A stretch of 64,000 nt of DNA, taken from positions 1-64,000 of the forward strand of contig NZ_AUJY01000002.1 in NCBI RefSeq assembly GCF_000424465.1. The letters are read 5' to 3'. Under the pieces are notes generated by a model that was not told where the DNA came from, made no database searches, and saw only the letters and a list, made by a program, of their open reading frames with translations. The stretch is from Butyrivibrio hungatei NK4A153. GTDB lineage: Bacteria; Bacillota; Clostridia; Lachnospirales; Lachnospiraceae. Made by a program: the position numbers and the translations under genes. This document shows positions 1 through 64,000 of this stretch, piece after piece; position 1 is the first letter of the stretch; each line of letters starts with the position of its first letter.

Positions 1-342
1 GGACTCAAGAATTCGTTTTAGATTGCGTATGTGTATTTGGAAGCATTGGAAAACTCCACAGAATAGAGCTAAGAATTTGATGAAGCTGGACGTACCAAGA
101 TGGGCGGCGTATAATATCGCCTACTGCGGAGACAGATATGCAAGACTCGCTCACAATGGATGGGTACAAAAGGCTATAAGTACAAAGAGACTAACCTCAT
201 TTGGATTAGTCTCAATGTTAGATTACTACACCGAAAAGTGTGTTACTTGTTAAGTTGATTGAACCGCCGTGTACCGAACGGTACGCACGGTGGTGTGAGA
301 GGTCGGAATTTCTCATTTATGAGAAATTCCTCCTACTCGATT
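1..342 (+). mobile_element. Group II intron, 3' part only
   Basis: The window opens inside a group II intron. After the maturase stop at 251-253, bases 260-300 form a domain V-like hairpin, and bases 301-342 form a domain VI-like hairpin ending in CTCCTACTCGATT, a typical 3' end for one large set of bacterial introns. The 5' part, with domains I to III, lies outside the window. The inferred 3' boundary (about 342) is one base from the stop codon of the opposite-strand hydrolase, so the intron landed just behind that gene. The intron subclass is not certain. Confidence 0.8.
2..253 (+). CDS. ltrA: Group II intron reverse transcriptase/maturase, C-terminal end
   Basis: This is the last 83 codons of an intron-encoded protein; the reverse transcriptase domain lies upstream of the window. 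The visible segment is the C-terminal group II maturase-specific region. It contains the pattern IWKHWKTPQNRAKNLMKL, then a GDRYARLAHNGWV stretch and an ending LVSMLDYY, all typical of the family. The reading frame is open to the window edge, so the first internal methionine at 23 is not a real start. The family copies and re-inserts the intron and helps it splice. I cannot tell whether the whole protein is intact. Confidence 0.85.
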   Translation, partial: DSRIRFRLRMCIWKHWKTPQNRAKNLMKLDVPRWAAYNIAYCGDRYARLAHNGWVQKAISTKRLTSFGLVSMLDYYTEKCVTC

Positions 343-343
343 A

Positions 344-1282
344 TTATAGTGCTTTCAAAAACTCTTTTATATCCTTCGCGATTCTTTTTTCTTCAAATTT
401 ATATACATAGTGTGCACAGTTGAGTTTTACAAGTTTTCCGTTAGAAGATGCATCTACGAGGGCCTGATGGCCTTCAAGCCAGCCGGGAGAGAGTTCGGTA
501 GTCTGTGCCGAGATGTACTGGATTGTCGGAGCTGTAGGGAGAGGATTGCTACTGATTTCATGTAGGGCTTCTATGCAATTTAAGCCTTCGTCCAGCTTGC
601 AGTTATTTACGTCGTTTCTGTATCCAATGGCAGTTTCCATTTTAGCAAGCTCATCGGCTTCATCTGAATGTCCGCTCAGAACTCGCATAATTCCTGAATC
701 AATAAGGCATCTCATAATTGGAAATTGCTTTTTGGCGGCGTCAAACTCTTCCTTATATTGATCATCCAAACCGGGGATTGATATATCCATTCCAACGATT
801 CCCTCTACTTCCGCGGGATATTTCTGAGCCCAGAGAGTTGCTTCAACTCCTGCGATTGAATGAGGACATAATACGAAGGGGCCTTCTATGCCGGCTTTGG
901 AAAGGCATTCTCTGTCATTTTCGACGATCTTATCGAAGGTTCTTTCTTCTTTTACAACGTCGCTTAAGCCGTAGCCGAATCGTTCAATGATAACCACTTT
1001 TGCATCGGTGCTTAAGTCTTTGCAAAGAGGAAGAAAATTGACGTATGGACTTGTGTCGCCCCAGCCTGACATAAGTACGATTGTGTGGTCGCCTTCGCCT
1101 TCCGTGTAGATGTGCATTTTGTGGCCGTCCACTTCGACATACTGTCCGGGAGGATTTTGCCATATCGCTTCTTCTTTTTTGAGCTCTATGCGGTGGTATA
1201 TAAATGCACCTGTTATAAAAAGCAGGACGATTATTAAAATAACTGAAAAGATTCTTCCGAGTATCTTTAAAAATTTTTTCAT
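344..1282 (-). CDS. Membrane-anchored alpha/beta hydrolase
   Basis: This is an alpha/beta-fold hydrolase of about 312 residues tethered by an N-terminal membrane helix (ILGRIFSVILIIVLLFITG). The nucleophile elbow reads PHSIAG, a variant of the usual GHSxGG, and the catalytic histidine is likely in NCAHYVYKF near the C-terminus. An upstream GTG at 1294 is in frame, but the ATG at 1282 has GAGG eight bases before it and is preferred. The substrate cannot be read from the sequence. It is the last gene of a minus-strand group, and its stop codon abuts a group II intron, so any native terminator has been displaced. Confidence 0.8.
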   Translation of the reverse strand: MKKFLKILGRIFSVILIIVLLFITGAFIYHRIELKKEEAIWQNPPGQYVEVDGHKMHIYTEGEGDHTIVLMSGWGDTSPYVNFLPLCKDLSTDAKVVIIERFGYGLSDVVKEERTFDKIVENDRECLSKAGIEGPFVLCPHSIAGVEATLWAQKYPAEVEGIVGMDISIPGLDDQYKEEFDAAKKQFPIMRCLIDSGIMRVLSGHSDEADELAKMETAIGYRNDVNNCKLDEGLNCIEALHEISSNPLPTAPTIQYISAQTTELSPGWLEGHQALVDASSNGKLVKLNCAHYVYKFEEKRIAKDIKEFLKAL

Positions 1283-1368
1283 AGTATACCTCACTTATCT
1301 AAAAGGGGGTCCTTGTTTCAAATACACTTTATCTTGTCTTAAATATACTGATTCATTGTGGTGAATGT

Positions 1369-3006
1369 TTAACTGTTCTTATTTTCCTGTTTGAAATAAT
1401 TGGTGTCGGATTTATAGCATGCAAGCCATCTCGTTTCGCCGACATATTCGTATTCGTTTGCAATGTCTTCGGAGACGTAATCGGTTAACTTATTGAAGTT
1501 TGGAATAGCAATTACATTTTTGTCCCCGTAATAATTAAAGTTCTTTTCATCATTGTAGTAGTTGATCTCTAGCGTGATGCTCTCGTTTTCGCTGTCGTAG
1601 CAGGCATACTTCTTGCTGTCGTCAACGGCCTTGCACATGAGCGCAGTGTCTTTATCATCTGCAATGAAGACGGTGTCAACGTCAAGCGTATCAAAATAGT
1701 CGGTCATATCGACGATGTAATCTTTGTCCATGAGGTTGTCGTTTGCTACTTTGAAGTTGCCGACAAGCATATATGCACAAGCGAGCATTATGAGAGCCAT
1801 TACAGGCATGGACTGCTTGTTTTGGTGAGTTGCGAGGTATCTGTTGAGCATGATTCCCATTCCGGTCAAAAGAATCGGTATTCCCACAAAAAGGTATCTG
1901 TAAGGAATGAAGTCATTGCCGGCGCGCATATCACCAACGATCAAAATGAGCATGTTAAACAAAATTACCGAGAAGAACGGTAAATAATAGTTATAGTTTG
2001 CGGCGCCGCGGATCCATTTATAGATGACGAGCGCTGTGACAATAAAAATCAATAAAACAAAAAGTGTTTTTAGCAAGATGAAAAACCACATCTTGGAAAA
2101 TACAGGAACAGTTTCGTGTCCCATAATACCAAAGGCCTGGAAAACTCCTGCAAAAACGTACTTCAGGTTATCCCAAAACTCTGATATCTTTACCGGGGAT
2201 GTGTCGGGAGAATGACCTGTGTAGATCAGGTTATAGGTAAACACACCTATTGAGGCAAAGATGCCTGTCATTGCCCAGACCGGAACCACACTTTCCTTGA
2301 AGGGATATCTCTTTTTCCACAAAGAGAACAGAGATGCAAAAAAGATTGGTGTGACTCCGCAGACAATTGTGTAAATTCCTGTAGAAGCGCATGTCACAAA
2401 AAGCAGTGACAGATATGTAAATAAGAATATGATTCTTTTTCTCTTGCTGAAACAATCGGCGAACTCACCATCATCAAATGCTATAAGGCATAGCACAAGC
2501 ATGATCGGAACAAGAGCCTTAATGCTGTAATTGGCGTGCGCAAAGAACAGCATCTTGAAGTAATCAAGCCAGTCATAGTTATAAGGTGTTATGATGACGG
2601 CAAGCGAAAGAAATCTAACGCCGATCCGCACATGGAGCGCCATTAAAATGTTCCATATTGCGTAAATATATATGAAAACGATCAAAAGATCGGATAAGCC
2701 CACCGATAAGAACTCGTTGCCTGTGATCGCAAAAAACGGAACTGCAAATATGAGAGTGGAGTCAAACTCCATGCTGGTGGTTGCTACCCAGTTTGGAAGA
2801 ATGAGACTTCCTTTATTTACAATCTCTCTAAGATGATATACAACGGTTGCAAAATCGGGATCCAGCGAAAGGCGAAGATCTGAAAGGTTAAAGTAGAAGA
2901 TACTTGAGAGATTAACCGTAAAAAGTATCATCGCTGCTATTTCCCATAAACACATGCTCTTAATTCTCTGATATATTGTCTTAAAATAATTCTTCAAGTA
3001 ATTCAT
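1369..3006 (-). CDS. Polytopic membrane protein, possibly GT-C type glycosyltransferase
   Basis: This is a protein of about 545 residues with roughly ten to twelve hydrophobic segments followed by a soluble C-terminal domain of about 130 residues. The first outer loop contains SLDPDFA, acidic residues in the place where GT-C glycosyltransferases carry their catalytic motif, and the overall shape fits a lipid-linked sugar transferase. I do not recognise a specific family. The frame is open into the preceding gene, but the first ATG outside it, at 3006, is the likelier start, leaving a gap of 29 bases after the S41-type gene. The ribosome binding site is weak (AAGAGA). Co-orientation suggests one transcript with its neighbours. 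Confidence 0.6.
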   Translation of the reverse strand: MNYLKNYFKTIYQRIKSMCLWEIAAMILFTVNLSSIFYFNLSDLRLSLDPDFATVVYHLREIVNKGSLILPNWVATTSMEFDSTLIFAVPFFAITGNEFLSVGLSDLLIVFIYIYAIWNILMALHVRIGVRFLSLAVIITPYNYDWLDYFKMLFFAHANYSIKALVPIMLVLCLIAFDDGEFADCFSKRKRIIFLFTYLSLLFVTCASTGIYTIVCGVTPIFFASLFSLWKKRYPFKESVVPVWAMTGIFASIGVFTYNLIYTGHSPDTSPVKISEFWDNLKYVFAGVFQAFGIMGHETVPVFSKMWFFILLKTLFVLLIFIVTALVIYKWIRGAANYNYYLPFFSVILFNMLILIVGDMRAGNDFIPYRYLFVGIPILLTGMGIMLNRYLATHQNKQSMPVMALIMLACAYMLVGNFKVANDNLMDKDYIVDMTDYFDTLDVDTVFIADDKDTALMCKAVDDSKKYACYDSENESITLEINYYNDEKNFNYYGDKNVIAIPNFNKLTDYVSEDIANEYEYVGETRWLACYKSDTNYFKQENKNS

Positions 3007-3035
3007 TGCTGTCTCTTTTCTTATGTCGGGTAAAA

Positions 3036-4781
3036 CTAAGTATTGCTTTGGGTAAGGTAATTTATAGCCCAATTAAGTTCGTAATCCTCGCCGGTGTGGA
3101 ATATTTCAAGTGCGGCGTTTTTATCAAAAGGAATGTGAACCTCTACAGGGTTACGGCTGATGCGGTCTGCCTTTACATCAATATTGGGCTCGTCATTTTC
3201 GTTCAAGATAAGGCTGACCGGATAACTGACCTTGATTTTGTCATTTGCCAGAGTTATTGCTCCGCCTACAGCCTGGTTTGAACCATTGGGATTGGTGATT
3301 CCTGCAAGGGTTACATTTGGAAGCTTTGAAAGATAAAGCGATGTTCCGTCTCCTGCGCTTACACATGCAAAATTTGTGAGAGCAACTGCTTTAATGTCAG
3401 CAAATTCGCCTGTTCCATGTACAGCATGATCGGGAGAAACATCGATGTATTTTCCGTTCTTGCGAATACCGAGTCCCTGACCGAAGTAGTAATCATTTGT
3501 GAGGAGACTTGCAAGTGCACAGCCTATTTCGTCTAAGCCACCCGTATTTCCTCTGAGATCTATAACAAGGTATTCCATGCCCTGAGCCTTGAGTTCGGTA
3601 AGTCCTTTACGGAATATTTCTTTGGATTCCTTGTGATTGCCGGTGAGCATACCGAATATGTCACCGGGTTCGATCGATTGAACAGAGAGCATTTCACTGT
3701 TTAAACGCAGGTATCCGACATTGCCGGTAAGCATTTTTGTGCTAAAGTTTTCGTTAAACCACGGTAAGGCTTCTTCAATTGATTTAGCATTCGGCCTGTG
3801 TGAGTATGTTGTAAGTGTTTTTATACAGGTTGTGTTTTCTCCGATATTTTGCAGAGAAACAGTCTGCTCGGTGCCTTCTTTATTAATGAAAGATACGTCG
3901 ACTGTTTCATTCCCGTAAGCTGATAAATAAATATATGAAAGGAATTCAGCATTTTCTTTTACCGGGACGCCCATGTCAGGGATACTTTCGGCAGCAGCTT
4001 TGATCGGCTTACCGTCCCACTTTGTAATAACGGTTCCGTCTTCGATCCCAAGTTGGTTGACTTCGGGAAGTGTGTTTACTGCAATAACTTCATCGTTATC
4101 AAGATGAACCATACAAAGGCCATATTCGTTATTTTTAAATATGGAATTGTTGGTTTCTTCATTCGAATCAAGTTCTACACCTACGTGCCCGTCATGAAGC
4201 TCGTTACAGAACATCTTCACCGCGTCGTAGTATTTGGTCAGATTCTTCTCGTTTTCAGCTTCTTCAACCATAGGCATATATTTTTCTTCAAGTGCTGAAA
4301 AATCTACATCTTTCCATTCTTTTAATATGTATGTTTTATCCATTGCCTGAGCCATCAGGTGAAATGATTCTGTATAACTCTTTTCAGAAAAGTTATATGT
4401 ATTTGACGGAAGCATGAATAATAATGCTATAAAGCAGGCAATTGAAAGAAGGAAGGTAATGACGGTAACTACTTTGTAACCGATTTTTCTTTTTCCCAAT
4501 AAAGTAGCTATCAGTGTCATAAGAGCCAATGCGTAGATTGGGAGGAAAGAAATAATGCTTTCTTTGCCGGCAATAACATAAATAATAATGTGGATCAAAG
4601 CGAGAAATATTGGGACAAAGCTTGCTTTTTTCCACAACTTGAGTTTGTTTTCATCGCCCTTTATTCGGGTATGGAGTATTCCGAGGGTCAATGCGATCAG
4701 TGCAAAAACTGCGAACCAGATAAGGTGAGTTTTGTCCATGGTGTATATGACCTGGTAAAGGGAGCCGAGTAATGTCTTCAT
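3036..4781 (-). CDS. S41-family peptidase-like protein with N-terminal membrane domain
   Basis: This is a 581-residue protein. About four hydrophobic helices occupy the first 140 residues, followed by an extracytoplasmic domain of the C-terminal processing peptidase (S41) type. The core motif LVIDLRGNTGG and the strand VALTNFACVSAGDG fit the S41 fold, with the serine of SAGD in the nucleophile position. The region before it resembles a degenerate PDZ segment. I cannot place the partner lysine with confidence, so activity is not assured. An AAAGGAT site precedes the ATG. It heads a three-gene minus-strand group with the membrane protein and the hydrolase. Confidence 0.75.
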   Translation of the reverse strand: MKTLLGSLYQVIYTMDKTHLIWFAVFALIALTLGILHTRIKGDENKLKLWKKASFVPIFLALIHIIIYVIAGKESIISFLPIYALALMTLIATLLGKRKIGYKVVTVITFLLSIACFIALLFMLPSNTYNFSEKSYTESFHLMAQAMDKTYILKEWKDVDFSALEEKYMPMVEEAENEKNLTKYYDAVKMFCNELHDGHVGVELDSNEETNNSIFKNNEYGLCMVHLDNDEVIAVNTLPEVNQLGIEDGTVITKWDGKPIKAAAESIPDMGVPVKENAEFLSYIYLSAYGNETVDVSFINKEGTEQTVSLQNIGENTTCIKTLTTYSHRPNAKSIEEALPWFNENFSTKMLTGNVGYLRLNSEMLSVQSIEPGDIFGMLTGNHKESKEIFRKGLTELKAQGMEYLVIDLRGNTGGLDEIGCALASLLTNDYYFGQGLGIRKNGKYIDVSPDHAVHGTGEFADIKAVALTNFACVSAGDGTSLYLSKLPNVTLAGITNPNGSNQAVGGAITLANDKIKVSYPVSLILNENDEPNIDVKADRISRNPVEVHIPFDKNAALEIFHTGEDYELNWAINYLTQSNT

Positions 4782-4948
4782 TGTTACAATCCTTTCCTAT
4801 ATGTCATTTTCCGGTTAGTAGTTCTATTGCTGATGAAATAAATACTATCAGCAATATCAAAAGAATGCATAGCCGCTATGTTGCTTTAAATGCTTTGTTT
4901 TTTATGCCATATCTCTTTTGTTGCGATATTTCGATAAAAGAGTATCGA

Positions 4949-5006
4949 CATATGCTATGCCTGTCATGGTACGACTGTAGTACTACGATAGGCATAGTAC
5001 CATATG
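4949..5006. repeat. Long imperfect inverted repeat
   Basis: CTATGCCTGTC at 4955-4965 pairs with GATAGGCATAG at 4987-4997. Inside these arms GTAC at 4969-4972 pairs with GTAC at 4980-4983 around a seven-base loop, and outside them CATATG occurs on both sides. The stem is about 18 base pairs with one mismatch and a few G-T pairs. No T-run follows on either strand, so it does not look like a terminator. It sits in the 422-base gap between the divergent S41-type and lysozyme genes and could be an operator or a small mobile palindrome. Confidence 0.6.
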
Positions 5007-5118
5007 AAAACTGTGTTGTCAACATTTCGCTGAAAAAACTTTTTTACGTATCGGAACTGTTCTGATACCGTTAGTTTCAGGTAAGTTGTTAATAAAGTGT
5101 AAATATGCCAATTCTCCA

Positions 5119-5148
5119 TTGACCTACGCAAACGTTTACTAATATAAT
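5119..5148 (+). promoter_or_regulatory. Promoter for the lysozyme gene
   Basis: TTGACC at 5119-5124 and a perfect TATAAT at 5143-5148 are separated by 18 bases, the spacing of a housekeeping sigma-A promoter. The palindrome AAACGTTT lies in the spacer and could bind a regulator. The start codon is 56 bases downstream. Confidence 0.75.
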
Positions 5149-5203
5149 GAGAACGTTAAGTGTGTGATTTAATGCGATAAAAAAATGGGAGCGAGGTATT
5201 ATA

Positions 5204-6955
5204 ATGAGAAAAGTTTCGAAGATTGTTACATCACTGGGGGCTGTCGGTATGTCAGCTGCCTTATTCTTTACTCCTATTGCCGGCGTAAGTGCGAGTGCAC
5301 GTGCGGTAGGGCCTGAATTGGCTACAGGTATCGACGTATCCAAGTTTCAGGGTGGAATCAATTGGCAACAGGTTAAGGCAGCAGGTATCAGATTCGCCAT
5401 GATACGTGTGGGAACAATGAAAAAGGGACTGGATGAACAGTTCGTCAACAATATTAATGGCGCAAATGCAGCAGGCATCAGAACAGGTATTTATATCTAT
5501 TCTTATGCAACAACTCCGGAGGCAGCAGCTGTGGAGGCAAATCAGGTTCTTGCCTGGATTGCACCCTATGCGGTAACATTTCCGGTTGCGATTGATATAG
5601 AAGATAACGTTCAGAAAGGTCTTAATGCTGCACAGCTTCAGGCTATTGCAGATACATTCTGCAATATTCTCAGTGGCGCAGGATATGAGACATTGGTATA
5701 TGCAAACAGAAACTGGTTCATGCAGAGGATGCCTTCAGTATCTGCACCTAAGTGGGTTGCACAGTACGACGTTGCCTGTGATTATCCGGGCGATTACGTA
5801 ATGTGGCAGTCAAGCAGCCATGCAACTTATCCCGGAATTCCCGGTAGAGTAGACGTAGACCACCTTTATTCCGACTATTTCACAAGAATTATTCCTGAAG
5901 GTTTTAACAGCTGGGGCGGACATACATTCTATTATCACAACTTCCGTAAGCAGTTCGGATGGATTAATCTTGAAAACAAGAAATACCATTCCGATCCTAA
6001 CGGATATATCCAGACAGGCTGGTTCCAGGACGAGAGTGGAATCTACTATCTCGATCCTACAGCAGGCGGACTTGCCAAGACAGGATTTGCCGATATCGAA
6101 GGCAAGCGCTATTACTTTGATGAAGCAGGCGTAAAGAGAACAGGACTTCTCAACCTCGGAGGAACTGTTTACTACGCAAATGCAGACGGTGTATGCCAGA
6201 AAGGTCTTGTACCTCTTGAAGACGGCGTTCACTACTTTGATGATGAGTATAAGATGCACACAGGTCTTACGCAGGTTGGAGATAAGCTCTACATGTTCAA
6301 TCCTCAGGGTGTAATGCAGACCGGTATGGTTGCACTTGAGACAGGCAAGTATATGTTTGGTTCAGACGGCGCAGCTATCAAGGGATGGTATTCAAACGAG
6401 CAGGGACAGAAGTTCTTCTTTAACCAGGATCATGTTGCGGTTACAGGTAATCAGACTATTGAAAAGGCTAACTACCTCTTCAATCCTGAAGGCGTAATGC
6501 AGACAGGTTGGTCAGGAGAGATTGCTACAGGAAGATATTACTTCGGACCTGACGGAAAAATGGTTACAGGATGGAGCGATATCGAAGGACAGAGATATTA
6601 CTTCGGTGCAGACGGTAAGATGGTTGTAGGAATGGCTTCACTTCCTGACGGAGTATACTATCTTGAGCCTAAGGACGGACACAGAACTGTAGGATGGGTT
6701 CAGCAGCCTGACGGATGGCGTTACTTTGACGGCAACACAGGTAAGATGCTTGTAAAGACAACTGCAGTACTTGAGAATGTGTCATGCACATTTGATAAGA
6801 ACGGTCTCCTTGCAGATCCTGCAGGTTGGACACCCGGAACACCACTTCCGGCTCCGGCACCTGACGCAGGTGCGGCTGCATCAACAGGAGCCTCAACACC
6901 CGCTGCTTCAGCAGGAGCTTCAGCACAGACAGCTCCCGCGGCACCGGCTAATTAA
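5204..6955 (+). CDS. Secreted GH25 lysozyme with cell-wall-binding repeats
   Basis: This is a 583-residue exported peptidoglycan hydrolase (N-acetylmuramidase). A signal peptide covers about residues 1-34. The GH25 domain follows (about 40-230), opening with TGIDVSKFQGGINW and carrying the acid pair D131 and E133 in AIDIEDN. Residues 265-520 hold about ten repeats of roughly 20 residues rich in Gly, Tyr, Phe and Trp (pattern GWxxxxGxxYYF), of the choline/cell-wall-binding type. The last 45 residues are Ala/Pro/Ser rich. GAGG sits eight bases before the ATG, and a strong promoter lies upstream. It probably remodels the cell wall or lyses neighbours. Confidence 0.93.
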   Translation: MRKVSKIVTSLGAVGMSAALFFTPIAGVSASARAVGPELATGIDVSKFQGGINWQQVKAAGIRFAMIRVGTMKKGLDEQFVNNINGANAAGIRTGIYIYSYATTPEAAAVEANQVLAWIAPYAVTFPVAIDIEDNVQKGLNAAQLQAIADTFCNILSGAGYETLVYANRNWFMQRMPSVSAPKWVAQYDVACDYPGDYVMWQSSSHATYPGIPGRVDVDHLYSDYFTRIIPEGFNSWGGHTFYYHNFRKQFGWINLENKKYHSDPNGYIQTGWFQDESGIYYLDPTAGGLAKTGFADIEGKRYYFDEAGVKRTGLLNLGGTVYYANADGVCQKGLVPLEDGVHYFDDEYKMHTGLTQVGDKLYMFNPQGVMQTGMVALETGKYMFGSDGAAIKGWYSNEQGQKFFFNQDHVAVTGNQTIEKANYLFNPEGVMQTGWSGEIATGRYYFGPDGKMVTGWSDIEGQRYYFGADGKMVVGMASLPDGVYYLEPKDGHRTVGWVQQPDGWRYFDGNTGKMLVKTTAVLENVSCTFDKNGLLADPAGWTPGTPLPAPAPDAGAAASTGASTPAASAGASAQTAPAAPAN

Positions 6956-6970
6956 TATAATAATGAGGGG

Positions 6971-7012
6971 TTGGACGCTCAGTGCAAAAGCGCGGAGCGT
7001 CCAAAAATGTTT
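6971..7012 (+). terminator. Hairpin after the lysozyme gene
   Basis: TTGGACGCTC (6971-6980) pairs perfectly with GAGCGTCCAA (6995-7004). The following bases are A-rich and then ATGTTT, so it lacks a clean U-tract. It may be a weak terminator or an mRNA-stabilising stem between the lysozyme gene and the pyrophosphorylase gene. Confidence 0.55.
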
Positions 7013-7034
7013 ATAAACGGAGGGAAATTTAAAA

Positions 7035-8264
7035 ATGAACATCGAAGAAGCAAAAGAGAAATTACAGAAGTACGGACAGGAGCATGTACTTAAGTATTAT
7101 TCCGAACTTAGCGATTCTGAGAAGCAGGAGCTTCTTGCGCAGGTTGAGGACACGGATTTTGCGGTACTTGCTAATTGTAAGAATCTTGGACATGCTGACG
7201 AAAGAGGAGAGTTTGCGCCTTTGGCGGCTCTTCAGGTATCAGAGATCGAGAAGAGGAAAGACGAGTTTACTAAGCTTGGCGTTGAGACGATCAAGGCAGG
7301 CAAAGTTGCCGCAGTTCTTCTTGCAGGTGGAATGGGAACAAGACTTGGATCCGACAATCCGAAAGGAATGTATGATATCGGTATAACCAAGCCTGTTTAT
7401 ATCTTCCAGAGAATAATCGAGAACCTTCTTGATACAGTTAAGCAGGCAGATGGCACATACATCCGTCTTTTCATTATGACTAGTGAAAAGAATAATGATG
7501 CTACTGTTAATTTCCTTAAGGAGAAAAACTTCTTCGGTTATCCTGAAGATAAGATCACATTCTTTAAGCAGGAGATGGCACCGGCATCCGATTATGACGG
7601 AAAGGTATACATGGAGAGTAAGTCAAGAATCTCAACTTCTCCCAATGGTAACGCCGGCTGGTATTCATCACTTCTTAAAGCAGGACTTCGTGATGTCATC
7701 GTAAAAGAGGGCATCGAATGGATAGACATTTTTGCAGTAGACAACGTTCTTCAGAGAATTGCAGATCCTTGCTTTGTAGGAGCTACAGTTGCAGCTAAGG
7801 TTTCTTGCGGAGCCAAGGTTGTAAGGAAGAACGCTCCCGATGAAAAGGTAGGCGTTATGTGTCTCGAAGATGGCAAGCCTTCAATCGTAGAGTACTACGA
7901 GCTTTCACAGGAGATGATGGATGCCAAGGACGAGAATGGCGATCCTGCTTACAACTACGGAGTTATCCTCAATTATATGTTCAATGAGAAAGCTCTCTAT
8001 GAAATCGCTCAGAAGGAACTTCCGCTTCACGTTGTTGAGAAGAAGATTCCATATATAGACGAGAATGCCAATCTCGTTAAGCCCGAGTCACCGAACGGAT
8101 GCAAGTTTGAGCAGCTCGTTCTTGATATGATCCACATGCTTGATACATGCCTTCCTTATGAGGTAGTAAGAGAGCACGAGTTTGCACCTATCAAGAACAA
8201 GACAGGTGTTGATTCTGTAGAGTCTGCAAGAGAACTTTGCAAGAAGAACGGAATCGAGCTTTGA
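7035..8264 (+). CDS. UDPGP-type UDP-sugar pyrophosphorylase
   Basis: This is a 409-residue cytoplasmic nucleotidyltransferase of the eukaryote-like UDPGP family (UDP-GlcNAc/UDP-glucose pyrophosphorylases), not the bacterial GalU type. The nucleotide-binding loop reads LLAGGMGTRLGSDNPKGM at about residue 95, matching the family signature. The enzyme joins UTP and a sugar-1-phosphate to give a UDP-sugar and pyrophosphate. galE follows 40 bases downstream, so the pair probably makes and epimerises UDP-glucose or UDP-GlcNAc for wall or exopolysaccharide synthesis. GGAGGG precedes the ATG. Which sugar it prefers cannot be read from the sequence. Confidence 0.88.
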   Translation: MNIEEAKEKLQKYGQEHVLKYYSELSDSEKQELLAQVEDTDFAVLANCKNLGHADERGEFAPLAALQVSEIEKRKDEFTKLGVETIKAGKVAAVLLAGGMGTRLGSDNPKGMYDIGITKPVYIFQRIIENLLDTVKQADGTYIRLFIMTSEKNNDATVNFLKEKNFFGYPEDKITFFKQEMAPASDYDGKVYMESKSRISTSPNGNAGWYSSLLKAGLRDVIVKEGIEWIDIFAVDNVLQRIADPCFVGATVAAKVSCGAKVVRKNAPDEKVGVMCLEDGKPSIVEYYELSQEMMDAKDENGDPAYNYGVILNYMFNEKALYEIAQKELPLHVVEKKIPYIDENANLVKPESPNGCKFEQLVLDMIHMLDTCLPYEVVREHEFAPIKNKTGVDSVESARELCKKNGIEL

Positions 8265-8304
8265 TCATACGCAGAAATTTGAATGACAGAAAGAAGGTAG
8301 TAAT

Positions 8305-9321
8305 ATGACTATACTGGTGACAGGAGGAGCAGGTTACATCGGCTCTCACACTGTTGTTGAACTTCAGAACGCCGGATACGATGTTGTCGTAATGGACAAC
8401 CTTGCCAATGCGAGCAAAAAAGTAATCGGAAGAATTGAAGCAATCACAGGCAAGAAAGTACCTTTCTACGAGACAGATATCAGAGACCGTGAAGGTCTTG
8501 AAGAGATCTTTTCAAAAGAAAAAATTGACGGAGTTATCCATTTTGCAGGACTTAAGGCAGTTGGAGAATCTGTTGAGAAACCTTGGGAATACTACGAGAA
8601 CAATATCTCGGGAACACTTACACTTGTTGATGTTATGAGAAAGCATAACTGCAAGAACATAATCTTCTCGTCATCGGCGACTGTATACGGAGATCCCGCT
8701 TTTGTTCCTATCACTGAGGAGTGCCCTAAGGGAACATGCACAAACCCTTACGGATGGACTAAATCAATGCTTGAGCAGGTACTTTCCGATATTTATAAGG
8801 CTGATAACGAGTGGAACGTTGTTCTTCTTCGTTACTTCAATCCTATCGGAGCACACAAGAGCGGAACAATGGGAGAGAATCCGAACGGAATCCCTAACAA
8901 CCTTATGCCTTACATCACACAGGTTGCTGTAGGAAAGCTCCCTCAGCTCAATGTATTCGGTAACGATTATGATACGCATGACGGAACCGGTGTGCGCGAT
9001 TACATCCACGTTGTGGATCTTGCACTCGGACATGTTAAGGCGCTTAAGAAATTTGAGCCCGGAAGCGGACTTAATATCTATAATCTTGGCACAGGTGTCG
9101 GATACAGCGTTCTTGATATAGTCAAGAACTTTGAGGAAGCAACGGGAGTTAAGATCCCTTATGAGATCAAGCCCAGACGCGCAGGTGATATTGCTACGTG
9201 TTATTCTAATGCGGATAAAGCGGCAAAAGAGCTTGGCTGGCACGCGCAGTATGGAATAAAAGAGATGTGTGCGGATTCATGGAAATGGCAGAGTCAGAAT
9301 CCTAACGGATATGATGAATAA
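8305..9321 (+). CDS. galE: UDP-glucose 4-epimerase
   Basis: This is a 338-residue short-chain dehydrogenase/reductase of normal GalE length. The NAD-binding loop [11 protein letters not shown] is at residues 6-16, the catalytic serine lies in FSSSATVYG and the tyrosine/lysine pair in NPYGWTKSM. It interconverts UDP-glucose and UDP-galactose by transient oxidation at C4. It follows the UDP-sugar pyrophosphorylase gene and ends in a strong terminator at 9341, so the two genes form a small nucleotide-sugar operon. An AAGGTAG site precedes the ATG. Confidence 0.95.
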
Positions 9322-9340
9322 TTAAGATGTAAAAATATGT

Positions 9341-9378
9341 CGGTCGTATGCTCTGTAGGGAACATGCGACCGGTTTTT
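9341..9378 (+). terminator. Rho-independent terminator after galE
   Basis: CGGTCGTATG (9341-9350) pairs with CATGCGACCG (9363-9372) across a 12-base loop, with one G-T pair, and GTTTTT follows. It closes the pyrophosphorylase-galE unit. Confidence 0.88.
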
Positions 9379-9402
9379 ACTATCGGAATAGCAGGAGATA
9401 AG

Positions 9403-9672
9403 ATGTTTAGACTTTGGGTAAGATTGGTGGAAGACAACCACCTTATAAAAGATATGGTCGTTTGCGACGAATCAAACGATACAAGAACACATAAAGTAAT
9501 GAATGCCATTGAGAAGGCATGTTATGAAATGGACCTTTCCAAACCTATTTGGCTTGATAATATAGTAAAAGATTTCCAGATCCATTCAAAGTGTCGATTC
9601 AACAAAGACGCTTTTGTGGAGCAGATTGAGTTTGATTATATGGAGATACAAGTTATCGAAGAAGACTATTAA
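9403..9672 (+). CDS. Small conserved protein of unknown function
   Basis: This is an 89-residue soluble, charged protein. The frame is open further upstream, but AGGAGA lies five bases before the ATG at 9403, while the earlier ATG falls inside the galE terminator, so 9403 is the start. From memory, close relatives with the pattern THKVMNAIEKACYEMDLSKPIWLDN are common as short hypothetical proteins in Lachnospiraceae. There is no signal peptide, membrane helix or cysteine cluster that would hint at a role. It stands alone between galE and the HtrA gene. Confidence 0.75.
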   Translation: MFRLWVRLVEDNHLIKDMVVCDESNDTRTHKVMNAIEKACYEMDLSKPIWLDNIVKDFQIHSKCRFNKDAFVEQIEFDYMEIQVIEEDY

Positions 9673-9772
9673 AAATTTACGTTATTTTTTTATAATAAAA
9701 TAAACACAATTTCGACACATAATGAAACTATACTTATTTTAACAAATAGAAAAAAGGAAGAAGGTAGATACT

Positions 9773-11296
9773 ATGTATGAAGATGTTACCAAAGAAAACA
9801 GTGGTGTAAATTCGTCAAACTCATACAACAGTTATAACTACACTAATTATAATTATTCCGATGATAAGACATATAACGGAGATTTGACAGGAAAGAGCGC
9901 ATATGGATATGGAAACGGCGGGAATAATTACGGAGCCTATCAATATTCAAATGCAGGAAGTACAATGGGGAATGCTATGGGTAATATGGAAAGACCGGCT
10001 AAGAAGAGAGGTCTGAAGATTTTAGTTTCAATTATTGTGTTGCTTGCGATTGTCGGTGGAATTGGCGCAGGCGGATATTTGTATCGAACATACGGTAAGG
10101 ACAAGCCGTTGTTCTCATTTAATACTAAGAAGACAGAAGAGAATACCGGTGCAAATCCGGATAATATAGCTACCACGACGGTATCAAACGTGGGAAAAGC
10201 TACAGTAACGGATGTTACAGGTGTTGTTCAGGAAGTTATGCCTTCAATGGTTATCATTCATAATAACCGTATCAAATCATCAAACTTTTTCGGATACGGT
10301 CAGGAATCAGAGGGACTTTATGCATCAGGAAGCGGAATTATTGTCGGCAAGAATGATTCGGAGCTTTTGATCGCAACAAACTTCCACGTAGTAGACGGAG
10401 CTGATTCAATCGAAGTTATCTTTTCCGATGGATCATCCGATGAAGAGGCGGCTAAAAAAGCGGTTCAGGCAGATCTAAAGGGTCCCGACCCCGAGATGGA
10501 TCTTGCGGTAATTGCTGTATCTCTTAAGGATATTCCTGCTGATACGGCGTCAAAGATTAAAGTTGCCACACTTGGTGACAGTAATGCGCTTACACTTGGT
10601 GAGCCTGCTATCGCGATCGGTAATGCTCTTGGATATGGTCAGTCTGTATCTACAGGTGTTATCTCAGCGGTCAACAGAAAGTTTGATATGGGAGAGGGTT
10701 CATCCAAAATATATATTCAGACAGATGCAGCTATTAACCCAGGTAACTCAGGTGGTGCACTTCTTAATATCAAAGGTGAAGTAATCGGTATTAACTCTAT
10801 CAAGATCGGTGAAGCGGCAGTTGAAGGTATGGGATATGCTATTCCTATCTCGCTTGCTAAGCCTAAGATTGAAGAGCTTATGAACCAGGAAACCAAGAAG
10901 AAAGTAAAAGAAGAAGACCAGGGAGTTATTGGAATCCAGGGTATAAGCGTTTCTGCTGAAGATACAATGAAGTATGGTATCCCTCAGGGCGTATATGTTT
11001 ATGAGACTATTCCCGGAGGCGGAGCAGAAAAGGCAGGTATCGAAAAGGGCGATGTTATTGTGAAGTTTGACGGATCCGAGATCGGTTCTATGGAAGAACT
11101 TCATTCAAAGCTTAGATACTATTCGGTTGGAACTTCGGTTAATATAACGATACTCAGACCTAACGGAAATCAGTACGATACGATAGATGTTACGGTTCAG
11201 CTGTCCAATAAGAATATAGGTTCATCGGAAGATAATAATTCCAATGCGGAATCCGATAGTGCTTCAGATGATGAGAAGGCAGGAACAGGCGGCTGA
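9773..11296 (+). CDS. htrA: HtrA/DegP-like membrane-anchored serine protease
   Basis: This is a 507-residue trypsin-like protease that handles misfolded envelope proteins. An Asn/Tyr/Gly-rich cytoplasmic head of about 75 residues precedes one membrane helix (about 80-100). The protease domain follows, with the triad H205 (NFHVVDGAD), D243 (PEMDLAV) and S326 (NPGNSGGAL). A PDZ domain occupies about 385-475 (GVYVYETIPGGGAEKAGIEKGD), and a Ser/Asp-rich tail ends the protein. AGAAGG precedes the ATG. The gene is single and closes with a strong bidirectional terminator. The symbol names the family rather than a defined paralogue. Confidence 0.93.
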   Translation: MYEDVTKENSGVNSSNSYNSYNYTNYNYSDDKTYNGDLTGKSAYGYGNGGNNYGAYQYSNAGSTMGNAMGNMERPAKKRGLKILVSIIVLLAIVGGIGAGGYLYRTYGKDKPLFSFNTKKTEENTGANPDNIATTTVSNVGKATVTDVTGVVQEVMPSMVIIHNNRIKSSNFFGYGQESEGLYASGSGIIVGKNDSELLIATNFHVVDGADSIEVIFSDGSSDEEAAKKAVQADLKGPDPEMDLAVIAVSLKDIPADTASKIKVATLGDSNALTLGEPAIAIGNALGYGQSVSTGVISAVNRKFDMGEGSSKIYIQTDAAINPGNSGGALLNIKGEVIGINSIKIGEAAVEGMGYAIPISLAKPKIEELMNQETKKKVKEEDQGVIGIQGISVSAEDTMKYGIPQGVYVYETIPGGGAEKAGIEKGDVIVKFDGSEIGSMEELHSKLRYYSVGTSVNITILRPNGNQYDTIDVTVQLSNKNIGSSEDNNSNAESDSASDDEKAGTGG

Positions 11297-11336
11297 TATT
11301 AAGATAAGAAAGATAACAGAAAAGTATTAAATAAAA

Positions 11337-11382
11337 GAGGCGGTTCAAAATGGAAATTCATTTTGAACTGCCTCAATTTTTT
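11337..11382. terminator. Bidirectional terminator between htrA and the clpX-like gene
   Basis: GAGGCGGTTCAAAATG (11337-11352) pairs with CATTTTGAACTGCCTC (11359-11374) with one G-T pair. It is followed by AATTTTTT on the plus strand, and AAATAAAA on the other side gives a U-rich tail for the minus strand. It can stop transcription from both converging genes. Confidence 0.92.
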
Positions 11383-11391
11383 GATCAAAAT

Positions 11392-12939
11392 TTATACAAG
11401 AGTGGCTTGTTCCTTGTTGAATACAGGAATCTGAGGGTGAATACCTTCGCCTCGTATCTCAATAAGAGGTGAAGCCTTTCCTTCGATGTAATCTCTTGTA
11501 ATGGTTACGCGTCCGATGTTGTCATCTTTGGGAATCTCATACATGATATCAAGCATGAAATCCTCGATGATGGCTCTGAGGGCACGTGCACCGGTTTCTT
11601 TTTCCAATGCTTTCTCAGCGATTGCTTCGAGAGCGCTGTCGTCAAATCTAAGATCGACCTCATCCAGGGCAAGTAGCTTCTGATACTGCTTAAGGATTGC
11701 ATTCTTTGGCTCTTTGAGAATCTTGATAAGCATTTCTTTGGTAAGAGCCTGCAATGTACAGATGATTGGAAGTCTTCCGAGGAATTCGGGAATCATACCA
11801 AACTTCTTAAGGTCCTCAACCGTTACATTGGAAAGAACGTTGGGGTCATCTGCATATTTATCCTTAAGATCGGCATCAAAACCGATTGAAGTCTGTTTAT
11901 TAAGTCTCTGAGTGATGATGTCTTCGAGGTCGGGGAAAGCACCGCCGCAGATAAACAGGATGTTTCTGGTGTTTACTGTGGCAAGAGGAACCATGGCGTT
12001 CTTGCTTCCTGCTCCTACGGGAACTTCTACATTTGAGCCTTCGAGAAGCTTAAGCATTCCCTGCTGAACAGATTCGCCGCTTACGTCTCTTGCTGTTGTA
12101 TTTTTCTTTTTGGCAATCTTATCTATCTCATCGATAAATATAATGCCGTGTTCTGTCTTTTCCACATCGTTGCCTGAAGCTGCAAGGAGCTTACTTACAA
12201 CGCTTTCGATATCATCTCCGATGTAGCCTGCTTCTGTTAGAGATGTTGCATCAGCAATAGCAAGCGGAACATCGAGAAGCTTGGCAAGAGTCTTAACAAG
12301 ATAAGTCTTACCGCTACCTGTGGGACCAAGGAGAAGAATGTTTGATTTTTCTATCTCAATCTCATCCATGGTATCTGTCGCAACCCTTTTATAGTGGTTG
12401 TAAACCGCTACAGACATGACTTTTTTGGCCTTGTCCTGTCCTATGATAAATTCGTCAAGTTTGGCCTTGATCTTGTGGGGAGCGGGAATGTTCCTTATGT
12501 CTATAACGGGTTTTGATTTAGCTTCGCTCTTTTTCTTGATCTTCTGTGAGTTGGGAATGCCACCCATGTTGAAATCACCGGGCATATCGCCTAAGTTGAA
12601 AAAGCTCACATTCGGAAATGTCCCCATATTCTTATTGAGTTCATTCATAAGATTGGGGTTATTCAGAAGATTCTGATAATCAAACTGTGTGACCGTGTCC
12701 ATTGTTTTGTGCATACAGTCTTCACAGATGCAGATATTATTGGGAAGATGGAACATCTTGCCCGCCTTGCTCTCAGGTCTTCTGCATACGAAGCAGACAT
12801 CTTCAAACTCCGACTTGTCATTATTATCATTGTTGTCGGTATTTGAAGTGGTGTCTTCGGTATCTTTTGTGTCTTTGTTATTCAGTTCTTCGTCTGTAAC
12901 TTCTCTGAAATCGAAGTTATCGTCTCTTTTATCTTCCAT
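11392..12939 (-). CDS. clpX: ClpX-type AAA+ unfoldase, divergent
   Basis: This 515-residue protein is about 90 residues longer than typical ClpX. An acidic Asp/Asn/Thr-rich head (1-47) precedes the zinc-binding domain (C49, C52, C72, C75). The AAA+ module has Walker A GPTGSGKT (205-212), pore loop GYIG (238-241) and Walker B IIFIDE (266-271). The SIGF loop (351-354) matches the ClpP-docking IGF motif. The RKH loop that reads ssrA tags in E. coli ClpX is absent; the region near 310 reads GAGSKNAM. It should unfold substrates for ClpP but may have different specificity. GGAG precedes the ATG. It lies 23 bases after the carbamate kinase-like gene, so the two are probably co-transcribed. Confidence 0.85.
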   Translation of the reverse strand: MEDKRDDNFDFREVTDEELNNKDTKDTEDTTSNTDNNDNNDKSEFEDVCFVCRRPESKAGKMFHLPNNICICEDCMHKTMDTVTQFDYQNLLNNPNLMNELNKNMGTFPNVSFFNLGDMPGDFNMGGIPNSQKIKKKSEAKSKPVIDIRNIPAPHKIKAKLDEFIIGQDKAKKVMSVAVYNHYKRVATDTMDEIEIEKSNILLLGPTGSGKTYLVKTLAKLLDVPLAIADATSLTEAGYIGDDIESVVSKLLAASGNDVEKTEHGIIFIDEIDKIAKKKNTTARDVSGESVQQGMLKLLEGSNVEVPVGAGSKNAMVPLATVNTRNILFICGGAFPDLEDIITQRLNKQTSIGFDADLKDKYADDPNVLSNVTVEDLKKFGMIPEFLGRLPIICTLQALTKEMLIKILKEPKNAILKQYQKLLALDEVDLRFDDSALEAIAEKALEKETGARALRAIIEDFMLDIMYEIPKDDNIGRVTITRDYIEGKASPLIEIRGEGIHPQIPVFNKEQATLV

Positions 12940-12962
12940 ATTATCTCCATAGAGAAAAGAGG

Positions 12963-13901
12963 TTACTCAAAAGTTATGAATGTACCTGCTTTTCCTTTGA
13001 GTGCATCAGCTACAGAAGCAAGAGAAGTAATTAGAACCGAACCGTCGTGATTTGATTCCAAGAACTCAATTGCTGCCTGAATCTTGGGAAGCATGTCTAC
13101 TTCGCCAAATTCGTCTGCTTCGATGTACTCTTTAGCTTCTTTAACGTTCATTTTAAGGATAGGTTCCTGATCATCCTTACCAAAATTCTTGTATACGTAA
13201 GGAACCGATGTAAGAATGATAAGTCTGTCAGATTTAAGGTCTGCAGCGAGCTTTCCTGCGATAGAATCTTTTTCGATTACCGCTGAAGCGCCTTTAAGAA
13301 CGTGACCTTGCTCAATTACCGGGATTCCGCCGCCGCCGCATGCGATAACTTCCTGACCGGCTTCTACAAGAGTCTTGATAGCATCAATCTCAACAATCTT
13401 GATGGGGTTAGGAGCGGCAACGATTCTTCTGTAGCCTTTTCCGGGATCTTCTTTTACAAAGTTACCTTTCTTAATCTCTGTATCGGCGTCTTCTTTTGAC
13501 ATATAACGTCCGATTGCTTTAGTCGGTGCATAGAAAGCTTCGTCATAAGGATCTACCGTAACTTGTGTAAGGATAGTGCTTACCGGTTTGTAGATTCCTC
13601 TGCTTGTGAGCTCTGTTTTAAGAGAGTTCTGAATGTCATAGCCTACATAACCCTGGCTCATTGCATTACATACGCACATAGGAGCGGATGTGTAATCGAT
13701 ATACATTCTGTGGAGCTCAGTCATTGCTTTGTGGATCATGCTGACCTGAGGTCCGTTACTGTGAGTTATAACAAGCTGATAGCCTGCTTCTATAAGGTCG
13801 GCGAGTGCTTTTGCCGTAAGCTTTGTGGCATTTCTTTGTTCGTGTGTGGTTACTCCCAGCGCTTCGTGTCCGAGAGAAACAACTGCTTTGATGTTTTCCA
13901 T
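12963..13901 (-). CDS. arcC: Carbamate kinase-like protein
   Basis: This is a 312-residue amino-acid-kinase-fold protein of carbamate kinase length. HSNGPQV, GGGGIPVI and the EKDSIAGKLAADL stretch are recognisable carbamate kinase motifs. The usual N-terminal ALGGNAL is replaced by SLGHEAL, a variant I recall from other Lachnospiraceae proteins. Carbamate kinase makes ATP from carbamoyl phosphate, normally with ornithine carbamoyltransferase in arginine catabolism; the argF-like gene here is 28 kb away. GAGG precedes the ATG, and a GCACG/CGTGC hairpin lies just upstream (13917-13931). Altered substrate use is possible. Confidence 0.78.
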   Translation of the reverse strand: MENIKAVVSLGHEALGVTTHEQRNATKLTAKALADLIEAGYQLVITHSNGPQVSMIHKAMTELHRMYIDYTSAPMCVCNAMSQGYVGYDIQNSLKTELTSRGIYKPVSTILTQVTVDPYDEAFYAPTKAIGRYMSKEDADTEIKKGNFVKEDPGKGYRRIVAAPNPIKIVEIDAIKTLVEAGQEVIACGGGGIPVIEQGHVLKGASAVIEKDSIAGKLAADLKSDRLIILTSVPYVYKNFGKDDQEPILKMNVKEAKEYIEADEFGEVDMLPKIQAAIEFLESNHDGSVLITSLASVADALKGKAGTFITFE

Positions 13902-14002
13902 GTTGGCCTCATTTCTGCACGTTGATCGTGCTTAATAAGATAATAATTTATTGTACAATAACTCCGTCTTTTTTGGAAGTAATACAGTAACGTACTACAC
14001 TG

Positions 14003-15925
14003 CTAGTTGCGGTGCAGTCTGGCGTATACGTTGGGATCGAGATCCGGATTGACCTTGGTTATTTTTCTGTCATAGGTCATAAGTCCGTTTACTTCCTCTT
14101 CAACGTCGCTGACCTGCGTATATACTGCGCCTGAGAGCCCCTTTGAGATAAGCGGGATAATGTTCGCGTTTATCACGTTGTAGTAAGCAACGCCGAGTGC
14201 CTCGAGGTTATCGTATTTTTTGTATCCAAATACTCTGTCAACGCTTGAATGTCCGTCTATGTGGCAGGTAAATCCGCCATATTCGGAGATGACAAAAGCC
14301 CTGTTCTTAGGATCTTTTTCTACGGCAAGAGGTCTGAAGTAGTTGTGCACGCTTCTAAAGTCGCCGCTTCCTTCATCAAACCAGCCGCTGGCCTGGTCGA
14401 TAGGTCTTGTGTTGTCGAGCTCTTTTGCCATAACGGTAGCACCTGCGGCGTTAAACTGCCCCCATCCTTCGTTGAAGAGAACCCACGTTGCTATTGAAGG
14501 TACGCTGTAGAGGTATCTTATAGTGTTCTGCATCTCGTTAAGCCATTCTCCCCGTCCTTCTGCCGAGTGTCTTGAGAATGTCTTGTAGTACGCGGGGCCG
14601 TCTGACATTCTTCCGAATACTTTCGGGAAAAGAGTCGGAAGATAGGAGACCATGGGCTTTGCATAGGATGAACCGCCGCTTACCATGTCCTGCCAGACTA
14701 TCATTCCGAGCCTGTCGCAGTGATAGTACCAGCGCGCAGCCTCAATTTTTACGTGCTTTCTCATCATATTGAAATGAAGTCGTTTCATCTCAGTTATATC
14801 AAATATCAGCGCTTCGTCTGAAGGAGCGGTGTAGAGGCCGTCCGGCCAATAGCCCTGATCGAGAACTCCCATGAGGAAGTAGGGCTTGTGGTTAAGGAAG
14901 AAACGCTTTGTTCCCGTATTGTCTTCTTCAATGGTAAAAGATCTCATGGCAAAGTACGACTGAACGCTGTCGTCGCCTGCTTCTATGAGAATCGGGTACA
15001 GGTACGGATCCTCGGGGCTCCACAGATGAGCATCTTCAATTTCAAAAGAGAAGCTGTAACCTGCGGGAGCAAATTCTTTTACGCCGGCTTCGTTAGAAGG
15101 ATATGTGTCTGACGAAAAGAAATCCTCACGCTCGGAGTTAAAGCTTTCGCCGGATTTCTTGGGCTTAATTGCCTCGTGTCCGGGAATTCTGACATCGATG
15201 TCGCAAGGCTTATTTGTTGAAACTTCGATAGTTACGCTCTTTAAATCCTGTGAAGGAGTTACGATAAGCTCTCTTATGTAAGTTTCGGGAACTTCCTCAA
15301 TCCAGACAGTCTGCCAGATTCCGCTCTGAGCGGTGTAGTACATTCCGCCTCGTCTGAGAGTCTGCTTACCTCTGCTGTGGTAGGAGCTGTCGCTCGTATC
15401 CCTGACTTTAACATGAATAAGAGTGTTAAGAGCGGTGCTGTCATTATCCGTAAACTTCAGATGGTCCGTTATGTCCAGTGTAAAAGGAAGATATCCGCCG
15501 CCATGCGAGCCTACAAAAGATGAATTTATATATACTTCGGCAAACTGATCCACAGCTCCGAAATGCAGTAAGAATCTTGAGTTTTCATGTTTTCTTTTAA
15601 GTGTCGGAAGTACCTTTTTGTACCAGAGAACCTGATCGGGAAGAAGTCTTTTTTCCACACTTGATAAAAAGCTTTCGGGTGAAAAAGGTACGAGAATTTC
15701 GCCGTCAGTGTCCGCAGGGAGAACATTTGCCGATATATCCTGAACAATCTTGTATTCCCAGATACCGTTCAAATTCATAAAGCCGTCTCTTACAAAGCGC
15801 GGCCTTGGATATTCGGGAAGAACATTGTCTTTATCAAGATTTTCTCCCCATACTGTATAAAGCCTGTTAAGCACATCGTCCTCGTGAGGTTTGTCGATTG
15901 CTTTTATTGCATCAATTAAGTCCAT
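14003..15925 (-). CDS. Glycoside hydrolase family 2 enzyme
   Basis: This is a roughly 640-residue cytoplasmic GH2 glycosidase with no signal peptide. A sugar-binding jelly-roll domain (about 40-180) and an immunoglobulin-like domain precede the TIM barrel. The acid/base lies in LFNEGWGQF and the nucleophile in ISEYGGF, as in GH2. Beta-galactosidase, beta-glucuronidase and beta-mannosidase activity are all possible; the sequence does not decide. An in-frame TTG at 15931 is possible, but the ATG at 15925 has AGGAAAGG at good spacing. It overlaps the end of the DUF975 gene by 14 bases, suggesting translational coupling. Confidence 0.88.
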   Translation of the reverse strand: MDLIDAIKAIDKPHEDDVLNRLYTVWGENLDKDNVLPEYPRPRFVRDGFMNLNGIWEYKIVQDISANVLPADTDGEILVPFSPESFLSSVEKRLLPDQVLWYKKVLPTLKRKHENSRFLLHFGAVDQFAEVYINSSFVGSHGGGYLPFTLDITDHLKFTDNDSTALNTLIHVKVRDTSDSSYHSRGKQTLRRGGMYYTAQSGIWQTVWIEEVPETYIRELIVTPSQDLKSVTIEVSTNKPCDIDVRIPGHEAIKPKKSGESFNSEREDFFSSDTYPSNEAGVKEFAPAGYSFSFEIEDAHLWSPEDPYLYPILIEAGDDSVQSYFAMRSFTIEEDNTGTKRFFLNHKPYFLMGVLDQGYWPDGLYTAPSDEALIFDITEMKRLHFNMMRKHVKIEAARWYYHCDRLGMIVWQDMVSGGSSYAKPMVSYLPTLFPKVFGRMSDGPAYYKTFSRHSAEGRGEWLNEMQNTIRYLYSVPSIATWVLFNEGWGQFNAAGATVMAKELDNTRPIDQASGWFDEGSGDFRSVHNYFRPLAVEKDPKNRAFVISEYGGFTCHIDGHSSVDRVFGYKKYDNLEALGVAYYNVINANIIPLISKGLSGAVYTQVSDVEEEVNGLMTYDRKITKVNPDLDPNVYARLHRN

Positions 15926-16652
15926 TTTCAACCTTTCCTGTATTTCCGGCAGCGATGAGATCTTGGTAGAACGCTGTCAATGTTGCATATCTGTAGACAA
16001 AAATCCACAAAAGCGGAATGAAAAAGGTCAAGCATCCGAAAATGATAAGCGGAATGAAGCTTATGTGCAAACGAAAGAGCTTAAACCTGTTCCCTTGCAT
16101 AAGAGTTTTGCTGTATGCAAGGAGCTCTTTTGCCGATCTGTCAGGATAATCATGTAATAAATAAAAAGCCTGTGAATATGTAAGTGACACGTAGATGTTC
16201 ACGATAAGTCCGAATAGCAGTGCGATGAAGAGTGCGACTCTGACGGAAAAAGGTGATCTCGGTGTCAGGATAAACCAAATTATTGAAGCGGGAAGACTTG
16301 AAAGGAAGTCCGCAAGTACAAAGACTGATTGAATCTTTACCGCTTTGTCGGGGTGCTGCTTAAGTCCGAAGAAAATGTCGCCTGTTGAAACCGTCTGTGA
16401 GTAGATGAGATTCATGTACAGGTACGCTTTTCCTGAGACCAAAACACCAAGTAGTATGCTTACTATAAGGAATATTATTTGATTTATCGCAAATATAACA
16501 AGGCTACCCGAGCTTGAGATTGTCACAATGCTCGAGATAGCCATTTGCAGAACGAAAATTATAATATTTGCAAGTATTAAAATTCCGTATTTATCAAGTG
16601 ATCTTTCTTTGGCGATTGCCTTTAATTCTGTCGATGTCTTAAGATTAGTCAT
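15912..16652 (-). CDS. DUF975 family integral membrane protein
   Basis: This is a 246-residue protein with about five or six hydrophobic segments. The opening helix with KAIAKERSLDKYG, the GLKQHPDKA loop and the closing FFIPLLWIFVYRYATLTAFYQDL match DUF975 proteins, which are common in Firmicutes and have no settled function. GGGAG precedes the ATG. It sits upstream of the GH2 gene and overlaps it, and follows the SprA-like gene closely, so these genes probably share one transcript. Confidence 0.82.
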   Translation of the reverse strand: MTNLKTSTELKAIAKERSLDKYGILILANIIIFVLQMAISSIVTISSSGSLVIFAINQIIFLIVSILLGVLVSGKAYLYMNLIYSQTVSTGDIFFGLKQHPDKAVKIQSVFVLADFLSSLPASIIWFILTPRSPFSVRVALFIALLFGLIVNIYVSLTYSQAFYLLHDYPDRSAKELLAYSKTLMQGNRFKLFRLHISFIPLIIFGCLTFFIPLLWIFVYRYATLTAFYQDLIAAGNTGKVENGLN

Positions 16653-16669
16653 TAAATATTGCTCCCAAC

Positions 16670-17164
16670 TTACCCTGTAAGGTCTATATTTGCACCGACA
16701 AGTCCCTGACGGTGCATTGCTTTTCTCTCTTTTTCATACGGATTGTCTTCGTTTCCGTAGCGGATCTTGGTGGTTGTTTCACCTCCGCAGACATAGGTTC
16801 TGCCACATTCCGGGCAAACTGCAGTCTTTATCGAAACTGAAGCCTGAAGAACTTTGCCGTTATTCATGGCGGCTTCTTTGTAAGCATTACTTACATGTTC
16901 AGCCTCATGACCGCGTACTCTTGCAGGAGCGGACTGCGGACTTATGTGCTGAGCGCTCTTAAAAGAAACCATCTCATCGGAACCGTCCTGGTATTTGCGG
17001 TTCTTGCAGGTTTCGCACTCTGCGGGAGATGATACTCTGCCCGGTGCCTTCTCGGTGGAGGCATTGGGATTCAATATTGGTTTGTTTCCGGCTACAGCAC
17101 TTGTGCCGATGGCGGCAGATCTGTATGGTGCATATCCGTTGCCTATCGCACCGATAATACTCAT
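16670..17164 (-). CDS. SprA-related putative zinc metalloprotein
   Basis: This is a 164-residue protein with an HEAEH sequence that fits the HExxH zinc-peptidase motif (RGHEAEHVSNAY). Two cysteine pairs, CETC and CPEC, could bind a second metal. The block SFKSAQHISPQSAPARVRGHE and the NEDNPYEKERKA ending match the SprA-related/putative metalloprotease family found across Firmicutes. Its substrate is unknown. The N-terminus is low-complexity, and no signal peptide is apparent. It lies 17 bases upstream of the DUF975 gene and 9 bases downstream of the next membrane protein gene, fitting a single operon. Confidence 0.75.
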   Translation of the reverse strand: MSIIGAIGNGYAPYRSAAIGTSAVAGNKPILNPNASTEKAPGRVSSPAECETCKNRKYQDGSDEMVSFKSAQHISPQSAPARVRGHEAEHVSNAYKEAAMNNGKVLQASVSIKTAVCPECGRTYVCGGETTTKIRYGNEDNPYEKERKAMHRQGLVGANIDLTG

Positions 17165-17173
17165 AACTTCAAA

Positions 17174-17572
17174 TTACCTCGATTTTATTTCATTTAACAT
17201 ATCATCAAAACTTGTTCCGTACATTTGCTCAGACATCATGTTAAGCTGCTGGCGCTGTTCGGGGTTGGTAAGTACCGTATGTATGCTTGTAACCATCATG
17301 GTATATCCGAGAACTACGCCGACAGTTCCGAGTACAAGCGCTTTTTTGGCCTGCGGAAGGAATGTCTTCATGGTTCCCTTTGACAAAAGAGCCAGAACGA
17401 CCGCTACACCGCCAAGAATGATGCCTGTGTAAAAGATAAGGCAAAGCGGTATTGAAAACATTCCCAGGATTCTGGCAAAAGTAGCAAGTGCCACGTGGCT
17501 GTCCAGCTCGTTATGTGCCTTGTTGTAGTTATAATTGTTGTAGTAGTATTTCTCGTCGTCGTTTTCTGCCAT
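17174..17572 (-). CDS. Small two-helix membrane protein
   Basis: This is a 132-residue protein with a Tyr/Asn-rich hydrophilic head, two hydrophobic helices (about 35-65 and 80-100) and a short charged tail. The arrangement resembles DUF4190-type small membrane proteins, but I do not recognise the family firmly. It is the first gene of the minus-strand group leading to the SprA-like, DUF975 and GH2 genes, and is divergent from tex. A GGAG lies about 14 bases before the ATG, farther than usual. Confidence 0.65.
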   Translation of the reverse strand: MAENDDEKYYYNNYNYNKAHNELDSHVALATFARILGMFSIPLCLIFYTGIILGGVAVVLALLSKGTMKTFLPQAKKALVLGTVGVVLGYTMMVTSIHTVLTNPEQRQQLNMMSEQMYGTSFDDMLNEIKSR

Positions 17573-17668
17573 TTATATAAGAATGACTCCTTTTGAAATT
17601 TTTGGTTAATTACTTAAATTTTAGTATAAAACCCCGTATTTTACAATGCTTCGACATTTTACGGACTC

Positions 17669-17698
17669 TTGAAATACGTCCGCAAGGCTTGGTATAAT
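17669..17698 (+). promoter_or_regulatory. Promoter for tex
   Basis: TTGAAA at 17669-17674 and TATAAT at 17693-17698 are 18 bases apart. Transcription would start near 17705, leaving an A/T-rich leader of about 85 bases before the tex start. Confidence 0.7.
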
Positions 17699-17790
17699 AT
17701 GGGAGTGCGCGGTTTATGAAAAAATAATCAAAAATTATTCTTTTTATCATAATTTCGGCGCACAAAGCATATATATACTGCGAGGTAGGT

Positions 17791-20508
17791 ATGGATATAG
17801 TAGTAAAGATAAAAGAGGAGCTTAATGTAGAGAAGTGGCAGGTAGAAGCCGCTATTAAGCTTATTGATGAAGGAAACACCATTCCCTTTATCTCACGTTA
17901 CAGAAAGGAAGTAACAGGCTCATTAAATGACGAACAGCTTCGTAACCTTGATGAGAGACTTAAGTATTTAAGAGGACTTGAGGAGAGAAGAGAGCAGGTT
18001 CTTGCTTCTATCGAAGAGCAGGGCAAGATGACAGATGAGCTTAGGGCTAAGATAGTTGCAGCCGAGACTATGGTTGCGATTGAGGACCTTTACCTTCCTT
18101 ATCGTCCAAAGAGAAAGACAAGGGCAAGCATTGCCAGAGAGAAAGGGCTTGAAGGATTATCCGAGATCATTCTTGCGCAGGAAATTACAGGCTCACTGGA
18201 AGAAGCGGCCAAAGCTTTCGTAGACGCCGAGAAAGGTGTAAATGACGAGAATGAAGCCATCAGCGGAGCAATGGATATTATCGCCGAGGATATTTCCGAT
18301 AACGCCGACTATCGTAAGTATATAAGAGAAGCGACAATGGAGAACGGTATACTTGTCGGAAGAGCCAAAGACGAGAAGGTTCAGAGCGTTTATGAGATGT
18401 ATTACAACTACGATGAACCTGTGAAAAAAGTTCTCGGACACAGAGTACTTGCTCTTAACAGAGGTGAGGCTGAGAAGTTCCTTGTGGTTAAGATACAGGC
18501 TCCCGAAGAGGATATCTTAAGATACCTTAATACCAAGATTATTACAAAAGATAACCCTGTGACTACTCCGGTCATCGAAGAGATTACAAGAGATGCATAT
18601 GAGAGATTGATAGCACCTGCTATTGAAAGAGATATAAGAAATGAGCTTACGGAGAATGCTGAAGACGGCGCTATTTCCGTATTTGGTAAGAACCTGACAC
18701 AGCTCCTTATGGCACCTCCCATCGTAGGAAAAACTGTCCTTGGTTGGGACCCTGCGTTCAGAACAGGATGTAAGCTTGCCATAGTCGATGCTACCGGAAA
18801 AGTGCTTGATACCAAGGTTATTTATCCCACAGCACCTCAGAATAAAGTTGAGGAAGCTAAGGCGGATCTTAAGAAACTTATAGATAAATACAACGTAGAC
18901 CTGATTTCTGTAGGTAACGGAACGGCTTCAAGAGAATCCGAGCAGGTCATTGTTGAGCTTATAAAAGAACTTGATAGACCGATTCAGTACGTAATCGTAA
19001 ATGAAGCCGGAGCTTCTGTTTATTCTGCAAGTAAACTTGCAACAGAGGAGTTCCCACAATTCGATGTTGGTCAGAGAAGCGCGGCATCCATAGCAAGACG
19101 ACTTCAGGATCCACTTGCAGAATTGGTTAAGATCGATCCCAAGTCAATCGGTGTAGGTCAGTATCAGCATGATATGAATCAGAAGAAACTCGGCGAGACA
19201 CTTGAAGGTGTTGTCGAGGACTGCGTTAATAAAGTAGGTGTAGATCTTAATACGGCATCAGCACCTCTTCTTCAGTATATTTCAGGTATTTCAAAGGCAA
19301 TTGCCAAGAATATCGTAGATTACAGAGAAGAAAACGGTAAATTTAAGAGCAGGGCAGAGCTTCTTAAAGTTCCGAAGCTTGGACCCAAGGCATATGAGCA
19401 GTGTGCCGGATTCTTGAGAATAGCTGACGGAGAGAATCCTCTTGATGCTACAAGCGTGCATCCCGAGTCATATGATGCAACACTTAAGCTTATGGATAAG
19501 CTTGGAATAACATTTGATGATGTTCGTGCGGCTCAGAAGAATGCTGCCAAGGCAGTTCTTGAAAAGCCTGCCGCTCGTCCCGAGAATAAACCCGCACCAA
19601 AGAAAAAGCCCAAGCAGGTTGTTATCAGAAATACAAATACAGCTATGGGAGCAGCTCTTGCGGCTGCACTTGCGGGAAGCAATCTTGCTGTTGTGGAAGA
19701 AAATGCTAAGGGCGGAAACGCTTCTGCAAAAGCGGAAAGCGAAGCAGGAAACAAAACAGTATCGGCTTCCGGAAGCGCAGCTGGTTCTCTTTCACATAAG
19801 ATCACAGAAAGTGAGAAAAAGAAGCTGTCAGAAGAACTTGGTGTCGGAGAGATCACTCTTACAGACATTCTCAGCGAGCTTGAGAAGCCTTCAAGAGACC
19901 CTCGTGAGAGCATGCCTGCACCGATACTCAGAAGCGATGTTCTTGATATGAATGACCTTAAGCCCGGTATGGTACTTAAGGGAACGGTTCGTAACGTAAT
20001 TGACTTTGGTTGCTTCGTCGATATCGGAGTTCACCAGGACGGACTTGTTCATATTTCACATATCACAGACAGATTCATCAAGCATCCGCTTGAAGCTGTG
20101 AGCGTAGGAGATATCGTAGATGTTCAGGTTCTTGATGTTGAAGTTGATAAGAAGAGAATCTCTCTTTCGATGAAGCTTCGTGATCCCGCTCAGGTTGCGG
20201 CAGAGGCTGCGGAAAATGCGGCAAAGAGACCCGCACAGGAAGCTGCAAAAGCTGCTGAAAGAAAGGCAAGAGACGAAGAAGCTAAAAAAGCTGCTAAAGC
20301 GGCAGCTCCTGCAAGAAAGTCTGTAGTTAAGAGAACAACTGTTAAAAAGGCAGAGACTTCGACAAACGCTAATAAGAGTGCAAGCGGCACAACGGCTACA
20401 GTTGCAAAAAAGGCTACAACAAGCGCGACATCCGATGCCGGAGCAGCTCCCGTTAAGAAGTTTAAGAAAAAAGGAATTGTTATCTTTAAAGGTAATGCAA
20501 ACGATTAA
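17791..20508 (+). CDS. tex: Tex family transcription accessory protein, extended
   Basis: This is a 905-residue protein; typical Tex is about 720-780. The N-terminal helical domain is followed by the YqgF-like RNase H fold (around WDPAFRTGCKLAIVD), a helix-hairpin-helix region (NTASAPLLQYISGISKAIAKN) and an S1 RNA-binding domain at about 722-795 (GTVRNVIDFGCFVDIG). Two stretches enlarge it: an Ala/Lys-rich linker at about 600-690 and an Ala/Lys/Thr-rich tail of 110 residues. Tex binds nucleic acids and affects transcription and stress tolerance. The site GAGGTAGGT precedes the ATG, and a clear promoter lies about 95 bases upstream. Confidence 0.93.
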   Translation: MDIVVKIKEELNVEKWQVEAAIKLIDEGNTIPFISRYRKEVTGSLNDEQLRNLDERLKYLRGLEERREQVLASIEEQGKMTDELRAKIVAAETMVAIEDLYLPYRPKRKTRASIAREKGLEGLSEIILAQEITGSLEEAAKAFVDAEKGVNDENEAISGAMDIIAEDISDNADYRKYIREATMENGILVGRAKDEKVQSVYEMYYNYDEPVKKVLGHRVLALNRGEAEKFLVVKIQAPEEDILRYLNTKIITKDNPVTTPVIEEITRDAYERLIAPAIERDIRNELTENAEDGAISVFGKNLTQLLMAPPIVGKTVLGWDPAFRTGCKLAIVDATGKVLDTKVIYPTAPQNKVEEAKADLKKLIDKYNVDLISVGNGTASRESEQVIVELIKELDRPIQYVIVNEAGASVYSASKLATEEFPQFDVGQRSAASIARRLQDPLAELVKIDPKSIGVGQYQHDMNQKKLGETLEGVVEDCVNKVGVDLNTASAPLLQYISGISKAIAKNIVDYREENGKFKSRAELLKVPKLGPKAYEQCAGFLRIADGENPLDATSVHPESYDATLKLMDKLGITFDDVRAAQKNAAKAVLEKPAARPENKPAPKKKPKQVVIRNTNTAMGAALAAALAGSNLAVVEENAKGGNASAKAESEAGNKTVSASGSAAGSLSHKITESEKKKLSEELGVGEITLTDILSELEKPSRDPRESMPAPILRSDVLDMNDLKPGMVLKGTVRNVIDFGCFVDIGVHQDGLVHISHITDRFIKHPLEAVSVGDIVDVQVLDVEVDKKRISLSMKLRDPAQVAAEAAENAAKRPAQEAAKAAERKARDEEAKKAAKAAAPARKSVVKRTTVKKAETSTNANKSASGTTATVAKKATTSATSDAGAAPVKKFKKKGIVIFKGNAND

Positions 20509-20559
20509 TGAAATGCGTTAGCACTGCTGTTATTTGAAATATGCTGGTTAATTAGAGCG

Positions 20560-20590
20560 TTCCCGGCCGGATTTGTCCGGCTGGGAATTA
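20560..20590 (+). terminator. Probable terminator after tex
   Basis: TTCCCGGCCGGA (20560-20571) pairs with TCCGGCTGGGAA (20576-20587) around TTTG, with one G-T pair. The stem is strong but only TTATG follows, so the U-tract is weak. Confidence 0.6.
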
Positions 20591-20913
20591 TGTATATTAT
20601 GGAGATTGGAGTGCCGGTAATTTAATAAAGTATTCCGACATATAATTGATTAAAGCTCAGCGTACAGCTATTCTTGTATAGGAAATCAAATTAAACTTGC
20701 TAAATATTGTTTTGGAAAATATAATGTCTCTTTGGTATAAGAGTGTGGAGCATTATACTCAATTTTTCTTTTGTGGCTTGATTCAGAAACAAGCGTACAT
20801 CTTGCCATTTCCGGCATGATTTCATTTGGTGATTATTGTAGATTTTTGGGATTATTATACATTTTTGTCATGGCGCGCTACACAGAGGTGCTTGATTGGT
20901 GTAAGAACATAAC

Positions 20914-21231
20914 TACAGATAATAATTGTATAAGTGGAAGTGATTATCTGGGGTTCGCGCTACGTTTTGGAGAAAAACGGGAGGGAAACTGCCGAGATTC
21001 ACAGATAAAACTGGTAAAAAATCCCGATTATCTGTGATAGTGCGGTATTTTATGGCAAAAAAAGCAGAAAATCACAGATAAAATACGTTTAGGATCTGTC
21101 GTTTATCTGTGATTTTGCATCAAGGATTAGATAAGAGTGCTGAAAAACACAGATTAAACCTGTATATGTAGTAATTCTAATCTGGGGTTTCGAGGCAGAA
21201 GACAAAGAAATCTGAAGAAAAACACAGATAA
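20914..21231. repeat. Helically phased array of inverted CACAGATAA repeats
   Basis: Half-sites related to CACAGATAA occur at 20914, 21000, 21073, 21148 and 21223. Each of the first four faces an inverted partner TTATCTGTG-type arm at 20944, 21028, 21103 and 21178. Within a pair the arms are separated by 21, 19, 21 and 21 bases. Between pairs the gap is 47, then exactly 36, 36 and 36 bases. The third pair is perfect over 15 bases per arm; the fifth site has no partner. Sequence between arms is not conserved apart from a GCTGAAAAA-like lead-in. No gene fits here. The array ends about 40 bases before the PD-(D/E)xK-like gene. The rest of the gap 20590-20910 is A/T-rich with nothing I can name. 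Confidence 0.85.
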
Positions 21232-21270
21232 GATAATACAAAACTGTATTACAAACAATAAGGAGAAGAA

Positions 21271-22113
21271 ATGTTACAAATTCAAGATATAGTATGCACA
21301 TTGAAGAATAGGGAAAAGATACTTGAACGAGCGATTGCTATTGCACACAAATCAGAGAAGAGTTTGCCGTCTGGAAGGTTGAGGATCAATCATAACAGAG
21401 GTGTGGTGGAATATTATCGTATTACTGAAAAGAATGATACCCGCGGGAAATATTTAAAGAAGAATGATATAGAGTTCATAAAAAAGCTTGCTCAAAAGGA
21501 CTATTTTGATAAGCAGATAAAGTGTGCAAAAAAAGAACTTGAAGAGATTAGAAAAATACAAAAGATTTTGCAGGGAATAATTGAAAAGGAATCAAGCGGA
21601 AGTGATATTTTATATAAATCTGACTGTGTTTATTCGATGATGAGAGAGGAACGAAAAAAACTGATAGAACCAATTCTTTTAAGTAATCATGAATATGCTG
21701 ATCGGTGGAAAAAAGAGGAATACAAGAAAAATGAATATAGAAACGAAGAAAAAATATATCCAACAAAACAAGGCGATATGGTGAGATCTAAGTCGGAAGC
21801 TATGTTGGCGGATATGTACTATGATTTGGGAATCCCTTATCGCTATGAAGCAGAGCTTAGGCTTAACAGTGGCAAAAAAGTATATCCGGATTTCACGATA
21901 TTTGATGTAACAAGACTTAGGGAGATATACCATGAACATATGGGACTTCTTGATGACGAAGAATACAGATTGCATAATCTGAGAAAAATAGAAGAGTACC
22001 GGAAAAATGGGATTTTTGCCGGGAAAAATCTTTTTATAACACATGAATCTAGTGGATGTCCGCTTAATATACGAGAAATTGAAAAATGTGTAAGATGGTT
22101 GCTTGATATGTGA
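21271..22113 (+). CDS. PD-(D/E)xK nuclease-like protein of unknown role
   Basis: This is a 280-residue protein. Residues 60-160 are strongly charged and probably helical or coiled. The C-terminal half holds a motif set I associate with a PD-(D/E)xK-like family common in clostridia and their mobile elements: RSKSE (172-176), IPYRYEAEL (188-196), VYPDF with D207, then EIYHEHMG (218-225) where relatives have YYWEHFG, and NLFITHE near the end. The conserved acids suggest DNA or RNA cleavage, which is unproven. AAGGAG precedes the ATG. A phased inverted-repeat array lies directly upstream. Codon use is more A/T-rich than in the flanking tex and xylB genes, which suggests acquisition. Confidence 0.65.
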   Translation: MLQIQDIVCTLKNREKILERAIAIAHKSEKSLPSGRLRINHNRGVVEYYRITEKNDTRGKYLKKNDIEFIKKLAQKDYFDKQIKCAKKELEEIRKIQKILQGIIEKESSGSDILYKSDCVYSMMREERKKLIEPILLSNHEYADRWKKEEYKKNEYRNEEKIYPTKQGDMVRSKSEAMLADMYYDLGIPYRYEAELRLNSGKKVYPDFTIFDVTRLREIYHEHMGLLDDEEYRLHNLRKIEEYRKNGIFAGKNLFITHESSGCPLNIREIEKCVRWLLDM

Positions 22114-22471
22114 GTACCGGGAGAAGACTTATATGTACAATTAAAAGGGATTCATGCATAAAAAAGCAGGAAATACCATATAACAATATTTAATTAGATA
22201 TCAGCAAAAAATGGCGTGATTAGTAAGGGGGAAACGGGTATAATTGATTTGTATAATGCCGTAAAAGAAAAATCTTTTTTTCAAAGGCATCATATAGTGT
22301 AAATAATATGTCAGCGTCCGCAAATGGAGTGCTTTGACGAGGTTTGATCCGGCGGCGGTATTGATCGAAAGCCGGCGAGATATCACATCGGTTGCAAGAT
22401 GTGATGGATAAATGATCGTAAGTCAGTTGGTACCATATTCGGAACGCTATATATTTAATAGGAGGTTACAT
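22114..22471 (+). promoter_or_regulatory. Gap before xylB with an operator-like dyad
   Basis: No gene is visible. Two TATAAT sequences occur near 22239 and 22250. ATCACATC (22382-22389) and GATGTGAT (22398-22405) form a perfect 8-base inverted repeat with an 8-base centre, 66 bases before the xylB start. This is a plausible binding site for a sugar-responsive regulator, but none is encoded nearby. Confidence 0.45.
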
Positions 22472-23941
22472 ATGCTTTATATTGGAGTAGATTTGGGAAC
22501 GTCATCGGTTAAGCTCGTGCTTATGGATGAGACAGGTAAGATTCACGGAACAACATCAAGGGAATACAAGCTTTACTTCCCTCAGCCCGGCTGGTCAGAG
22601 CAGAATCCTGCTGACTGGTATAACGAGGCAATTGCAGGACTTAAGGATCTTCTTAAGGATGTTGATAAGTCAGAAGTTGCAGGTATCAGCTTTGGCGGAC
22701 AGATGCACGGACTTGTAATTCTTGATGAGAACGACGAAGTTATTCGTCCCGCAATTCTTTGGAATGACGGAAGAACTCAGAAACAGGTTGATTATCTCAA
22801 TAATGAGATTGGAAAAGAAACTCTTTCAAAATACACTGCAAACATCGCATTTGCAGGATTTACAGCTCCCAAGATTCTTTGGGTAAAAGAGAATGAGCCT
22901 GAGAACTTCAAGAAGATCAAGAAGATCATGCTTCCAAAGGACTATCTTGCATATAAGTTATCAGGAACATTCTGCACAGACTATTCTGATGCTTCAGGAA
23001 TGCTTCTTTTGGATGTTAAGAATCGTAAATGGTCAAAAGAGATGTGTGATATCTGCGGAATCACAGAAGATATGCTTCCCAAGCTCTTTGACAGTTTTGA
23101 GAAAGTTGGCGAGTTAAAGCATGACCTTGCTGCAGAACTCGGTCTCAGAGACGGTGTTGTTATCGCTGCAGGTGCCGGCGACAATGCGGCAGCAGCTGTT
23201 GGAACAGGAACAGTAGGAAACAACAAGTGCAACATTTCACTTGGAACAAGCGGAACAATCTTTATGTCTTCAGACAGCTTTGCTGTAGACAGCAATAACG
23301 CTCTTCATTCATTTGATCATGCTGACGGACATTTCCATCTTATGGGATGTATGCTCAGCGCAGCAAGCTGCAACAAGTGGTGGATGGATGAAATCCTCAA
23401 GACTAAGGATTATGCAGATGAGCAGAAGGGAATCGATAAGCTTGGTGAGAACCATGTATTCTTCCTTCCTTATCTTATGGGTGAGAGATCTCCCTGGAAC
23501 AATCCTAACGCACGTGCTACTTTCACAGGTATCACAATGGATACAACAAGAGAGGATATGACACAGGCTGTTCTTGAAGGTGTTGCATTCGCTACAAGAG
23601 ATATGTACGAAGTTGCTAAGAGCATCGGCGTAGCTCCCAAGAGAACAATGATTTGCGGCGGTGGTGCTAAGAGCCCTCTTTGGAGAAGAATGATCGCTAA
23701 CATCCTCAACGTAGAAGTTGATGTTCCTTCATGTGAAGAAGGTCCCGGAATGGGCGGCGCTATGCTCGCTATGGTTGCATGCGGAGCATACAAGAGTGTA
23801 GAAGACGCTGCAGCAGCTATCGTTAAGGTAGACAAGACAGAGAAGCCCGATCCTGAGCTCGTAGCTAAGTACGAAGCAAGATACCAGCAGTTCAAGAATA
23901 TTTATCCTGCACTTGCTGATACGTTTGATAAGATTATATGA
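22472..23941 (+). CDS. xylB: Xylulokinase
   Basis: This is a 489-residue FGGY-family sugar kinase of normal xylulokinase length. The phosphate loop DLGTSSVKLV opens the protein; GGQMHGLV, ILWNDGRT, GAGDNAAAAVG and CGGGAKSPLWRR are xylulokinase signatures. It phosphorylates D-xylulose, feeding xylose into the pentose phosphate or phosphoketolase route. The frame is open 20 codons further upstream, but GGAGG at 22461 places the start at 22472. It is a single-gene unit between an operator-like dyad and a terminator; the usual xylA partner is not in the window. Codon use is that of a well-expressed gene. Confidence 0.95.
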   Translation: MLYIGVDLGTSSVKLVLMDETGKIHGTTSREYKLYFPQPGWSEQNPADWYNEAIAGLKDLLKDVDKSEVAGISFGGQMHGLVILDENDEVIRPAILWNDGRTQKQVDYLNNEIGKETLSKYTANIAFAGFTAPKILWVKENEPENFKKIKKIMLPKDYLAYKLSGTFCTDYSDASGMLLLDVKNRKWSKEMCDICGITEDMLPKLFDSFEKVGELKHDLAAELGLRDGVVIAAGAGDNAAAAVGTGTVGNNKCNISLGTSGTIFMSSDSFAVDSNNALHSFDHADGHFHLMGCMLSAASCNKWWMDEILKTKDYADEQKGIDKLGENHVFFLPYLMGERSPWNNPNARATFTGITMDTTREDMTQAVLEGVAFATRDMYEVAKSIGVAPKRTMICGGGAKSPLWRRMIANILNVEVDVPSCEEGPGMGGAMLAMVACGAYKSVEDAAAAIVKVDKTEKPDPELVAKYEARYQQFKNIYPALADTFDKII

Positions 23942-23990
23942 TAAAATACATAGTGTTTTTAGGGAAACACTAGAATATAACAGACAAGAG

Positions 23991-24024
23991 AAATTCCCAG
24001 CCAATGCAGGTTGGGAATTTTTTT
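23991..24024 (+). terminator. Rho-independent terminator after xylB
   Basis: AAATTCCCAGCC (23991-24002) pairs with GGTTGGGAATTT (24009-24020), and further Ts follow. A second small hairpin, AGTGTTT/AAACACT, lies just upstream at 23952-23971. Confidence 0.88.
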
Positions 24025-24051
24025 GTCCATAAATTGGAGAGAGTTTAAAGA

Positions 24052-24882
24052 ATGAAAACAGCGGAAGAGAGAATTAAAGATTTAAAGAAACTTGCTATGA
24101 TTTATCTTTTTCTGGGGATAGTTTGGGCTGTATTTTTGTTTATCGCTGAAAAGACAAGGTGTGTGGATTTTCGCGGTGATGTAAGTGAGTATAAGGGATA
24201 TGGAATGACTTATGACTCAATTTGTTTTTTGAATGACGCGGATTTTAAATTGCCATATAAAGTCAATAATTACTTATCTGCAAAAGATGGTGTGTTTACA
24301 GAAGTTGTTGCAGCTGATAATTGGGATTCGGTTGATATGGATGATTTTCGACTGGATTATGAAAATGTGGATGATAATTTAATGATTTTTCATGATCACA
24401 TAGAGGAAAGATATTTTTTGATGGAAAAAGATGGGAAAGTGTTATTTGTTTCCCCATATAGTATTGATACTTATTATTACGAAGACTATGGCTTATTTAG
24501 TCTTAACAGTCGAGCATTGATAGATAAAGAAGGAAACCGGATTTTAAAAGAAGAATGGTACAAGGAAGTATATATTTTGAATGAAAAAATAGTAGTTAAA
24601 ACGAATGACGACCCGAATGAGCGCTATGGTTTATACGATCTGAACGGCAACTGTATTGTAGAGCCTGTTTGTGTAGACATGAAACACGGTGAAGGTTGGT
24701 TTTATTTTAAGTATCCTGATGGGAATTATAGATTGCTTGATGGTGAAGGCAACGATGTTGAGATTAAAGGCGGTTTTAAGGATTTAGAATATGTTTCTTG
24801 TGATAAAGAAGGTCTCCCAAAACGTTATTTCATAGTACAAGACAATGAGGGAAAGTGGTATACCTGCGATGAAAAATGGTAA
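24052..24882 (+). CDS. WG-repeat-like membrane protein, N-terminal part, probably frameshifted
   Basis: This 276-codon frame begins with a membrane helix (about 16-38) followed by an outer domain of beta-rich repeats with units such as YGLYDLNGNCIVEP and GLFSLNSRALIDKEGNRIL. These resemble WG/KWG repeats. The frame ends in DEKW, but the next frame continues with another CGLYDLNGNLILEP unit, so the natural protein probably runs on. Losing one A from the run at 24872-24876 would produce this break. Codon use is A/T-rich. Function is unknown; such proteins are often part of variable surface or immunity-type loci. Confidence 0.65.
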   Translation: MKTAEERIKDLKKLAMIYLFLGIVWAVFLFIAEKTRCVDFRGDVSEYKGYGMTYDSICFLNDADFKLPYKVNNYLSAKDGVFTEVVAADNWDSVDMDDFRLDYENVDDNLMIFHDHIEERYFLMEKDGKVLFVSPYSIDTYYYEDYGLFSLNSRALIDKEGNRILKEEWYKEVYILNEKIVVKTNDDPNERYGLYDLNGNCIVEPVCVDMKHGEGWFYFKYPDGNYRLLDGEGNDVEIKGGFKDLEYVSCDKEGLPKRYFIVQDNEGKWYTCDEKW

Positions 24883-25109
24883 AAAATCATGATTGGGATA
24901 CACATAGTGATAAATGTGGTCTATACGATCTTAATGGTAATTTGATATTGGAACCCAAATATAAAAAAATTGAAATCAGGAATGATAATTTATTGGATGT
25001 AACAGACGAAAACGATAGCCATATGGTGCTTGACAGTGAAGGTAATAAAGTGGATGTTAGCAAAATTGCGGATTTGAATGCAGATGAAGAAGATGATGAT
25101 GAAAATTAA
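24876..25109 (+). CDS. WG-repeat-like protein, C-terminal part in the -1 frame
   Basis: This 77-codon frame overlaps the previous one by seven bases. It opens with an ATG that has no ribosome binding site, carries one more repeat unit (CGLYDLNGNLILEPKYKKI) and ends in an acidic tail, DEEDDDEN. The best reading is that it is the displaced C-terminus of the upstream gene. Alternatives are a translationally coupled second protein or programmed slippage at the A-run. The sequence cannot decide between these. Confidence 0.5.
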   Translation: MVKNHDWDTHSDKCGLYDLNGNLILEPKYKKIEIRNDNLLDVTDENDSHMVLDSEGNKVDVSKIADLNADEEDDDEN

Positions 25110-25131
25110 CGGGAAAGTTATGGAGAATTGG

Positions 25132-25737
25132 ATGGAAAAATTTGAGAAATATTTAAAATATGTGCCTTTGATTTATGCGCTTTATTTGCCTATAAACTTT
25201 CTTCTTCATATGTATGAGGCGTTTAACGGATGTATAATGCCTGTTTTCATGTATGCATTGGATTTTGTGCGAGTGCTTGTTATTATTGCATTTTCATACT
25301 ATCTTGCGAATGCATATACAACAAAGGGGAAATGGCATCCGAGTGGGGACATTATGATATTTGCCGGAGTATCATTTTTGGAATGGATAGTTAATGTTGT
25401 AATGTCCGATGTTTATGTTGAAACATATCGTGATCATAAGTATTTTCTTATATTTTTTGGGATGACGACACTTGTTGGATACTTCTTTGAAATAAAGGCT
25501 TTTTATAAGATAGCTTCAACATTTGATGGTGCACCTGATGCCGGATGGGTAATCTATAATGTAATAGTTTTATTTATAGTTGTTATTGTGATAGCAGGAA
25601 GAGAGAACGCAAGCAAAGTATTTACAGCCATAATTATCGGCAGGGCTTTGATAAGGGCAGTGTTCATAAGAAAAATTGTAAAAAAACAATATAAGACGGA
25701 AGCTGTACCAACAGAAAATCCGGGAGAAGGCGAATAG
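25132..25737 (+). CDS. Polytopic membrane protein of unknown function
   Basis: This is a roughly 201-residue protein with about six hydrophobic segments and a basic, hydrophilic C-terminus. The frame is open from 25078, overlapping the previous gene, but GGAG lies six bases before the ATG at 25132, which is chosen. I do not recognise the family; DUF2569-type proteins have a similar shape. It follows the WG-repeat gene by 22 bases and has the same A/T-rich codon use, so the two probably belong to one acquired unit. Confidence 0.6.
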   Translation: MEKFEKYLKYVPLIYALYLPINFLLHMYEAFNGCIMPVFMYALDFVRVLVIIAFSYYLANAYTTKGKWHPSGDIMIFAGVSFLEWIVNVVMSDVYVETYRDHKYFLIFFGMTTLVGYFFEIKAFYKIASTFDGAPDAGWVIYNVIVLFIVVIVIAGRENASKVFTAIIIGRALIRAVFIRKIVKKQYKTEAVPTENPGEGE

Positions 25738-25745
25738 CTTTTTGC

Positions 25746-25773
25746 TTGACATAGCTTATGCTTTGTATATTAA
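25746..25773 (+). promoter_or_regulatory. Promoter for the leader peptide and hydrolase
   Basis: TTGACA at 25746-25751 and TATTAA at 25768-25773 are separated by 16 bases. Transcription would start near 25781, about 37 bases before the short leader frame. Confidence 0.6.
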
Positions 25774-25817
25774 TGAAAGATGTATTAAAAATCTGATAGA
25801 AAGCGAGGTGCTTCATT

Positions 25818-25880
25818 ATGAGAAAAAACAGAATGAAAAGAAAATCTGAATATCTTTTGAAGACCTCGGTTGCATTATAA
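25818..25880 (+). CDS. Putative 20-residue leader peptide
   Basis: A short frame with nine Lys/Arg among 20 residues (MRKNRMKRKSEYLL...) starts nine bases after GAGG and ends in TAA. CGAGGTGCTTC (25804-25814), which includes its ribosome binding site, is complementary to GAAGACCTCG (25859-25868) in its own 3' end. A terminator-like hairpin follows at 25901. The layout is that of a translation-sensing leader in front of the hydrolase gene. It could also be chance. Confidence 0.4.
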   Translation: MRKNRMKRKSEYLLKTSVAL

Positions 25881-25900
25881 TAGTTATATAGAATGCCTTT

Positions 25901-25930
25901 GGCCGTGGCTTAGTTGCTGCGGCCTTTCTT
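25901..25930 (+). terminator. Terminator/attenuator before the hydrolase gene
   Basis: GGCCGTGGC (25901-25909) pairs with GCTGCGGCC (25916-25924) through two G-T pairs around TTAGTT, followed by TTTCTT. It lies between the leader frame and the hydrolase gene, so it may act as an attenuator rather than a simple end signal. Confidence 0.6.
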
Positions 25931-26012
25931 AATAAACGTTGCTCCGACCTTCATAGATATTCATACAAGACCAAGAAACCGATCAACACGAATAATCTAT
26001 GGAGGAAAATCT

Positions 26013-26933
26013 ATGCGAGATCAAAATGAAGTTTGGCAGAACGATTTATATTTACAGGAAGAGATGCTTTTGGACAGAGCAGTGGAGATATTGGGGGAAT
26101 CCGATGCACTTGAGGCATATAAATATCTTTTGACTGAAAAAGAAAAAATAAAAAGCCCAAGTAGCCAGCTGTACAACTATCTATATTGCCTTAGCGCAGT
26201 GGCGGGGATGAAGGAAGATGCGATTGCGTGGCTAAAAGAGGCGATAGAAGAAAAAGGTTTTTGGTACCGGCCGGAGGTATTTGATGATAGTGATCTGGAG
26301 AGCCTTCGCAGTGAAGCGATTTTTCAAAAATGCAGAAAACTTTCTGAGGAAAGGTTTTTGCGGGAATCAGCGAAAGCAGAGACAATATGTACATGGAGAA
26401 GTGTAAAAAGCAGGAAACTGGCATTGGTTCTGCACGGAAACCAGCAGAATATCAGCATGTGCAGAGCGCGTTGGGATGGTATGTCCGATCAAGGATATCA
26501 GGTAGAATATGTACAATCTGGGATAGTGGATTCTTGCAATCTTTATCGTTGGGATGAAGAAGCGCCGATCCGGCTTGATAAGGTTATTGAGGAAATTCAA
26601 TGGGATAAGTATGATTCTCGCGTTCTGTGCGGATTTTCGGCAGGTTGCAATGAAATATTAAAAAGTATTAAGTGCGCAAAAATCAAATGTGAGGGAATAG
26701 TCTTGGTTTCGCCATGGATACCTGTCATAGAAACCGGCATGGATGAACTGCTTGAATTTATGAAGGATAATTCCATATGGATAGAAGTAATATGTGGGAA
26801 AAAAGACGATGATTGCATGCCTTTGGCTGAGAGATTTGCGGAAGCGGCAAAAGAAAAGGGCGTACAGATGACCACGCATTGGATCGACGGTTTGGGACAT
26901 AAATATCCGAATAGCTTTCTTTACGAAGTATAG
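26013..26933 (+). CDS. Alpha/beta hydrolase with helical N-terminal domain
   Basis: This is a 306-residue protein. The first 120 residues look helical and TPR-like (DAIAWLKEAIEEKGFW). The rest is an alpha/beta hydrolase with nucleophile motif GFSAGCNE, a likely acid in KKDDDC and histidine in GLGHKYP. It resembles dienelactone hydrolase/phospholipase-type esterases; the substrate is unknown. GGAGG seven bases before the ATG fixes the start. A leader peptide and attenuator-like hairpin lie upstream, suggesting induced expression, perhaps by a ribosome-active compound. That is inference. Confidence 0.75.
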   Translation: MRDQNEVWQNDLYLQEEMLLDRAVEILGESDALEAYKYLLTEKEKIKSPSSQLYNYLYCLSAVAGMKEDAIAWLKEAIEEKGFWYRPEVFDDSDLESLRSEAIFQKCRKLSEERFLRESAKAETICTWRSVKSRKLALVLHGNQQNISMCRARWDGMSDQGYQVEYVQSGIVDSCNLYRWDEEAPIRLDKVIEEIQWDKYDSRVLCGFSAGCNEILKSIKCAKIKCEGIVLVSPWIPVIETGMDELLEFMKDNSIWIEVICGKKDDDCMPLAERFAEAAKEKGVQMTTHWIDGLGHKYPNSFLYEV

Positions 26934-26974
26934 ATAATTATTATCAATATAAAGAGGTTGGCAAAAGCGTCAAT

Positions 26975-27002
26975 TTGACTATTTTGAATTACTTGATATA
27001 AT
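26975..27002 (+). promoter_or_regulatory. Promoter for a small RNA
   Basis: TTGACT at 26975-26980 and a perfect TATAAT at 26997-27002 are 16 bases apart. No coding sequence follows; a strong terminator lies about 45 bases after the expected start, so the product should be a short RNA. Confidence 0.7.
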
Positions 27003-27009
27003 ATTAATA

Positions 27010-27082
27010 GGCAAAAAATGAAACTAAATGTCTACAGCAATGTAGCAAAAAACCCTAAGGGCGCAATCCTTAGGGTTTTTTT
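27010..27082 (+). ncRNA. Candidate antitoxin RNA of a type I toxin-antitoxin locus
   Basis: A roughly 73-nt RNA is predicted between the promoter at 26975 and the terminator at 27047-27082. Its 5' half (27017-27045) is a diverged direct copy of 27193-27220, sharing AATGAAACTAA at the front and CAATGTAGCA at the back. The second copy lies across the ribosome binding region of the minus-strand peptide gene. The RNA can therefore base-pair with that mRNA at its translation start and again at the shared terminator. This is the arrangement of Fst/par-type antitoxins. Confidence 0.6.
27047..27082. terminator. Shared bidirectional terminator
   Basis: AAAAAACCCTAAGG (27047-27060) pairs with CCTTAGGGTTTTTT (27068-27081) around a seven-base loop. 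Both sides give U-runs, so it ends the plus-strand small RNA and the minus-strand toxin-like transcript. Confidence 0.92.
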
Positions 27083-27104
27083 ATTCCGTTTTTTGCAAGG
27101 TGGC

Positions 27105-27215
27105 TTAATCCTTAGGCTCGTTGCCGTTGTTTTTTCCGTCTAACCATTTGCAAATATAGTAAGCGACTATACTCGCCGTAACGGAAATTAAAAATGAAAC
27201 TAATACGTCTGACAA
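27105..27215 (-). CDS. 36-residue hydrophobic peptide, candidate type I toxin
   Basis: Starting from TTG with AAGGGGG seven bases upstream, the frame gives a short membrane-spanning helix (VLVSFLISVTASIVAYYI), then CKWLDGK and a polar tail ending NEPKD. One helix plus a charged tail is the design of Fst and related type I toxins; the AYYICKWLDG ending recurs in small unannotated Firmicute frames that I recall. The transcript would start near 27257 and stop at the shared terminator 27047. An antisense-acting RNA is encoded on the other strand. Such peptides are thought to damage membranes when freed from the RNA. No ATG is available, which lowers certainty. Confidence 0.6.
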   Translation of the reverse strand: MSDVLVSFLISVTASIVAYYICKWLDGKNNGNEPKD

Positions 27216-27263
27216 TGTAGCACCCCCTTTCCTGTGCCGGTATAGGGAGCGGCAACGTGTAGA

Positions 27264-27272
27264 ATTATAACA
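27264..27272 (-). promoter_or_regulatory. Extended -10 promoter for the toxin-like gene
   Basis: Read on the minus strand, TGTTATAAT is a perfect extended -10 element; the -35 region is poor. The expected start near 27257 leaves a leader of about 42 bases to the TTG start. Confidence 0.55.
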
Positions 27273-27345
27273 TAACGCAAGAAAATGTTTTAGATAAATA
27301 TTATTATTAATTCTATTGCTTTTGTTGATTTATTATTGTAATATC

Positions 27346-27385
27346 AAAAGCGAACTTGTTAAAAAGCAAGTTCGCTTTTGTAATT
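27346..27385. terminator. Rho-independent terminator-like hairpin
   Basis: AAAAGCGAACTTG (27346-27358) pairs with CAAGTTCGCTTTT (27367-27379), followed by GTAATTTT. With A-runs on one side and T-runs on the other it can act on both strands. It separates the toxin-like locus from the metK leader. Confidence 0.75.
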
Positions 27386-27395
27386 TTATAAGACG

Positions 27396-27520
27396 TTCTC
27401 TTATTCAGAGTGGTGGAGGTACATAGGACCTGTGAAGCCACGGCAACCCCTTGATTTATTCAGGAAGGTGCCAACCTGAGCGTGCATTTCCGTTTTAACG
27501 GACGACGAGCAATAAGAGGA
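27396..27520 (+). promoter_or_regulatory. SAM-I (S-box) riboswitch
   Basis: The closing stem pairs CTCTTATT (27398-27405) with AATAAGAG (27511-27518). The core shows the S-box landmarks CAGAGTGGTGGAGG, TGAAGCCACGGCAACC and AAGGTGCCAACCTGAGCG. S-adenosylmethionine binding would favour the terminator at 27539 and switch off metK. Confidence 0.93.
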
Positions 27521-27538
27521 TCTGAAAATCAATCAGTT

Positions 27539-27578
27539 CCGCTTGTTTGTGCACGCAAAACAAGCGGTTTTTATTTTT
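27539..27578 (+). terminator. Riboswitch expression-platform terminator
   Basis: CCGCTTGTTT (27539-27548) pairs with AAACAAGCGG (27558-27567), followed by TTTTTATTTTT. It lies between the SAM aptamer and the metK start and is the regulated terminator. Confidence 0.9.
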
Positions 27579-27610
27579 ATGGCGCAACAGGCGCAGGAAA
27601 GGAAAATAGA

Positions 27611-28801
27611 ATGGATAAATTTATTTTTACTTCAGAGTCAGTAACAGAGGGACATCCCGATAAAATCTGCGATAACATCTCAGACGCGATCCTTGATGCT
27701 TGCATGGCAGAGGATCCTATGAGCCGTGTTGCTTGCGAGACAGCTACTTGCACAGGTTTCGTACTTATCACAGGTGAGATCACAACAAAGGCTAACGTTG
27801 ATTATGCTAAGATCGCAAGAGAGACAATCAAAGAGATCGGTTATGATGACTCAGCTAAGGGCTTTGACGGAAATACTTGTGCTGTATTCGTAGCTCTCGA
27901 TCAGCAGTCAGCAGACATCGCCATGGGTGTTGATAAGGCTCTTGAGGCTAGAGAGAACCAGATGACAGATGAGCAGATCGAAGCAATCGGTGCCGGCGAT
28001 CAGGGTATGATGTTCGGATATGCTACAAACGAGACAGAAGAGTACATGCCTTACGCAGTAAGTCTTGCTCACAAGCTTACAAAGAAGCTTACAGAAGTAA
28101 GAAAGAACGGAACTCTTCCTTATCTTAGAGCAGACGGAAAGAGCCAGGTTTCTGTAGAGTATGATGAGAACGGAAAGCCTATCCGTCTCGAAGCTATCGT
28201 AATCTCAACTCAGCATGATGAGAAGGTTACACAGGAGCAGATCCACGAGGACATCAGAAAGCAGGTTATCGACGCTATCGTTGATCCTAAGATGGTTGAT
28301 GACAACACAAAGATCTACATCAATCCTACAGGCCGTTTCGTAATCGGTGGACCTCAGGGTGACGCAGGACTTACAGGACGTAAGATCATCGTTGACACAT
28401 ACGGCGGAGCAGCTCGTCACGGCGGCGGTGCATTCTCAGGAAAAGACTGCACAAAGGTTGACCGTTCAGCAGCTTATGCAGCAAGATACGTTGCAAAGAA
28501 CATCGTTGCAGCAGGACTTGCAGACAGAGCAGAAATCCAGCTTTCATATGCTATCGGTGTAGCACAGCCTACATCAATCCTTGTAGATACATTCGGAACA
28601 GGTAAGGTTTCAGATGAGAAGCTTACAGAGGCAGTTCGTAAAGTATTCGATCTTCGTCCTGCAGGAATCATCAAGATGCTTGACCTTCGTCGTCCTATCT
28701 ACAAGCAGACAGCAGCTTATGGACACTTCGGACGTAACGACCTCAATCTTCCTTGGGAGCAGACAAACAAGGTTGATGAGCTTAAGGCAGCAGTACAGTA
28801 A
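27611..28801 (+). CDS. metK: S-adenosylmethionine synthetase
   Basis: This 396-residue enzyme makes S-adenosylmethionine from methionine and ATP. Signatures include [12 protein letters not shown] at the N-terminus, [12 protein letters not shown], and [21 protein letters not shown]. The frame is open upstream through the riboswitch, but AGGAAAGG before the ATG at 27611 and family length fix the start. The gene is under SAM-I riboswitch control, giving feedback by its own product. Highly biased codons suggest strong expression. A long imperfect terminator stem follows. Confidence 0.97.
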
Positions 28802-28830
28802 TTTAGAAGAGAATTTATTATTTTTCTAAT

Positions 28831-28886
28831 AAAGGGGTTGAGACAGCGGTTGAGTTTTTGAGACAGCTGTCTTGGCTCCTTTTGTA
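28831..28886 (+). terminator. Terminator after metK
   Basis: A long imperfect stem pairs AAGGGGTTGAGACAGC (28832-28847) with GCTGTCTTGGCTCCTT (28866-28881) through several G-T pairs, then a short T-run follows. Confidence 0.6.
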
Positions 28887-28916
28887 TTTAAGGGAAGAGT
28901 TATGGGAAAAGACGTA

Positions 28917-28946
28917 AAAAGGGAATGCTGAAATCGGCATTCCCTT
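28917..28946 (-). terminator. Terminator after dnaE
   Basis: On the minus strand AAGGGAATGC pairs with GCATTCCCTT (plus coordinates 28937-28946 and 28919-28928) and is followed by TTTTTAC. It ends the dnaE transcript seven bases after the stop codon. Confidence 0.88.
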
Positions 28947-28952
28947 AATTTC

Positions 28953-31900
28953 TTATACTACCTGAACATTATCTTTTCCCGCGAGCTCTTCTAAGCGCTC
29001 GATCATCACTTTGTCCGCCTTGATTGTAGCGGAGCGTCCAAGTTTCTTAATCTGCTTGGTGTCCTTGAGGTAGATGGCAATCTCATCGCGTCCGTCCGAA
29101 TCGGCGATTATTCGCTTGAGTTCAGCATCTTTTTCCGAATAGGCATCCTTATTGTCGAAACGAAGCCACACAGTCCTTGGAATCTCGTCAAATAGCGTGA
29201 TCTTTGATGCGATAAGTTTGGCGTCGCGGTCATCTTCGACTGAAACGCGGCCTTCTATAAAGACTTTGGCATCAGCGTCAAGCCTTGGCGCGTTAGCTTC
29301 ATATGTCTTGGGGAATACGATTACTTCGATGCTTCCGACAAGATCTTCAACTGTAAGGAAAGCCATGATCTGATCGTTCTTTGTATATTTGATCTTCTTA
29401 TCGCTTATGATACCGCCGATGATTGCTTTTTCATTGTCTTTTACCGCGGGCTCGCCCGTCTCATCGTCGAGGTAGAAATCCGCAGTGGTATTTGAAATTC
29501 TCTTTTTCCACATTCCGACATAGTCATCAAGAGGATGGCCTGAAATATATATTCCAAGGACATCTTTCTCGAATTCAAGGAGAAGTTCCCGGGGGAATTC
29601 GCCTACATCGGGAAGGGGAATCTCGTATTGCTTCTTATCATCTTCGCTTACGATGTCGAAAAGAGTCATCTGTCCTGCCATGGAGTTTCTTCCATTGTTA
29701 TGCAGACGGTCCATGATCTGAGCGTAGACTGTCATAAGCTGCTTTCTGGTTCCGGGGAAACAGTCAAGCGCACCGGCTTTTATAAAGTTTTCGATAGCTC
29801 GTTTGTTTACATCAGTGTCCTTACCCTGCATGCGGGAGAGGAAGTCGTTAATATCCTTGAACTTTCCGCGGATTGAGCGCTCTTTTACAATAGCGGCGAT
29901 AGCCGGATAGCCGACACCTTTAATTGCGGTAAGAGCGTAGTGGATAGCTTTCTTCTTGCCGGGAGTCGTTGCAGCGACAGCGCCGGGAAGGGAAGTATCG
30001 CTTTCTTCCAAGTTGATCTCCGTAACGGAGAATCCTTCAAATCCTTCATTGATATCGGGGGGAAGGAGCGTAATGTTCATGTTTCTGCAGCTCATGATGT
30101 AGCCTGAAACCTTGCTCGGATTGTCTATGACGGAAGTCATAAGAGCTGCCATGAATTCAACGGGATAGTAGCATTTAAGCCATGCCGTCTGGAGCGCAAC
30201 AACCGCGTAGCATGCAGCGTGTGACTTGTTAAAAGCATACTTTGCAAAGTCCATCATGGAGTCGTAGATTGCGTTGGCTATCTCGGGAGCAACGCCTTTT
30301 GAAGCACATCCCGGAACGTTCTCTTCGGGATTTCCGTTTACGAAGTTTGCTCTTTCAACCTCCATTACGTGCTGTTTCTTTTTACTCATGGCACGACGAA
30401 CAAGGTCGGCACGGCCGAGAGTATAGCCGCCGAGCTGCTGAACTATCTGCATAACCTGCTCCTGATAAACGATACAGCCGTAGGTTGGCTTAAGTATCGG
30501 CTCGAGTTCCGGTGTGAGATAGCTGATGGAGCCTGCGTCGTTCTTACCTGAGATGTACTTGGGAATGAAGTCCATCGGGCCCGGACGATATAGTGAGATA
30601 CCCGCTATGATGTCTTCCAGTGATTTAGGCTTGAGCTCCTTCATGAAAGCCTGCATACCGCCCGATTCAAGCTGGAATATACCGTCGCACTTGCCACTTC
30701 CTATAAGAGCAAGAACCGCGGGATCGTTGTAATCAATCTTGTCTATGTCAATGAAATTCGCATCACCTTTCTTTGCGCCGATGGATGCATTTGCAAAGCG
30801 GACAGCGTCCTTGATAACGGTAAGTGTGCGAAGCCCCAAAAAGTCCATCTTAAGAAGTCCAAGTTCCTCAATGGTTGTCATCGTGAACTGAGTGGTTATG
30901 TTACCTTCTGCTGAGCGCGACAGAGGAACAAGGTCTTCAGCGGGAGCCTGGCAGATAACGACACCGGCTGCATGGATAGAAGTGTGTCTCGGAAGTCCCT
31001 CGAGTTTTTTACACATGTCGATCAGCTTGTGAACCGTTTCGTCAGTCTCGTATCTGGTGCGAAGCTCAGGATTCATCTCAAGAGCTCTGTTAAGAGTCAT
31101 GTTGAGCTCGTTCGGAATCATCTTGGAAATCTGATCGCCGTAGCTGTAGGGAAGATCCATTACTCTGGCAACATCCCTGATAACGCCCTTTGCGGCAAGT
31201 GTACCAAAAGTTATGATCTGAACAACCTTGTCCGCGCCGTATTTTTCTGTGACGTAGTCGATGACGTCCTGTCTTCTTTCATACTCGAAATCCACGTCTA
31301 TATCGGGCATGGATACACGTTCCGGGTTGAGGAAACGCTCAAAGAGCAGATCGTACTTGATTGGATCGATATTTGTTATGTGCATGCAATATGACACGAT
31401 ACTTCCTGCGGCAGAACCTCTTCCGGGACCGACTGCGATGCCGTTCTCGCGACAATAGTTGATGTAGTCCCATACAATAAGGAAGTAATCGACGTAGCCC
31501 ATTCTTTTAATGACACCGAGCTCGTAGTCGAGTTTCTTTTTAAGAGTGCCGTCATCATTGGGATATCTCTCGTTAAGCCCGTCGAGACAGAGCTTATTGA
31601 GATATGTCCATGAATCATAGCCTTCAGGAACCTCGAAATGAGGGAGTTTTGTCACGCCGAACTCAATCTCGACGTTACATCTTTCTGCAATCTTGGCAGT
31701 GTTGTCAATTGCCTGCTGCGCATATGGGAAAAGAGCTCTCATCTCTTCTTCACTCTTTACGTAGTACTGACCGCCTTCATAGCGCATACGGTCTTCGTCG
31801 GAAACTTTTTTGCCCGTCTGGATGCAAAGAAGGAGGTCGTGTGCCTCCGCGTCGTCTGCATAAGTGTAGTGGCAGTCGTTTGTGGCAACAAGCGGAATGT

Positions 31901-32492
31901 CAAGCTCCTGAGAAAGAGAAAGAAGCGCACTGTTAACTGTTCTCTGAGCGGGAATGCCGTGATCCTGAAGCTCTAAGAAAAAGTTGCCGTGTCCGAATAT
32001 GCTATCAAGCCTTAAAGCAGCCTCTTTTGCCTTGGCGGGAGTGCCCTTAATGATGTTCCTTGGGATCTCACCCGCAAGACAGGCGCTGAGACAGATGAGT
32101 CCCTCGTGGTACTGCTCCAGAAGTTCCATATCAACTCGTGGCTTGTAGTAGTAACCTTCAGTAAAACCGCGGCTTACGATGTGTGACAGATTGGCATAGC
32201 CTGTATTGTTCTCGGCAAGAAGAACGAGGTGGTAATAGCGCTCGTCCATGCTGCCTGTTTCCTTTTCAAACCTTGATCCGGGGGCAACATAAACTTCACA
32301 TCCAAGGATGGGATTGATTCCGGCCTCCTTGCACGCTTTGTAGAAATCGATGACGCCATACATGACACCGTGATCGGTGATTGCACCCGAAGTCATGCCA
32401 AGGTCTTTCAGGCGCTTGACATATTCTTTTATTTTATTGGAACCGTCCAAAAGACTGTACTCCGTATGGACGTGAAGATGCGAAAAAGCCAT
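28953..32492 (-). CDS. dnaE: DNA polymerase III alpha subunit
   Basis: This is the 1179-residue replicative polymerase of the DnaE type. The PHP domain opens the protein (HLHVHTEYSLLDG, TDHGVMYG). The polymerase core carries PDIDVDFEYERR with catalytic acids and the upstream GPGRGSAAGSIVSYCM motif. A helix-hairpin-helix region (around AIKGVGYPAIAAI) and an OB-fold domain near 1010-1090 (IIGGIISDKKIKYTK) follow. GGGAG precedes the ATG. It is a single gene divergent from pfkA, with its own terminator. Whether the strain also has PolC cannot be seen here. Confidence 0.97.
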   Translation of the reverse strand: MAFSHLHVHTEYSLLDGSNKIKEYVKRLKDLGMTSGAITDHGVMYGVIDFYKACKEAGINPILGCEVYVAPGSRFEKETGSMDERYYHLVLLAENNTGYANLSHIVSRGFTEGYYYKPRVDMELLEQYHEGLICLSACLAGEIPRNIIKGTPAKAKEAALRLDSIFGHGNFFLELQDHGIPAQRTVNSALLSLSQELDIPLVATNDCHYTYADDAEAHDLLLCIQTGKKVSDEDRMRYEGGQYYVKSEEEMRALFPYAQQAIDNTAKIAERCNVEIEFGVTKLPHFEVPEGYDSWTYLNKLCLDGLNERYPNDDGTLKKKLDYELGVIKRMGYVDYFLIVWDYINYCRENGIAVGPGRGSAAGSIVSYCMHITNIDPIKYDLLFERFLNPERVSMPDIDVDFEYERRQDVIDYVTEKYGADKVVQIITFGTLAAKGVIRDVARVMDLPYSYGDQISKMIPNELNMTLNRALEMNPELRTRYETDETVHKLIDMCKKLEGLPRHTSIHAAGVVICQAPAEDLVPLSRSAEGNITTQFTMTTIEELGLLKMDFLGLRTLTVIKDAVRFANASIGAKKGDANFIDIDKIDYNDPAVLALIGSGKCDGIFQLESGGMQAFMKELKPKSLEDIIAGISLYRPGPMDFIPKYISGKNDAGSISYLTPELEPILKPTYGCIVYQEQVMQIVQQLGGYTLGRADLVRRAMSKKKQHVMEVERANFVNGNPEENVPGCASKGVAPEIANAIYDSMMDFAKYAFNKSHAACYAVVALQTAWLKCYYPVEFMAALMTSVIDNPSKVSGYIMSCRNMNITLLPPDINEGFEGFSVTEINLEESDTSLPGAVAATTPGKKKAIHYALTAIKGVGYPAIAAIVKERSIRGKFKDINDFLSRMQGKDTDVNKRAIENFIKAGALDCFPGTRKQLMTVYAQIMDRLHNNGRNSMAGQMTLFDIVSEDDKKQYEIPLPDVGEFPRELLLEFEKDVLGIYISGHPLDDYVGMWKKRISNTTADFYLDDETGEPAVKDNEKAIIGGIISDKKIKYTKNDQIMAFLTVEDLVGSIEVIVFPKTYEANAPRLDADAKVFIEGRVSVEDDRDAKLIASKITLFDEIPRTVWLRFDNKDAYSEKDAELKRIIADSDGRDEIAIYLKDTKQIKKLGRSATIKADKVMIERLEELAGKDNVQVV

Positions 32493-32639
32493 ATAAATAC
32501 TCCCTGTTTTTCAGATGAAAAAATTATATCATATGAAATGAAATTTTTTATGAAAACGCTCCGTCAATCATTGCATTTTAAAAAAAATTGCTCTAATATT
32601 ATGAAAAGAGTATGTCAATAAATTGTCAAATGTGAGCGT

Positions 32640-32669
32640 TTGACATTTTTAAGGGTTTTAATCTATAGA
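32640..32669 (+). promoter_or_regulatory. pfkA promoter with overlapping inverted repeat
   Basis: TTGACA (32640-32645) and TATAGA (32664-32669) are 18 bases apart. The -35 is the right arm of a TGTCAAA-N8-TTTGACA inverted repeat (32624-32645), a plausible operator or hairpin. Confidence 0.6.
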
Positions 32670-32684
32670 ATCGAGGAAATAATT

Positions 32685-33653
32685 ATGGCAAAGCAGATCA
32701 AAACAATCGGTGTACTTACCAGTGGCGGCGATGCACCGGGTATGAACGCAGCTATCAGAGCGGTTGTACGTAAGTCACTTGCGAACGGTCTCAAGGTAAA
32801 GGGAATCAAGAAGGGTTACATGGGACTACTTAATGAAGAGATCGAGGATATGGACAGAAGAAGCGTGTCTGATATCATTCAGCGCGGAGGAACTATCCTT
32901 GGTACAGCTCGTTGTATGGAATTCACAACTCCCGAAGGACAGGCTAAGGGCGCAGAGATCTGCCGTAAGCACGGCATTGATGGCATAGTCGTTATCGGCG
33001 GTGACGGATCTTACCGCGGAGCTCAGAAGCTTTCACAGCAGGGCATCAATACGGTAGGTATCCCCGGAACAATCGACCTTGATATTTCATGTACAGATTA
33101 CACAATAGGTTTTGATACAGCTATCAATACCGCTATGAGTGCTATAGATAAGATCAGAGATACATCATCATCTCACGAAAGAGTCAGCGTTGTTGAGGTT
33201 ATGGGACGTCATGCCGGATATATCGCTCTTTGGTGCTCGATTGCCAACGGTGCGGATGACATACTTCTTCCTGAGAAATATGATTACAATGAGCAGCGCA
33301 TTATCGACAACATCATCGACAATCGTAAAAAAGGTAAGACACACCACATCATCGTAAATGCCGAGGGTATCGGACATTCAACATCAATGGCTCGTCGTAT
33401 CGAGGCAGCTACAGGTCTTGAGACAAGAGCAACTATCCTTGGATACATGCAGAGAGGTGGAAGTCCTACATGTAAGGACCGTGTTTATGCTTCTATGATG
33501 GGATGTTACGCAGCAGATATCCTTGCAGCAGGCAAGACAAACAGAGTAGTAGGATACAGAAACGGTCAGTTTGTTGACTATGATATCGATGAAGCTCTTG
33601 CTATGAAGAAGAATATCAACGAGTACATGTACGAGATCGCTCGTATTCTTTGA
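32685..33653 (+). CDS. pfkA: 6-phosphofructokinase (ATP type)
   Basis: This is a 322-residue glycolytic enzyme converting fructose-6-phosphate to fructose-1,6-bisphosphate. The frame is open 15 codons upstream, but GAGG and family alignment set the start at 32685. SGGDAPGMNAAIRAVV, GGDGSYRGA and MGRHAGYIA are standard. The glycine in GGDGS and PGTID rather than PKTID point to ATP, not pyrophosphate, as donor. The catalytic loop reads TIDLDIS where TIDNDIK is usual; both aspartates are kept. It is a single gene ended by a terminator at 33683. Confidence 0.95.
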   Translation: MAKQIKTIGVLTSGGDAPGMNAAIRAVVRKSLANGLKVKGIKKGYMGLLNEEIEDMDRRSVSDIIQRGGTILGTARCMEFTTPEGQAKGAEICRKHGIDGIVVIGGDGSYRGAQKLSQQGINTVGIPGTIDLDISCTDYTIGFDTAINTAMSAIDKIRDTSSSHERVSVVEVMGRHAGYIALWCSIANGADDILLPEKYDYNEQRIIDNIIDNRKKGKTHHIIVNAEGIGHSTSMARRIEAATGLETRATILGYMQRGGSPTCKDRVYASMMGCYAADILAAGKTNRVVGYRNGQFVDYDIDEALAMKKNINEYMYEIARIL

Positions 33654-33682
33654 TTAAAAAACAAAATGAAAATTTAAATTTT

Positions 33683-33716
33683 ACCCCTTGCCGGTTAATT
33701 CGGTAAGGGGTTTCTT
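33683..33716 (+). terminator. Terminator after pfkA
   Basis: ACCCCTTGCCG (33683-33693) pairs with CGGTAAGGGGT (33701-33711) with one G-T pair, followed by TTCTT. Confidence 0.85.
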
Positions 33717-33846
33717 GTATGCAAAAAAGTAACAAACACTTCGCTCACGAAAAAAATCTGTTGTTTACTCGATAGTGATTGACCGCAAAAGCGTATTGTA
33801 ATAGCCTTGTTGATGGTTACATATAAAAAATTATGTGGGTGGAGAG

Positions 33847-34401
33847 ATGATCAACAAGGAAAAGATTGAGCAGGCAGTTCAGCTTCTGCTTGAAGGAATG
33901 GGGGAAGATGCCACTAGACCGGGACTTATCGAAACGCCCGAAAGAGTGGCAAGAATGTACGAGGAGATTCTTTCGGGTTACGGAGACTGCGCTGAGAGGC
34001 ATCTATCAAAGACATTTCCTGTTACAGAAAGCGGAATGATCCTTGAGAAAGACATTCAATTTTATTCATTGTGCGAGCACCATCTTCTGCCATTCTTCGG
34101 TAAGGTGCATATCGCTTATGTTCCGGTAGATGAAGTTGTCGGTATCAGTAAGCTGGCAAGGACGGTCGAGGTATTTGCAAGAAGACTTCAGATTCAGGAG
34201 CAAATGACCGGCCAGATTGCGGATGCCATTGCAAAAAATCTTAAGACCAAGGGCGTTATGGTTCTTGTCGAAGCTGAGCACATGTGTGTCTCTATGCGCG
34301 GTATAAAGAAAAGCGGAAGTAAAACCGTGACTATCGCATCAAGCGGCTGTTTTGAGAACGATCAGAATTTAAGAGAGACTTTTTTTAAACTAATCAGTTA
34401 A
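33847..34401 (+). CDS. folE: GTP cyclohydrolase I
   Basis: This is a 184-residue enzyme converting GTP to dihydroneopterin triphosphate, the first step of folate synthesis. The zinc site is visible in SLCEHHLLPFFG and the later AEHMCVSMRG; GKVHIAYVP and KLARTVEVFARRLQ are family motifs. A GTG at 33835 is in frame, but the GGTGGAG tract just before ATG 33847 fits better as a ribosome binding site. It starts a three-gene folate operon with folP 21 bases downstream and folBK after that. Confidence 0.96.
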   Translation: MINKEKIEQAVQLLLEGMGEDATRPGLIETPERVARMYEEILSGYGDCAERHLSKTFPVTESGMILEKDIQFYSLCEHHLLPFFGKVHIAYVPVDEVVGISKLARTVEVFARRLQIQEQMTGQIADAIAKNLKTKGVMVLVEAEHMCVSMRGIKKSGSKTVTIASSGCFENDQNLRETFFKLIS

Positions 34402-34422
34402 AAACAAGGGCGGTGAGAAGAG

Positions 34423-35253
34423 ATGAAGATAGGGAAAAAATTTTTCGATCTAGATTCAGACAGATCACTTATCATGGGAATTTTGAACGTTACACCCGAT
34501 TCTTTTTCTGACGGAGGAAAGTACTTAGACGTAGACAGCGCACTCTTTCAGACGGAAAAGATGATAAGGGACGGTGCAGACATAATTGATGTAGGAGGTG
34601 AATCAACGCGTCCCGGTTACACGAAGATATCATGTTGGGACGAAATAGCAAGAATTAATCCGGTGATCAAAGCTATAAAAGAGCGGTTCGATGTACCCGT
34701 TTCTGTTGATACTTATAAGTGGGAAGTTGCGGAAGCGGTTATAGAAAGCGGTGCGGATATGATCAATGACATCTGGGGGCTTGATTATTACGAAGATACT
34801 GAGCATCGAATGGCACAGGTCGTTGCAGCCGCGGAGATTCCGGTCTGTATCATGCATAACAAAGCAGACAGGATCATAAGCATGGACAGATTTTCTTTTG
34901 AACGGGAAATAATTGAGGACATGGAAAAGAGGATAAAAATAGCCACTGATAACGGCATTTATGATTGGAATATCATCCTCGACCCCGGAGTTGGATTTGC
35001 CAAGAACTTTGAAGAAAATATGTGGTGCATATCACTTATAAGTCAGCTTAAGAAACTTGGCTATCCCGTGTTGCTTGGAATATCGAATAAGTCGCTCATC
35101 GGCAATATCACAGGACTTGAAGTGGATCAGAGAAAAGAGGGAACGATAGCACTTAATGTGCTTGGAAGAGAATTTGGAGGCAAGATTTTCAGAGTGCATG
35201 ATGTATTGGCAAACAAGCGAGCACTTGCTGTTGCCGATAGTATTTGTGGATGA
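34423..35253 (+). CDS. folP: Dihydropteroate synthase
   Basis: This 276-residue TIM-barrel enzyme joins p-aminobenzoate to the pterin and is the sulfonamide target. Signatures are MGILNVTPDSFSDGG near the N-terminus, DIIDVGGESTRPG, and the C-terminal RVHDV. It lies between folE and folBK with short gaps, in pathway order except that FolB-FolK acts before it. The stop is 20 bases before the folBK start. Confidence 0.96.
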   Translation: MKIGKKFFDLDSDRSLIMGILNVTPDSFSDGGKYLDVDSALFQTEKMIRDGADIIDVGGESTRPGYTKISCWDEIARINPVIKAIKERFDVPVSVDTYKWEVAEAVIESGADMINDIWGLDYYEDTEHRMAQVVAAAEIPVCIMHNKADRIISMDRFSFEREIIEDMEKRIKIATDNGIYDWNIILDPGVGFAKNFEENMWCISLISQLKKLGYPVLLGISNKSLIGNITGLEVDQRKEGTIALNVLGREFGGKIFRVHDVLANKRALAVADSICG

Positions 35254-35273
35254 AACGAACAGGAGGGGGAAAT

Positions 35274-36089
35274 ATGGATTGCATTAAGATTGTTGATCTC
35301 GAAATTTTTGGAAATCACGGACTTTTGAGAGAAGAAAATGCTCTTGGGCAGAAATTTCTCATATCGGCAAATCTGTATTTGGATACGAGAAGAGCCGGAA
35401 TGTGCGATACAATGGAGTTTTCTGTAGATTATAATGAAGTTTGCCATCTCATATATGATTATGTTAAAGGAAATACCTATAACTTAATAGAAACCGTAAG
35501 CGAGGAGCTTGCTGAGGAGATACTGTTAAGTTTTCCGCTTTTGGAAAAGGTTGATATAGAAGTAAAGAAGCCATGGGCACCTATAGGATTGCCGCTCAGC
35601 TACGTGTCCGTCAATATTTCAAGAGGCTGGCATACGGCATATCTGTCGGTTGGTTCAAACATGGGTGACAAAGAGAAAAACATAAAAGGAGCGCTGGAGG
35701 AGCTTTCGAAAGATTCGCTTATAAGGGTTGGCAAGAAATCGGAGTTCATAACTACAAAGCCTTACGGATATGAAAATCAGGATGATTTTTTGAACGGAGC
35801 GCTTGAGATAAGAACTCTTTACACTCCCGATGAACTCCTTGATAAGTTACATGATGTTGAAAGACAATTCGGAAGAGTCAGGGATGTCCACTGGGGACCG
35901 AGGACTTTGGATCTTGATATAATCATGTACGACCATCTGGTAATGAAAAATGAAAGACTTACGATTCCGCATATAGATATGCAGAACAGACAATTTGTAT
36001 TAAAGCCGCTTGCCGAGATAAATGAACAGCTTGTTCATCCCGTATTACATAAGACGGTTGGGCAGATGCTCAGAGAAGTGCAAGCATAA
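35274..36089 (+). CDS. folK: Fused dihydroneopterin aldolase / pterin pyrophosphokinase (FolB-FolK)
   Basis: This is a 271-residue two-domain protein. Residues 1-118 are dihydroneopterin aldolase (VDLEIFGNHGLLREEN, YNLIETVSEELAE, VDIEVKKPWAPIG). Residues 122-271 are 6-hydroxymethyl-dihydropterin pyrophosphokinase (AYLSVGSNMGDKEKNI, then WGPRTLDLDIIMYD and LTIPHIDMQNRQFVLKPL). Together they turn dihydroneopterin into the pterin pyrophosphate used by FolP. AGGAGGGGG fixes the start at 35274 although the frame is open earlier. It is the last gene of the folate operon, and a strong terminator overlaps its stop codon. Confidence 0.95.
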   Translation: MDCIKIVDLEIFGNHGLLREENALGQKFLISANLYLDTRRAGMCDTMEFSVDYNEVCHLIYDYVKGNTYNLIETVSEELAEEILLSFPLLEKVDIEVKKPWAPIGLPLSYVSVNISRGWHTAYLSVGSNMGDKEKNIKGALEELSKDSLIRVGKKSEFITTKPYGYENQDDFLNGALEIRTLYTPDELLDKLHDVERQFGRVRDVHWGPRTLDLDIIMYDHLVMKNERLTIPHIDMQNRQFVLKPLAEINEQLVHPVLHKTVGQMLREVQA

Positions 36090-36138
36090 ACAATGGAGCG
36101 CCTGTAAGAATACTCTTGCAGGCGCTCCATTGTTTTTG
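36089..36138 (+). terminator. Strong terminator of the folate operon
   Basis: A stem of about 21 base pairs runs from 36089 to 36132 (AACAATGGAGCGCCTG on the left, GCAGGCGCTCCATTGTT on the right) around a short loop, followed by TTTTTG. Confidence 0.93.
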
Positions 36139-36287
36139 TGTTGGGTGGATCAACGTCCGCTGAGCCAATCCCAGATATCCATTAAATACATCATTGTGGT
36201 CGTCGTAAACCTCTTTCCTTTCCCCAAAATTTTAATTCCATATGAAATAGAGTATAATATTGTCGAAAAAAAGAAAAGAATAAGTTA

Positions 36288-36317
36288 GTAAATGACAAAT
36301 TTTTTGTGTAAATGACA
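36288..36317 (+). promoter_or_regulatory. Direct repeat, candidate LytTR regulator site
   Basis: GTAAATGACA occurs at 36288-36297 and again at 36308-36317, a perfect 10-base direct repeat with a 20-base period. LytTR domains bind paired direct repeats about two helical turns apart, so this is a candidate self-binding site of the downstream regulator. TATAAT at 36252-36257 lies upstream. The rest of the gap 36139-36422 shows nothing else clear. Confidence 0.5.
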
Positions 36318-36422
36318 TAAAAACCGGTGGTCAAAAATTGCAGATATGCACGTTGTTAGGCCATTCACGATATGTTAATATTATATCAATGAGCTTTCTC
36401 AAGTGGATTGGGGGGTGGCAAT

Positions 36423-37139
36423 ATGGTGAATTTAAGTGTTGGTATATGCGACGACGACCCGAAATGTCATCGCAAGATCATGGAAATATGCGAAAAGCAT
36501 TTTGCCGACAACGGTATCGCCTGTGAGATTTTTTCTTACTATTCGGGCGAAGAAGTGATAAATGAGCACGACAGTCACATTGATTTGCTTTTTCTTGACG
36601 TTGAGATGGAGGGCATTGACGGACTTAGGGTCATGCATAAGGCCGAAGAGATGCAGAATATCCATAGCATTGTCTTTGTTTCCGCTCATTCTGAAGCGGT
36701 TTGGGATTCTTTTGGTTACAAAACGAGGGGATTTCTTCAAAAACCTGTTGATGAAAAAAAGATATGTAAATGTCTCGATCAGGCTTATGAACGCAAGAAA
36801 AACGATTCTTTTATAGATTTTCCAAATTATAACGGTTCAATATTTTATAAAAAGTCAGATATTGTCTATGTTAAGTCAGACTCGAATTATGCGATATTAT
36901 ATCTTGGAAACAACGAAAAGATAATAACTTGTACTTTAAAAGAATGTGAAAAAAAACTTGGTGGAATGCCCTTTTTGAGGGTTCACAGGTCATATATCGT
37001 AAATCTTAACCATATAAAGAACATTACCGGGGAAACGGTATGCTTTAAAGACGGTTCTGCAATAAGAATCGGTAGGAGTTATAGAGAAAAAGTAAGAAAA
37101 GGATACAATGATTATCTGTTGGGTGAGCTGAAAAAATGA
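36423..37139 (+). CDS. LytTR-family response regulator
   Basis: This is a 238-residue protein with an N-terminal receiver domain (acid pocket CDDDP, phosphoacceptor aspartate in DLLFLDVEMEG, lysine in FLQKPVDEKK) and a C-terminal LytTR DNA-binding domain (about 140-235; VKSDSNYAILYL, FLRVHRSYIVNLNHI). GGGGGTGG precedes the ATG. It overlaps the sensor kinase gene by four bases (ATGA). AgrA/ComE-type systems look like this and often sense peptides, but no agrB- or agrD-like gene is evident nearby. Confidence 0.92.
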   Translation: MVNLSVGICDDDPKCHRKIMEICEKHFADNGIACEIFSYYSGEEVINEHDSHIDLLFLDVEMEGIDGLRVMHKAEEMQNIHSIVFVSAHSEAVWDSFGYKTRGFLQKPVDEKKICKCLDQAYERKKNDSFIDFPNYNGSIFYKKSDIVYVKSDSNYAILYLGNNEKIITCTLKECEKKLGGMPFLRVHRSYIVNLNHIKNITGETVCFKDGSAIRIGRSYREKVRKGYNDYLLGELKK

Positions 37140-38440
37140 ATGGGTGCGTGATTGCAGTAGTTTATTGTATATTGGATATGCTTAAATATTACTTTTGTCT
37201 GTTATATGTGTTTGATATACGTATAACACGCAGAAAGTATGCTGTTGTTGCGCTTATCGTGACTGCTTCTGCAGTTGACGGCCTTTTCTATTGGCTGACC
37301 GGCGGATCGGATGATTGTTGTATTATTCCGAATGTCTTTATGTTGCTGTTTGTTTTTCTGCTTCAGAAGGGGAACAGGCTTAAAGGGGCATTATATATTG
37401 TTCTTGCATGGATAATAATGGATTCGCTTACGGAACTTATCAAAATGTTTGCGTCTACCATAGGATTTGGACAGGAGATTCTGTTTAAAAAGATAGCCTG
37501 GGAGACAATAAATGCAAAAGTTTGTACCATTTTGATAATCATTATTTATCACGGCGTGGTAAACGTACTGGTCCGAAAGCGACTGGATTATTCATTCAGG
37601 ACTGCTCAGTGGGGAGTGATATTTGTGTGCTTTTTGGGACTTGTTTTGATCATTCCGCCACTTGAGAGGATGAGTGCGGGAAGAAATCTTTCTTCCGGAG
37701 AGTACGTCAGGATGTGCATTTCACTGATGCTTGTGCTGTTTCTTTTTATCGGAGTCATGCTTTGGCAGAGCTATATTGTAAAAAAGAATCTCAGCATGAA
37801 AGAACGTGAGCTAAGGTATCAGTATGTTGTTAAGAGTCAGGCTGACTATTTTGAAGGGCTTTTAAATGATTACACCGAGATCAGAAAGTTCAGACATGAT
37901 ATGAAAGCTCATGTAATGGCGCTTTCAGAGCTTGCATCAGACAGTAAAAATGAAAAGATACTTGATTATCTTAAGTCTATCGATGCTAAGCTTGATTGTT
38001 CCGCAATAAAGAGCTATACGGGAAATAAGGCTGTGGATGCGGTCATAAACGAGCTTGCAAAGCACATGGAAGAAGCAAAAATTAAATTTGAGTATGAAGG
38101 TGTCCTCAGGAACAGGGAAGATGTTCAGGATTTTGATTTTTGCACTATTTTTTACAACGTTCTTCAGAATGCAATTGAGGCATCGAAAGCTCTTGACGAG
38201 GACAAACGTGAAGTGAGTATCGAGGTCAAGAGTGTAGGCGACAAAGCGGGCATTCTTATAAGTAACAATACACTTATTGAAAAGATTCCCGGCGAGAAGG
38301 ATGACCGTTTTACGACCAAGAAAGATAAGGAAAATCACGGCTTTGGCATCCAGAATATCAAGGATGTTGTCAAAAAACATGATGGAATCTACGAAGCGCG
38401 CATTGCTGACTCGCGCTATATAGTGACAATCGTGATATAA
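37136..38440 (+). CDS. GHKL-type sensor histidine kinase (AgrC-like)
   Basis: This is a 434-residue protein with about six membrane helices in the first 220 residues, then a short linker and a kinase domain. The phosphoacceptor histidine lies in KFRHDMKAHVMAL. The ATPase has the N-box FYNVLQNAIEASKAL, a G-box near GILISN and NHGFGIQNIK, as in GHKL kinases of the AgrC/ComD type. The four-base overlap with the LytTR regulator indicates coupled translation and a functional pair. The ligand is unknown. Confidence 0.9.
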   Translation: MNGCVIAVVYCILDMLKYYFCLLYVFDIRITRRKYAVVALIVTASAVDGLFYWLTGGSDDCCIIPNVFMLLFVFLLQKGNRLKGALYIVLAWIIMDSLTELIKMFASTIGFGQEILFKKIAWETINAKVCTILIIIIYHGVVNVLVRKRLDYSFRTAQWGVIFVCFLGLVLIIPPLERMSAGRNLSSGEYVRMCISLMLVLFLFIGVMLWQSYIVKKNLSMKERELRYQYVVKSQADYFEGLLNDYTEIRKFRHDMKAHVMALSELASDSKNEKILDYLKSIDAKLDCSAIKSYTGNKAVDAVINELAKHMEEAKIKFEYEGVLRNREDVQDFDFCTIFYNVLQNAIEASKALDEDKREVSIEVKSVGDKAGILISNNTLIEKIPGEKDDRFTTKKDKENHGFGIQNIKDVVKKHDGIYEARIADSRYIVTIVI

Positions 38441-38515
38441 ACTCTTTTAATGTGGTATAATAATTATACACGTCGCTAAATTATCGCGTGAAATCGGTGA
38501 CCAAAAGAGGTATAT

Positions 38516-39316
38516 ATGATCAAGAGTGTAAACAACGAACGTGTGCGTAAAGTTGTAAGCTATATACAAAAAAGTAAGGCCAGAAAAGAGGAAAACGTAT
38601 TTGTCATAGAAGGCATGAAGATGCTGAGAGAAGCGCCTGTTCTTCAGGTAAGAGAGGCGTATGTGACAGAAAAATTTCTTGATGAGGCTTCGGAGGATGA
38701 CAAAGAAATCCTTTGGAGATACGGAGCTGAAACGGTAACGGCCGAAGTTATGAAGAAAATGGCTGATACGCGTACACCGCAAGGGGTTTTGGCGGTAGTA
38801 AGTATGTATCATTACTCGGAGGAAGAGGTACTCGAAGGTTACAAAGAGATGGGGAATGAGAAACCTCTTTTACTCATACTTGAGAATATTCAGGATCCCG
38901 GAAATCTGGGAACCATGCTTAGATCGTCGGAGGGCGCGGGTGTAACGGGGGTTATACTGAGTAAGGGCTCTGCCGACGTTTATAATCCCAAGGTAATTCG
39001 CTCAACCATGGGATCTATATTCAGAATGCCCTTTATGTATGTGGATAACATTGCTTCTTATGTGGAAAAGCTCTCGGATAGAGGGATAAAGACCTATGCT
39101 GCGCATCTTAAAGGAAAAAAGAACTACGACAAATTTGATTATACGAAGCCTACGGCTTTTCTCATAGGAAATGAAGGAAACGGATTGTCCAAGGAGACAG
39201 CGGATGCGGCATCAGAGTATGTGCTGATACCGATGAAAGGGCAGGTTGAATCGATGAATGCTGCGACTTCGGCGGCTATACTTACATTTGAAGCATCCAG
39301 ACAGAGGAGGAAATGA
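38516..39316 (+). CDS. rlmB: TrmH/SpoU-family RNA 2'-O-methyltransferase
   Basis: This is a 266-residue SpoU-type methyltransferase. The N-terminal substrate-binding domain (about 1-95) precedes the knotted catalytic domain with the three motifs ENIQDPGNLGTMLRSSEGAGV-like (split around residue 123), FLIGNEGNGLS, and IPMKGQVESMNAATSAAI. It methylates ribose on rRNA or tRNA using SAM; RlmB-like 23S methylation is the usual assignment, but the exact target is not decided by sequence. AGAGG precedes the ATG. proC starts four bases after its stop, so the two are co-transcribed. Confidence 0.88.
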   Translation: MIKSVNNERVRKVVSYIQKSKARKEENVFVIEGMKMLREAPVLQVREAYVTEKFLDEASEDDKEILWRYGAETVTAEVMKKMADTRTPQGVLAVVSMYHYSEEEVLEGYKEMGNEKPLLLILENIQDPGNLGTMLRSSEGAGVTGVILSKGSADVYNPKVIRSTMGSIFRMPFMYVDNIASYVEKLSDRGIKTYAAHLKGKKNYDKFDYTKPTAFLIGNEGNGLSKETADAASEYVLIPMKGQVESMNAATSAAILTFEASRQRRK

Positions 39317-39320
39317 AGAA

Positions 39321-40115
39321 ATGACAATTGGATTTATAGGACTTGGAAACATGGCAAAGGCGATGATCGGCGGGATTATTGCCAAAGGACTTATGGGACC
39401 TGATGAGATCATAGGAACTGCGGCAACCGAAGAGACATGCGCTAAAGTTTCCGAAAAATACGGGATTCAGACACGCAGTTCAAATGCTGCCGTGGCAAAG
39501 GAGGCTGACATCATAATTCTTGCCGTTAAGCCTCAGTATTTAAAGGTTGTTATCGCAGATATCATGGACAGTGTTGATGACAGCAAGGTAATCGTAAGCA
39601 TTGCCGCAGGAAAGACAATAAGCTGGCTTCAGAACGAATTTGAGAAGCAGGTAAAGATTGTAAGAGTTATGCCAAACACACCGGCTCTCGTACTTGAGGG
39701 ATGCTCGGCGGTTTGCAGAAACGATCTTGTGGATGACGATAATTACAGCTTCGTAAAAGAGCTTCTCGGAAGCTTTGGAAAAGCCTACACGGTTCCTGAG
39801 TCTCTCATGGATGTAGTTGTAGGAGTAAGCGGTTCTTCACCGGCTTACGTATTTATGTTCATAGAAGCAATGGCAGATGCCGCTGTAGAGGGTGGAATGC
39901 CCAGAAAACAGGCATATGAGTTCGCTGCCCAGTCGGTTCTTGGAAGTGCCAAGATGGTTCTTGAGACAGGAAAGCATCCAGGTGAATTAAAAGACATGGT
40001 ATGCTCACCTGCCGGAACAACAATTGATGCAGTTCATGTTCTTGAAGAAAACGGATTCAGGGGTACAGTCATGAATGCGGTAACCGCCTGCATCGAAAAG
40101 AGCAGAAGCCTTTGA
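39321..40115 (+). CDS. proC: Pyrroline-5-carboxylate reductase
   Basis: This 264-residue enzyme performs the last step of proline synthesis with NAD(P)H. The Rossmann motif GFIGLGNMAKAMIGG opens the protein. ILAVKPQYL, RVMPNTPALV and the C-terminal CSPAGTTIDAVHVLEENGFRG are family signatures. AGGAGG overlapping the end of the rRNA methyltransferase gene sets the ATG at 39321, though the frame is open earlier. Confidence 0.95.
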   Translation: MTIGFIGLGNMAKAMIGGIIAKGLMGPDEIIGTAATEETCAKVSEKYGIQTRSSNAAVAKEADIIILAVKPQYLKVVIADIMDSVDDSKVIVSIAAGKTISWLQNEFEKQVKIVRVMPNTPALVLEGCSAVCRNDLVDDDNYSFVKELLGSFGKAYTVPESLMDVVVGVSGSSPAYVFMFIEAMADAAVEGGMPRKQAYEFAAQSVLGSAKMVLETGKHPGELKDMVCSPAGTTIDAVHVLEENGFRGTVMNAVTACIEKSRSL

Positions 40116-40151
40116 AATACCTGCATTTGCAGTCTTGAAAAAGTATAAAAT

Positions 40152-40180
40152 TTGACAAAAAAAGATATATTTGCTAATAT
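40152..40180 (+). promoter_or_regulatory. Promoter for the SleB-like gene
   Basis: TTGACA (40152-40157) and TAATAT (40175-40180) are separated by an ideal 17 bases, about 85 bases before the start codon. Confidence 0.75.
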
Positions 40181-40264
40181 CTCTACTACAGTGTTTTGCT
40201 AACGTTAACAAGTCGAAACATAAATGTAATATTATTTAGTAGGAATTTATAGGAAACGAAAGCA

Positions 40265-41425
40265 ATGAATAGAGTTATGAAGTTATTCTTGGAGGTTTCG
40301 AAGCTGCTATTTACCTGGGCTTTGATCATTGTACTTTTCATCTCTCAAGGAATAACAGCAGAGGCTAAGAGAAGTTCGCTCAAAGCCAAACCATGTGCGG
40401 ATCTCTCAGCAGGAATATCCGATATTGTCAGTCCGGTAACGCCTCTTGGTGTTGATAAAACTTCAACGGAAGCAAGAGTACTTGGAAATAGCAACAAATC
40501 CTCCGTAGCTATGAGCGCATCGTCTTCAAGCACGAGCAGTGAAGAAAGCAAGCTTGTAATGTCTAAAGGAGCAGAGGCTATGTACATTCTGGCATCGCCT
40601 GACAGCGCGTCAAATGAAGATAGCAACAAGGTTGGTGTTCTTTACAAGGATTGCGGCGGAAAAATTTTAGAAAGAAAAGACGGATGGACCAAGATCAGTT
40701 CCGGTGATGTTATCGGATGGGCAAAGGATGACAGTCTTTTGTTCGACGAAGACGCGGAAAAACTTGCATCCGAAGTTGGAAAGCAGATCGTAACCAATAA
40801 CAGTAGTGCACTTAAAGTAAGATCGAGTGACTCTGATGACGCAAAGGTTATCGGTGTGCTTGGTGAGAAGTCTTTTGTAGACATGCTCGAAGATATGGGC
40901 AACGGCTGGATCGCTGTTGATTACAACGACCATAAAGGTTTCGTTCAGGCCGAGTATGTAAGCACAGACTTTAAGATCGACCAAGGTAAGTCGATGGCAG
41001 CGATCAAGATGCGTGAGATCGACAAGAAGGGCAGACAGGCAGCCAAGGAGCCGTCTCTTCGAGAGAACAGAGGCGCTGTGGATGCAAGTGCTGATGAACT
41101 TAAACTTCTTGCCGCACTTATCCAGTGTGAGGCCGGCAATCAGCCGTATGACGGTAGAGTTGCGGTCGGAGCGGTCGTTATGAACCGAGTTAAGAGTGGA
41201 GCTTATCCTAACAGCATCTATAATGTTATTTATGCTTCAGGACAGTTCACACCGGCACTTAACGGAACGGTTGCAAAGGTTTACGACAGCGATAAAATTT
41301 ATGATATGAATTATCAGGCTGCCCAGGCAGCGCTTAACGGTGAAACAACAGTAGGATCCGCTCTTCACTTCAGAAGAGTCAACGGACGAGAAGGAATTGT
41401 CATCGGTGAGCATGTATTTTGGTGA
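40265..41425 (+). CDS. Exported SleB-like cell wall hydrolase with SH3 domains
   Basis: This is a 386-residue protein with a signal peptide or membrane anchor (about 12-32). Two SH3b-like segments follow (about 100-155 and 175-235; KVGVLYKDCGGKILER, ALKVRSSDSDDAKVIGVL). The C-terminal domain (about 275-386) is of the SleB/Hydrolase_2 type: LLAALIQCEAGNQPYDG with the likely catalytic glutamate, VAVGAVVMNRV and ASGQFTPAL. SleB enzymes are lytic transglycosylases of spore cortex, but many non-sporulating clostridia use relatives in wall turnover. A consensus promoter and a terminator show it is monocistronic. Confidence 0.9.
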   Translation: MNRVMKLFLEVSKLLFTWALIIVLFISQGITAEAKRSSLKAKPCADLSAGISDIVSPVTPLGVDKTSTEARVLGNSNKSSVAMSASSSSTSSEESKLVMSKGAEAMYILASPDSASNEDSNKVGVLYKDCGGKILERKDGWTKISSGDVIGWAKDDSLLFDEDAEKLASEVGKQIVTNNSSALKVRSSDSDDAKVIGVLGEKSFVDMLEDMGNGWIAVDYNDHKGFVQAEYVSTDFKIDQGKSMAAIKMREIDKKGRQAAKEPSLRENRGAVDASADELKLLAALIQCEAGNQPYDGRVAVGAVVMNRVKSGAYPNSIYNVIYASGQFTPALNGTVAKVYDSDKIYDMNYQAAQAALNGETTVGSALHFRRVNGREGIVIGEHVFW

Positions 41426-41432
41426 TATTATG

Positions 41433-41460
41433 AGGGATTGCAGAAATGCAATCCCTTATT
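41433..41460 (+). terminator. Terminator after the SleB-like gene
   Basis: AGGGATTGCA (41433-41442) pairs perfectly with TGCAATCCCT (41447-41456) around GAAA, followed by TATTT. Confidence 0.85.
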
Positions 41461-41520
41461 TACAATATAGAGACAGAGTGTAATAATAGTGCATAATTAT
41501 TTTGAACGGAGGAGCATGAC

Positions 41521-42513
41521 ATGAATTTAAAGGGACGCGATTTTTTGAAACTTCTTGATTACACTGCTGAGGAGATTGAGTACCTGATCGACCTCGCCGC
41601 AGAGCTCAAGAGAAAGAAAAAAGAGGGTATTCTTCACGATGAACTTAAGGGAAAGAATATTGCTCTTATCTTTGAGAAGACAAGTACGCGTACCAGATGC
41701 TCTTTTGAAGTTGCAGCTTCGGATCTTGGAATGGGATCTACATTTCTTAATCCCACAGACTCTCAGATCGGTAAAAAAGAGAGTATCGCCGATACTGCAC
41801 GAGTTCTTGCAAGTATGTACGACGGAATCGAGTACAGAGGCTTTGAGCAGGAGAAAGTTGAAGCTCTTGCCAAGTACAGTAAAGTTCCCGTATGGAACGG
41901 ACTTACAAACGAGTTCCATCCCACACAGATGCTTGCAGATATGTTGACCATTAAGGAACACTTTGGCAAACTTAAGGGACTTCACCTTGCATACATGGGT
42001 GATGCAAGATACAACACAGGTAATTCGCTTATGGTCGTATGCGCTAAGCTCGGTCTTGATTTTACCGTTGTATCTAATAAGAAATATTTCCCTTCAGAGG
42101 AACTTGTAAACACATGTAAAAAAATTGCCGCACAGTCAGGCGCTTCTATAAACTTCAGCGAAGACCCTATGGAGGGAACAAAGGGTGCTGATATTGTTTA
42201 TACGGATATATGGGTTTCAATGGGTGAACCCGACAGTATCTGGGAGGAGAGGATAAAAGACCTTCGTCCTTATCAGGTAAACATGGATATTATGAAGAAT
42301 GCGGGAGAGAAGAGCGTATTCATGCACTGCCTGCCTTCATTCCACGATCTCAATACAGGAATCGGAATGGAGATCAAAGAGAAATTCGGCCTTGATGAGA
42401 TGGAAGTTACGGATGAAGTGTTTGAGTCAGAAAGGTCTATAGTGTTTGATGAGGCTGAGAACCGCATGCACACTATAAAGGCTGTGATGCTGGCAACAAT
42501 AAAAGGAAATTGA
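41521..42513 (+). CDS. argF: Ornithine carbamoyltransferase
   Basis: This 330-residue enzyme condenses carbamoyl phosphate and ornithine to citrulline. The carbamoyl phosphate loop [13 protein letters not shown] is at about residue 52, and the ornithine-binding cysteine lies in HCLPSFHD near residue 270. GGAGG precedes the ATG. birA follows after two bases. Ornithine carbamoyltransferase can act in arginine synthesis or, with a carbamate kinase, in arginine breakdown; the isolated location and the lack of arcA nearby do not settle this. Confidence 0.95.
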
Positions 42514-42515
42514 TA

Positions 42516-43334
42516 ATGCTAAATGCAGAAAATATAAGGGGGCAGCTCGGTACCAAGTGGGCTGCCCGTAACCTTATTTTTAAGGAAACTACGGAATCTA
42601 CAAATGACGATGCCAAGATGCTCGGAGAAGAAGATGCACCTCATGGTACACTTGTTGTCGCGGATGTTCAGACGAGTGGAAGAGGTTCAAGAGGAAGAAA
42701 CTGGGAGACTCCCGGCGGAAGCAATATCGCAATGAGCCTTATTGTAAGACCCACTGCGCCGCCTGACAAGATCTCGGTTCTTACACTTATTATGGGACTT
42801 TCGATTGCGCAGGGTGTTGAGGATCTTTTTGCCGACAACGAAGAGTTTGCGGATTATCCCCAGATTAAATGGCCCAATGACGTTGTCATAGCGGGTAAAA
42901 AAATTTGTGGAATACTTACGGAACTTCATATGAATAACGACAACACCATAAACAACGTGGTTATCGGAGTAGGAATAAACGTCAACATGAATTCTTTTCC
43001 GGAGGAGATCGAAGATATAGCAGGTTCTATCTATACTCAGACCGGATTTAAAGTTGACAGGGCAAGTGTTGTCGCTGCATGTATGAAGAGATTTGAAGAA
43101 AACTACGAGAAATTTGAGAAGACTTATGATCTGTCTCTTTTAAAAGATGAATATGAGGACAGGCTTATAAACAGAGACAGAACGGTCAAGATACTTGACC
43201 CTCGCGGAGAGTACGAGGCGGTTGCCTTGGGAATCGGAGATGACGGTGCGCTTAAAGTGCGACTTTCTGACGGGAATGTCGTTAACATAAACGCCGGAGA
43301 GGTATCGGTGCGCGGACTTTACGGGTATGTATGA
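42516..43334 (+). CDS. birA: Biotin--[acetyl-CoA-carboxylase] ligase without HTH domain
   Basis: This is a 272-residue enzyme attaching biotin to carboxylase carrier domains. The ATP/biotin loop [16 protein letters not shown] is present, and [17 protein letters not shown] holds the catalytic lysine region; a C-terminal SH3-like domain ends the protein. There is no N-terminal helix-turn-helix, so unlike E. coli BirA it should not act as a repressor. The ATG at 42516 with AAGG upstream is preferred to the TTG at 42510. It sits between argF and coaX in a run of closely spaced genes. Confidence 0.92.
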
Positions 43335-43353
43335 GAAAAAGACGGAGGAAACT

Positions 43354-44127
43354 ATGATTCTGGTAATTGATGTGGGAAACACCAACATTACTTTCGGAGT
43401 TTTTTCACAGGATGAGCTTGTGAGCTCCTTTAGAATGACAACACAGATGCCCAGAACTTCCGATGAGTTTGGAATTAATCTTGTGACGCTTCTGAGTTCA
43501 AACGGAGTTACGACGGATGATATTGAGGGAGTAATGATAGCGAGCGTAGTGCCTAAGACAATGCACGCTCTTGTAAATGCGATAGAGAAATATATCGGTA
43601 AGAAACCTTATATTGTAGGCCCGGGGATTAAGACGGGTATCAAGATCGCGACGGATAATCCGAGGGAAATAGGACCCGACCTTATTGCAGGCGCTGTCGG
43701 AGCGTATGAACTTTATGGCGGACCTGTTATGATAATCGACTTTGGAACGGCAACGACCTATGTTACCGTAAACGCCGAAGGTGAGTTTTTTGCCGGAGTT
43801 GTTGCACCCGGAATCGGGATATCAGCCAAGGCGCTGTGGCAGGATACGGCTAAACTTCCCGAGATTGAGATCGCGAAGCCTAAGAGTATTCTTGCAAAAG
43901 AGACCATCTCAAGTATGCAGGCCGGACTTGTTTACGGACAGATTGGGCAGACCAAGTACATTATTAAAGAGATGAAGAAAGAGGCCAAGATGCCCGATAT
44001 GAAAGTTGTGGCAACGGGAGGCCTTGGAAGACTCATTTCCAATGAGACCAAAGAGATTGATATATACGACCCGATACTTATACTTGAAGGACTTAAGGTC
44101 CTTTATGATAAGAACAAAAGAAAATAA
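43354..44127 (+). CDS. coaX: Type III pantothenate kinase
   Basis: This 257-residue ASKHA-fold kinase phosphorylates pantothenate, the first step of coenzyme A synthesis. [12 protein letters not shown] is the N-terminal phosphate motif, and [11 protein letters not shown] and DFGTATTYV are CoaX signatures. Type III enzymes need a monovalent cation and are not feedback-inhibited by CoA. A perfect GGAGG before ATG 43354 overrides the earlier in-frame start. It is 19 bases after birA; BirA-CoaX adjacency is common in Firmicutes. Confidence 0.95.
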
Positions 44128-44148
44128 TAAATGGAGATTTTAGTATAG

Positions 44149-44778
44149 ATGGCAGGTTTTTTTGAAAAATTTAGTAAGAAGTTCAGTGAAGAGCCGAGCT
44201 TTGCTGAAGAATATAAGGAAGTTGAGATTCAGCCGAGTTTCTCGGAAGAGTATAATAAGGAACTTCAGAGTAAGCCTAGTTTTTCTGAAGAGAATGATGC
44301 GGAAGTTCGCGGCGAGACCGATTTTGAAAAGGAATATAAAAGAGAATTCCGTGAGGATAACGGCAAGGAAGATCTTCACATAGACAAGATGGATAAGACC
44401 AATAAGGGCCGTGTTTTTGAAGAAAATGCGGACGGAAGAGTGGTTCTTTGCGGTGCGAATGCATATGAGCTTAAATACTACTTCAATCCTCTTTTCAGAC
44501 AGATTCCTGAGAGTATAAAGAAAGAGCTCAATATTATCAGTGTTCTTTTTACCCAGGAAGCCGGAGGCATATTTACCATACTATTTGAGAAGGATGGAAC
44601 CATCAGCATAGAGACAAATGCAGATGAAGATGATATCACTTATGATGAGATCACAGCAGGGCTTCTTGTCGGTGAAGTGAGAAGAAAGAGACAGGATCTT
44701 TTCGAGGCGCTTGGACTTTATTACAGGATTTATGTGTTACACGAAGATCCGGCCGAACTTTTAGGGGAAGATGACTGA
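44149..44778 (+). CDS. DUF6145-type protein with N-terminal repeats
   Basis: This is a 209-residue soluble protein. The first 70 residues contain three or four copies of a decapeptide-like acidic repeat (PSFAEEYKE, PSFSEEYNKE, PSFSEENDAE). The rest matches a family I recall from Lachnospiraceae (DUF6145), with VVLCGANAYELKYYFNPLF, SVLFTQEAGGIFTI and ALGLYYRIYVL. Function is unknown. It lies between coaX and dusB, and its stop codon overlaps the dusB start (TGATG), so it is translated with dusB. Confidence 0.75.
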   Translation: MAGFFEKFSKKFSEEPSFAEEYKEVEIQPSFSEEYNKELQSKPSFSEENDAEVRGETDFEKEYKREFREDNGKEDLHIDKMDKTNKGRVFEENADGRVVLCGANAYELKYYFNPLFRQIPESIKKELNIISVLFTQEAGGIFTILFEKDGTISIETNADEDDITYDEITAGLLVGEVRRKRQDLFEALGLYYRIYVLHEDPAELLGEDD

Positions 44779-45755
44779 TGCCGGGATATGGTAAGTTGCA
44801 GATCGGCAACGTTACACTTGATAACAACATAATATTGGGGCCTATGGCGGGAGTATCGGACCTTCCGTTTAGAATCCTGTGCCATGAGATGGGCGCGGGA
44901 CTTGTATGTATGGAGATGGTGAGCGCCAAGGCTATAATTTACAAGAACAAGAACACGGACATGCTCATAGAGATACATAAAGATGAGCATCCCGTGTCTT
45001 TGCAGCTTTTTGGGTCAGAACCTGCCGTGATGCAGGAAGCGTACGGAATGATAAAGGACAGACCTTTCGATATCCTTGATATCAACATGGGATGTCCGGT
45101 TCCAAAGGTTGTAAGTAACGGAGAAGGATCGGCTCTTATGAAGAAGCCTGAGCTTATCGAAGAGATAGTTGCGGCGCTCGTGAAAGTTTCTGACAGGCCT
45201 GTTACTGTTAAGATAAGAAAGGGCTTTAACGACAAGAGCATAAATGCCGTTGAATGTGCACTTGCGGCGCAGGAAGGCGGAGCGGAGGCCATTGCCGTTC
45301 ACGGAAGGACCAGAGAGCAGTATTATACCGGAGATGCTGATTGGGATATTATCAGTAAAGTCAAGGAAGCGGTAAGGATACCTGTTGTCGGAAACGGAGA
45401 TGTTACGGATGGCGAGAGCGCAAAGAGAATGTTTGAAGAGACCGGATGCGACGGAGTTATGATAGCCAGAGCCGCTCAGGGCAATCCTTTTATCTTTAGG
45501 GAGATAAAAAGCTTTTTTGAAACGGGCAAAGCATGTGAGAGGCCAAGCACCGAAGAAATCTATAACACAGTCATAAGACATGCGGATCTTCAGCTTAAAT
45601 ACAAGGGTGAATATATCGGGATAAGAGAAATGAGAAAACATGTATCCTGGTATACTTTCGGAATGCCTGGAAGCGCCAGATTCAGAAATGAAATTAACCA
45701 AATGACGGACATGGATTCATTAAAAAAAGCATGCAAAGCGGTAATGCTTTCGTAG
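44778..45755 (+). CDS. dusB: tRNA-dihydrouridine synthase
   Basis: This 325-residue FMN enzyme reduces uridine to dihydrouridine in tRNA. GPMAGVSDLPFR binds flavin, the catalytic cysteine lies in INMGCPVPKVV, and HGRTREQYYTG and GNGDVTDGESA complete the barrel signature. It belongs to the DusB branch common in Firmicutes. The start overlaps the stop of the preceding gene by one base, showing translational coupling. It ends the cluster that began with argF; greA follows under its own promoter. Confidence 0.94.
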   Translation: MPGYGKLQIGNVTLDNNIILGPMAGVSDLPFRILCHEMGAGLVCMEMVSAKAIIYKNKNTDMLIEIHKDEHPVSLQLFGSEPAVMQEAYGMIKDRPFDILDINMGCPVPKVVSNGEGSALMKKPELIEEIVAALVKVSDRPVTVKIRKGFNDKSINAVECALAAQEGGAEAIAVHGRTREQYYTGDADWDIISKVKEAVRIPVVGNGDVTDGESAKRMFEETGCDGVMIARAAQGNPFIFREIKSFFETGKACERPSTEEIYNTVIRHADLQLKYKGEYIGIREMRKHVSWYTFGMPGSARFRNEINQMTDMDSLKKACKAVMLS

Positions 45756-45785
45756 ACATTACATTAACGGTAGATTTTTATATGA

Positions 45786-45814
45786 TTGACACAGAAAATA
45801 ATTGACTGTATAAT
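45786..45814 (+). promoter_or_regulatory. greA promoter
   Basis: TTGACA (45786-45791) and TATAAT (45809-45814) are both perfect and 17 bases apart, a consensus sigma-A promoter. It fits high expression of greA. Confidence 0.88.
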
Positions 45815-45911
45815 ATCCAAGTTAATATAGAATGCTGATTTGAAATTTTTTTTGATATAAATTTGCGCAACGCGCCAGACCTGAATATTTGAAGGGGTAG
45901 GAGACGTAACA

Positions 45912-46397
45912 ATGGAAGAGAAGAAGAATATTTTAACTTACGAAGGACTTAAAAAATACGAGGACGAGCTTCACGAGCTTAAAGTTGTAAAACGTAAAGA
46001 AGTTGCAGAGAAGATCAAAGAAGCAAGAGAGCAGGGCGACCTTTCAGAGAACGCTGAGTATGATGCAGCCAAAGATGAGCAGCGTGATATCGAAGCAAGA
46101 ATTGAGACGCTCGAGAAAATCTTGAAAAACGCAGAAGTAGTTGTAGAGGAAGATGTAGATCTCAACAAGATCAGCATCGGATGTAAAGTAAAGATTCGCG
46201 ACCTTGAGTTCAACGAGGATCTTGAGTACAAGATCGTAGGTTCATCAGAGGCAAACAGCCTTAAAGGTAAAATATCTAACGAGTCACCTGTTGGTAAAGC
46301 ACTCCTTGGAGCAAAAAAAGGACAGACTGTTTCGGTTGAGACACAGGCTGGCGTTATCAAGTATAAGGTACTTGGAATTGAGAGATTTGAAAACTGA
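45912..46397 (+). CDS. greA: Transcription elongation factor GreA
   Basis: This is a 161-residue protein. An N-terminal coiled coil carries the acidic tip ([12 protein letters not shown]) that enters the RNA polymerase channel and stimulates cleavage of backtracked RNA; a globular C-terminal domain follows ([18 protein letters not shown]). It has normal family length. A consensus promoter lies about 90 bases upstream, GGAG precedes the ATG and a terminator follows, although lysS may also receive read-through. greA-lysS adjacency is common in Firmicutes. Confidence 0.96.
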
Positions 46398-46466
46398 GTA
46401 GCTGTACCTGTTTGAGTGTATGCGTGACTCTCAAAGAATTGGTGATTTAAAACAGTGAATTTTTTG

Positions 46467-46501
46467 GAGCCGGCGATTTTTACATTCGCTGGCTCTTTTT
46501 T
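46467..46501 (+). terminator. Terminator after greA
   Basis: GAGCCGGCGA (46467-46476) pairs with TCGCTGGCTC (46486-46495) with one G-T pair, followed by six Ts. It separates greA from lysS. Confidence 0.88.
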
Positions 46502-46536
46502 GAGATTATATTAGATTGATGCGGAGGAATCAAAAA

Positions 46537-48102
46537 TTGGAAGCCAATAATCAGCAGAATAACCAGAACACACAGGAAGACGTTGGACGTCTTCGTCAGG
46601 TCAGAAGAGATAAGCTTTCTGAGCTTCAGGCAGCAGGAAGAGATCCTTTTCAGATTGTGAAATATGACCAGACTCATCATACACAGGACATCAGGGATAA
46701 ATTCGATACCCTTGAGTTTGTAGCTCCTGTAGATGCAGATGGAAGACCTGTGGTAGTGCCTCTTTCGGATGTTCCGGCAGAGAAGATCGTATCACTTGCA
46801 GGTCGTATGATGAGTAAGCGTGTAATGGGGAAGGCTTCTTTTGCTAACCTTCAGGATAGAGACGGACGCATGCAGCTTTACATCTCAAGAAATGATATCG
46901 GAGATGAGGCTTATGCAGATTTCAAGAAGCTTGATATCGGAGATATCATCGGTGTTAAGGGTTTTGCTTTCAGAACAAGAACAGGAGAGCTTTCTGTTCA
47001 TGTTAAGGAGCTTGTTCTTTTGTCCAAGTCACTTATGCCTCTTCCTGAGAAGTTCCACGGACTTACAGATACAGAAATCCGTTACAGACAGAGATATGTC
47101 GACCTCATCATGAATGAGGAAGTGAAGGAGACATTTAAGAAGAGATCTGCGATCATTCGCGAGATCCGTAATTTCCTTGCGGGCAGAGATTTCATGGAAG
47201 TTGAGACACCTATGCTTGTAGAGAATGCAGGCGGTGCTGCAGCAAGACCTTTCTTCACTCACTACAATGCTCTTGATGAAGAGAGAAAGCTTCGTATCTC
47301 TCTTGAGCTTTACCTTAAGAGACTTATCGTAGGTGGCATGGAGAGAGTATTCGAGATTGGCCGTGTATTTAGAAATGAAGGTACAGATACAAGACATAAT
47401 CCTGAGTTTACACTTATGGAACTCTATCAGGCATATACTGATTATGAAGGAATGATGGAACTTACAGAGTCCATGTTCCGTTATCTTGCCGAGAAGGTAT
47501 GTGGAACAACACAGATTCCTTACGGCGATAATATCATCGACCTTGGCAAGCCTTTTGAGCGTCTTACAATGAACGATGCTATCAAGAAGTACGCAGGAGT
47601 TGATTTTGACGCTGTTGCAACAGATGAAGAAGCTAAGGCTATCGCAAAAGAGCGCGGTATCGAATTTGAAGACCGTCACAAGAAGGGCGATATTATCAAT
47701 CTATTCTTCGAGGAGTTCTGCGAGAAGAACCTGATTCAGCCTACATTTATCATGGATCATCCTCTTGCAATCTCGCCTCTTACCAAGAAGAAGCCCACAG
47801 ATCCCGAGAAGGTTGAGCGTTTCGAGCTCTTCATCAATACATGGGAGATGTGCAACGCATATTCAGAGCTTAACGATCCTATCGACCAGCGTGAGCGTTT
47901 CGCAGCTCAGGATGCCAATGCGGCAGCCGGTGACGAAGAAGCCGAGCACACAGACGAAGACTTCCTCAACGCCCTCGAGATCGGTATGCCACCCACAGGC
48001 GGTATCGGCTACGGTATAGATCGTCTCTGCATGCTGCTTACTAACAGTGCAGGCATAAGGGACGTGCTGCTCTTCCCGACCTTGAAATCGCTGAACAGCT
48101 GA
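46537..48102 (+). CDS. lysS: Lysyl-tRNA synthetase (class II)
   Basis: This 521-residue enzyme charges tRNA-Lys. An OB-fold anticodon-binding domain (about 70-175) precedes the class II core with motif 1 (RYRQRYVDLIMN), motif 2 (FRNEGTDTRHNPEFT) and motif 3 (GGIGYGIDRLCMLL). GGAGG at 46523-46527 lies nine bases before TTG 46537, and the in-frame ATG at 46519 has no such site, so a TTG start is preferred. The Gln/Asn-rich extension (NNQQNNQNTQ) and an Ala-rich insertion near residue 480 are unusual but harmless-looking. Confidence 0.95.
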   Translation: MEANNQQNNQNTQEDVGRLRQVRRDKLSELQAAGRDPFQIVKYDQTHHTQDIRDKFDTLEFVAPVDADGRPVVVPLSDVPAEKIVSLAGRMMSKRVMGKASFANLQDRDGRMQLYISRNDIGDEAYADFKKLDIGDIIGVKGFAFRTRTGELSVHVKELVLLSKSLMPLPEKFHGLTDTEIRYRQRYVDLIMNEEVKETFKKRSAIIREIRNFLAGRDFMEVETPMLVENAGGAAARPFFTHYNALDEERKLRISLELYLKRLIVGGMERVFEIGRVFRNEGTDTRHNPEFTLMELYQAYTDYEGMMELTESMFRYLAEKVCGTTQIPYGDNIIDLGKPFERLTMNDAIKKYAGVDFDAVATDEEAKAIAKERGIEFEDRHKKGDIINLFFEEFCEKNLIQPTFIMDHPLAISPLTKKKPTDPEKVERFELFINTWEMCNAYSELNDPIDQRERFAAQDANAAAGDEEAEHTDEDFLNALEIGMPPTGGIGYGIDRLCMLLTNSAGIRDVLLFPTLKSLNS

Positions 48103-48152
48103 TAAATACTGGGCTTGAAACGATTTTTGTTGTCAAAAATATAAGTACATTG

Positions 48153-48191
48153 ACTACGCCATTTGAAAAAACAAGTGGCGTAGTTTTTTTC
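48153..48191 (+). terminator. Terminator after lysS
   Basis: ACTACGCCATTTG (48153-48165) pairs with CAAGTGGCGTAGT (48172-48184) with one G-T pair, followed by a seven-T run. Confidence 0.92.
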
Positions 48192-48447
48192 AGTATCTTT
48201 TACTATTCAATTTCTACGGAGCTATTCGGACCGGTATGTAGTTTTCTCAATAAAATATCAGGACAAACATGGTGTGTCAGAGGAATGATCAGTTCATAAA
48301 AAAACATGATATAAAGACCACATTTTTCTAAAAAAGGAAGATCGAGCAGGTGAGGGCGCTTTCGGTGTTGTAAGGAGGGGTGTACATACAAGGCCAATTT
48401 GGGTGTTATGCAAATTGACCTTTCTGATAGGATTCTTGGATTTTTTT
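48192..48447. other. Gap without a recognisable gene
   Basis: This 256-base gap lies between the lysS terminator and the convergent nucleotidyltransferase gene. A minus-strand frame spans most of it but has no recognisable motif or ribosome binding site. I see no hairpin with a T-run on the minus strand for the nucleotidyltransferase gene. Confidence 0.4.
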
Positions 48448-49200
48448 TCAAATTTTAATATAGATTTCCCGCAACGCTTTTATTTCTGTATCCATATCGC
48501 TTTCGATATCAAGATTAGCAAATACTATGTTTTCATTTACGATTATTTCCAGAAATTTATCAACGGCATCGGAAACATCTCCGGTTACTTCAACAGTTTC
48601 TCCTTCCGGAATAATTTGTAACAATTGGAAAACATCGTTCTTATGCTTTTTTAAATCTCTTGCATTAACGTGTTTGCCTTCTTCTTTTTCACTCATAAGA
48701 TTGATCCAAGCCATCATCTTGAAAGGAATGATATAACTGGTCTTTAATACGCTTAGTCCATTAATCACAATTCGACCTTTGAGCATAAAATCATAAAAAT
48801 CATCATTGAGAAGAATGGCTGAAAGTGAAGAGACATCTTCATCAATATGGATAGGAACAATAGTGGTTGCAGCTTCCAAGTGGTAATTTGGTTTTCTTGA
48901 AAAAAGTTCTATCTGTTTGGGATATCCTTCTTTAGGATTGGTGAATCTGTAAAAGTGTGGTTCATCGTTGTTTTTCCATCCATATGTATAACCGCCTTCT
49001 TTAATGTAGTTCCAGAATAATTCGGCAAATTCTTTGAACTTATCTTCAAAAAGGATGATCATATCAATATCTTTTGTTGCTCTGAAATCTCTGGGTGTCT
49101 GAGACATCAATATCTCGCATGCAGCACCGCCTATGATAGTATAACAATCTTCATAACCGGCGAAATGCCTTGCAAATTCTTCTATACCAATTACTGCCAC
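48448..49200 (-). CDS. AbiEii-like nucleotidyltransferase
   Basis: This is a 250-residue protein of the DNA polymerase beta-like nucleotidyltransferase superfamily. GGAACEIL with glycines 24-25, followed by KDIDMII with D44 and D46, gives the GG...DxD active-site pattern of AbiEii/MNT-type enzymes. These often act as toxins that modify tRNA or proteins. The start is GTG at 49200 with GGAGG seven bases upstream, inside the end of the preceding gene (ten-base overlap). That gene encodes a winged-helix protein, the usual partner type. The pair probably forms a type IV toxin-antitoxin or phage-defence module. Confidence 0.72.
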   Translation of the reverse strand: MAVIGIEEFARHFAGYEDCYTIIGGAACEILMSQTPRDFRATKDIDMIILFEDKFKEFAELFWNYIKEGGYTYGWKNNDEPHFYRFTNPKEGYPKQIELFSRKPNYHLEAATTIVPIHIDEDVSSLSAILLNDDFYDFMLKGRIVINGLSVLKTSYIIPFKMMAWINLMSEKEEGKHVNARDLKKHKNDVFQLLQIIPEGETVEVTGDVSDAVDKFLEIIVNENIVFANLDIESDMDTEIKALREIYIKI

Positions 49201-50153
49201 TTAAAGTCCTCCAACATTTTTTCTAGTTCTCCCTCTACTCGGGGATCTTTTGTATCTTTTAATGAGCAATACAATGAAAGCTCATCAACCAAAGTATTTT
49301 TGCTTAGCTGACTTGGATTATATTTCCAAAGCTCAACTCTGCATATTTTATCAGAATCTTCCCACTCTGGTTCATCGACAATTTCAAAAAGCTCAACTTT
49401 TTTGTCCTTTTTATAGCAAGCATAGGATTCCACAGATGGTGGGTTCAACATACTGATTTCTGATAGTGCATAGTCAAATGATTTTGGAAGACATGAAACT
49501 AGATTTGTCTTTTTTACAAATATCACTTTGTCTATGGGATTAATGAGTGCCGTGCTACACATATCAAATAATTCTTTGGAATCATATTTTCGTTCAACCA
49601 CTATATTGCGTCCATTCTTTACTTCTGTAATCAGGGCTCTTGATAGAAGTTCTTTTGTACCTCTGGTAACATAGACCGGATCAATATCAAGAGTGGTTGC
49701 AAGATGCTGTTTCGAATACTGTTCTTTTTTATTGTATATAAGGTAAAAAAGAATTTTCTGTGCGTTGGCAGATAACGGGAGCGATTCTTTTCTTTCTGAT
49801 GCAGAAAACTTCTTGCTAAAAAGCATTCCTAAAAATGGAAGATAAATCTGTGTCGGTACCAATATAAAAGGAATATGGTGTTTTATATAAGCGTTTCTGT
49901 TATTCTTGGTAAGTTCGTTAAATAAAAAAGCGACAGGAGCGTGGAAATTTTCTTCGTAAAGTGCCATCTCCTTAGATAATACCCTGCTATCAACAGCTTT
50001 TGAAATTTTAATGATATAGAAAACAAAACCGTCTGATTCTGCCATGTAGATCTCTCTTCCTGATGCCATATATCTGGGAAGACCTGTTTTTTGTAATTTG
50101 TCTGAAACTTTAAAATCCAAGCCAAAAGCTTTTTCTAATTCTTTTTCAAACAT
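49191..50153 (-). CDS. Winged-helix protein paired with the nucleotidyltransferase
   Basis: This is a 320-residue soluble protein. The first 130 residues are a mixed domain with YIKHHIPFILVPTQIYLPFLG; a winged helix-turn-helix of MarR-like type follows (about 140-200; AQKILFYLIYNKKEQYSKQHLATTLDIDPVYVTRGTKEL-type pattern), then a C-terminal domain of 120 residues. By position it plays the AbiEi role, as antitoxin and repressor of the operon, although the domain order differs from classic AbiEi. AGGTG precedes ATG 50153; an earlier start at 50186 lacks a site. TTGTAAT repeats at 50188 and 50216 upstream could be its operator. Confidence 0.65.
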   Translation of the reverse strand: MFEKELEKAFGLDFKVSDKLQKTGLPRYMASGREIYMAESDGFVFYIIKISKAVDSRVLSKEMALYEENFHAPVAFLFNELTKNNRNAYIKHHIPFILVPTQIYLPFLGMLFSKKFSASERKESLPLSANAQKILFYLIYNKKEQYSKQHLATTLDIDPVYVTRGTKELLSRALITEVKNGRNIVVERKYDSKELFDMCSTALINPIDKVIFVKKTNLVSCLPKSFDYALSEISMLNPPSVESYACYKKDKKVELFEIVDEPEWEDSDKICRVELWKYNPSQLSKNTLVDELSLYCSLKDTKDPRVEGELEKMLEDFKWQ

Positions 50154-50361
50154 AATAATTACACCTATATAATCCTTTACATTCAAATTGTAATAGTTTA
50201 TTTATTTGTAATTATAATGCAATTATCTGGTATTGGCAACTTGAATCAAGCTGATTGTGAGTGAAAGTGGCATCATATAAGCGTAATAAGTATAATTAGA
50301 CTAAGGAAAAAATTTGAAAACTGAATAATTTAAAGAAACCTGGGATAAATCTGAACGACCA

Positions 50362-50544
50362 TTGATACATAGCCATAAACATGCACACACACATCTGATA
50401 ACGCATACACATGACGGCTCTACACATACACATGCTATCGAGCATTCCCATGATCACGCCCATGTGATTAATGAAGACAAACACGGACATACACACAGTG
50501 TAGAGGAGCTGGAAATTGCTCTGGGTCATAGGGGAGCATTGTAA
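50362..50544 (+). CDS. Histidine-rich short protein, possibly truncated
   Basis: This 60-codon frame has about 18 histidines, arranged as HSHKHAHTH, HTHDGSTHTHA and HSHDHAH, ending in VEELEIALGHRGAL. It could bind zinc, nickel or another metal. The start is doubtful: the only start codon is TTG at 50362 without a ribosome binding site, while an in-frame TTG at 50314 with AAGG upstream is cut off by TAA at 50326. The gene may therefore be a decayed or mis-started version of a longer one. It lies just upstream of the arsR metalloregulator operon. Confidence 0.45.
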   Translation: MIHSHKHAHTHLITHTHDGSTHTHAIEHSHDHAHVINEDKHGHTHSVEELEIALGHRGAL

Positions 50545-50571
50545 GATAAATTGGAAGATAAATTGCCCCGT

Positions 50572-50607
50572 AGGAGACAGAGTTTTAAAAGCTCTGTCTC
50601 CTTTTTG
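50572..50607 (+). terminator. Terminator after the His-rich frame
   Basis: AGGAGACAGAG (50572-50582) pairs perfectly with CTCTGTCTCCT (50592-50602), followed by TTTTTG. Confidence 0.9.
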
Positions 50608-50617
50608 AAATAATACA

Positions 50618-50670
50618 TTGACAAATATCTATGTATATGCTATTATCGACACATAGACAAACATCTATAT
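50618..50670 (+). promoter_or_regulatory. arsR promoter and operator
   Basis: TTGACA (50618-50623) and TATTAT (50641-50646) are 17 bases apart. ATCTATGT at 50628 and ACATAGAC at 50652 are inverted, and GACAAATATCTAT recurs as GACAAACATCTAT. Such repeats over the promoter fit ArsR-type self-repression. Confidence 0.7.
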
Positions 50671-50682
50671 AAGGAGGAGATT

Positions 50683-50985
50683 ATGGCCAAATTAGACGAA
50701 GTGCTGATATGTAAGGCTCTTGGAGATCCCAACAGAATGGAAATAGTTAAGATGCTTTCTGATCAGGAGAAGTGCGGATGCAAGCTTCTTGAAAAGTTCG
50801 ATATTACTCAGCCCACTCTTTCTCATCACATGAAGATACTGGTAGATTCGGGACTGGTTAACGACAGAAAAGAAGGCAAGTGGCACTACTATTCAATAAA
50901 CACGGACATCATGAAAGAATTCTGTGGATTTATTAAAACTCTCTGTAATGAAACCACCGGCAAATGCTGTAAGGGGAAAGCATGA
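50683..50985 (+). CDS. arsR: ArsR-family metalloregulator
   Basis: This is a 100-residue winged-helix repressor. C31 and C33 in EKCGCKLLE sit at the start of the DNA-recognition helix region, where arsenite-sensing ArsR proteins have their cysteine pair. Four further cysteines near the C-terminus (C81, C88, C95, C96) could extend the metal or arsenic site. TQPTLSHHMKIL is the recognition helix. AAGGAGG precedes the ATG. The stop overlaps the permease start (ATGATG), making one operon with the permease and thioredoxin-like genes. Confidence 0.9.
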   Translation: MAKLDEVLICKALGDPNRMEIVKMLSDQEKCGCKLLEKFDITQPTLSHHMKILVDSGLVNDRKEGKWHYYSINTDIMKEFCGFIKTLCNETTGKCCKGKA

Positions 50986-51983
50986 TGTGGGACTTTATTC
51001 AGACACAGATCATGGGAATGAAGTGGCTGAACATTTTGATCGGGGAACTCCTGTCTGCATTAGGATTGGATATAGATAGTGGGATCGGCTCCAGCATACA
51101 CTTTTTTATCTATGATGTTATAAAGATCATGATCCTTCTTTGTTTGCTGATCTTTGTGATCTCATATATCCAGAGTTTCTTTCCACCGGAGCGTAGCAGG
51201 AAGATAATGGGTAGATTTCACGGAATCGGAGCAAATATCGTAGGAGCCTTGCTTGGAACCGTGACACCATTCTGCTCGTGCTCATCCATCCCGATATTTA
51301 TGGGATTTACGAATGCCGGATTACCGCTTGGAGTAACATTCTCTTTTTTGATCTCATCACCGATGGTAGATCTGGGGAGCCTCGTACTGCTTATGAGCAT
51401 CTTTGGGGCAAGGATAGCTATCATTTATGTTTTGATGGGACTTATGATCGCTGTTGCAGGTGGTACATTGATCGAGAGACTTCATATGGAAGATCAGATC
51501 GCGGATTTTATCAGGAATGCGAACAGTAGTGTTGATATAGAAACTCCGAGCCTCACTGTTAAAGAACGATTGATCTATGCAAAGGACCAGGTAGTATCTA
51601 CAGTAAAAAAGGTGTTTCCATACATTCTGATAGGAGTCGGTATAGGCGCTGTGATACATAACTGGATTCCGGAAAGCTGGATCAGGGCAGTGCTTGGGGG
51701 AAGAAATCCCTTTGGAGTGATACTTGCAACAATCCTGGGTATTCCGATGTATGCTGATATCTTTGGTGTGATCCCTATAGCCGAGGCACTCTTGTACAAA
51801 GGAGCTTTGCTCGGTACGATCTTAAGCTTTATGATGGCAGTGACTACACTCAGTCTTCCGTCGCTCATTATGCTGAAGAAAGCTATCAAGCCAAAACTGT
51901 TAGGAACATTTATAGCCATATGTACAGTAGGTATCATCATTGTCGGGTATGGTTTCAACTTATTTCAATTTTTATTCATCTGA
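50982..51983 (+). CDS. ArsP/DUF318-type permease
   Basis: This is a 333-residue membrane protein with about eight helices in two halves, of the permease family PF03773. The signature TPFCSCSSIPIFMGF with two cysteines is typical; members include ArsP, which exports trivalent methylated or aromatic arsenicals. It overlaps arsR by four bases and precedes a thioredoxin-like gene, a common trio. Linkage to an ArsR with a CxC motif supports arsenic or another thiol-reactive metal as substrate. The exact substrate is inferred. Confidence 0.87.
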   Translation: MMWDFIQTQIMGMKWLNILIGELLSALGLDIDSGIGSSIHFFIYDVIKIMILLCLLIFVISYIQSFFPPERSRKIMGRFHGIGANIVGALLGTVTPFCSCSSIPIFMGFTNAGLPLGVTFSFLISSPMVDLGSLVLLMSIFGARIAIIYVLMGLMIAVAGGTLIERLHMEDQIADFIRNANSSVDIETPSLTVKERLIYAKDQVVSTVKKVFPYILIGVGIGAVIHNWIPESWIRAVLGGRNPFGVILATILGIPMYADIFGVIPIAEALLYKGALLGTILSFMMAVTTLSLPSLIMLKKAIKPKLLGTFIAICTVGIIIVGYGFNLFQFLFI

Positions 51984-51997
51984 AGGAGGATATGGTC

Positions 51998-52225
51998 ATG
52001 AATATCAAGGTATTAGGCGGAGGATGCAAAAGCTGTGAGGCTCTCCTTGCATCTGCAAAAGAAGCAGTAGTGAAAAAAGGGATCGATGCGGAGATAGAGT
52101 ATATCACGGATATGGAAAAGATCATGGGTTTCGGAGTGATGAGTATGCCGGCTCTTATTATCGACGGAAAAGTTGTTTCAGCCGGAAAGGTTCTTAAGAC
52201 TAAGGAAGTTGAAAAATTCTTATAG
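51998..52225 (+). CDS. Thioredoxin-like redox-active disulfide protein
   Basis: This is a 75-residue minimal thioredoxin-fold protein of the redox-active disulfide type, with active site GCKSCE (CxxC) and the cis-proline loop SMPALIIDGKVV. AAGGAGGA upstream suits ATG 51998; an ATG at 51992 would be too close. It is the third gene of the arsR-permease operon and may supply electrons or pass a thiol-bound metal to the permease. Confidence 0.88.
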   Translation: MNIKVLGGGCKSCEALLASAKEAVVKKGIDAEIEYITDMEKIMGFGVMSMPALIIDGKVVSAGKVLKTKEVEKFL

Positions 52226-52254
52226 GAGATGTCAGGGATATGGAGGAGAATATT

Positions 52255-52716
52255 ATGCTTTTTGAAACGAAAGAGTGTACTAGTCCTGATATTGTGAAAG
52301 AGCTTTTCGTTGAGTATTCGCATATCAAAGGGGCAGAAAGCTGTTTTGTTTCCTTTGATAAGGAATTGAATGATCTGCCTGGGTATTATTCAGGTGGAGC
52401 GATAATAGTAGGATATGAAGAAGATAAACCCATTGCCTGTGTTGCCATAAAGAAAATAAGCGACGAAACCTGTGAAGGAAAGCGTCTGTTTATAAGACCG
52501 GAATACAGAGGAAAAGGATATGCAAAGATAATGCTCAAAGCAATGACGGATAAGGCTTTTGAACTTGGGTTTAAGGAATTGATTTTCACAACGAAACCGG
52601 AAGTTATGAGAATTGGATATAGCCTATATAAACGTTTGGGATACGAAGAATTATCAGAGGAAAATGGTATTGTATCAATGAGGATAGATCTTAGCAAGGA
52701 ATATCCATATGGGTGA
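52255..52716 (+). CDS. GNAT-family N-acetyltransferase
   Basis: This is a 153-residue acetyltransferase with the acetyl-CoA loop RPEYRGKGYAKIML (R/Q-x-x-G-x-G/A pattern) and the C-terminal strand GYSLYKRLGYEEL. The earlier in-frame ATG at 52240 lacks a well-placed site, while GGAGG lies eight bases before ATG 52255. The acetyl acceptor is unknown. It follows the ars operon by about 30 bases and may be read from it. Confidence 0.85.
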   Translation: MLFETKECTSPDIVKELFVEYSHIKGAESCFVSFDKELNDLPGYYSGGAIIVGYEEDKPIACVAIKKISDETCEGKRLFIRPEYRGKGYAKIMLKAMTDKAFELGFKELIFTTKPEVMRIGYSLYKRLGYEELSEENGIVSMRIDLSKEYPYG

Positions 52717-52740
52717 TTACTAATTGTCTTTGGAGGTAAT

Positions 52741-53259
52741 ATGGAAAGAGAATTGTTTATAAGGGACGCTGATCCCGAAGATGCTAAAAAACTGGTGGAG
52801 ATATATTCATATTATGTTCTGAATACCGCTGTTTCTTTTGAATATGAAGTTCCGTCAGTTGCAGATTTTGAAAACAGGATCAAGACAACAAAAGAAAAAT
52901 ATCCATATATGGTGTGCTTATTAAAAGACAGGATCGTCGGCTATGCGTATGCGGGACCATATAGTTCTAGAGAAGCTTATAACTGGACAGCAACAACATC
53001 TATCTATGTTGATAAGGAATATCGCAGACAGGGTATCGGTTCGTTGTTGTACAAACAGCTGGAAAAAAGGCTTAAGGAACAGGGTATAGTCAACCTGCTT
53101 GCAGGAGCCGCCTATTGTGATGAAGAGGATGAATATCTCACGCATGACAGCTATAAGTTTCATATACGATCGGGATATACAGAAGCAGCTCACATGAAGA
53201 CTATAGGTAAGAAATTTGACAGATGGTATGATCTGTTATGGATGCAGAAAAAACTATAA
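52741..53259 (+). CDS. GNAT N-acetyltransferase, phosphinothricin-acetyltransferase-like
   Basis: This is a 172-residue GNAT protein whose layout matches the phosphinothricin/methionine sulfoximine acetyltransferase group: IRDADPEDAKKLVEIYSYYVLNT at the start, SIYVDKEYRRQGIGSLLY for acetyl-CoA, and DRWYDLLWMQKKL at the end. The glutamate and tyrosine residues of SFEYEVPS fit that group too. Such enzymes detoxify glutamine synthetase inhibitors or related compounds. TTTGGAGG precedes the ATG. The next gene starts 18 bases on. Confidence 0.85.
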   Translation: MERELFIRDADPEDAKKLVEIYSYYVLNTAVSFEYEVPSVADFENRIKTTKEKYPYMVCLLKDRIVGYAYAGPYSSREAYNWTATTSIYVDKEYRRQGIGSLLYKQLEKRLKEQGIVNLLAGAAYCDEEDEYLTHDSYKFHIRSGYTEAAHMKTIGKKFDRWYDLLWMQKKL

Positions 53260-53277
53260 TAAGCGGAGTGAAGATCT

Positions 53278-53538
53278 ATGACACACAAAGAAAAAGCAAT
53301 GACGATATTTTATGAAAAATTCAATTGCTCGCAGGCAGTTCTTGGAGCATACGCGGATGATTATGGGCTGACGGTAGATCAGGCTATGAAAGTGGCAGCA
53401 TGTTTCAGCGGGGGCGTGAGAAAAGGAGAAGTGTGTGGTGCTGTATCCGGGGCAATCATGGTGATCGGGTTGAAATACGGAGACGGCCCCGACTATAAAG
53501 CAACGGAATTCAGAGGCATGGTGGATTTACGGATGTAA
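53278..53538 (+). CDS. C_GCAxxG_C_C family protein, C-terminally truncated
   Basis: These 86 residues match the first part of the C_GCAxxG_C_C family, small cysteine-rich proteins of about 140 residues often found near redox or metal genes. NCSQAVL, the GGVRKGEVCGAVSGA block and IGLKYG are clear. The usual second half, with the last two cysteines, is missing; the frame ends shortly after DYKATEF in GMVDLRM. Truncation by a past frameshift or deletion is likely, so function is doubtful. A hairpin at 53550-53575 follows, without a T-run. Confidence 0.7.
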   Translation: MTHKEKAMTIFYEKFNCSQAVLGAYADDYGLTVDQAMKVAACFSGGVRKGEVCGAVSGAIMVIGLKYGDGPDYKATEFRGMVDLRM

Positions 53539-53602
53539 TGACAGGCAGCTGCCCATCCGATATAATGGGTGGGCAACCAAATATAATATGGAGGTAACAG
53601 TC

Positions 53603-53821
53603 ATGAACAAGTATGTTTCGCTGGATAAGCGAAGTAAGAAGGCGCAGCGCGAGTATCACGCAAAGCAGAGACGCACCTGGGGAGAACTTAATCCCGTGAC
53701 AAGGAGCGTACCGAGCGGAAAGACCTACAATCGAAAGAAGGAAAAGCAGAGGATCGGCAAAGAATTCAGAAATGGATTTGATGCCGATCTTTTTTTGCAG
53801 AATTATATATTTTTTGCTTGA
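53603..53821 (+). CDS. Small basic conserved protein
   Basis: This is a 72-residue, strongly basic protein (SKKAQREYHAKQRRTWGELNPVTRSVPSGKTYNRKKEKQ split across its length). GGAGG lies eight bases before ATG 53603. From memory, similar short proteins with LNPVTR and YNRKK are widespread in Firmicutes as hypotheticals; a nucleic-acid-binding role is possible from the charge but not shown. Its final codons overlap the -35 element of the MerR-type promoter. Confidence 0.65.
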   Translation: MNKYVSLDKRSKKAQREYHAKQRRTWGELNPVTRSVPSGKTYNRKKEKQRIGKEFRNGFDADLFLQNYIFFA

Positions 53822-53848
53822 CTATGACGCAACGTAATAGTTTATGAT
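53818..53848 (+). promoter_or_regulatory. MerR-type promoter with 19-base spacer and operator dyad
   Basis: TTGACT (53818-53823) and TATGAT (53843-53848) are 19 bases apart, the stretched spacing that MerR activators correct. The spacer holds ACTATGACG-CAA-CGTAATAGT, an inverted repeat matching at eight of nine positions. The MerR gene starts 29 bases on. Confidence 0.75.
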
Positions 53849-53876
53849 GTAATCACACGTGAAGGAGATGATAGCC

Positions 53877-54602
53877 ATGAAGACAGTAAATGAAGTGAGT
53901 AAGCTGACAGGAGTGAGTATACGCACGCTGCAGTATTACGATAAGATAGGACTCTTAAAACCGGCGGAGTATACCGAGTCCGGATACAGGCTGTATGACG
54001 ATGCGGCGCTGGAGAGACTTCAACAGATTTTACTGTTTCGTGAGCTTGAGTTTCCGCTTAAGGATATTAAGGATATCGTAACCAGATCTGATTTTGACAA
54101 GAGATTGGCACTTGATCAACAGATAGAACTTCTTGAATTAAAGAAGGAACATATCGAAAATCTGATCAGTATGTGCCGTGGATTAAAACTGAGAGGAGTG
54201 AGACATTTGGATTTTACAGCATTTGATTCAAGCAAATTAGACGAATACGCTAAGCGTGCAAAAGAGCAGTGGGGCAATACTCCGGAATATAAGGAATTCG
54301 AAGAGAAGAACGGTAAGCGGTCAAAGAGCGAAGAAAAAAGTATGATGGCCGATTTTATGAAAATCTTTGAAGAGTTCGGAGCTATGAAGGATCAGGATCC
54401 TGCCTCTGCAGAAGTACAGGATCAGGTAAGGAAGCTGCAGAGCTTTATTACCGAGCATTTTTATAAGTGTTCTAATGAGATTCTTTCCGGACTTGGTAAG
54501 ATGTATGCCGGTGGCGGAGAATTCACCGAGAACATTAATAAGATGGGCGGAGAAGGAACTGCTGAATTTACTCACCGGGCGATACAGATCTACTGCGGAT
54601 GA
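53877..54602 (+). CDS. MerR-family regulator, TipA-like
   Basis: This is a 241-residue regulator. The MerR DNA-binding domain is at 1-70 (VNEVSKLTGVSIRTLQYYDKIGLLKPAEYTESGYR split around the wing), then a coiled dimerisation helix, then a C-terminal domain resembling TipAS (EEFGAMKDQDPAS, HFYKCSNEILSGLGKMYAG). TipAS domains bind thiopeptide-type drugs and other ligands. AAGGAG precedes ATG 53877. A 19-base-spaced promoter with an operator dyad lies upstream, so it should control itself. No target efflux gene is adjacent. Confidence 0.9.
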   Translation: MKTVNEVSKLTGVSIRTLQYYDKIGLLKPAEYTESGYRLYDDAALERLQQILLFRELEFPLKDIKDIVTRSDFDKRLALDQQIELLELKKEHIENLISMCRGLKLRGVRHLDFTAFDSSKLDEYAKRAKEQWGNTPEYKEFEEKNGKRSKSEEKSMMADFMKIFEEFGAMKDQDPASAEVQDQVRKLQSFITEHFYKCSNEILSGLGKMYAGGGEFTENINKMGGEGTAEFTHRAIQIYCG

Positions 54603-54620
54603 TACAAATTTTTGAAAAAT

Positions 54621-54647
54621 GTAGGTTTTTGGTAGGAAAGTGGTAGG
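54621..54647 (+). repeat. Three GTAGG repeats with 11-base period
   Basis: GTAGG occurs at 54621, 54632 and 54643, exactly 11 bases apart, each in a T/A-rich context. They lie about 135 bases before a RepA_N remnant and could be iteron-like sites of the lost element. The gap 54603-55034 otherwise holds the remnant and A/T-rich sequence. Confidence 0.5.
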
Positions 54648-54782
54648 TTTTGAGTATTCTTTTTTTCAAAATAGGTGTGTTATATTTACAATGGACAAAG
54701 CGAACGGGAAAACAAAAAACACCCGAGCCGCCGAGTCCATTTTCTTTTGCAAAAGAATACCGGCAATGATGAGCGTCAGATT

Positions 54783-54923
54783 ATGACTTCGAAAGAGGTT
54801 GTGAGCCTGGCGCTTTATTTTTACGGCGCGCAAGCGGAACAATATGCATCTGTAGAGATTCCAAAGGAGTTGCTCACAGGGAAGGACTATTCTTCCCTGT
54901 CGGCTTCGGCCAAAATGCTTTAA
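54783..54923 (+). pseudogene. RepA_N replication initiator, N-terminal remnant
   Basis: The 46-codon frame reads YFYGAQAEQYASVEIPKELL and then LSASAKML before a stop. Replication initiators of the RepA_N family on plasmids and integrative elements begin with the same pattern (YFYG-AEQY-x-IPK-L then LS-x-x-AKLLYG). Only the first winged-helix segment is left, cut off right after AKML where YG would follow. It marks a decayed mobile element. A short Lys/Asn-rich frame precedes it from 54691 and may be part of the same remnant. Confidence 0.6.
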
Positions 54924-55034
54924 TAAAAATCTTGAAAAAAATATCAGAAAGCAGTAAATTATATTCAAGAAGTTTTTATTAAAAATGAATTGAATAAAAA
55001 ACAACTGAACGAAAATGATAACGAGGGTAGATAG

Positions 55035-56456
55035 ATGTTTGTAGGAAGAGAGCGGGAGTTGAAAGCCTTAAAAGATGTGTATGATAAGAAAGATTTTGGA
55101 ATGACTATCATATATGGACGGCGGAGGGTTGGCAAGTCAACCTTGATCAAGGAGTTTATCAAAGGAAAAAACGTTATTTTTTATACTGCTACAAAGGTTG
55201 GAGCAGAAAGAAATCTTGAATTGTTTTCAAAGCAGGTATTGGATGTTCTGGATCCTGCTATGAGCTCGGCAACATTTTCTTCGATAGAAAGTGTATTTGA
55301 CATTATTACCAATAAGACGCCGGATGACCACAAGACAATCCTTGTGATCGATGAGTTGCCGTATTGGGCAGAGAAGGATGAATCACTTTTATCAGTTCTT
55401 CAAAAGTACATTGATACACAGTGGACCCATAAGAATATGATGATAATACTTTGCGGCTCTGCCTTGAGTTTTATGGAAAAAGAGGTGCTCAGTAAAAAAA
55501 GTCCGATCTTCGGGAGGCGTGATTCACAGATAAAACTGGAGGCATTTAATTACAGGGATTCGGCTTTGTTTGTTCCTGAATATTCTGCAGAAGAAAAAGC
55601 AATCTGTTATGGAGTTACCGGAGGCGTGGCAAAATATCTTTCGCTTTTTGATGCAGGGAAGAGTCTTGATGAAAATATTATAAGACTTTTCTTTAATGTG
55701 GATGGATATTTGTTTGACGAAACCAGAAATCTCCTCATTCAGGAGTTTTCAGATGTGACATTGGTAAACAACATAATCGAGCAGGTGGCTTCCGGTGAAA
55801 ATACATTAAATAATATAGCTTCCAAAGTACACGAGAAGGATACCACCGTTTTATATTCCCTTGAGAAGCTGATTGCTGTCGGCCTGGTGGAGAAAAAGAA
55901 CTGTATAACGGAGGAAAAAAATAAGAAGAAAACCCAGTATGTGCTAAAAGATCATATGTTTAAATTCTGGTATCAGTTTATCCCCAAAGCGATAAGTGTA
56001 ATTGAAATGGGACAGGGTGATTCATACTATAAAAAGGTTGTCAAACCGCAGATCCATTCATATATGGGATCCGTTTTTGAAGAAATGTGCCGTTATTATA
56101 CGTTAGAGAAAGGAATACAGGGTGCATACGGTTCCTTCCTGACTCAGACAGGCACCTGGTGGGGAGTGGAACAGATCATAGATGATGAAGGGCGGAAGTT
56201 TACACAATCGGCGGATATTGACGTGGTTGGCATTTCTTCTGTAGATAAGACTGCGGTTATAGGAGAATGCAAGTTTAAGAATGAGAAGATAGATAAGGAA
56301 ATATATGAAACTCTTCTGCGGAGATCAAAGCTACTTTCCGGAAATTATCATGTTATATGTTTCCTGTTTTTTTCGCTAAATGGATTTACTAAATGGTTTG
56401 AAAAAGAGAATATTCAAAATATAGTAAAGATTACTGTTGAGGATTTATATTTATAA
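55035..56456 (+). CDS. AAA-type ATPase with nuclease-like C-terminal domain
   Basis: This is a 473-residue protein of the archaeal-ATPase/DUF234 type. VGRERELKAL opens the protein, Walker A is GRRRVGKST (28-36), Walker B is ILVIDELPYW (near 115), and a winged helix occupies about 270-320. The C-terminal DUF234 domain has DIDVVG followed by AVIGECKF, a PD-(D/E)xK-like acid and lysine arrangement. Such proteins are widespread, often in mobile regions, with poorly known function. GAGG lies eight bases before the ATG. It stands next to a RepA_N remnant, consistent with acquired DNA. Confidence 0.82.
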   Translation: MFVGRERELKALKDVYDKKDFGMTIIYGRRRVGKSTLIKEFIKGKNVIFYTATKVGAERNLELFSKQVLDVLDPAMSSATFSSIESVFDIITNKTPDDHKTILVIDELPYWAEKDESLLSVLQKYIDTQWTHKNMMIILCGSALSFMEKEVLSKKSPIFGRRDSQIKLEAFNYRDSALFVPEYSAEEKAICYGVTGGVAKYLSLFDAGKSLDENIIRLFFNVDGYLFDETRNLLIQEFSDVTLVNNIIEQVASGENTLNNIASKVHEKDTTVLYSLEKLIAVGLVEKKNCITEEKNKKKTQYVLKDHMFKFWYQFIPKAISVIEMGQGDSYYKKVVKPQIHSYMGSVFEEMCRYYTLEKGIQGAYGSFLTQTGTWWGVEQIIDDEGRKFTQSADIDVVGISSVDKTAVIGECKFKNEKIDKEIYETLLRRSKLLSGNYHVICFLFFSLNGFTKWFEKENIQNIVKITVEDLYL

Positions 56457-56587
56457 AAAACTTTAGCACACATAAATACCGATAAACACACATAAAGGGA
56501 ATCGCATCATCCGGTATCAGGGATATGAAGCAGGCAGGACGATGAGAGGGTGGAGGCATCAGTAAATGAAATGCTAGAGGAGTATGT

Positions 56588-57013
56588 ATGGTAATGGTTA
56601 TAGCTGTTAGCGCATGCCTTTTAGGTGAGAACTGCAAATATAATGGTGGGAATAACTACAGCGAGAAGGTCAGGGCTTTCTGTGAAGGGCACGAGGTGAT
56701 TCCTATATGCCCTGAGGTAATGGGAGGTCTTCCTACACCAAGGGTTCCTGCTGAGATAGTGAACGGAGTTGTTACCAATAAAGAAGGCAAGATTGTTGAT
56801 AAAGAGTTCAGATTCGGAGCAGAGGCGGCCTTTAATAAGATAATGGATGCAGGTGTTGAAGTTTGTATTCTTCAGTCAAGAAGCCCGAGCTGCGGAGTAA
56901 AAGAGGTTTACGATGGTTCTTTTACCGGAAAGAAGATCCCAGGAATGGGAGTCTTTGCGCAGAAGGTTAGTGAAACTTCAATAAAGATGATTGATGTGGA
57001 GGACTTGGACTGA
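56588..57013 (+). CDS. DUF523 family protein
   Basis: This is a 141-residue protein with the DUF523 signatures SACLLGENCKYNGG, CPEVMGGLPTPR and SRSPSCGVKEVYDG. The conserved cysteines suggest a metal or redox role, but the function of the family is not established. AGGAG lies five bases before ATG 56588. The stop TGA at 57011 is followed in the same frame by 52 more open codons that look like a fragment of another protein, so the C-terminal neighbour may be a remnant. Confidence 0.85.
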   Translation: MVMVIAVSACLLGENCKYNGGNNYSEKVRAFCEGHEVIPICPEVMGGLPTPRVPAEIVNGVVTNKEGKIVDKEFRFGAEAAFNKIMDAGVEVCILQSRSPSCGVKEVYDGSFTGKKIPGMGVFAQKVSETSIKMIDVEDLD

Positions 57014-57172
57014 GGCTTATGTGGAAAGCCTTACCAGGTTGATGATCTATTCGCGGCAGCAAACACAAAACTCACAGACGAGGAAGTGAAGCTTCTTGAA
57101 AATGAAGCAGATAAGCTGAATGTGAAAATCCTTGGTGCAGATATGTTTAGATTTGCGGTAAAGAAGAGTTGA
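57014..57172 (+). pseudogene. Gene fragment, possibly oxidoreductase C-terminus
   Basis: The frame continues directly after the DUF523 stop, without its own start, for 52 codons to TGA at 57170. It reads GLCGKPYQVDDLFAAANTKL, then a helix of the type DEEVKLLENEADKLN and an end RFAVKKS. The helix resembles the end of aldo/keto reductases, but the match is loose. It is best treated as the tail of a deleted gene. The remaining bases up to 57273 show no further gene. Confidence 0.35.
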
Positions 57173-57273
57173 AGCATACAATTATAGTGGTTGCGTGGGG
57201 AAGCCAATGTATATTAAAATTTGTTCAAAAGAAAAACATGAGAAGTACATAGACATAAGAAAGATAATGATTT

Positions 57274-58047
57274 ATGCAGATAGACAGAAGAAAAGTCAGG
57301 GAGCAGTTTGCCTCCTATACAAGGAATTATGATCCGGAGGATCCTAAGATTGCTCTAAAAATAGCCCATACATACCGTGTAGCAGATATTTGTGAAGAGA
57401 TTGCAAAGTCAATTGGCTTATCTGATGAGGATATAGAGCTTGCATGGCTTTCAGGAATGCTCCATGATATAGGAAGATTTGAGCAGGTAAAAAGATATAA
57501 CACTTTCATAGATTCAGAATCAGTAGATCATGCAGAGTTTGGAGCGGATCTTTTATTTGGAGATGAGCACCTCATCTTGAATTATTGTGATGACAGGTCT
57601 TTTGACGAGATGATGGAAAAAGTCATAAGACAGCATAACAAATACAGAATCGATGAAGCAGTTGTCGGAAAAACTCTTATCTTCTGCAATATTTTACGAG
57701 ACGCAGATAAGGTTGATATATTAAGAGTAAATGTAGAGACGCCTATGGAAGAGATATACAACGTTTCTGAAGATGAGCTGTTATCATCAGGTGTCTCTGA
57801 AAAAGTCATGGATCAGGTAAGGGAGCATCATGCAGTAAACCGTGACGTGATGGATTCTCCCGCAGAGCACTTGATCGGACATATAGCTCTTGCTTTTGAA
57901 TTGGTATATCCAAAAAGTTGGGAGATAGCAAAGGAGCAGGGTTACATTTATAGAATGTTTGACTTTCCTTCAAGGAATGAGCGGACATTGAAGGCTCTGA
58001 AGGATACCCGTGAAGAATTGGAGATGTTTTACGGCGGTGGCTGCTGA
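57274..58047 (+). CDS. HD-domain phosphohydrolase
   Basis: This is a 257-residue cytoplasmic protein with an HD metal-dependent hydrolase domain. KIAHTYRVADICEEIAKSIG gives the first histidine, GMLHDIGRFEQ the HD pair, and later VIRQHNKYRID and DADKVDILR give the remaining ligands. HD proteins cleave nucleotides or cyclic dinucleotides; the substrate cannot be read here. The ribosome binding site is weak (AAGAAAG). The gene stands alone between a gene fragment and the CIRCE-controlled hsp20. Confidence 0.85.
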   Translation: MQIDRRKVREQFASYTRNYDPEDPKIALKIAHTYRVADICEEIAKSIGLSDEDIELAWLSGMLHDIGRFEQVKRYNTFIDSESVDHAEFGADLLFGDEHLILNYCDDRSFDEMMEKVIRQHNKYRIDEAVVGKTLIFCNILRDADKVDILRVNVETPMEEIYNVSEDELLSSGVSEKVMDQVREHHAVNRDVMDSPAEHLIGHIALAFELVYPKSWEIAKEQGYIYRMFDFPSRNERTLKALKDTREELEMFYGGGC

Positions 58048-58235
58048 TTTGTGATTTTTCTTTTTCATGAGAAACTGTCAGTTCCACAGGTCATATTTAT
58101 GTTACCCGTGAAAATCGTGTGTGAACGGATTGAGCTTTTTTTAATCATTTTAATATGTGCTAGATAAAAGAGTGACGTAAACATCAGTGTTTCCGCTGCT
58201 TTTTCTTTTTTGGAAATAAGCCTTTTTTAATCAAA

Positions 58236-58277
58236 TTAGCACTCTCTATTGACGAGTGCTAATTGTGGTGTTATACC
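58236..58277 (+). promoter_or_regulatory. CIRCE element overlapping the hsp20 promoter
   Basis: TTAGCACTC-N9-GAGTGCTAA at 58236-58262 is a perfect CIRCE operator, the binding site of the heat-shock repressor HrcA. TTGACG (58249-58254) and TATACC (58272-58277), 17 bases apart, form a promoter whose -35 lies inside the operator, so HrcA would block RNA polymerase. The upstream part of this gap (58048-58235) shows nothing clear. Confidence 0.92.
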
Positions 58278-58394
58278 ATAAGTAGAACAAAGGAACAGAG
58301 AAGACCGTTAGGACTTAACGTTCCAATGATCCGAACCCTCCGTCCCAATGCTCATATTCAAAAAAATTGTCTATGTGCAAAGGAGGTAAGAATT

Positions 58395-58844
58395 ATGTTA
58401 GTACCTAGTATTTTCGAAGAAAAATTTATGGATGACCTGTTTGGATTCCCGGAACTTAAGGAATTCGACAACATGGAGAAGAAGCTCTACGGAAGAAGAG
58501 CCGGCAGGATGATGAAGACCGATGTCAGGGAAAAAGATGACAACTACGAAGTAGTAATTGATATTCCCGGTTTCAAGAAAGAAGAGATCACTGTAGAGCT
58601 GGATGAAGGCTATCTTACCATCAATGCAGCCAAAGGCCTTGATAAGGATGAGAATGACAAGAAAGGAAAACTCATCAGACAGGAAAGGTACGCGGGATCA
58701 ATGACAAGAAGCTTCTACGTTGGTGAGAATGTTCAGAAAGAAGACATTGAGGCCACCTACAGACATGGGGTTTTGAAACTTACCATTCCTAAAAAGGCAA
58801 TGGAAAAAATCCCTGAAAAGAACCTTATAGCCATTGAAGGCTAA
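58395..58844 (+). CDS. hsp20: Small heat shock protein (Hsp20)
   Basis: This is a 149-residue alpha-crystallin-type chaperone that holds unfolded proteins. The alpha-crystallin domain spans about 40-140: DVREKDDNYEVVIDIPGFKKEE opens it (split) and GVLKLTIPKK is the conserved end motif. AGGAGG sets ATG 58395, although the frame is open back to 58263. A leader of about 110 bases separates it from the CIRCE/promoter; CCCTCC near 58339 could pair with the GGAGG site, giving possible extra thermal control. A strong terminator follows. Confidence 0.95.
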   Translation: MLVPSIFEEKFMDDLFGFPELKEFDNMEKKLYGRRAGRMMKTDVREKDDNYEVVIDIPGFKKEEITVELDEGYLTINAAKGLDKDENDKKGKLIRQERYAGSMTRSFYVGENVQKEDIEATYRHGVLKLTIPKKAMEKIPEKNLIAIEG

Positions 58845-58864
58845 CAACATAATAATCACATTTC

Positions 58865-58910
58865 GCCCTCCGCTGTTCATTATTATGAATGGCGGAGGGC
58901 CTTTGTTTTT
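58865..58910 (+). terminator. Terminator after hsp20
   Basis: GCCCTCCGC (58865-58873) pairs with GCGGAGGGC (58892-58900), with inner TTCAT/ATGAA pairing, followed by CTTTGTTTTT. Confidence 0.88.
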
Positions 58911-58994
58911 AATGCGCGTGTTCGTATTAAATCTACAGCAACAGTTCTTACGGCTGAGACAGAAGGACTTCTCGATCATGAAGTATGCTTTAAT

Positions 58995-59129
58995 ATGTTA
59001 AAAGTATATGGAAATGAGATGTGCCCGGACTGCATGGAAAGCAGTAGGTGCTATAACTTCCGGCTATCACCGGCAATAGGTAAATGTTTACGCAAAAAGC
59101 GCGTGGGTAGCGATATAATGGTGGCGTAG
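58995..59129 (+). pseudogene. Glutaredoxin-like fragment
   Basis: The frame opens with MLKVYGNEMCPDCMES, which matches the start of small glutaredoxin-like proteins (MxKIYGSEMCPDC-type), then departs from the family and ends after 44 codons. There is no ribosome binding site. It looks like a decayed redoxin gene. Nothing else is visible between the hsp20 terminator and the YbaK gene. Confidence 0.45.
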
Positions 59130-59170
59130 ATATTTTTCTTTTCCTAAATAAATGTGAGGGGTGAGTAGAA

Positions 59171-59650
59171 ATGGTTAATGAAAAGGTAAAAGAGTTTCTT
59201 ATCTCCAACAACCTTGGTGACAGGCTTACAGAGCATGCAGAAACGATTGATACGGTGGAACATGCCGCACAGCAGATAGGCTGTACCGAGCCGGAGATTG
59301 CCAAGACGTTGTCTTTTGTTGTTGATGAAAAACCTGTAATTGTGGTAATGGCAGGCGATGGAAGAGTTAACAGTTCGAAGTTCAAGACACTATTTCATAC
59401 TAAACCTCACATGATCCCCAGAGATCAGGTGGAGAGTATTACGGGATTTCAGCCGGGAGGAGTATGTCCTTTTGCTATAGCTGATGATATCCCTATCTGG
59501 CTTGACGTTTCCATGAAGCGTTTTGAATATGTCCATCCGGCAGGAGGAAATGAGTTTACTTCCGTCAGGATTACACCTTCGGAGCTCGAAGCGGTTACAG
59601 GCGCCGAAGGCTGGTGCGATGTATGCAAGGGATGGGAAGATACTGAGTAA
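59171..59650 (+). CDS. ybaK: YbaK/EbsC-family aminoacyl-tRNA deacylase
   Basis: This is a 159-residue protein of the YbaK/prolyl-tRNA-editing family, which removes wrongly attached amino acids from tRNA (for YbaK, Cys from tRNA-Pro). AKTLSFVVDEKPVIVVMAGDGRVN holds the conserved lysine region (split), and GFQPGGVCPFAI is the signature loop. Three C-terminal residues in the WCDVCKGW stretch could bind metal and are less usual. GAGGGGTGAG precedes the ATG. The flavin reductase-like gene follows 27 bases on. Confidence 0.88.
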   Translation: MVNEKVKEFLISNNLGDRLTEHAETIDTVEHAAQQIGCTEPEIAKTLSFVVDEKPVIVVMAGDGRVNSSKFKTLFHTKPHMIPRDQVESITGFQPGGVCPFAIADDIPIWLDVSMKRFEYVHPAGGNEFTSVRITPSELEAVTGAEGWCDVCKGWEDTE

Positions 59651-59677
59651 AAGAGCTTGTGTTAAAGGAGGAAGCAG

Positions 59678-60229
59678 ATGAGCAGAGTTAATTTTGGAGC
59701 AAAACCACTTATGTACCCGCAGCCGGTGCTTATCATTGCAACATATGATGAGAATGGAGTGCCGAATGCTATGAATGCTGCCTGGGGCATAACCACTGAT
59801 TTTAAAGAAATATCGATCAGTTTGTCTGAACACAAGACTACTGACAATCTCGCAAAGAGAGGAGCTTTCACAGTAAGCCTTGCTACAGAAGAGCAGGTGA
59901 TTCCAAGCGATTATGTCGGTATAGAATCAGGAAGAAAAGTACCTGATAAATTTGAAAAGGCCGGATTTCACGCAACAAAGAGCGAGTTTGTTGATGCTCC
60001 TTTAATTGATGAACTTCCTGTTGCTCTTGAGTGTAAAGTAAAGAGTTTTGAAGATGGCATTCTTGTCGGAGAAATCGTAAATGTCTCAGCAGATGAAAGC
60101 GTAGTGACAGACGGAGTTGTTGACGTCACAAAAGTTAAGCCGATAAGTTTTGATCCATTCGGTAATGCATATTACGGAATTGGAAAAAAGGTGGGCAATG
60201 CCTTTAAGGATGGTACAAAATTGAAGTAA
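59678..60229 (+). CDS. Flavin reductase-like (flavoredoxin) protein
   Basis: This is a 183-residue FMN-binding split-barrel protein of the flavin reductase/flavoredoxin family. PQPVLIIATYDENGVPNAMNAAWG, then SISLSEHKTTDNLAKRGAF (each split around conserved Thr/Asn), form the flavin pocket, and ALECKVKSFEDGILVGEIV is typical. In anaerobes these proteins pass electrons or reduce flavin. GGAGG precedes the ATG. It is probably co-transcribed with the YbaK gene and ends in a terminator. Confidence 0.88.
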   Translation: MSRVNFGAKPLMYPQPVLIIATYDENGVPNAMNAAWGITTDFKEISISLSEHKTTDNLAKRGAFTVSLATEEQVIPSDYVGIESGRKVPDKFEKAGFHATKSEFVDAPLIDELPVALECKVKSFEDGILVGEIVNVSADESVVTDGVVDVTKVKPISFDPFGNAYYGIGKKVGNAFKDGTKLK

Positions 60230-60238
60230 GGTTCAGGC

Positions 60239-60267
60239 GGTGAGTTAAAAGACTCATCGTCTTTTTT
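60239..60267 (+). terminator. Terminator after the flavin reductase gene
   Basis: GGTGAGT (60239-60245) pairs with ACTCATC (60252-60258) with one G-T pair, followed by GTCTTTTTT. Confidence 0.75.
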
Positions 60268-60268
60268 G

Positions 60269-60306
60269 TTGAAGACATGGCGGATATACCGTATAATGTA
60301 TATACA
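60269..60306 (+). promoter_or_regulatory. Promoter and palindrome of the mazEF-like operon
   Basis: TTGAAG (60269-60274) and TATAAT (60292-60297) are 17 bases apart. The palindrome TGTATATACA (60297-60306) starts at the end of the -10 box, with further GTATA/TATAC half-sites around it. This suits autorepression by the antitoxin complex. Confidence 0.65.
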
Positions 60307-60323
60307 TTCGAGGAGGTGATTTC

Positions 60324-60566
60324 ATGGAACAAGTAGCAATAAGGACATGGGGTAACAGCCAGGGAATACGCATACCTAAGGATATTTTGGAAAAACTTCA
60401 GTTGAAGGTTTCTGATGTATTGGACATAGAAGTACAAAATGACAGTATTGTGCTCCGAAAACAGTTTGTTCATAAAACTTTTGAAGAAAGACTGGCAGAA
60501 TATAACGGTGAGATAACGGTCAGTGATTTTGATTGGGGCGAGCCGGTAGGAAGAGAGATTTTATGA
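60324..60566 (+). CDS. mazE: MazE/AbrB-type antitoxin
   Basis: This is an 80-residue protein. The N-terminal swapped-hairpin AbrB/MazE DNA-binding domain is clear (IRTWGNSQGIRIPKDILEKL), and an acidic C-terminal tail (EERLAEYNGEITVSDFDWGEP) would wrap the toxin. GGAGGTGA precedes the ATG, and a promoter with a palindrome lies upstream. The stop overlaps the toxin start by four bases (ATGA), the standard arrangement for coupled toxin-antitoxin genes. Confidence 0.9.
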   Translation: MEQVAIRTWGNSQGIRIPKDILEKLQLKVSDVLDIEVQNDSIVLRKQFVHKTFEERLAEYNGEITVSDFDWGEPVGREIL

Positions 60567-60874
60567 ACGAGTATTATCAGGGCGACATTATAAAGATTAC
60601 AGGTTATAAAAAACAACTTTTTGTTATAGTTAGTAAAAATGCATTTATAAAGGCAACCGGAATATTCCATGTATGTCCGATGCTTCCTAATGTTCAGGCC
60701 GGTCCTATACATATTCCGATATGTGGGAAAAAAGGTGAGTCGGGAACAGTAATTTGTGAACAGATAAAAGCAATTGACCCTAAGGCAAGAGGGTGTAAAA
60801 GAGTAGATCTCCTTGCATATGAGGATATTATGAATGTATCCGATGCGGTTCAAGGAATTTTAGAGTATGCTTGA
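60563..60874 (+). CDS. mazF: MazF/PemK-type toxin
   Basis: This is a 103-residue protein of the MazF/PemK endoribonuclease fold. It opens with YYQGDIIKITGYKKQLFVIVSKNAF, in which the usual RPALVVS segment is replaced by QLFVIVS; later TVICEQIKAIDPKARG corresponds to the conserved QIRTIDxxR core with the catalytic Thr/Arg region. It probably cuts mRNA at short motifs. It overlaps the antitoxin gene and is expressed from the same promoter. Confidence 0.85.
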   Translation: MNEYYQGDIIKITGYKKQLFVIVSKNAFIKATGIFHVCPMLPNVQAGPIHIPICGKKGESGTVICEQIKAIDPKARGCKRVDLLAYEDIMNVSDAVQGILEYA

Positions 60875-60960
60875 TATTTGTTGAAGAACCGGAGTGCTTG
60901 CTATTCCACCAGAGTTTTAGTACCTGAAGAGATTAAGTGATTAGAAAAGCAAGATTAAAA

Positions 60961-61000
60961 GTCAAGGGGACGGTTGTGACATTGGAACCGTCTTCTTGAT
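60961..61000 (+). repeat. REP-like palindrome with GGGGACGGTT
   Basis: GTCAAGGGGACGGTT is followed by AACCGTC within 20 bases, making a GACGGTT/AACCGTC stem. The same core occurs in reverse at 62988-63006. Repeats with GGGGACGGTT are common between genes in clostridia, from memory. Confidence 0.55.
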
Positions 61001-61032
61001 ATATAGAAATGATATAGGATGGAGGAACCGAT

Positions 61033-61248
61033 ATGTTTTTTAAGAAAAAAAGAGAAATAAAAACATATGACAGGGAGAACCTGCGTCCTGTTATCAAAGC
61101 AAGCATATGTAACGGCGAGCAGGTCGCGGGCTTCCGAGATATACATACAGGGGCGTTTGAGGAAGTCATGCTTATCAGGGGAGATGACGATCTTGCAGAG
61201 TTCATGCGCATGTATGGAATCGAAGGAAAAATCGAGAAAATATACTGA
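61033..61248 (+). CDS. Small conserved protein of unknown function
   Basis: This is a 71-residue soluble protein with a basic head (MFFKKKREIKTYD) and a body reading VIKASICNGEQVAGFRDIHTGAFEEVMLIR, with close relatives, as I recall, in many Lachnospiraceae. GGAGG precedes the ATG. No motif gives a function. Immediately after its stop codon lies the 5'-truncated end of an ATPase gene, so a deletion or insertion joined foreign sequence here. Confidence 0.72.
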   Translation: MFFKKKREIKTYDRENLRPVIKASICNGEQVAGFRDIHTGAFEEVMLIRGDDDLAEFMRMYGIEGKIEKIY

Positions 61249-61810
61249 TAATGGCGATAGCGCCAAGAAGGATGGAAAGCGCTCAGCAGAATTGGAGGAT
61301 GCGTTACAGTGGCTGGTAGATGCAGGTTTGCTTGTTAAAGCAGAATTGGTTGAGAAGCCGGAATTACCGTTGGAAGGTGCGGCTGATAAAACATATTTTA
61401 AGGTGTATATGTCTGATATCGGTTTGTTGCGAGCCAAATCCAAAGTATCTGTGAATACGATATTGGAAGAGACAGATCTTTACGTCAGATATAAAGGTGC
61501 CTTTGCAGAAAATTATGTTTTAAATGAGCTTAAGTCGCTTGGAAAAGAGCCATTTTTCTGGCGTTCAGGAAATACGGCAGAGGTTGATTTTATTTATGAA
61601 GAGGAAAGCGAGATCGTTCCGGTAGAAGTAAAAGCGGCAGATAATACGCAGGCAAAGAGCTATAGGCAGTTTTGCAGGAAATATCAACCAAAGAAAGGAT
61701 TGAAATTATCCCGGAAGAATATAGCCGAGAATCTGTGCGAATCTACTACAACTTACAATATTCCTTTGTACTTGGAATGGAATATTGATAGCTATATCAA
61801 ATATAATTGA
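61249..61810 (+). pseudogene. DUF4143-type ATPase, C-terminal fragment
   Basis: About 187 codons match the C-terminal domain of AAA_14/DUF4143 ATP-binding proteins: ELEDALQWLVDAGLLVKAELV, then KVYMSDIGLLRAKS, GAFAENYVLNEL, FFWRSGNTAEVDFI and VPVEVKAADNTQ, the last two giving a PD-(D/E)xK-like D and ExK. The N-terminal ATPase half with Walker motifs is absent; the sequence starts abruptly after the small gene's stop, and no start codon with a ribosome site serves it. The rest of its frame at the 3' end is intact. Confidence 0.8.
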
Positions 61811-61947
61811 TGGCGATGGCGTAGGTGTAACTATAGCAAACTGCCGCTATTTTGTGTTTTGCAATTAGTATGAAGTATGATATTATGATTTGGCTAATTA
61901 GTTAATGAAGTAGATAGAGGGAATTACTCCCTGAGAATGAGGTTGTG

Positions 61948-62703
61948 ATGCTTAATCAGTTTTCAAGGACACAGTTGTTATATGGTGCAGATTCTATGGC
62001 TAAGCTGCAGGCTTCCCGCGTCGCCGTTTTCGGAATAGGCGGAGTCGGCGGTTATGTCGTGGAAGCTCTTGTAAGGAGTGGAGTAGGCGCCATTGATCTT
62101 ATAGATGATGACAAGGTGTGCCTTACCAATATAAATCGTCAGATACTTGCAACAAGGAAAACAGTCGGAAAATATAAGGTAGACGTTGCGGAAGAGCGTA
62201 TACATGAGATAAATCCCGACTGCGAAGTCAGAGGATACAAGACTTTTTTCCTTCCCGATACTCAGGATCAGTTTGATTTTACAGAATATGACTACGTTGT
62301 CGATGCAATCGATACGGTTACAGGTAAGCTTGCAATAATAGAAAAAGCAAGAGACGCAGGCGTGCCCGTCATCTCATCAATGGGTGCCGGAAATAAAGTA
62401 AATGCGGCAATGTTCGAGGTGGCTGACATATATGAAACCTCAATTTGTCCGCTTGCCAAGGTTATGAGACGTGAATGCAGGAAAAGAGGTATCGAATCTC
62501 TTAAGGTAGTATATTCCAAGGAAAAGCCGATAAGACCGTATGAGGATATGTCGATAAGTTGCAGACAGCACTGCATCTGCCCTCCGGGAACAGCAAGAAA
62601 ATGCACGGAGAGAAGAGATATCCCCGGATCGACTGCATTTGTTCCTTCAGTAGTGGGACTTATCATCGCAGGTGAGATAATCAATGACATCACAGGCAAA
62701 TGA
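61948..62703 (+). CDS. tcdA: tRNA threonylcarbamoyladenosine dehydratase
   Basis: This is a 251-residue E1/ThiF-fold ATPase. The nucleotide loop VAVFGIGGVGGYVVEAL and NINRQILATRKTVGKYK (split) are characteristic. The enzyme cyclises the t6A modification at position 37 of tRNAs in an ATP-dependent step. Several cysteines near the C-terminus (CRQHCICPPG, RKCTERR) resemble a metal or redox site seen in many clostridial copies. GAGG five bases before ATG 61948 is preferred to the overlapping GTG at 61945. A strong terminator follows. Confidence 0.92.
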   Translation: MLNQFSRTQLLYGADSMAKLQASRVAVFGIGGVGGYVVEALVRSGVGAIDLIDDDKVCLTNINRQILATRKTVGKYKVDVAEERIHEINPDCEVRGYKTFFLPDTQDQFDFTEYDYVVDAIDTVTGKLAIIEKARDAGVPVISSMGAGNKVNAAMFEVADIYETSICPLAKVMRRECRKRGIESLKVVYSKEKPIRPYEDMSISCRQHCICPPGTARKCTERRDIPGSTAFVPSVVGLIIAGEIINDITGK

Positions 62704-62763
62704 TGCCATTTCGGGAATTTTTTAAAACCACATAAAAAGCACAAATTTATAAGTTAAATTATG

Positions 62764-62804
62764 AACTGTAGTAGAAGAAAACAATTTCTACTACAGTTTT
62801 TTTG
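62764..62804 (+). terminator. Terminator after tcdA
   Basis: AACTGTAGTAGAA (62764-62776) pairs perfectly with TTCTACTACAGTT (62786-62798), followed by TTTTTTG. Confidence 0.93.
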
Positions 62805-62810
62805 TGTAGA

Positions 62811-62892
62811 GCACTTAGCGAGGTATTTTACGAGCTTAGTGCGAACCACGCAAGTCAACTTGGCGAGGTTCTTTCGAGTCTAGTTGAGCTTG
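62811..62892 (+). ncRNA. Twin hairpins with shared loop and covarying stems
   Basis: Hairpin 1 pairs GCACTTAGC (62811-62819) with GCTTAGTGC (62834-62842); hairpin 2 pairs TCAACTTGGC (62855-62864) with GTCTAGTTGA (62878-62887), extended by CAAG/CTTG. Both have a T-T mismatch at the same place and nearly the same loop (GAGGTATTTTACGA and GAGGTTCTTTCGA), while the stem sequences differ with pairing kept. This indicates a structured RNA or a protein-recognised hairpin. No gene covers it. The rest of the gap up to 63030 shows only a REP-like repeat. Confidence 0.5.
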
Positions 62893-62987
62893 TTATCGTA
62901 GTGCGCTTATGAAAGGTGTGAAGCTTGATGAAAAGAAAATCGATGCAAAAGTTACGGGATCTGAAGTTGCCGTATTTGCAGACAGGG

Positions 62988-63006
62988 GAAGAACCGTCCC
63001 CTTGAC
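62988..63006 (-). repeat. REP-like repeat, reverse copy
   Basis: On the minus strand this reads GTCAAGGGGACGGTTCTTC, sharing GTCAAGGGGACGGTT with 60961-60975. A GGGG/CCCC pairing with the flank gives a small stem. Confidence 0.55.
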
Positions 63007-63031
63007 ACGCCAATGTTCAAGTGAATTAACA

Positions 63032-63066
63032 ACTGTCTTGTCAGTAGACTTTACATGTGGTAGACT
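63032..63066 (+). promoter_or_regulatory. nadA promoter with dyad overlapping the -35 box
   Basis: TTGTCA (63038-63043) and TAGACT (63061-63066) are 17 bases apart. ACTGTCTTGTCAGT (63032-63045) is a dyad covering the -35; its core resembles the niacin-responsive NiaR box as I recall it. GTAGACTT is also repeated at 63044 and 63060. Confidence 0.5.
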
Positions 63067-63107
63067 TGTGGAAACCAATGTATGACTCATAAAAGGGAGA
63101 GCTATGT

Positions 63108-64000
63108 ATGACAAGTAAAATAATTGAGGAAATTGAAAGGCTGAAGGAAGAGAAGGACGCAGTGATCCTTGCTCACTATTATGTTACTGACTGGGTGCAG
63201 GAAATTGCCGATTATGTCGGAGACAGCTATTATCTTGCAAAGGTGGCAGCAGGATTGGATAAAAAAACAATAGTTTTTGCGGGAGTAAGTTTCATGGGAG
63301 AATCGGCAAAAATTCTTAATCCCGATAAGACAGTGCTTATGCCTGATATGCAGGCGGACTGCCCGATGGCACATATGGCAGATGTTGAGCGCATCGAGCA
63401 GGTAAGAAAGAAGTATGATGATGTTGCGGTTGTATGTTATATCAACTCAGTTGCTGAGCTGAAGGTACACTCTGATGTGTGCGTGACTTCTTCAAATGCA
63501 ATGAAGATCGTAAAATCTCTTCCTAATAAGAATATCTTTTTTATCCCCGATGAAAATCTCGGAAGATATATCGCATCTAAGCTTCCGGAAAAGAATTTTA
63601 TATTTAATGACGGCTTTTGCCATGTACACAAAGGAATCACAGCCGAGAATCTAAAGGCGGCAAAAGAGGAGCATCCCGGTGCGGAAGTTCTTGCACATCC
63701 CGAGTGCACCTCTGCAGCGCTTGAGTATGCGGATTATATCGGAAGTACGGCTGGCATTATAGATTATGCCACGAAGTCCGACAGCAAAGAGTTCATCGTT
63801 GCAACAGAGCTCGGAGTGCTATATGAGTTGGAACTTAACAATCCCGGCAAAAAATTCTATTCGGCAGGAAGTACACAGACTTGTCCGAATATGAAGAAGG
63901 TAACTCTTGAGAAAGTAAGAGATTGCTTAAGAGACAACACGGGAGTGGTTGAAGTAAGTGATGATACGAGGGCGGCTGCGTTAAAGCCTCTTTCGAGAAT
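63108..64000 (+). CDS. nadA: Quinolinate synthase, 3' end outside the window
   Basis: The visible 297 codons cover nearly all of a NadA protein. It condenses iminoaspartate with dihydroxyacetone phosphate to quinolinate, using a [4Fe-4S] cluster, in NAD synthesis. ILAHYYVTDWVQEIADYVGDS opens the protein (split), and QADCPMAHM, HPECTSAALEYAD and TCPNMKKVTLEKV hold the three cluster cysteines. GGGAG precedes ATG 63108; the ATG at 63104 leads to an immediate stop. A dyad over its promoter suggests repression by a niacin-sensing regulator. nadB and nadC are expected downstream but are not visible. Confidence 0.95.
   Translation, partial: MTSKIIEEIERLKEEKDAVILAHYYVTDWVQEIADYVGDSYYLAKVAAGLDKKTIVFAGVSFMGESAKILNPDKTVLMPDMQADCPMAHMADVERIEQVRKKYDDVAVVCYINSVAELKVHSDVCVTSSNAMKIVKSLPNKNIFFIPDENLGRYIASKLPEKNFIFNDGFCHVHKGITAENLKAAKEEHPGAEVLAHPECTSAALEYADYIGSTAGIIDYATKSDSKEFIVATELGVLYELELNNPGKKFYSAGSTQTCPNMKKVTLEKVRDCLRDNTGVVEVSDDTRAAALKPLSR

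What the first reader, a model, noticed from the sequence alone, without database searches (positions are those of the whole stretch)
20914..22113. Strictly phased inverted-repeat array directly upstream of a PD-(D/E)xK-like gene
Five CACAGATAA-type half-sites, four with inverted partners, are laid out with near-constant geometry: 21, 19, 21, 21 bases inside pairs and 47, 36, 36, 36 between pairs, giving a period of about 75 bases. The 47-base gap is 36 plus about one helical turn. Arms are conserved while the intervening sequence is not, so selection appears to act on spacing and half-sites. That fits a cooperative protein-DNA array rather than simple duplication. The array ends about 40 bases before a gene for a nuclease-like protein of unknown role, with A/T-rich codons suggesting transfer. 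The protein may bind or cut the array, or the array may be an operator or origin. I know of no named system with this layout.
Basis: partly seen in the sequence, partly recalled or inferred. Interest (0 to 1): 0.82.

Follow-up and report, generated by a model that had tools for sequence, protein, structure and literature searches.

The report
Nuclease with helix-phased cognate DNA array
Rumen and gut bacteria carry many versions of an unnamed DNA-cutting enzyme, each beside its own array of mirror-image DNA sites spaced in whole turns of the double helix, and for the two versions examined copies of that array are scattered elsewhere in the chromosome, which looks like an undescribed kind of repeat-and-enzyme system.

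Summary
It is one case of a widespread arrangement. The adjacent 280-aa gene encodes a PD-(D/E)xK nuclease with invariant catalytic residues and no Pfam or NCBIfam family. It has nine copies in its own Butyrivibrio genome, and 53 of 61 congeners carry it. Of 198 homologues, 134 have an array of at least three dyads within 900 bp, usually upstream, sometimes downstream or on both sides. Each array has its own half-site sequence but one shared geometry: half-sites 11-18 bp from the dyad, and dyad spacings only near 53, 63, 74, 85, 95 or 105 bp. The spacing unit is 10.60 bp (95% 10.50-10.72), the helical repeat. Half-site sequence co-varies with the protein, almost only with residues 30-62. Two array types also occur away from the gene, mostly in genomes carrying it. 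One array was copied as a discrete unit. Best reading: a homodimeric nuclease assembles along one DNA face on its cognate array and disperses array copies, analogous to REP/RAYT but with an unrelated enzyme. Recognition is well supported; cleavage and mobilisation are inferred.

The parts
20559..20588 (+). Predicted terminator of the upstream tex gene; separates tex from the array
   Evidence: 13-bp stem, 8 G-C pairs
20914..20952 (.). Dyad 1: TACAGATAA-N21-TTATCTGGG
21000..21036 (.). Dyad 2: CACAGATAA-N19-TTATCTGTG; dyad axis 85 bp from dyad 1
21073..21111 (.). Dyad 3: CACAGATAA-N21-TTATCTGTG; 74 bp from dyad 2
21148..21186 (.). Dyad 4: CACAGATTA-N21-TAATCTGGG; 75 bp from dyad 3
21223..21231 (+). 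Lone half-site CACAGATAA, in register 75 bp after the left arm of dyad 4
21271..22113 (+). Gene for a 280-aa PD-(D/E)xK nuclease preceded by AAGGAG. N-terminal helix (4-29), three-stranded sheet (36-62) inferred to read the half-site, long helix (64-103), nuclease domain (about 139-277)
   Evidence: ORF; catalytic residues; AF2 pLDDT 94.4; structural neighbours; specificity mapping

Best explanation
A two-part system: a sequence-specific PD-(D/E)xK nuclease and its cognate dyad array. SHOWN by sequence: each gene has its own half-site; half-sites sit at a fixed distance from the dyad; successive dyads lie a whole number of helical turns apart; half-site sequence tracks the protein, essentially through residues 30-62; for two half-site types, copies of the array lie elsewhere in the genome and occur mainly where the gene is present; at least one array was copied as a discrete unit. 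INFERRED: one homodimer binds one dyad, its N-terminal sheets reading the two half-sites and its nuclease domains near the dyad or between neighbouring dimers; adjacent dimers contact along one DNA face, hence the phasing; cleavage in or beside arrays triggers recombinational repair that duplicates units, homogenises half-sites and seeds copies at new intergenic sites. The gene with its own array is the autonomous element and orphan arrays are non-autonomous copies. The logic is that of REP/RAYT, with a different enzyme and double-stranded phased sites.
For: Nine paralogues in one genome, those inspected having different half-sites; 134/198 homologues with a strict array, 107 upstream, 18 downstream, 9 both sides; spacing unit 10.60 bp, R 0.88 against a null maximum of 0.35; within one half-site type 74 steps at 64, 72, 74-75, 85-86, 104 and 116 bp; common dyad geometry; Mantel r 0.41, 0 of 999 permutations as high, driven by residues 30-62; dispersed arrays in 12/61 genomes, abundant in 7, which include all 4 genomes with the gene or its remnant, p = 7e-5, reversed-pattern control zero; a second half-site type likewise dispersed; 178-bp array copied inside one genome at 84% identity while flanks are 27% and 32%; presence/absence of an orphan array between conserved flanking genes and of the window element at the tex-xylulokinase site; invariant catalytic residues in 115 proteins; nuclease domain nearest I-Bth0305I and TnsA.
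Against: No binding, cleavage or movement was observed. No target-site duplication was found at the one clean array copy, and the two flanks of that copy map to separate places in the window's genome, so rearrangement may have moved it. Empty-site alignments are too diverged to give exact borders. Three genomes have several CACAGATAA arrays without a detected close gene (G032, G035, G046). 64 of 198 homologues show no array under the strict caller. Structural matches are at or near the level expected from a common fold (Z 8-9). The genomes are related, so the 7e-5 is not phylogenetically corrected.
Confidence: 0.6

Rival explanations
1. Host-beneficial chromosome or expression organiser: the protein coats dispersed phased arrays as a nucleoid-associated or insulating factor, and the nuclease domain serves repair or quality control. 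Copies persist because the host uses them.
For: Arrays are intergenic in most cases and half-sites stay intact while spacers drift; phasing is typical of cooperative nucleoprotein assemblies; the two orphan arrays of the window genome have counterparts in a related species.
Against: Array content differs greatly between close relatives (14 to more than 60 matches); up to nine paralogues per genome with different half-sites is unexpected for a housekeeping role; the gene is absent or decayed in some congeners.
Confidence: 0.2
2. Autoregulatory operator plus decoys: the protein represses its own promoter through the array, and orphan arrays titrate it.
For: The array is upstream only in 107 of 198 homologues and ends 39 nt before the window gene; a promoter-like site lies upstream of the array.
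Against: 18 homologues have the array only downstream; arrays of up to eight dyads and multi-locus dispersal exceed what an operator needs; promoter-like matches are not clearly above shuffles.
Confidence: 0.1
3. Anti-phage or anti-plasmid nuclease kept inactive on its own array until incoming DNA releases it, or using dyads as targets in invaders.
For: The C-terminal domain matches PADLOC defence candidates PDC-S68/S69; diversity of specificities; patchy distribution with members in rumen Treponema and Fibrobacter.
Against: The match is to the nuclease domain alone of much larger proteins; no second component is apparent at the locus; dispersed chromosomal arrays would be self-targets.
Confidence: 0.07
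4. RNA system: the inverted pairs fold as hairpins in a transcript and act as guide, antitoxin or leader RNA.
For: Inverted pairs upstream of the gene; slight excess of within-dyad arm pairing (1271 against 1144 of 1956).
Against: Quantisation at the B-DNA helical repeat; arrays downstream of genes; the inner 8 bp show no complementarity (1124 against 1138); in the CACCGCAC type the left and right arms differ consistently at a non-pairing position.
Confidence: 0.03

Closest known systems
REP/BIME repeats with REP-associated tyrosine transposases (RAYTs, TnpA-REP)
   Same: Gene with cognate inverted repeats beside it; repeats dispersed in intergenic space; repeat and protein co-evolve; repeat abundance tracks presence of the cognate gene (described for RAYTs in PMC2817692, REPINs in PMC3116915)
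   Different: PD-(D/E)xK nuclease instead of an HUH Y1 transposase; no hairpin-forming palindrome; long arrays of dyads in whole helical turns; array often on one side only; tens rather than hundreds of copies; different bacteria
PD-(D/E)xK and EDxHD homing endonucleases (I-Bth0305I)
   Same: Best structural neighbour of the nuclease domain, Z 8.7 over 91 residues; small sequence-specific nuclease linked to mobility
   Different: No intron or intein; cognate sites accompany the gene and repeat in arrays, whereas homing targets are the empty allele; no detectable sequence family
Tn7 TnsA
   Same: Nuclease domain resemblance, Z 8.2 over 115 residues
   Different: No TnsB, TnsC or DDE transposase seen at the locus; no transposon end pair
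PADLOC PDC-S68/PDC-S69 defence candidates
   Same: C-terminal nuclease domain related by sequence, E 5e-28
   Different: PDC-S68 profiles are about 1200 positions long; here a 280-aa protein with its own N-terminal domain and an array

Membership tests
REP/RAYT | Y1 (HUH) tyrosine transposase catalytic protein | tested here: not met
   Protein has a PD-(D/E)xK core with invariant E176, PDF206-208, E222-H223
REP/RAYT | Gene flanked on both sides by inverted repeats | tested here: not met
   Only 9 of 198 have detected arrays on both sides; the window gene has one side only
REP/RAYT | Repeats form hairpins | tested here: not met
   About 20-bp spacer whose inner 8 bp on each side show no complementarity beyond expectation
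REP/RAYT | Repeat abundance correlates with cognate gene, and the two co-evolve | tested here: met
PD-(D/E)xK nuclease superfamily | Conserved E...PD...(D/E)xK-type core residues and core fold | tested here: met
   Invariant E176, D207, E222 and K/R239, with H223 rather than a canonical ExK; AF2 pLDDT 94.4; fold matches I-Bth0305I, TnsA, Bax1, Vsr
Homing endonuclease | Cuts the allele lacking the element and is copied into it | not testable with these tools
   Needs cleavage and crossing experiments; presence/absence polymorphism only
Tn7-like transposon (TnsA) | TnsB-type DDE transposase partner and defined ends | tested here: not met
   No such gene recognised among ORFs around the window locus; neighbours are tex and xylulokinase
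PADLOC PDC-S68 | About 1200-aa protein matched over its length | tested here: not met
   Only the C-terminal 125 residues match
Known Pfam or NCBIfam family | Hit above curated cut-off | tested here: not met
   None for the window protein; only scattered chance-level hits for 78 members

The most novel reading that the evidence does not exclude
A new class of bacterial mobile DNA: a PD-(D/E)xK nuclease that assembles on a helically phased dyad array and copies that array around the genome without a transposase, with many mutually orthogonal nuclease/array pairs coexisting in one cell.
Probability: 0.45. Interest if true: 0.95.

Novelty: categorically new. Interest (0 to 1): 0.88.

Why it matters
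It joins a large unnamed nuclease family to a previously unlinked class of dispersed repeats in rumen and gut bacteria, and gives an unusually sharp genomic signature of cooperative DNA binding: spacing quantised at 10.60 bp across some 80 divergent proteins. If the mechanism holds, it is a route for repeat dispersal independent of transposases, and a ready set of orthogonal sequence-specific DNA-binding nucleases whose recognition element is already located.

Tried and rejected
RNA hairpin or type III toxin-antitoxin-like array: rejected on phasing, downstream arrays and lack of inner complementarity. Phage origin: only 10 distant IMG/VR relatives; none of the nine scanned shows an array. Known family: Pfam, NCBIfam and PHROGs give no full-length assignment. 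N-terminal domain fold: predicted alone at pLDDT 92.9, no PDB match above Z 3.4, so its fold class is unresolved; I had suspected an AP2/arm-type DNA-binding sheet and no such match appeared among the candidates examined. Clean empty site with target duplication: not obtained; flanks were rearranged or too diverged. De novo scan of the rest of the window found no further array, but the strict caller also misses the window's own. Literature: searches for this layout found nothing; REP/RAYT is the nearest. The library holds open-licence papers only.

Full report
1. THE OBSERVATION. Four inverted half-site pairs and one lone half-site lie at 20914-21231, with inner spacings 21/19/21/21 and gaps 47/36/36/36, ending 39 nt before the ATG of a 280-codon gene (21271-22113, +) that has a good ribosome-binding site. 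The half-site is over-represented in the window (32 matches with one mismatch, 17.6 +/- 3.8 expected, 0 of 100 shuffles as high). A predicted terminator separates the array from the upstream tex gene.

2. THE PROTEIN. No Pfam or NCBIfam family applies to it or to 77 relatives. Its C-terminal half matches the nuclease domain of PADLOC candidate PDC-S68 (E 5e-28, residues 151-275 only). In 115 homologues E176, PDF206-208, E222-H223, G225, Y232 and E259 are invariant and K239 is K or R, so the enzyme is probably active. AlphaFold2 with 78 sequences gives pLDDT 94.4: an N-terminal helix, a three-stranded sheet (36-62), a long helix (64-103) and a PD-(D/E)xK core. Its nearest solved structures are the catalytic domain of I-Bth0305I (Z 8.7), TnsA (8.2), Bax1 (8.0) and Vsr (7.1). 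These scores are at or near the level a common fold alone can reach.

3. A MULTICOPY FAMILY. The window genome holds nine members, the other eight being 30-44% identical to the window protein. 53 of 61 genomes of the genus have at least one; named matches identify the genus as Butyrivibrio. Outside it the family occurs in other Lachnospiraceae and in rumen or gut Treponema and Fibrobacter. In a phylum-wide sample full-length members were seen only within the same family, with other matches confined to the nuclease domain, mostly of larger proteins.

4. EACH GENE HAS ITS OWN ARRAY. The paralogues of the window genome have upstream arrays of inverted half-sites with different sequences. Over 198 homologues, 134 have at least three regularly built dyads within 900 bp: 107 upstream, 18 downstream, 9 both. 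This caller is strict and misses the window's own array. In the first 118 loci the median upstream score was 38 against 15 in shuffles and 15 downstream.

5. ONE GEOMETRY. In 29 diverged arrays, information is concentrated 11-18 bp from the dyad on both sides (up to 1.5 bits; dyad symmetry 0.80-0.94 over the 50 arrays profiled), with a small non-symmetric peak at the dyad itself. Dyad-to-dyad steps fall at 51-54, 61-65, 73-76, 83-86, 94-96 and 103-106 bp and almost never between (273 steps, 79 genes). The best unit is 10.60 bp (bootstrap 95% 10.50-10.72), resultant 0.88 against a maximum of 0.35 in 2000 jittered sets. Within the CACAGATAA type alone, 101 dyads at 24 loci show steps of 64, 72, 74-75, 85-86, 104 and 116 bp. 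The detection script imposed no period.

6. RECOGNITION. Half-site similarity rises with protein identity (Mantel r 0.41; 0 of 999 permutations as high, null maximum 0.07). The 70-72% orthologues share CACAGATAA with different spacers, and a 55% relative has ATAGGATAA. Regressing half-site similarity on identity of separate protein segments leaves weight almost only on residues 30-62 (0.37; others at most 0.09), the best single columns including 59, 56 and 57 (the permutation null was run on every second column). The predicted sheet is therefore the likely reading head. Alone it has no confident PDB match.

7. DISPERSAL. The pattern CACAGATAA-N17-23-TTATCTG occurs in 12 of 61 genomes, is abundant in 7, and never occurs when the pattern is reversed. 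All four genomes with the gene or its remnant are among the seven (p 7e-5, not corrected for relatedness). In the window genome two orphan arrays lie far from the gene. A second type, cognate to paralogue L007, is dispersed in the same way, largely with a 52-bp step. Of 22 orphan arrays examined, 20 lie outside long ORFs; contexts are tandem (14), convergent (3) and divergent (3), two undetermined.

8. COPYING. In Butyrivibrio genome G034 two arrays on different contigs are 84% identical over 178 bp, with identity dropping to 27% and 32% just outside the outermost half-sites. No target duplication is visible, and the flanks of one copy map to separate places in the window genome, so the route is unknown. 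At the locus of the first window-genome orphan array two relatives lack about 330 bp including the array while both flanking genes are conserved. The window element itself is absent from the same tex-xylulokinase site in three relatives, two of which carry different DNA there.

9. MECHANISM. Shown: specific gene/array pairing, helical phasing, co-variation through residues 30-62, dispersal of two types, one discrete copy. Inferred: homodimer binding, contact between neighbouring dimers, DNA cleavage, and repair-driven duplication. I hold the mobilisation reading at 0.6. A host-beneficial organiser is the main rival (0.2). Operator, defence and RNA readings are less likely for the reasons listed.

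10. COMPARISON. In natural history the system resembles REP/RAYT closely: cognate repeats beside the gene, co-evolution, and abundance tracking the gene (PMC2817692, PMC3116915). It fails REP/RAYT membership on the enzyme, the hairpin and the flanking arrangement. I know of no named family that combines a PD-(D/E)xK nuclease with helically phased arrays, and searches of the open literature found none. That library excludes most subscription papers.

Noticed in passing
L119:3340-3375: A TGACTAA-type dyad (half-site of paralogue L003) sits directly beside the orphan CACAGATAA array, so different array types cluster in one intergenic region. L215:1761-1805 likewise shows a GGCACC-type element after a CACAGATAA array.
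   Followed up: partly
L213:2161-2308 (also L214, L223, L225, L230, L231): A separate dispersed repeat of about 148 bp recurs near orphan arrays in two Butyrivibrio genomes; nature unknown.
   Followed up: no
L119:5396-5532 (also L214:2228-2363, L219:1101-1232): Another dispersed repeat of about 135 bp, 90-96% identical between genomes.
   Followed up: no
window 20509-22411 (tex-xylulokinase intergenic region): Apparent integration hot spot: relatives G032 and G046 carry unrelated DNA at this place, in G046 apparently a reverse-strand membrane-protein gene and in G032 its shortened remnant; G012 has a short spacer.
   Followed up: partly
G025:C98:12040-12264: Remnant of the window-type gene (83% identical over 75 residues, one in-frame stop) at the same tex-xylulokinase site, in a genome that still has dispersed arrays.
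   Followed up: partly
L160, L168, L179, L183, L186, L192, L201 (Treponema/Spirochaetales); L198, L208 (Fibrobacter): Family members in rumen and gut bacteria of other phyla, most with phased arrays, suggesting horizontal transfer between co-resident bacteria.
   Followed up: partly
L178, L198, L207: Arrays with the same half-site on both sides of the gene, giving a composite-element layout.
   Followed up: partly
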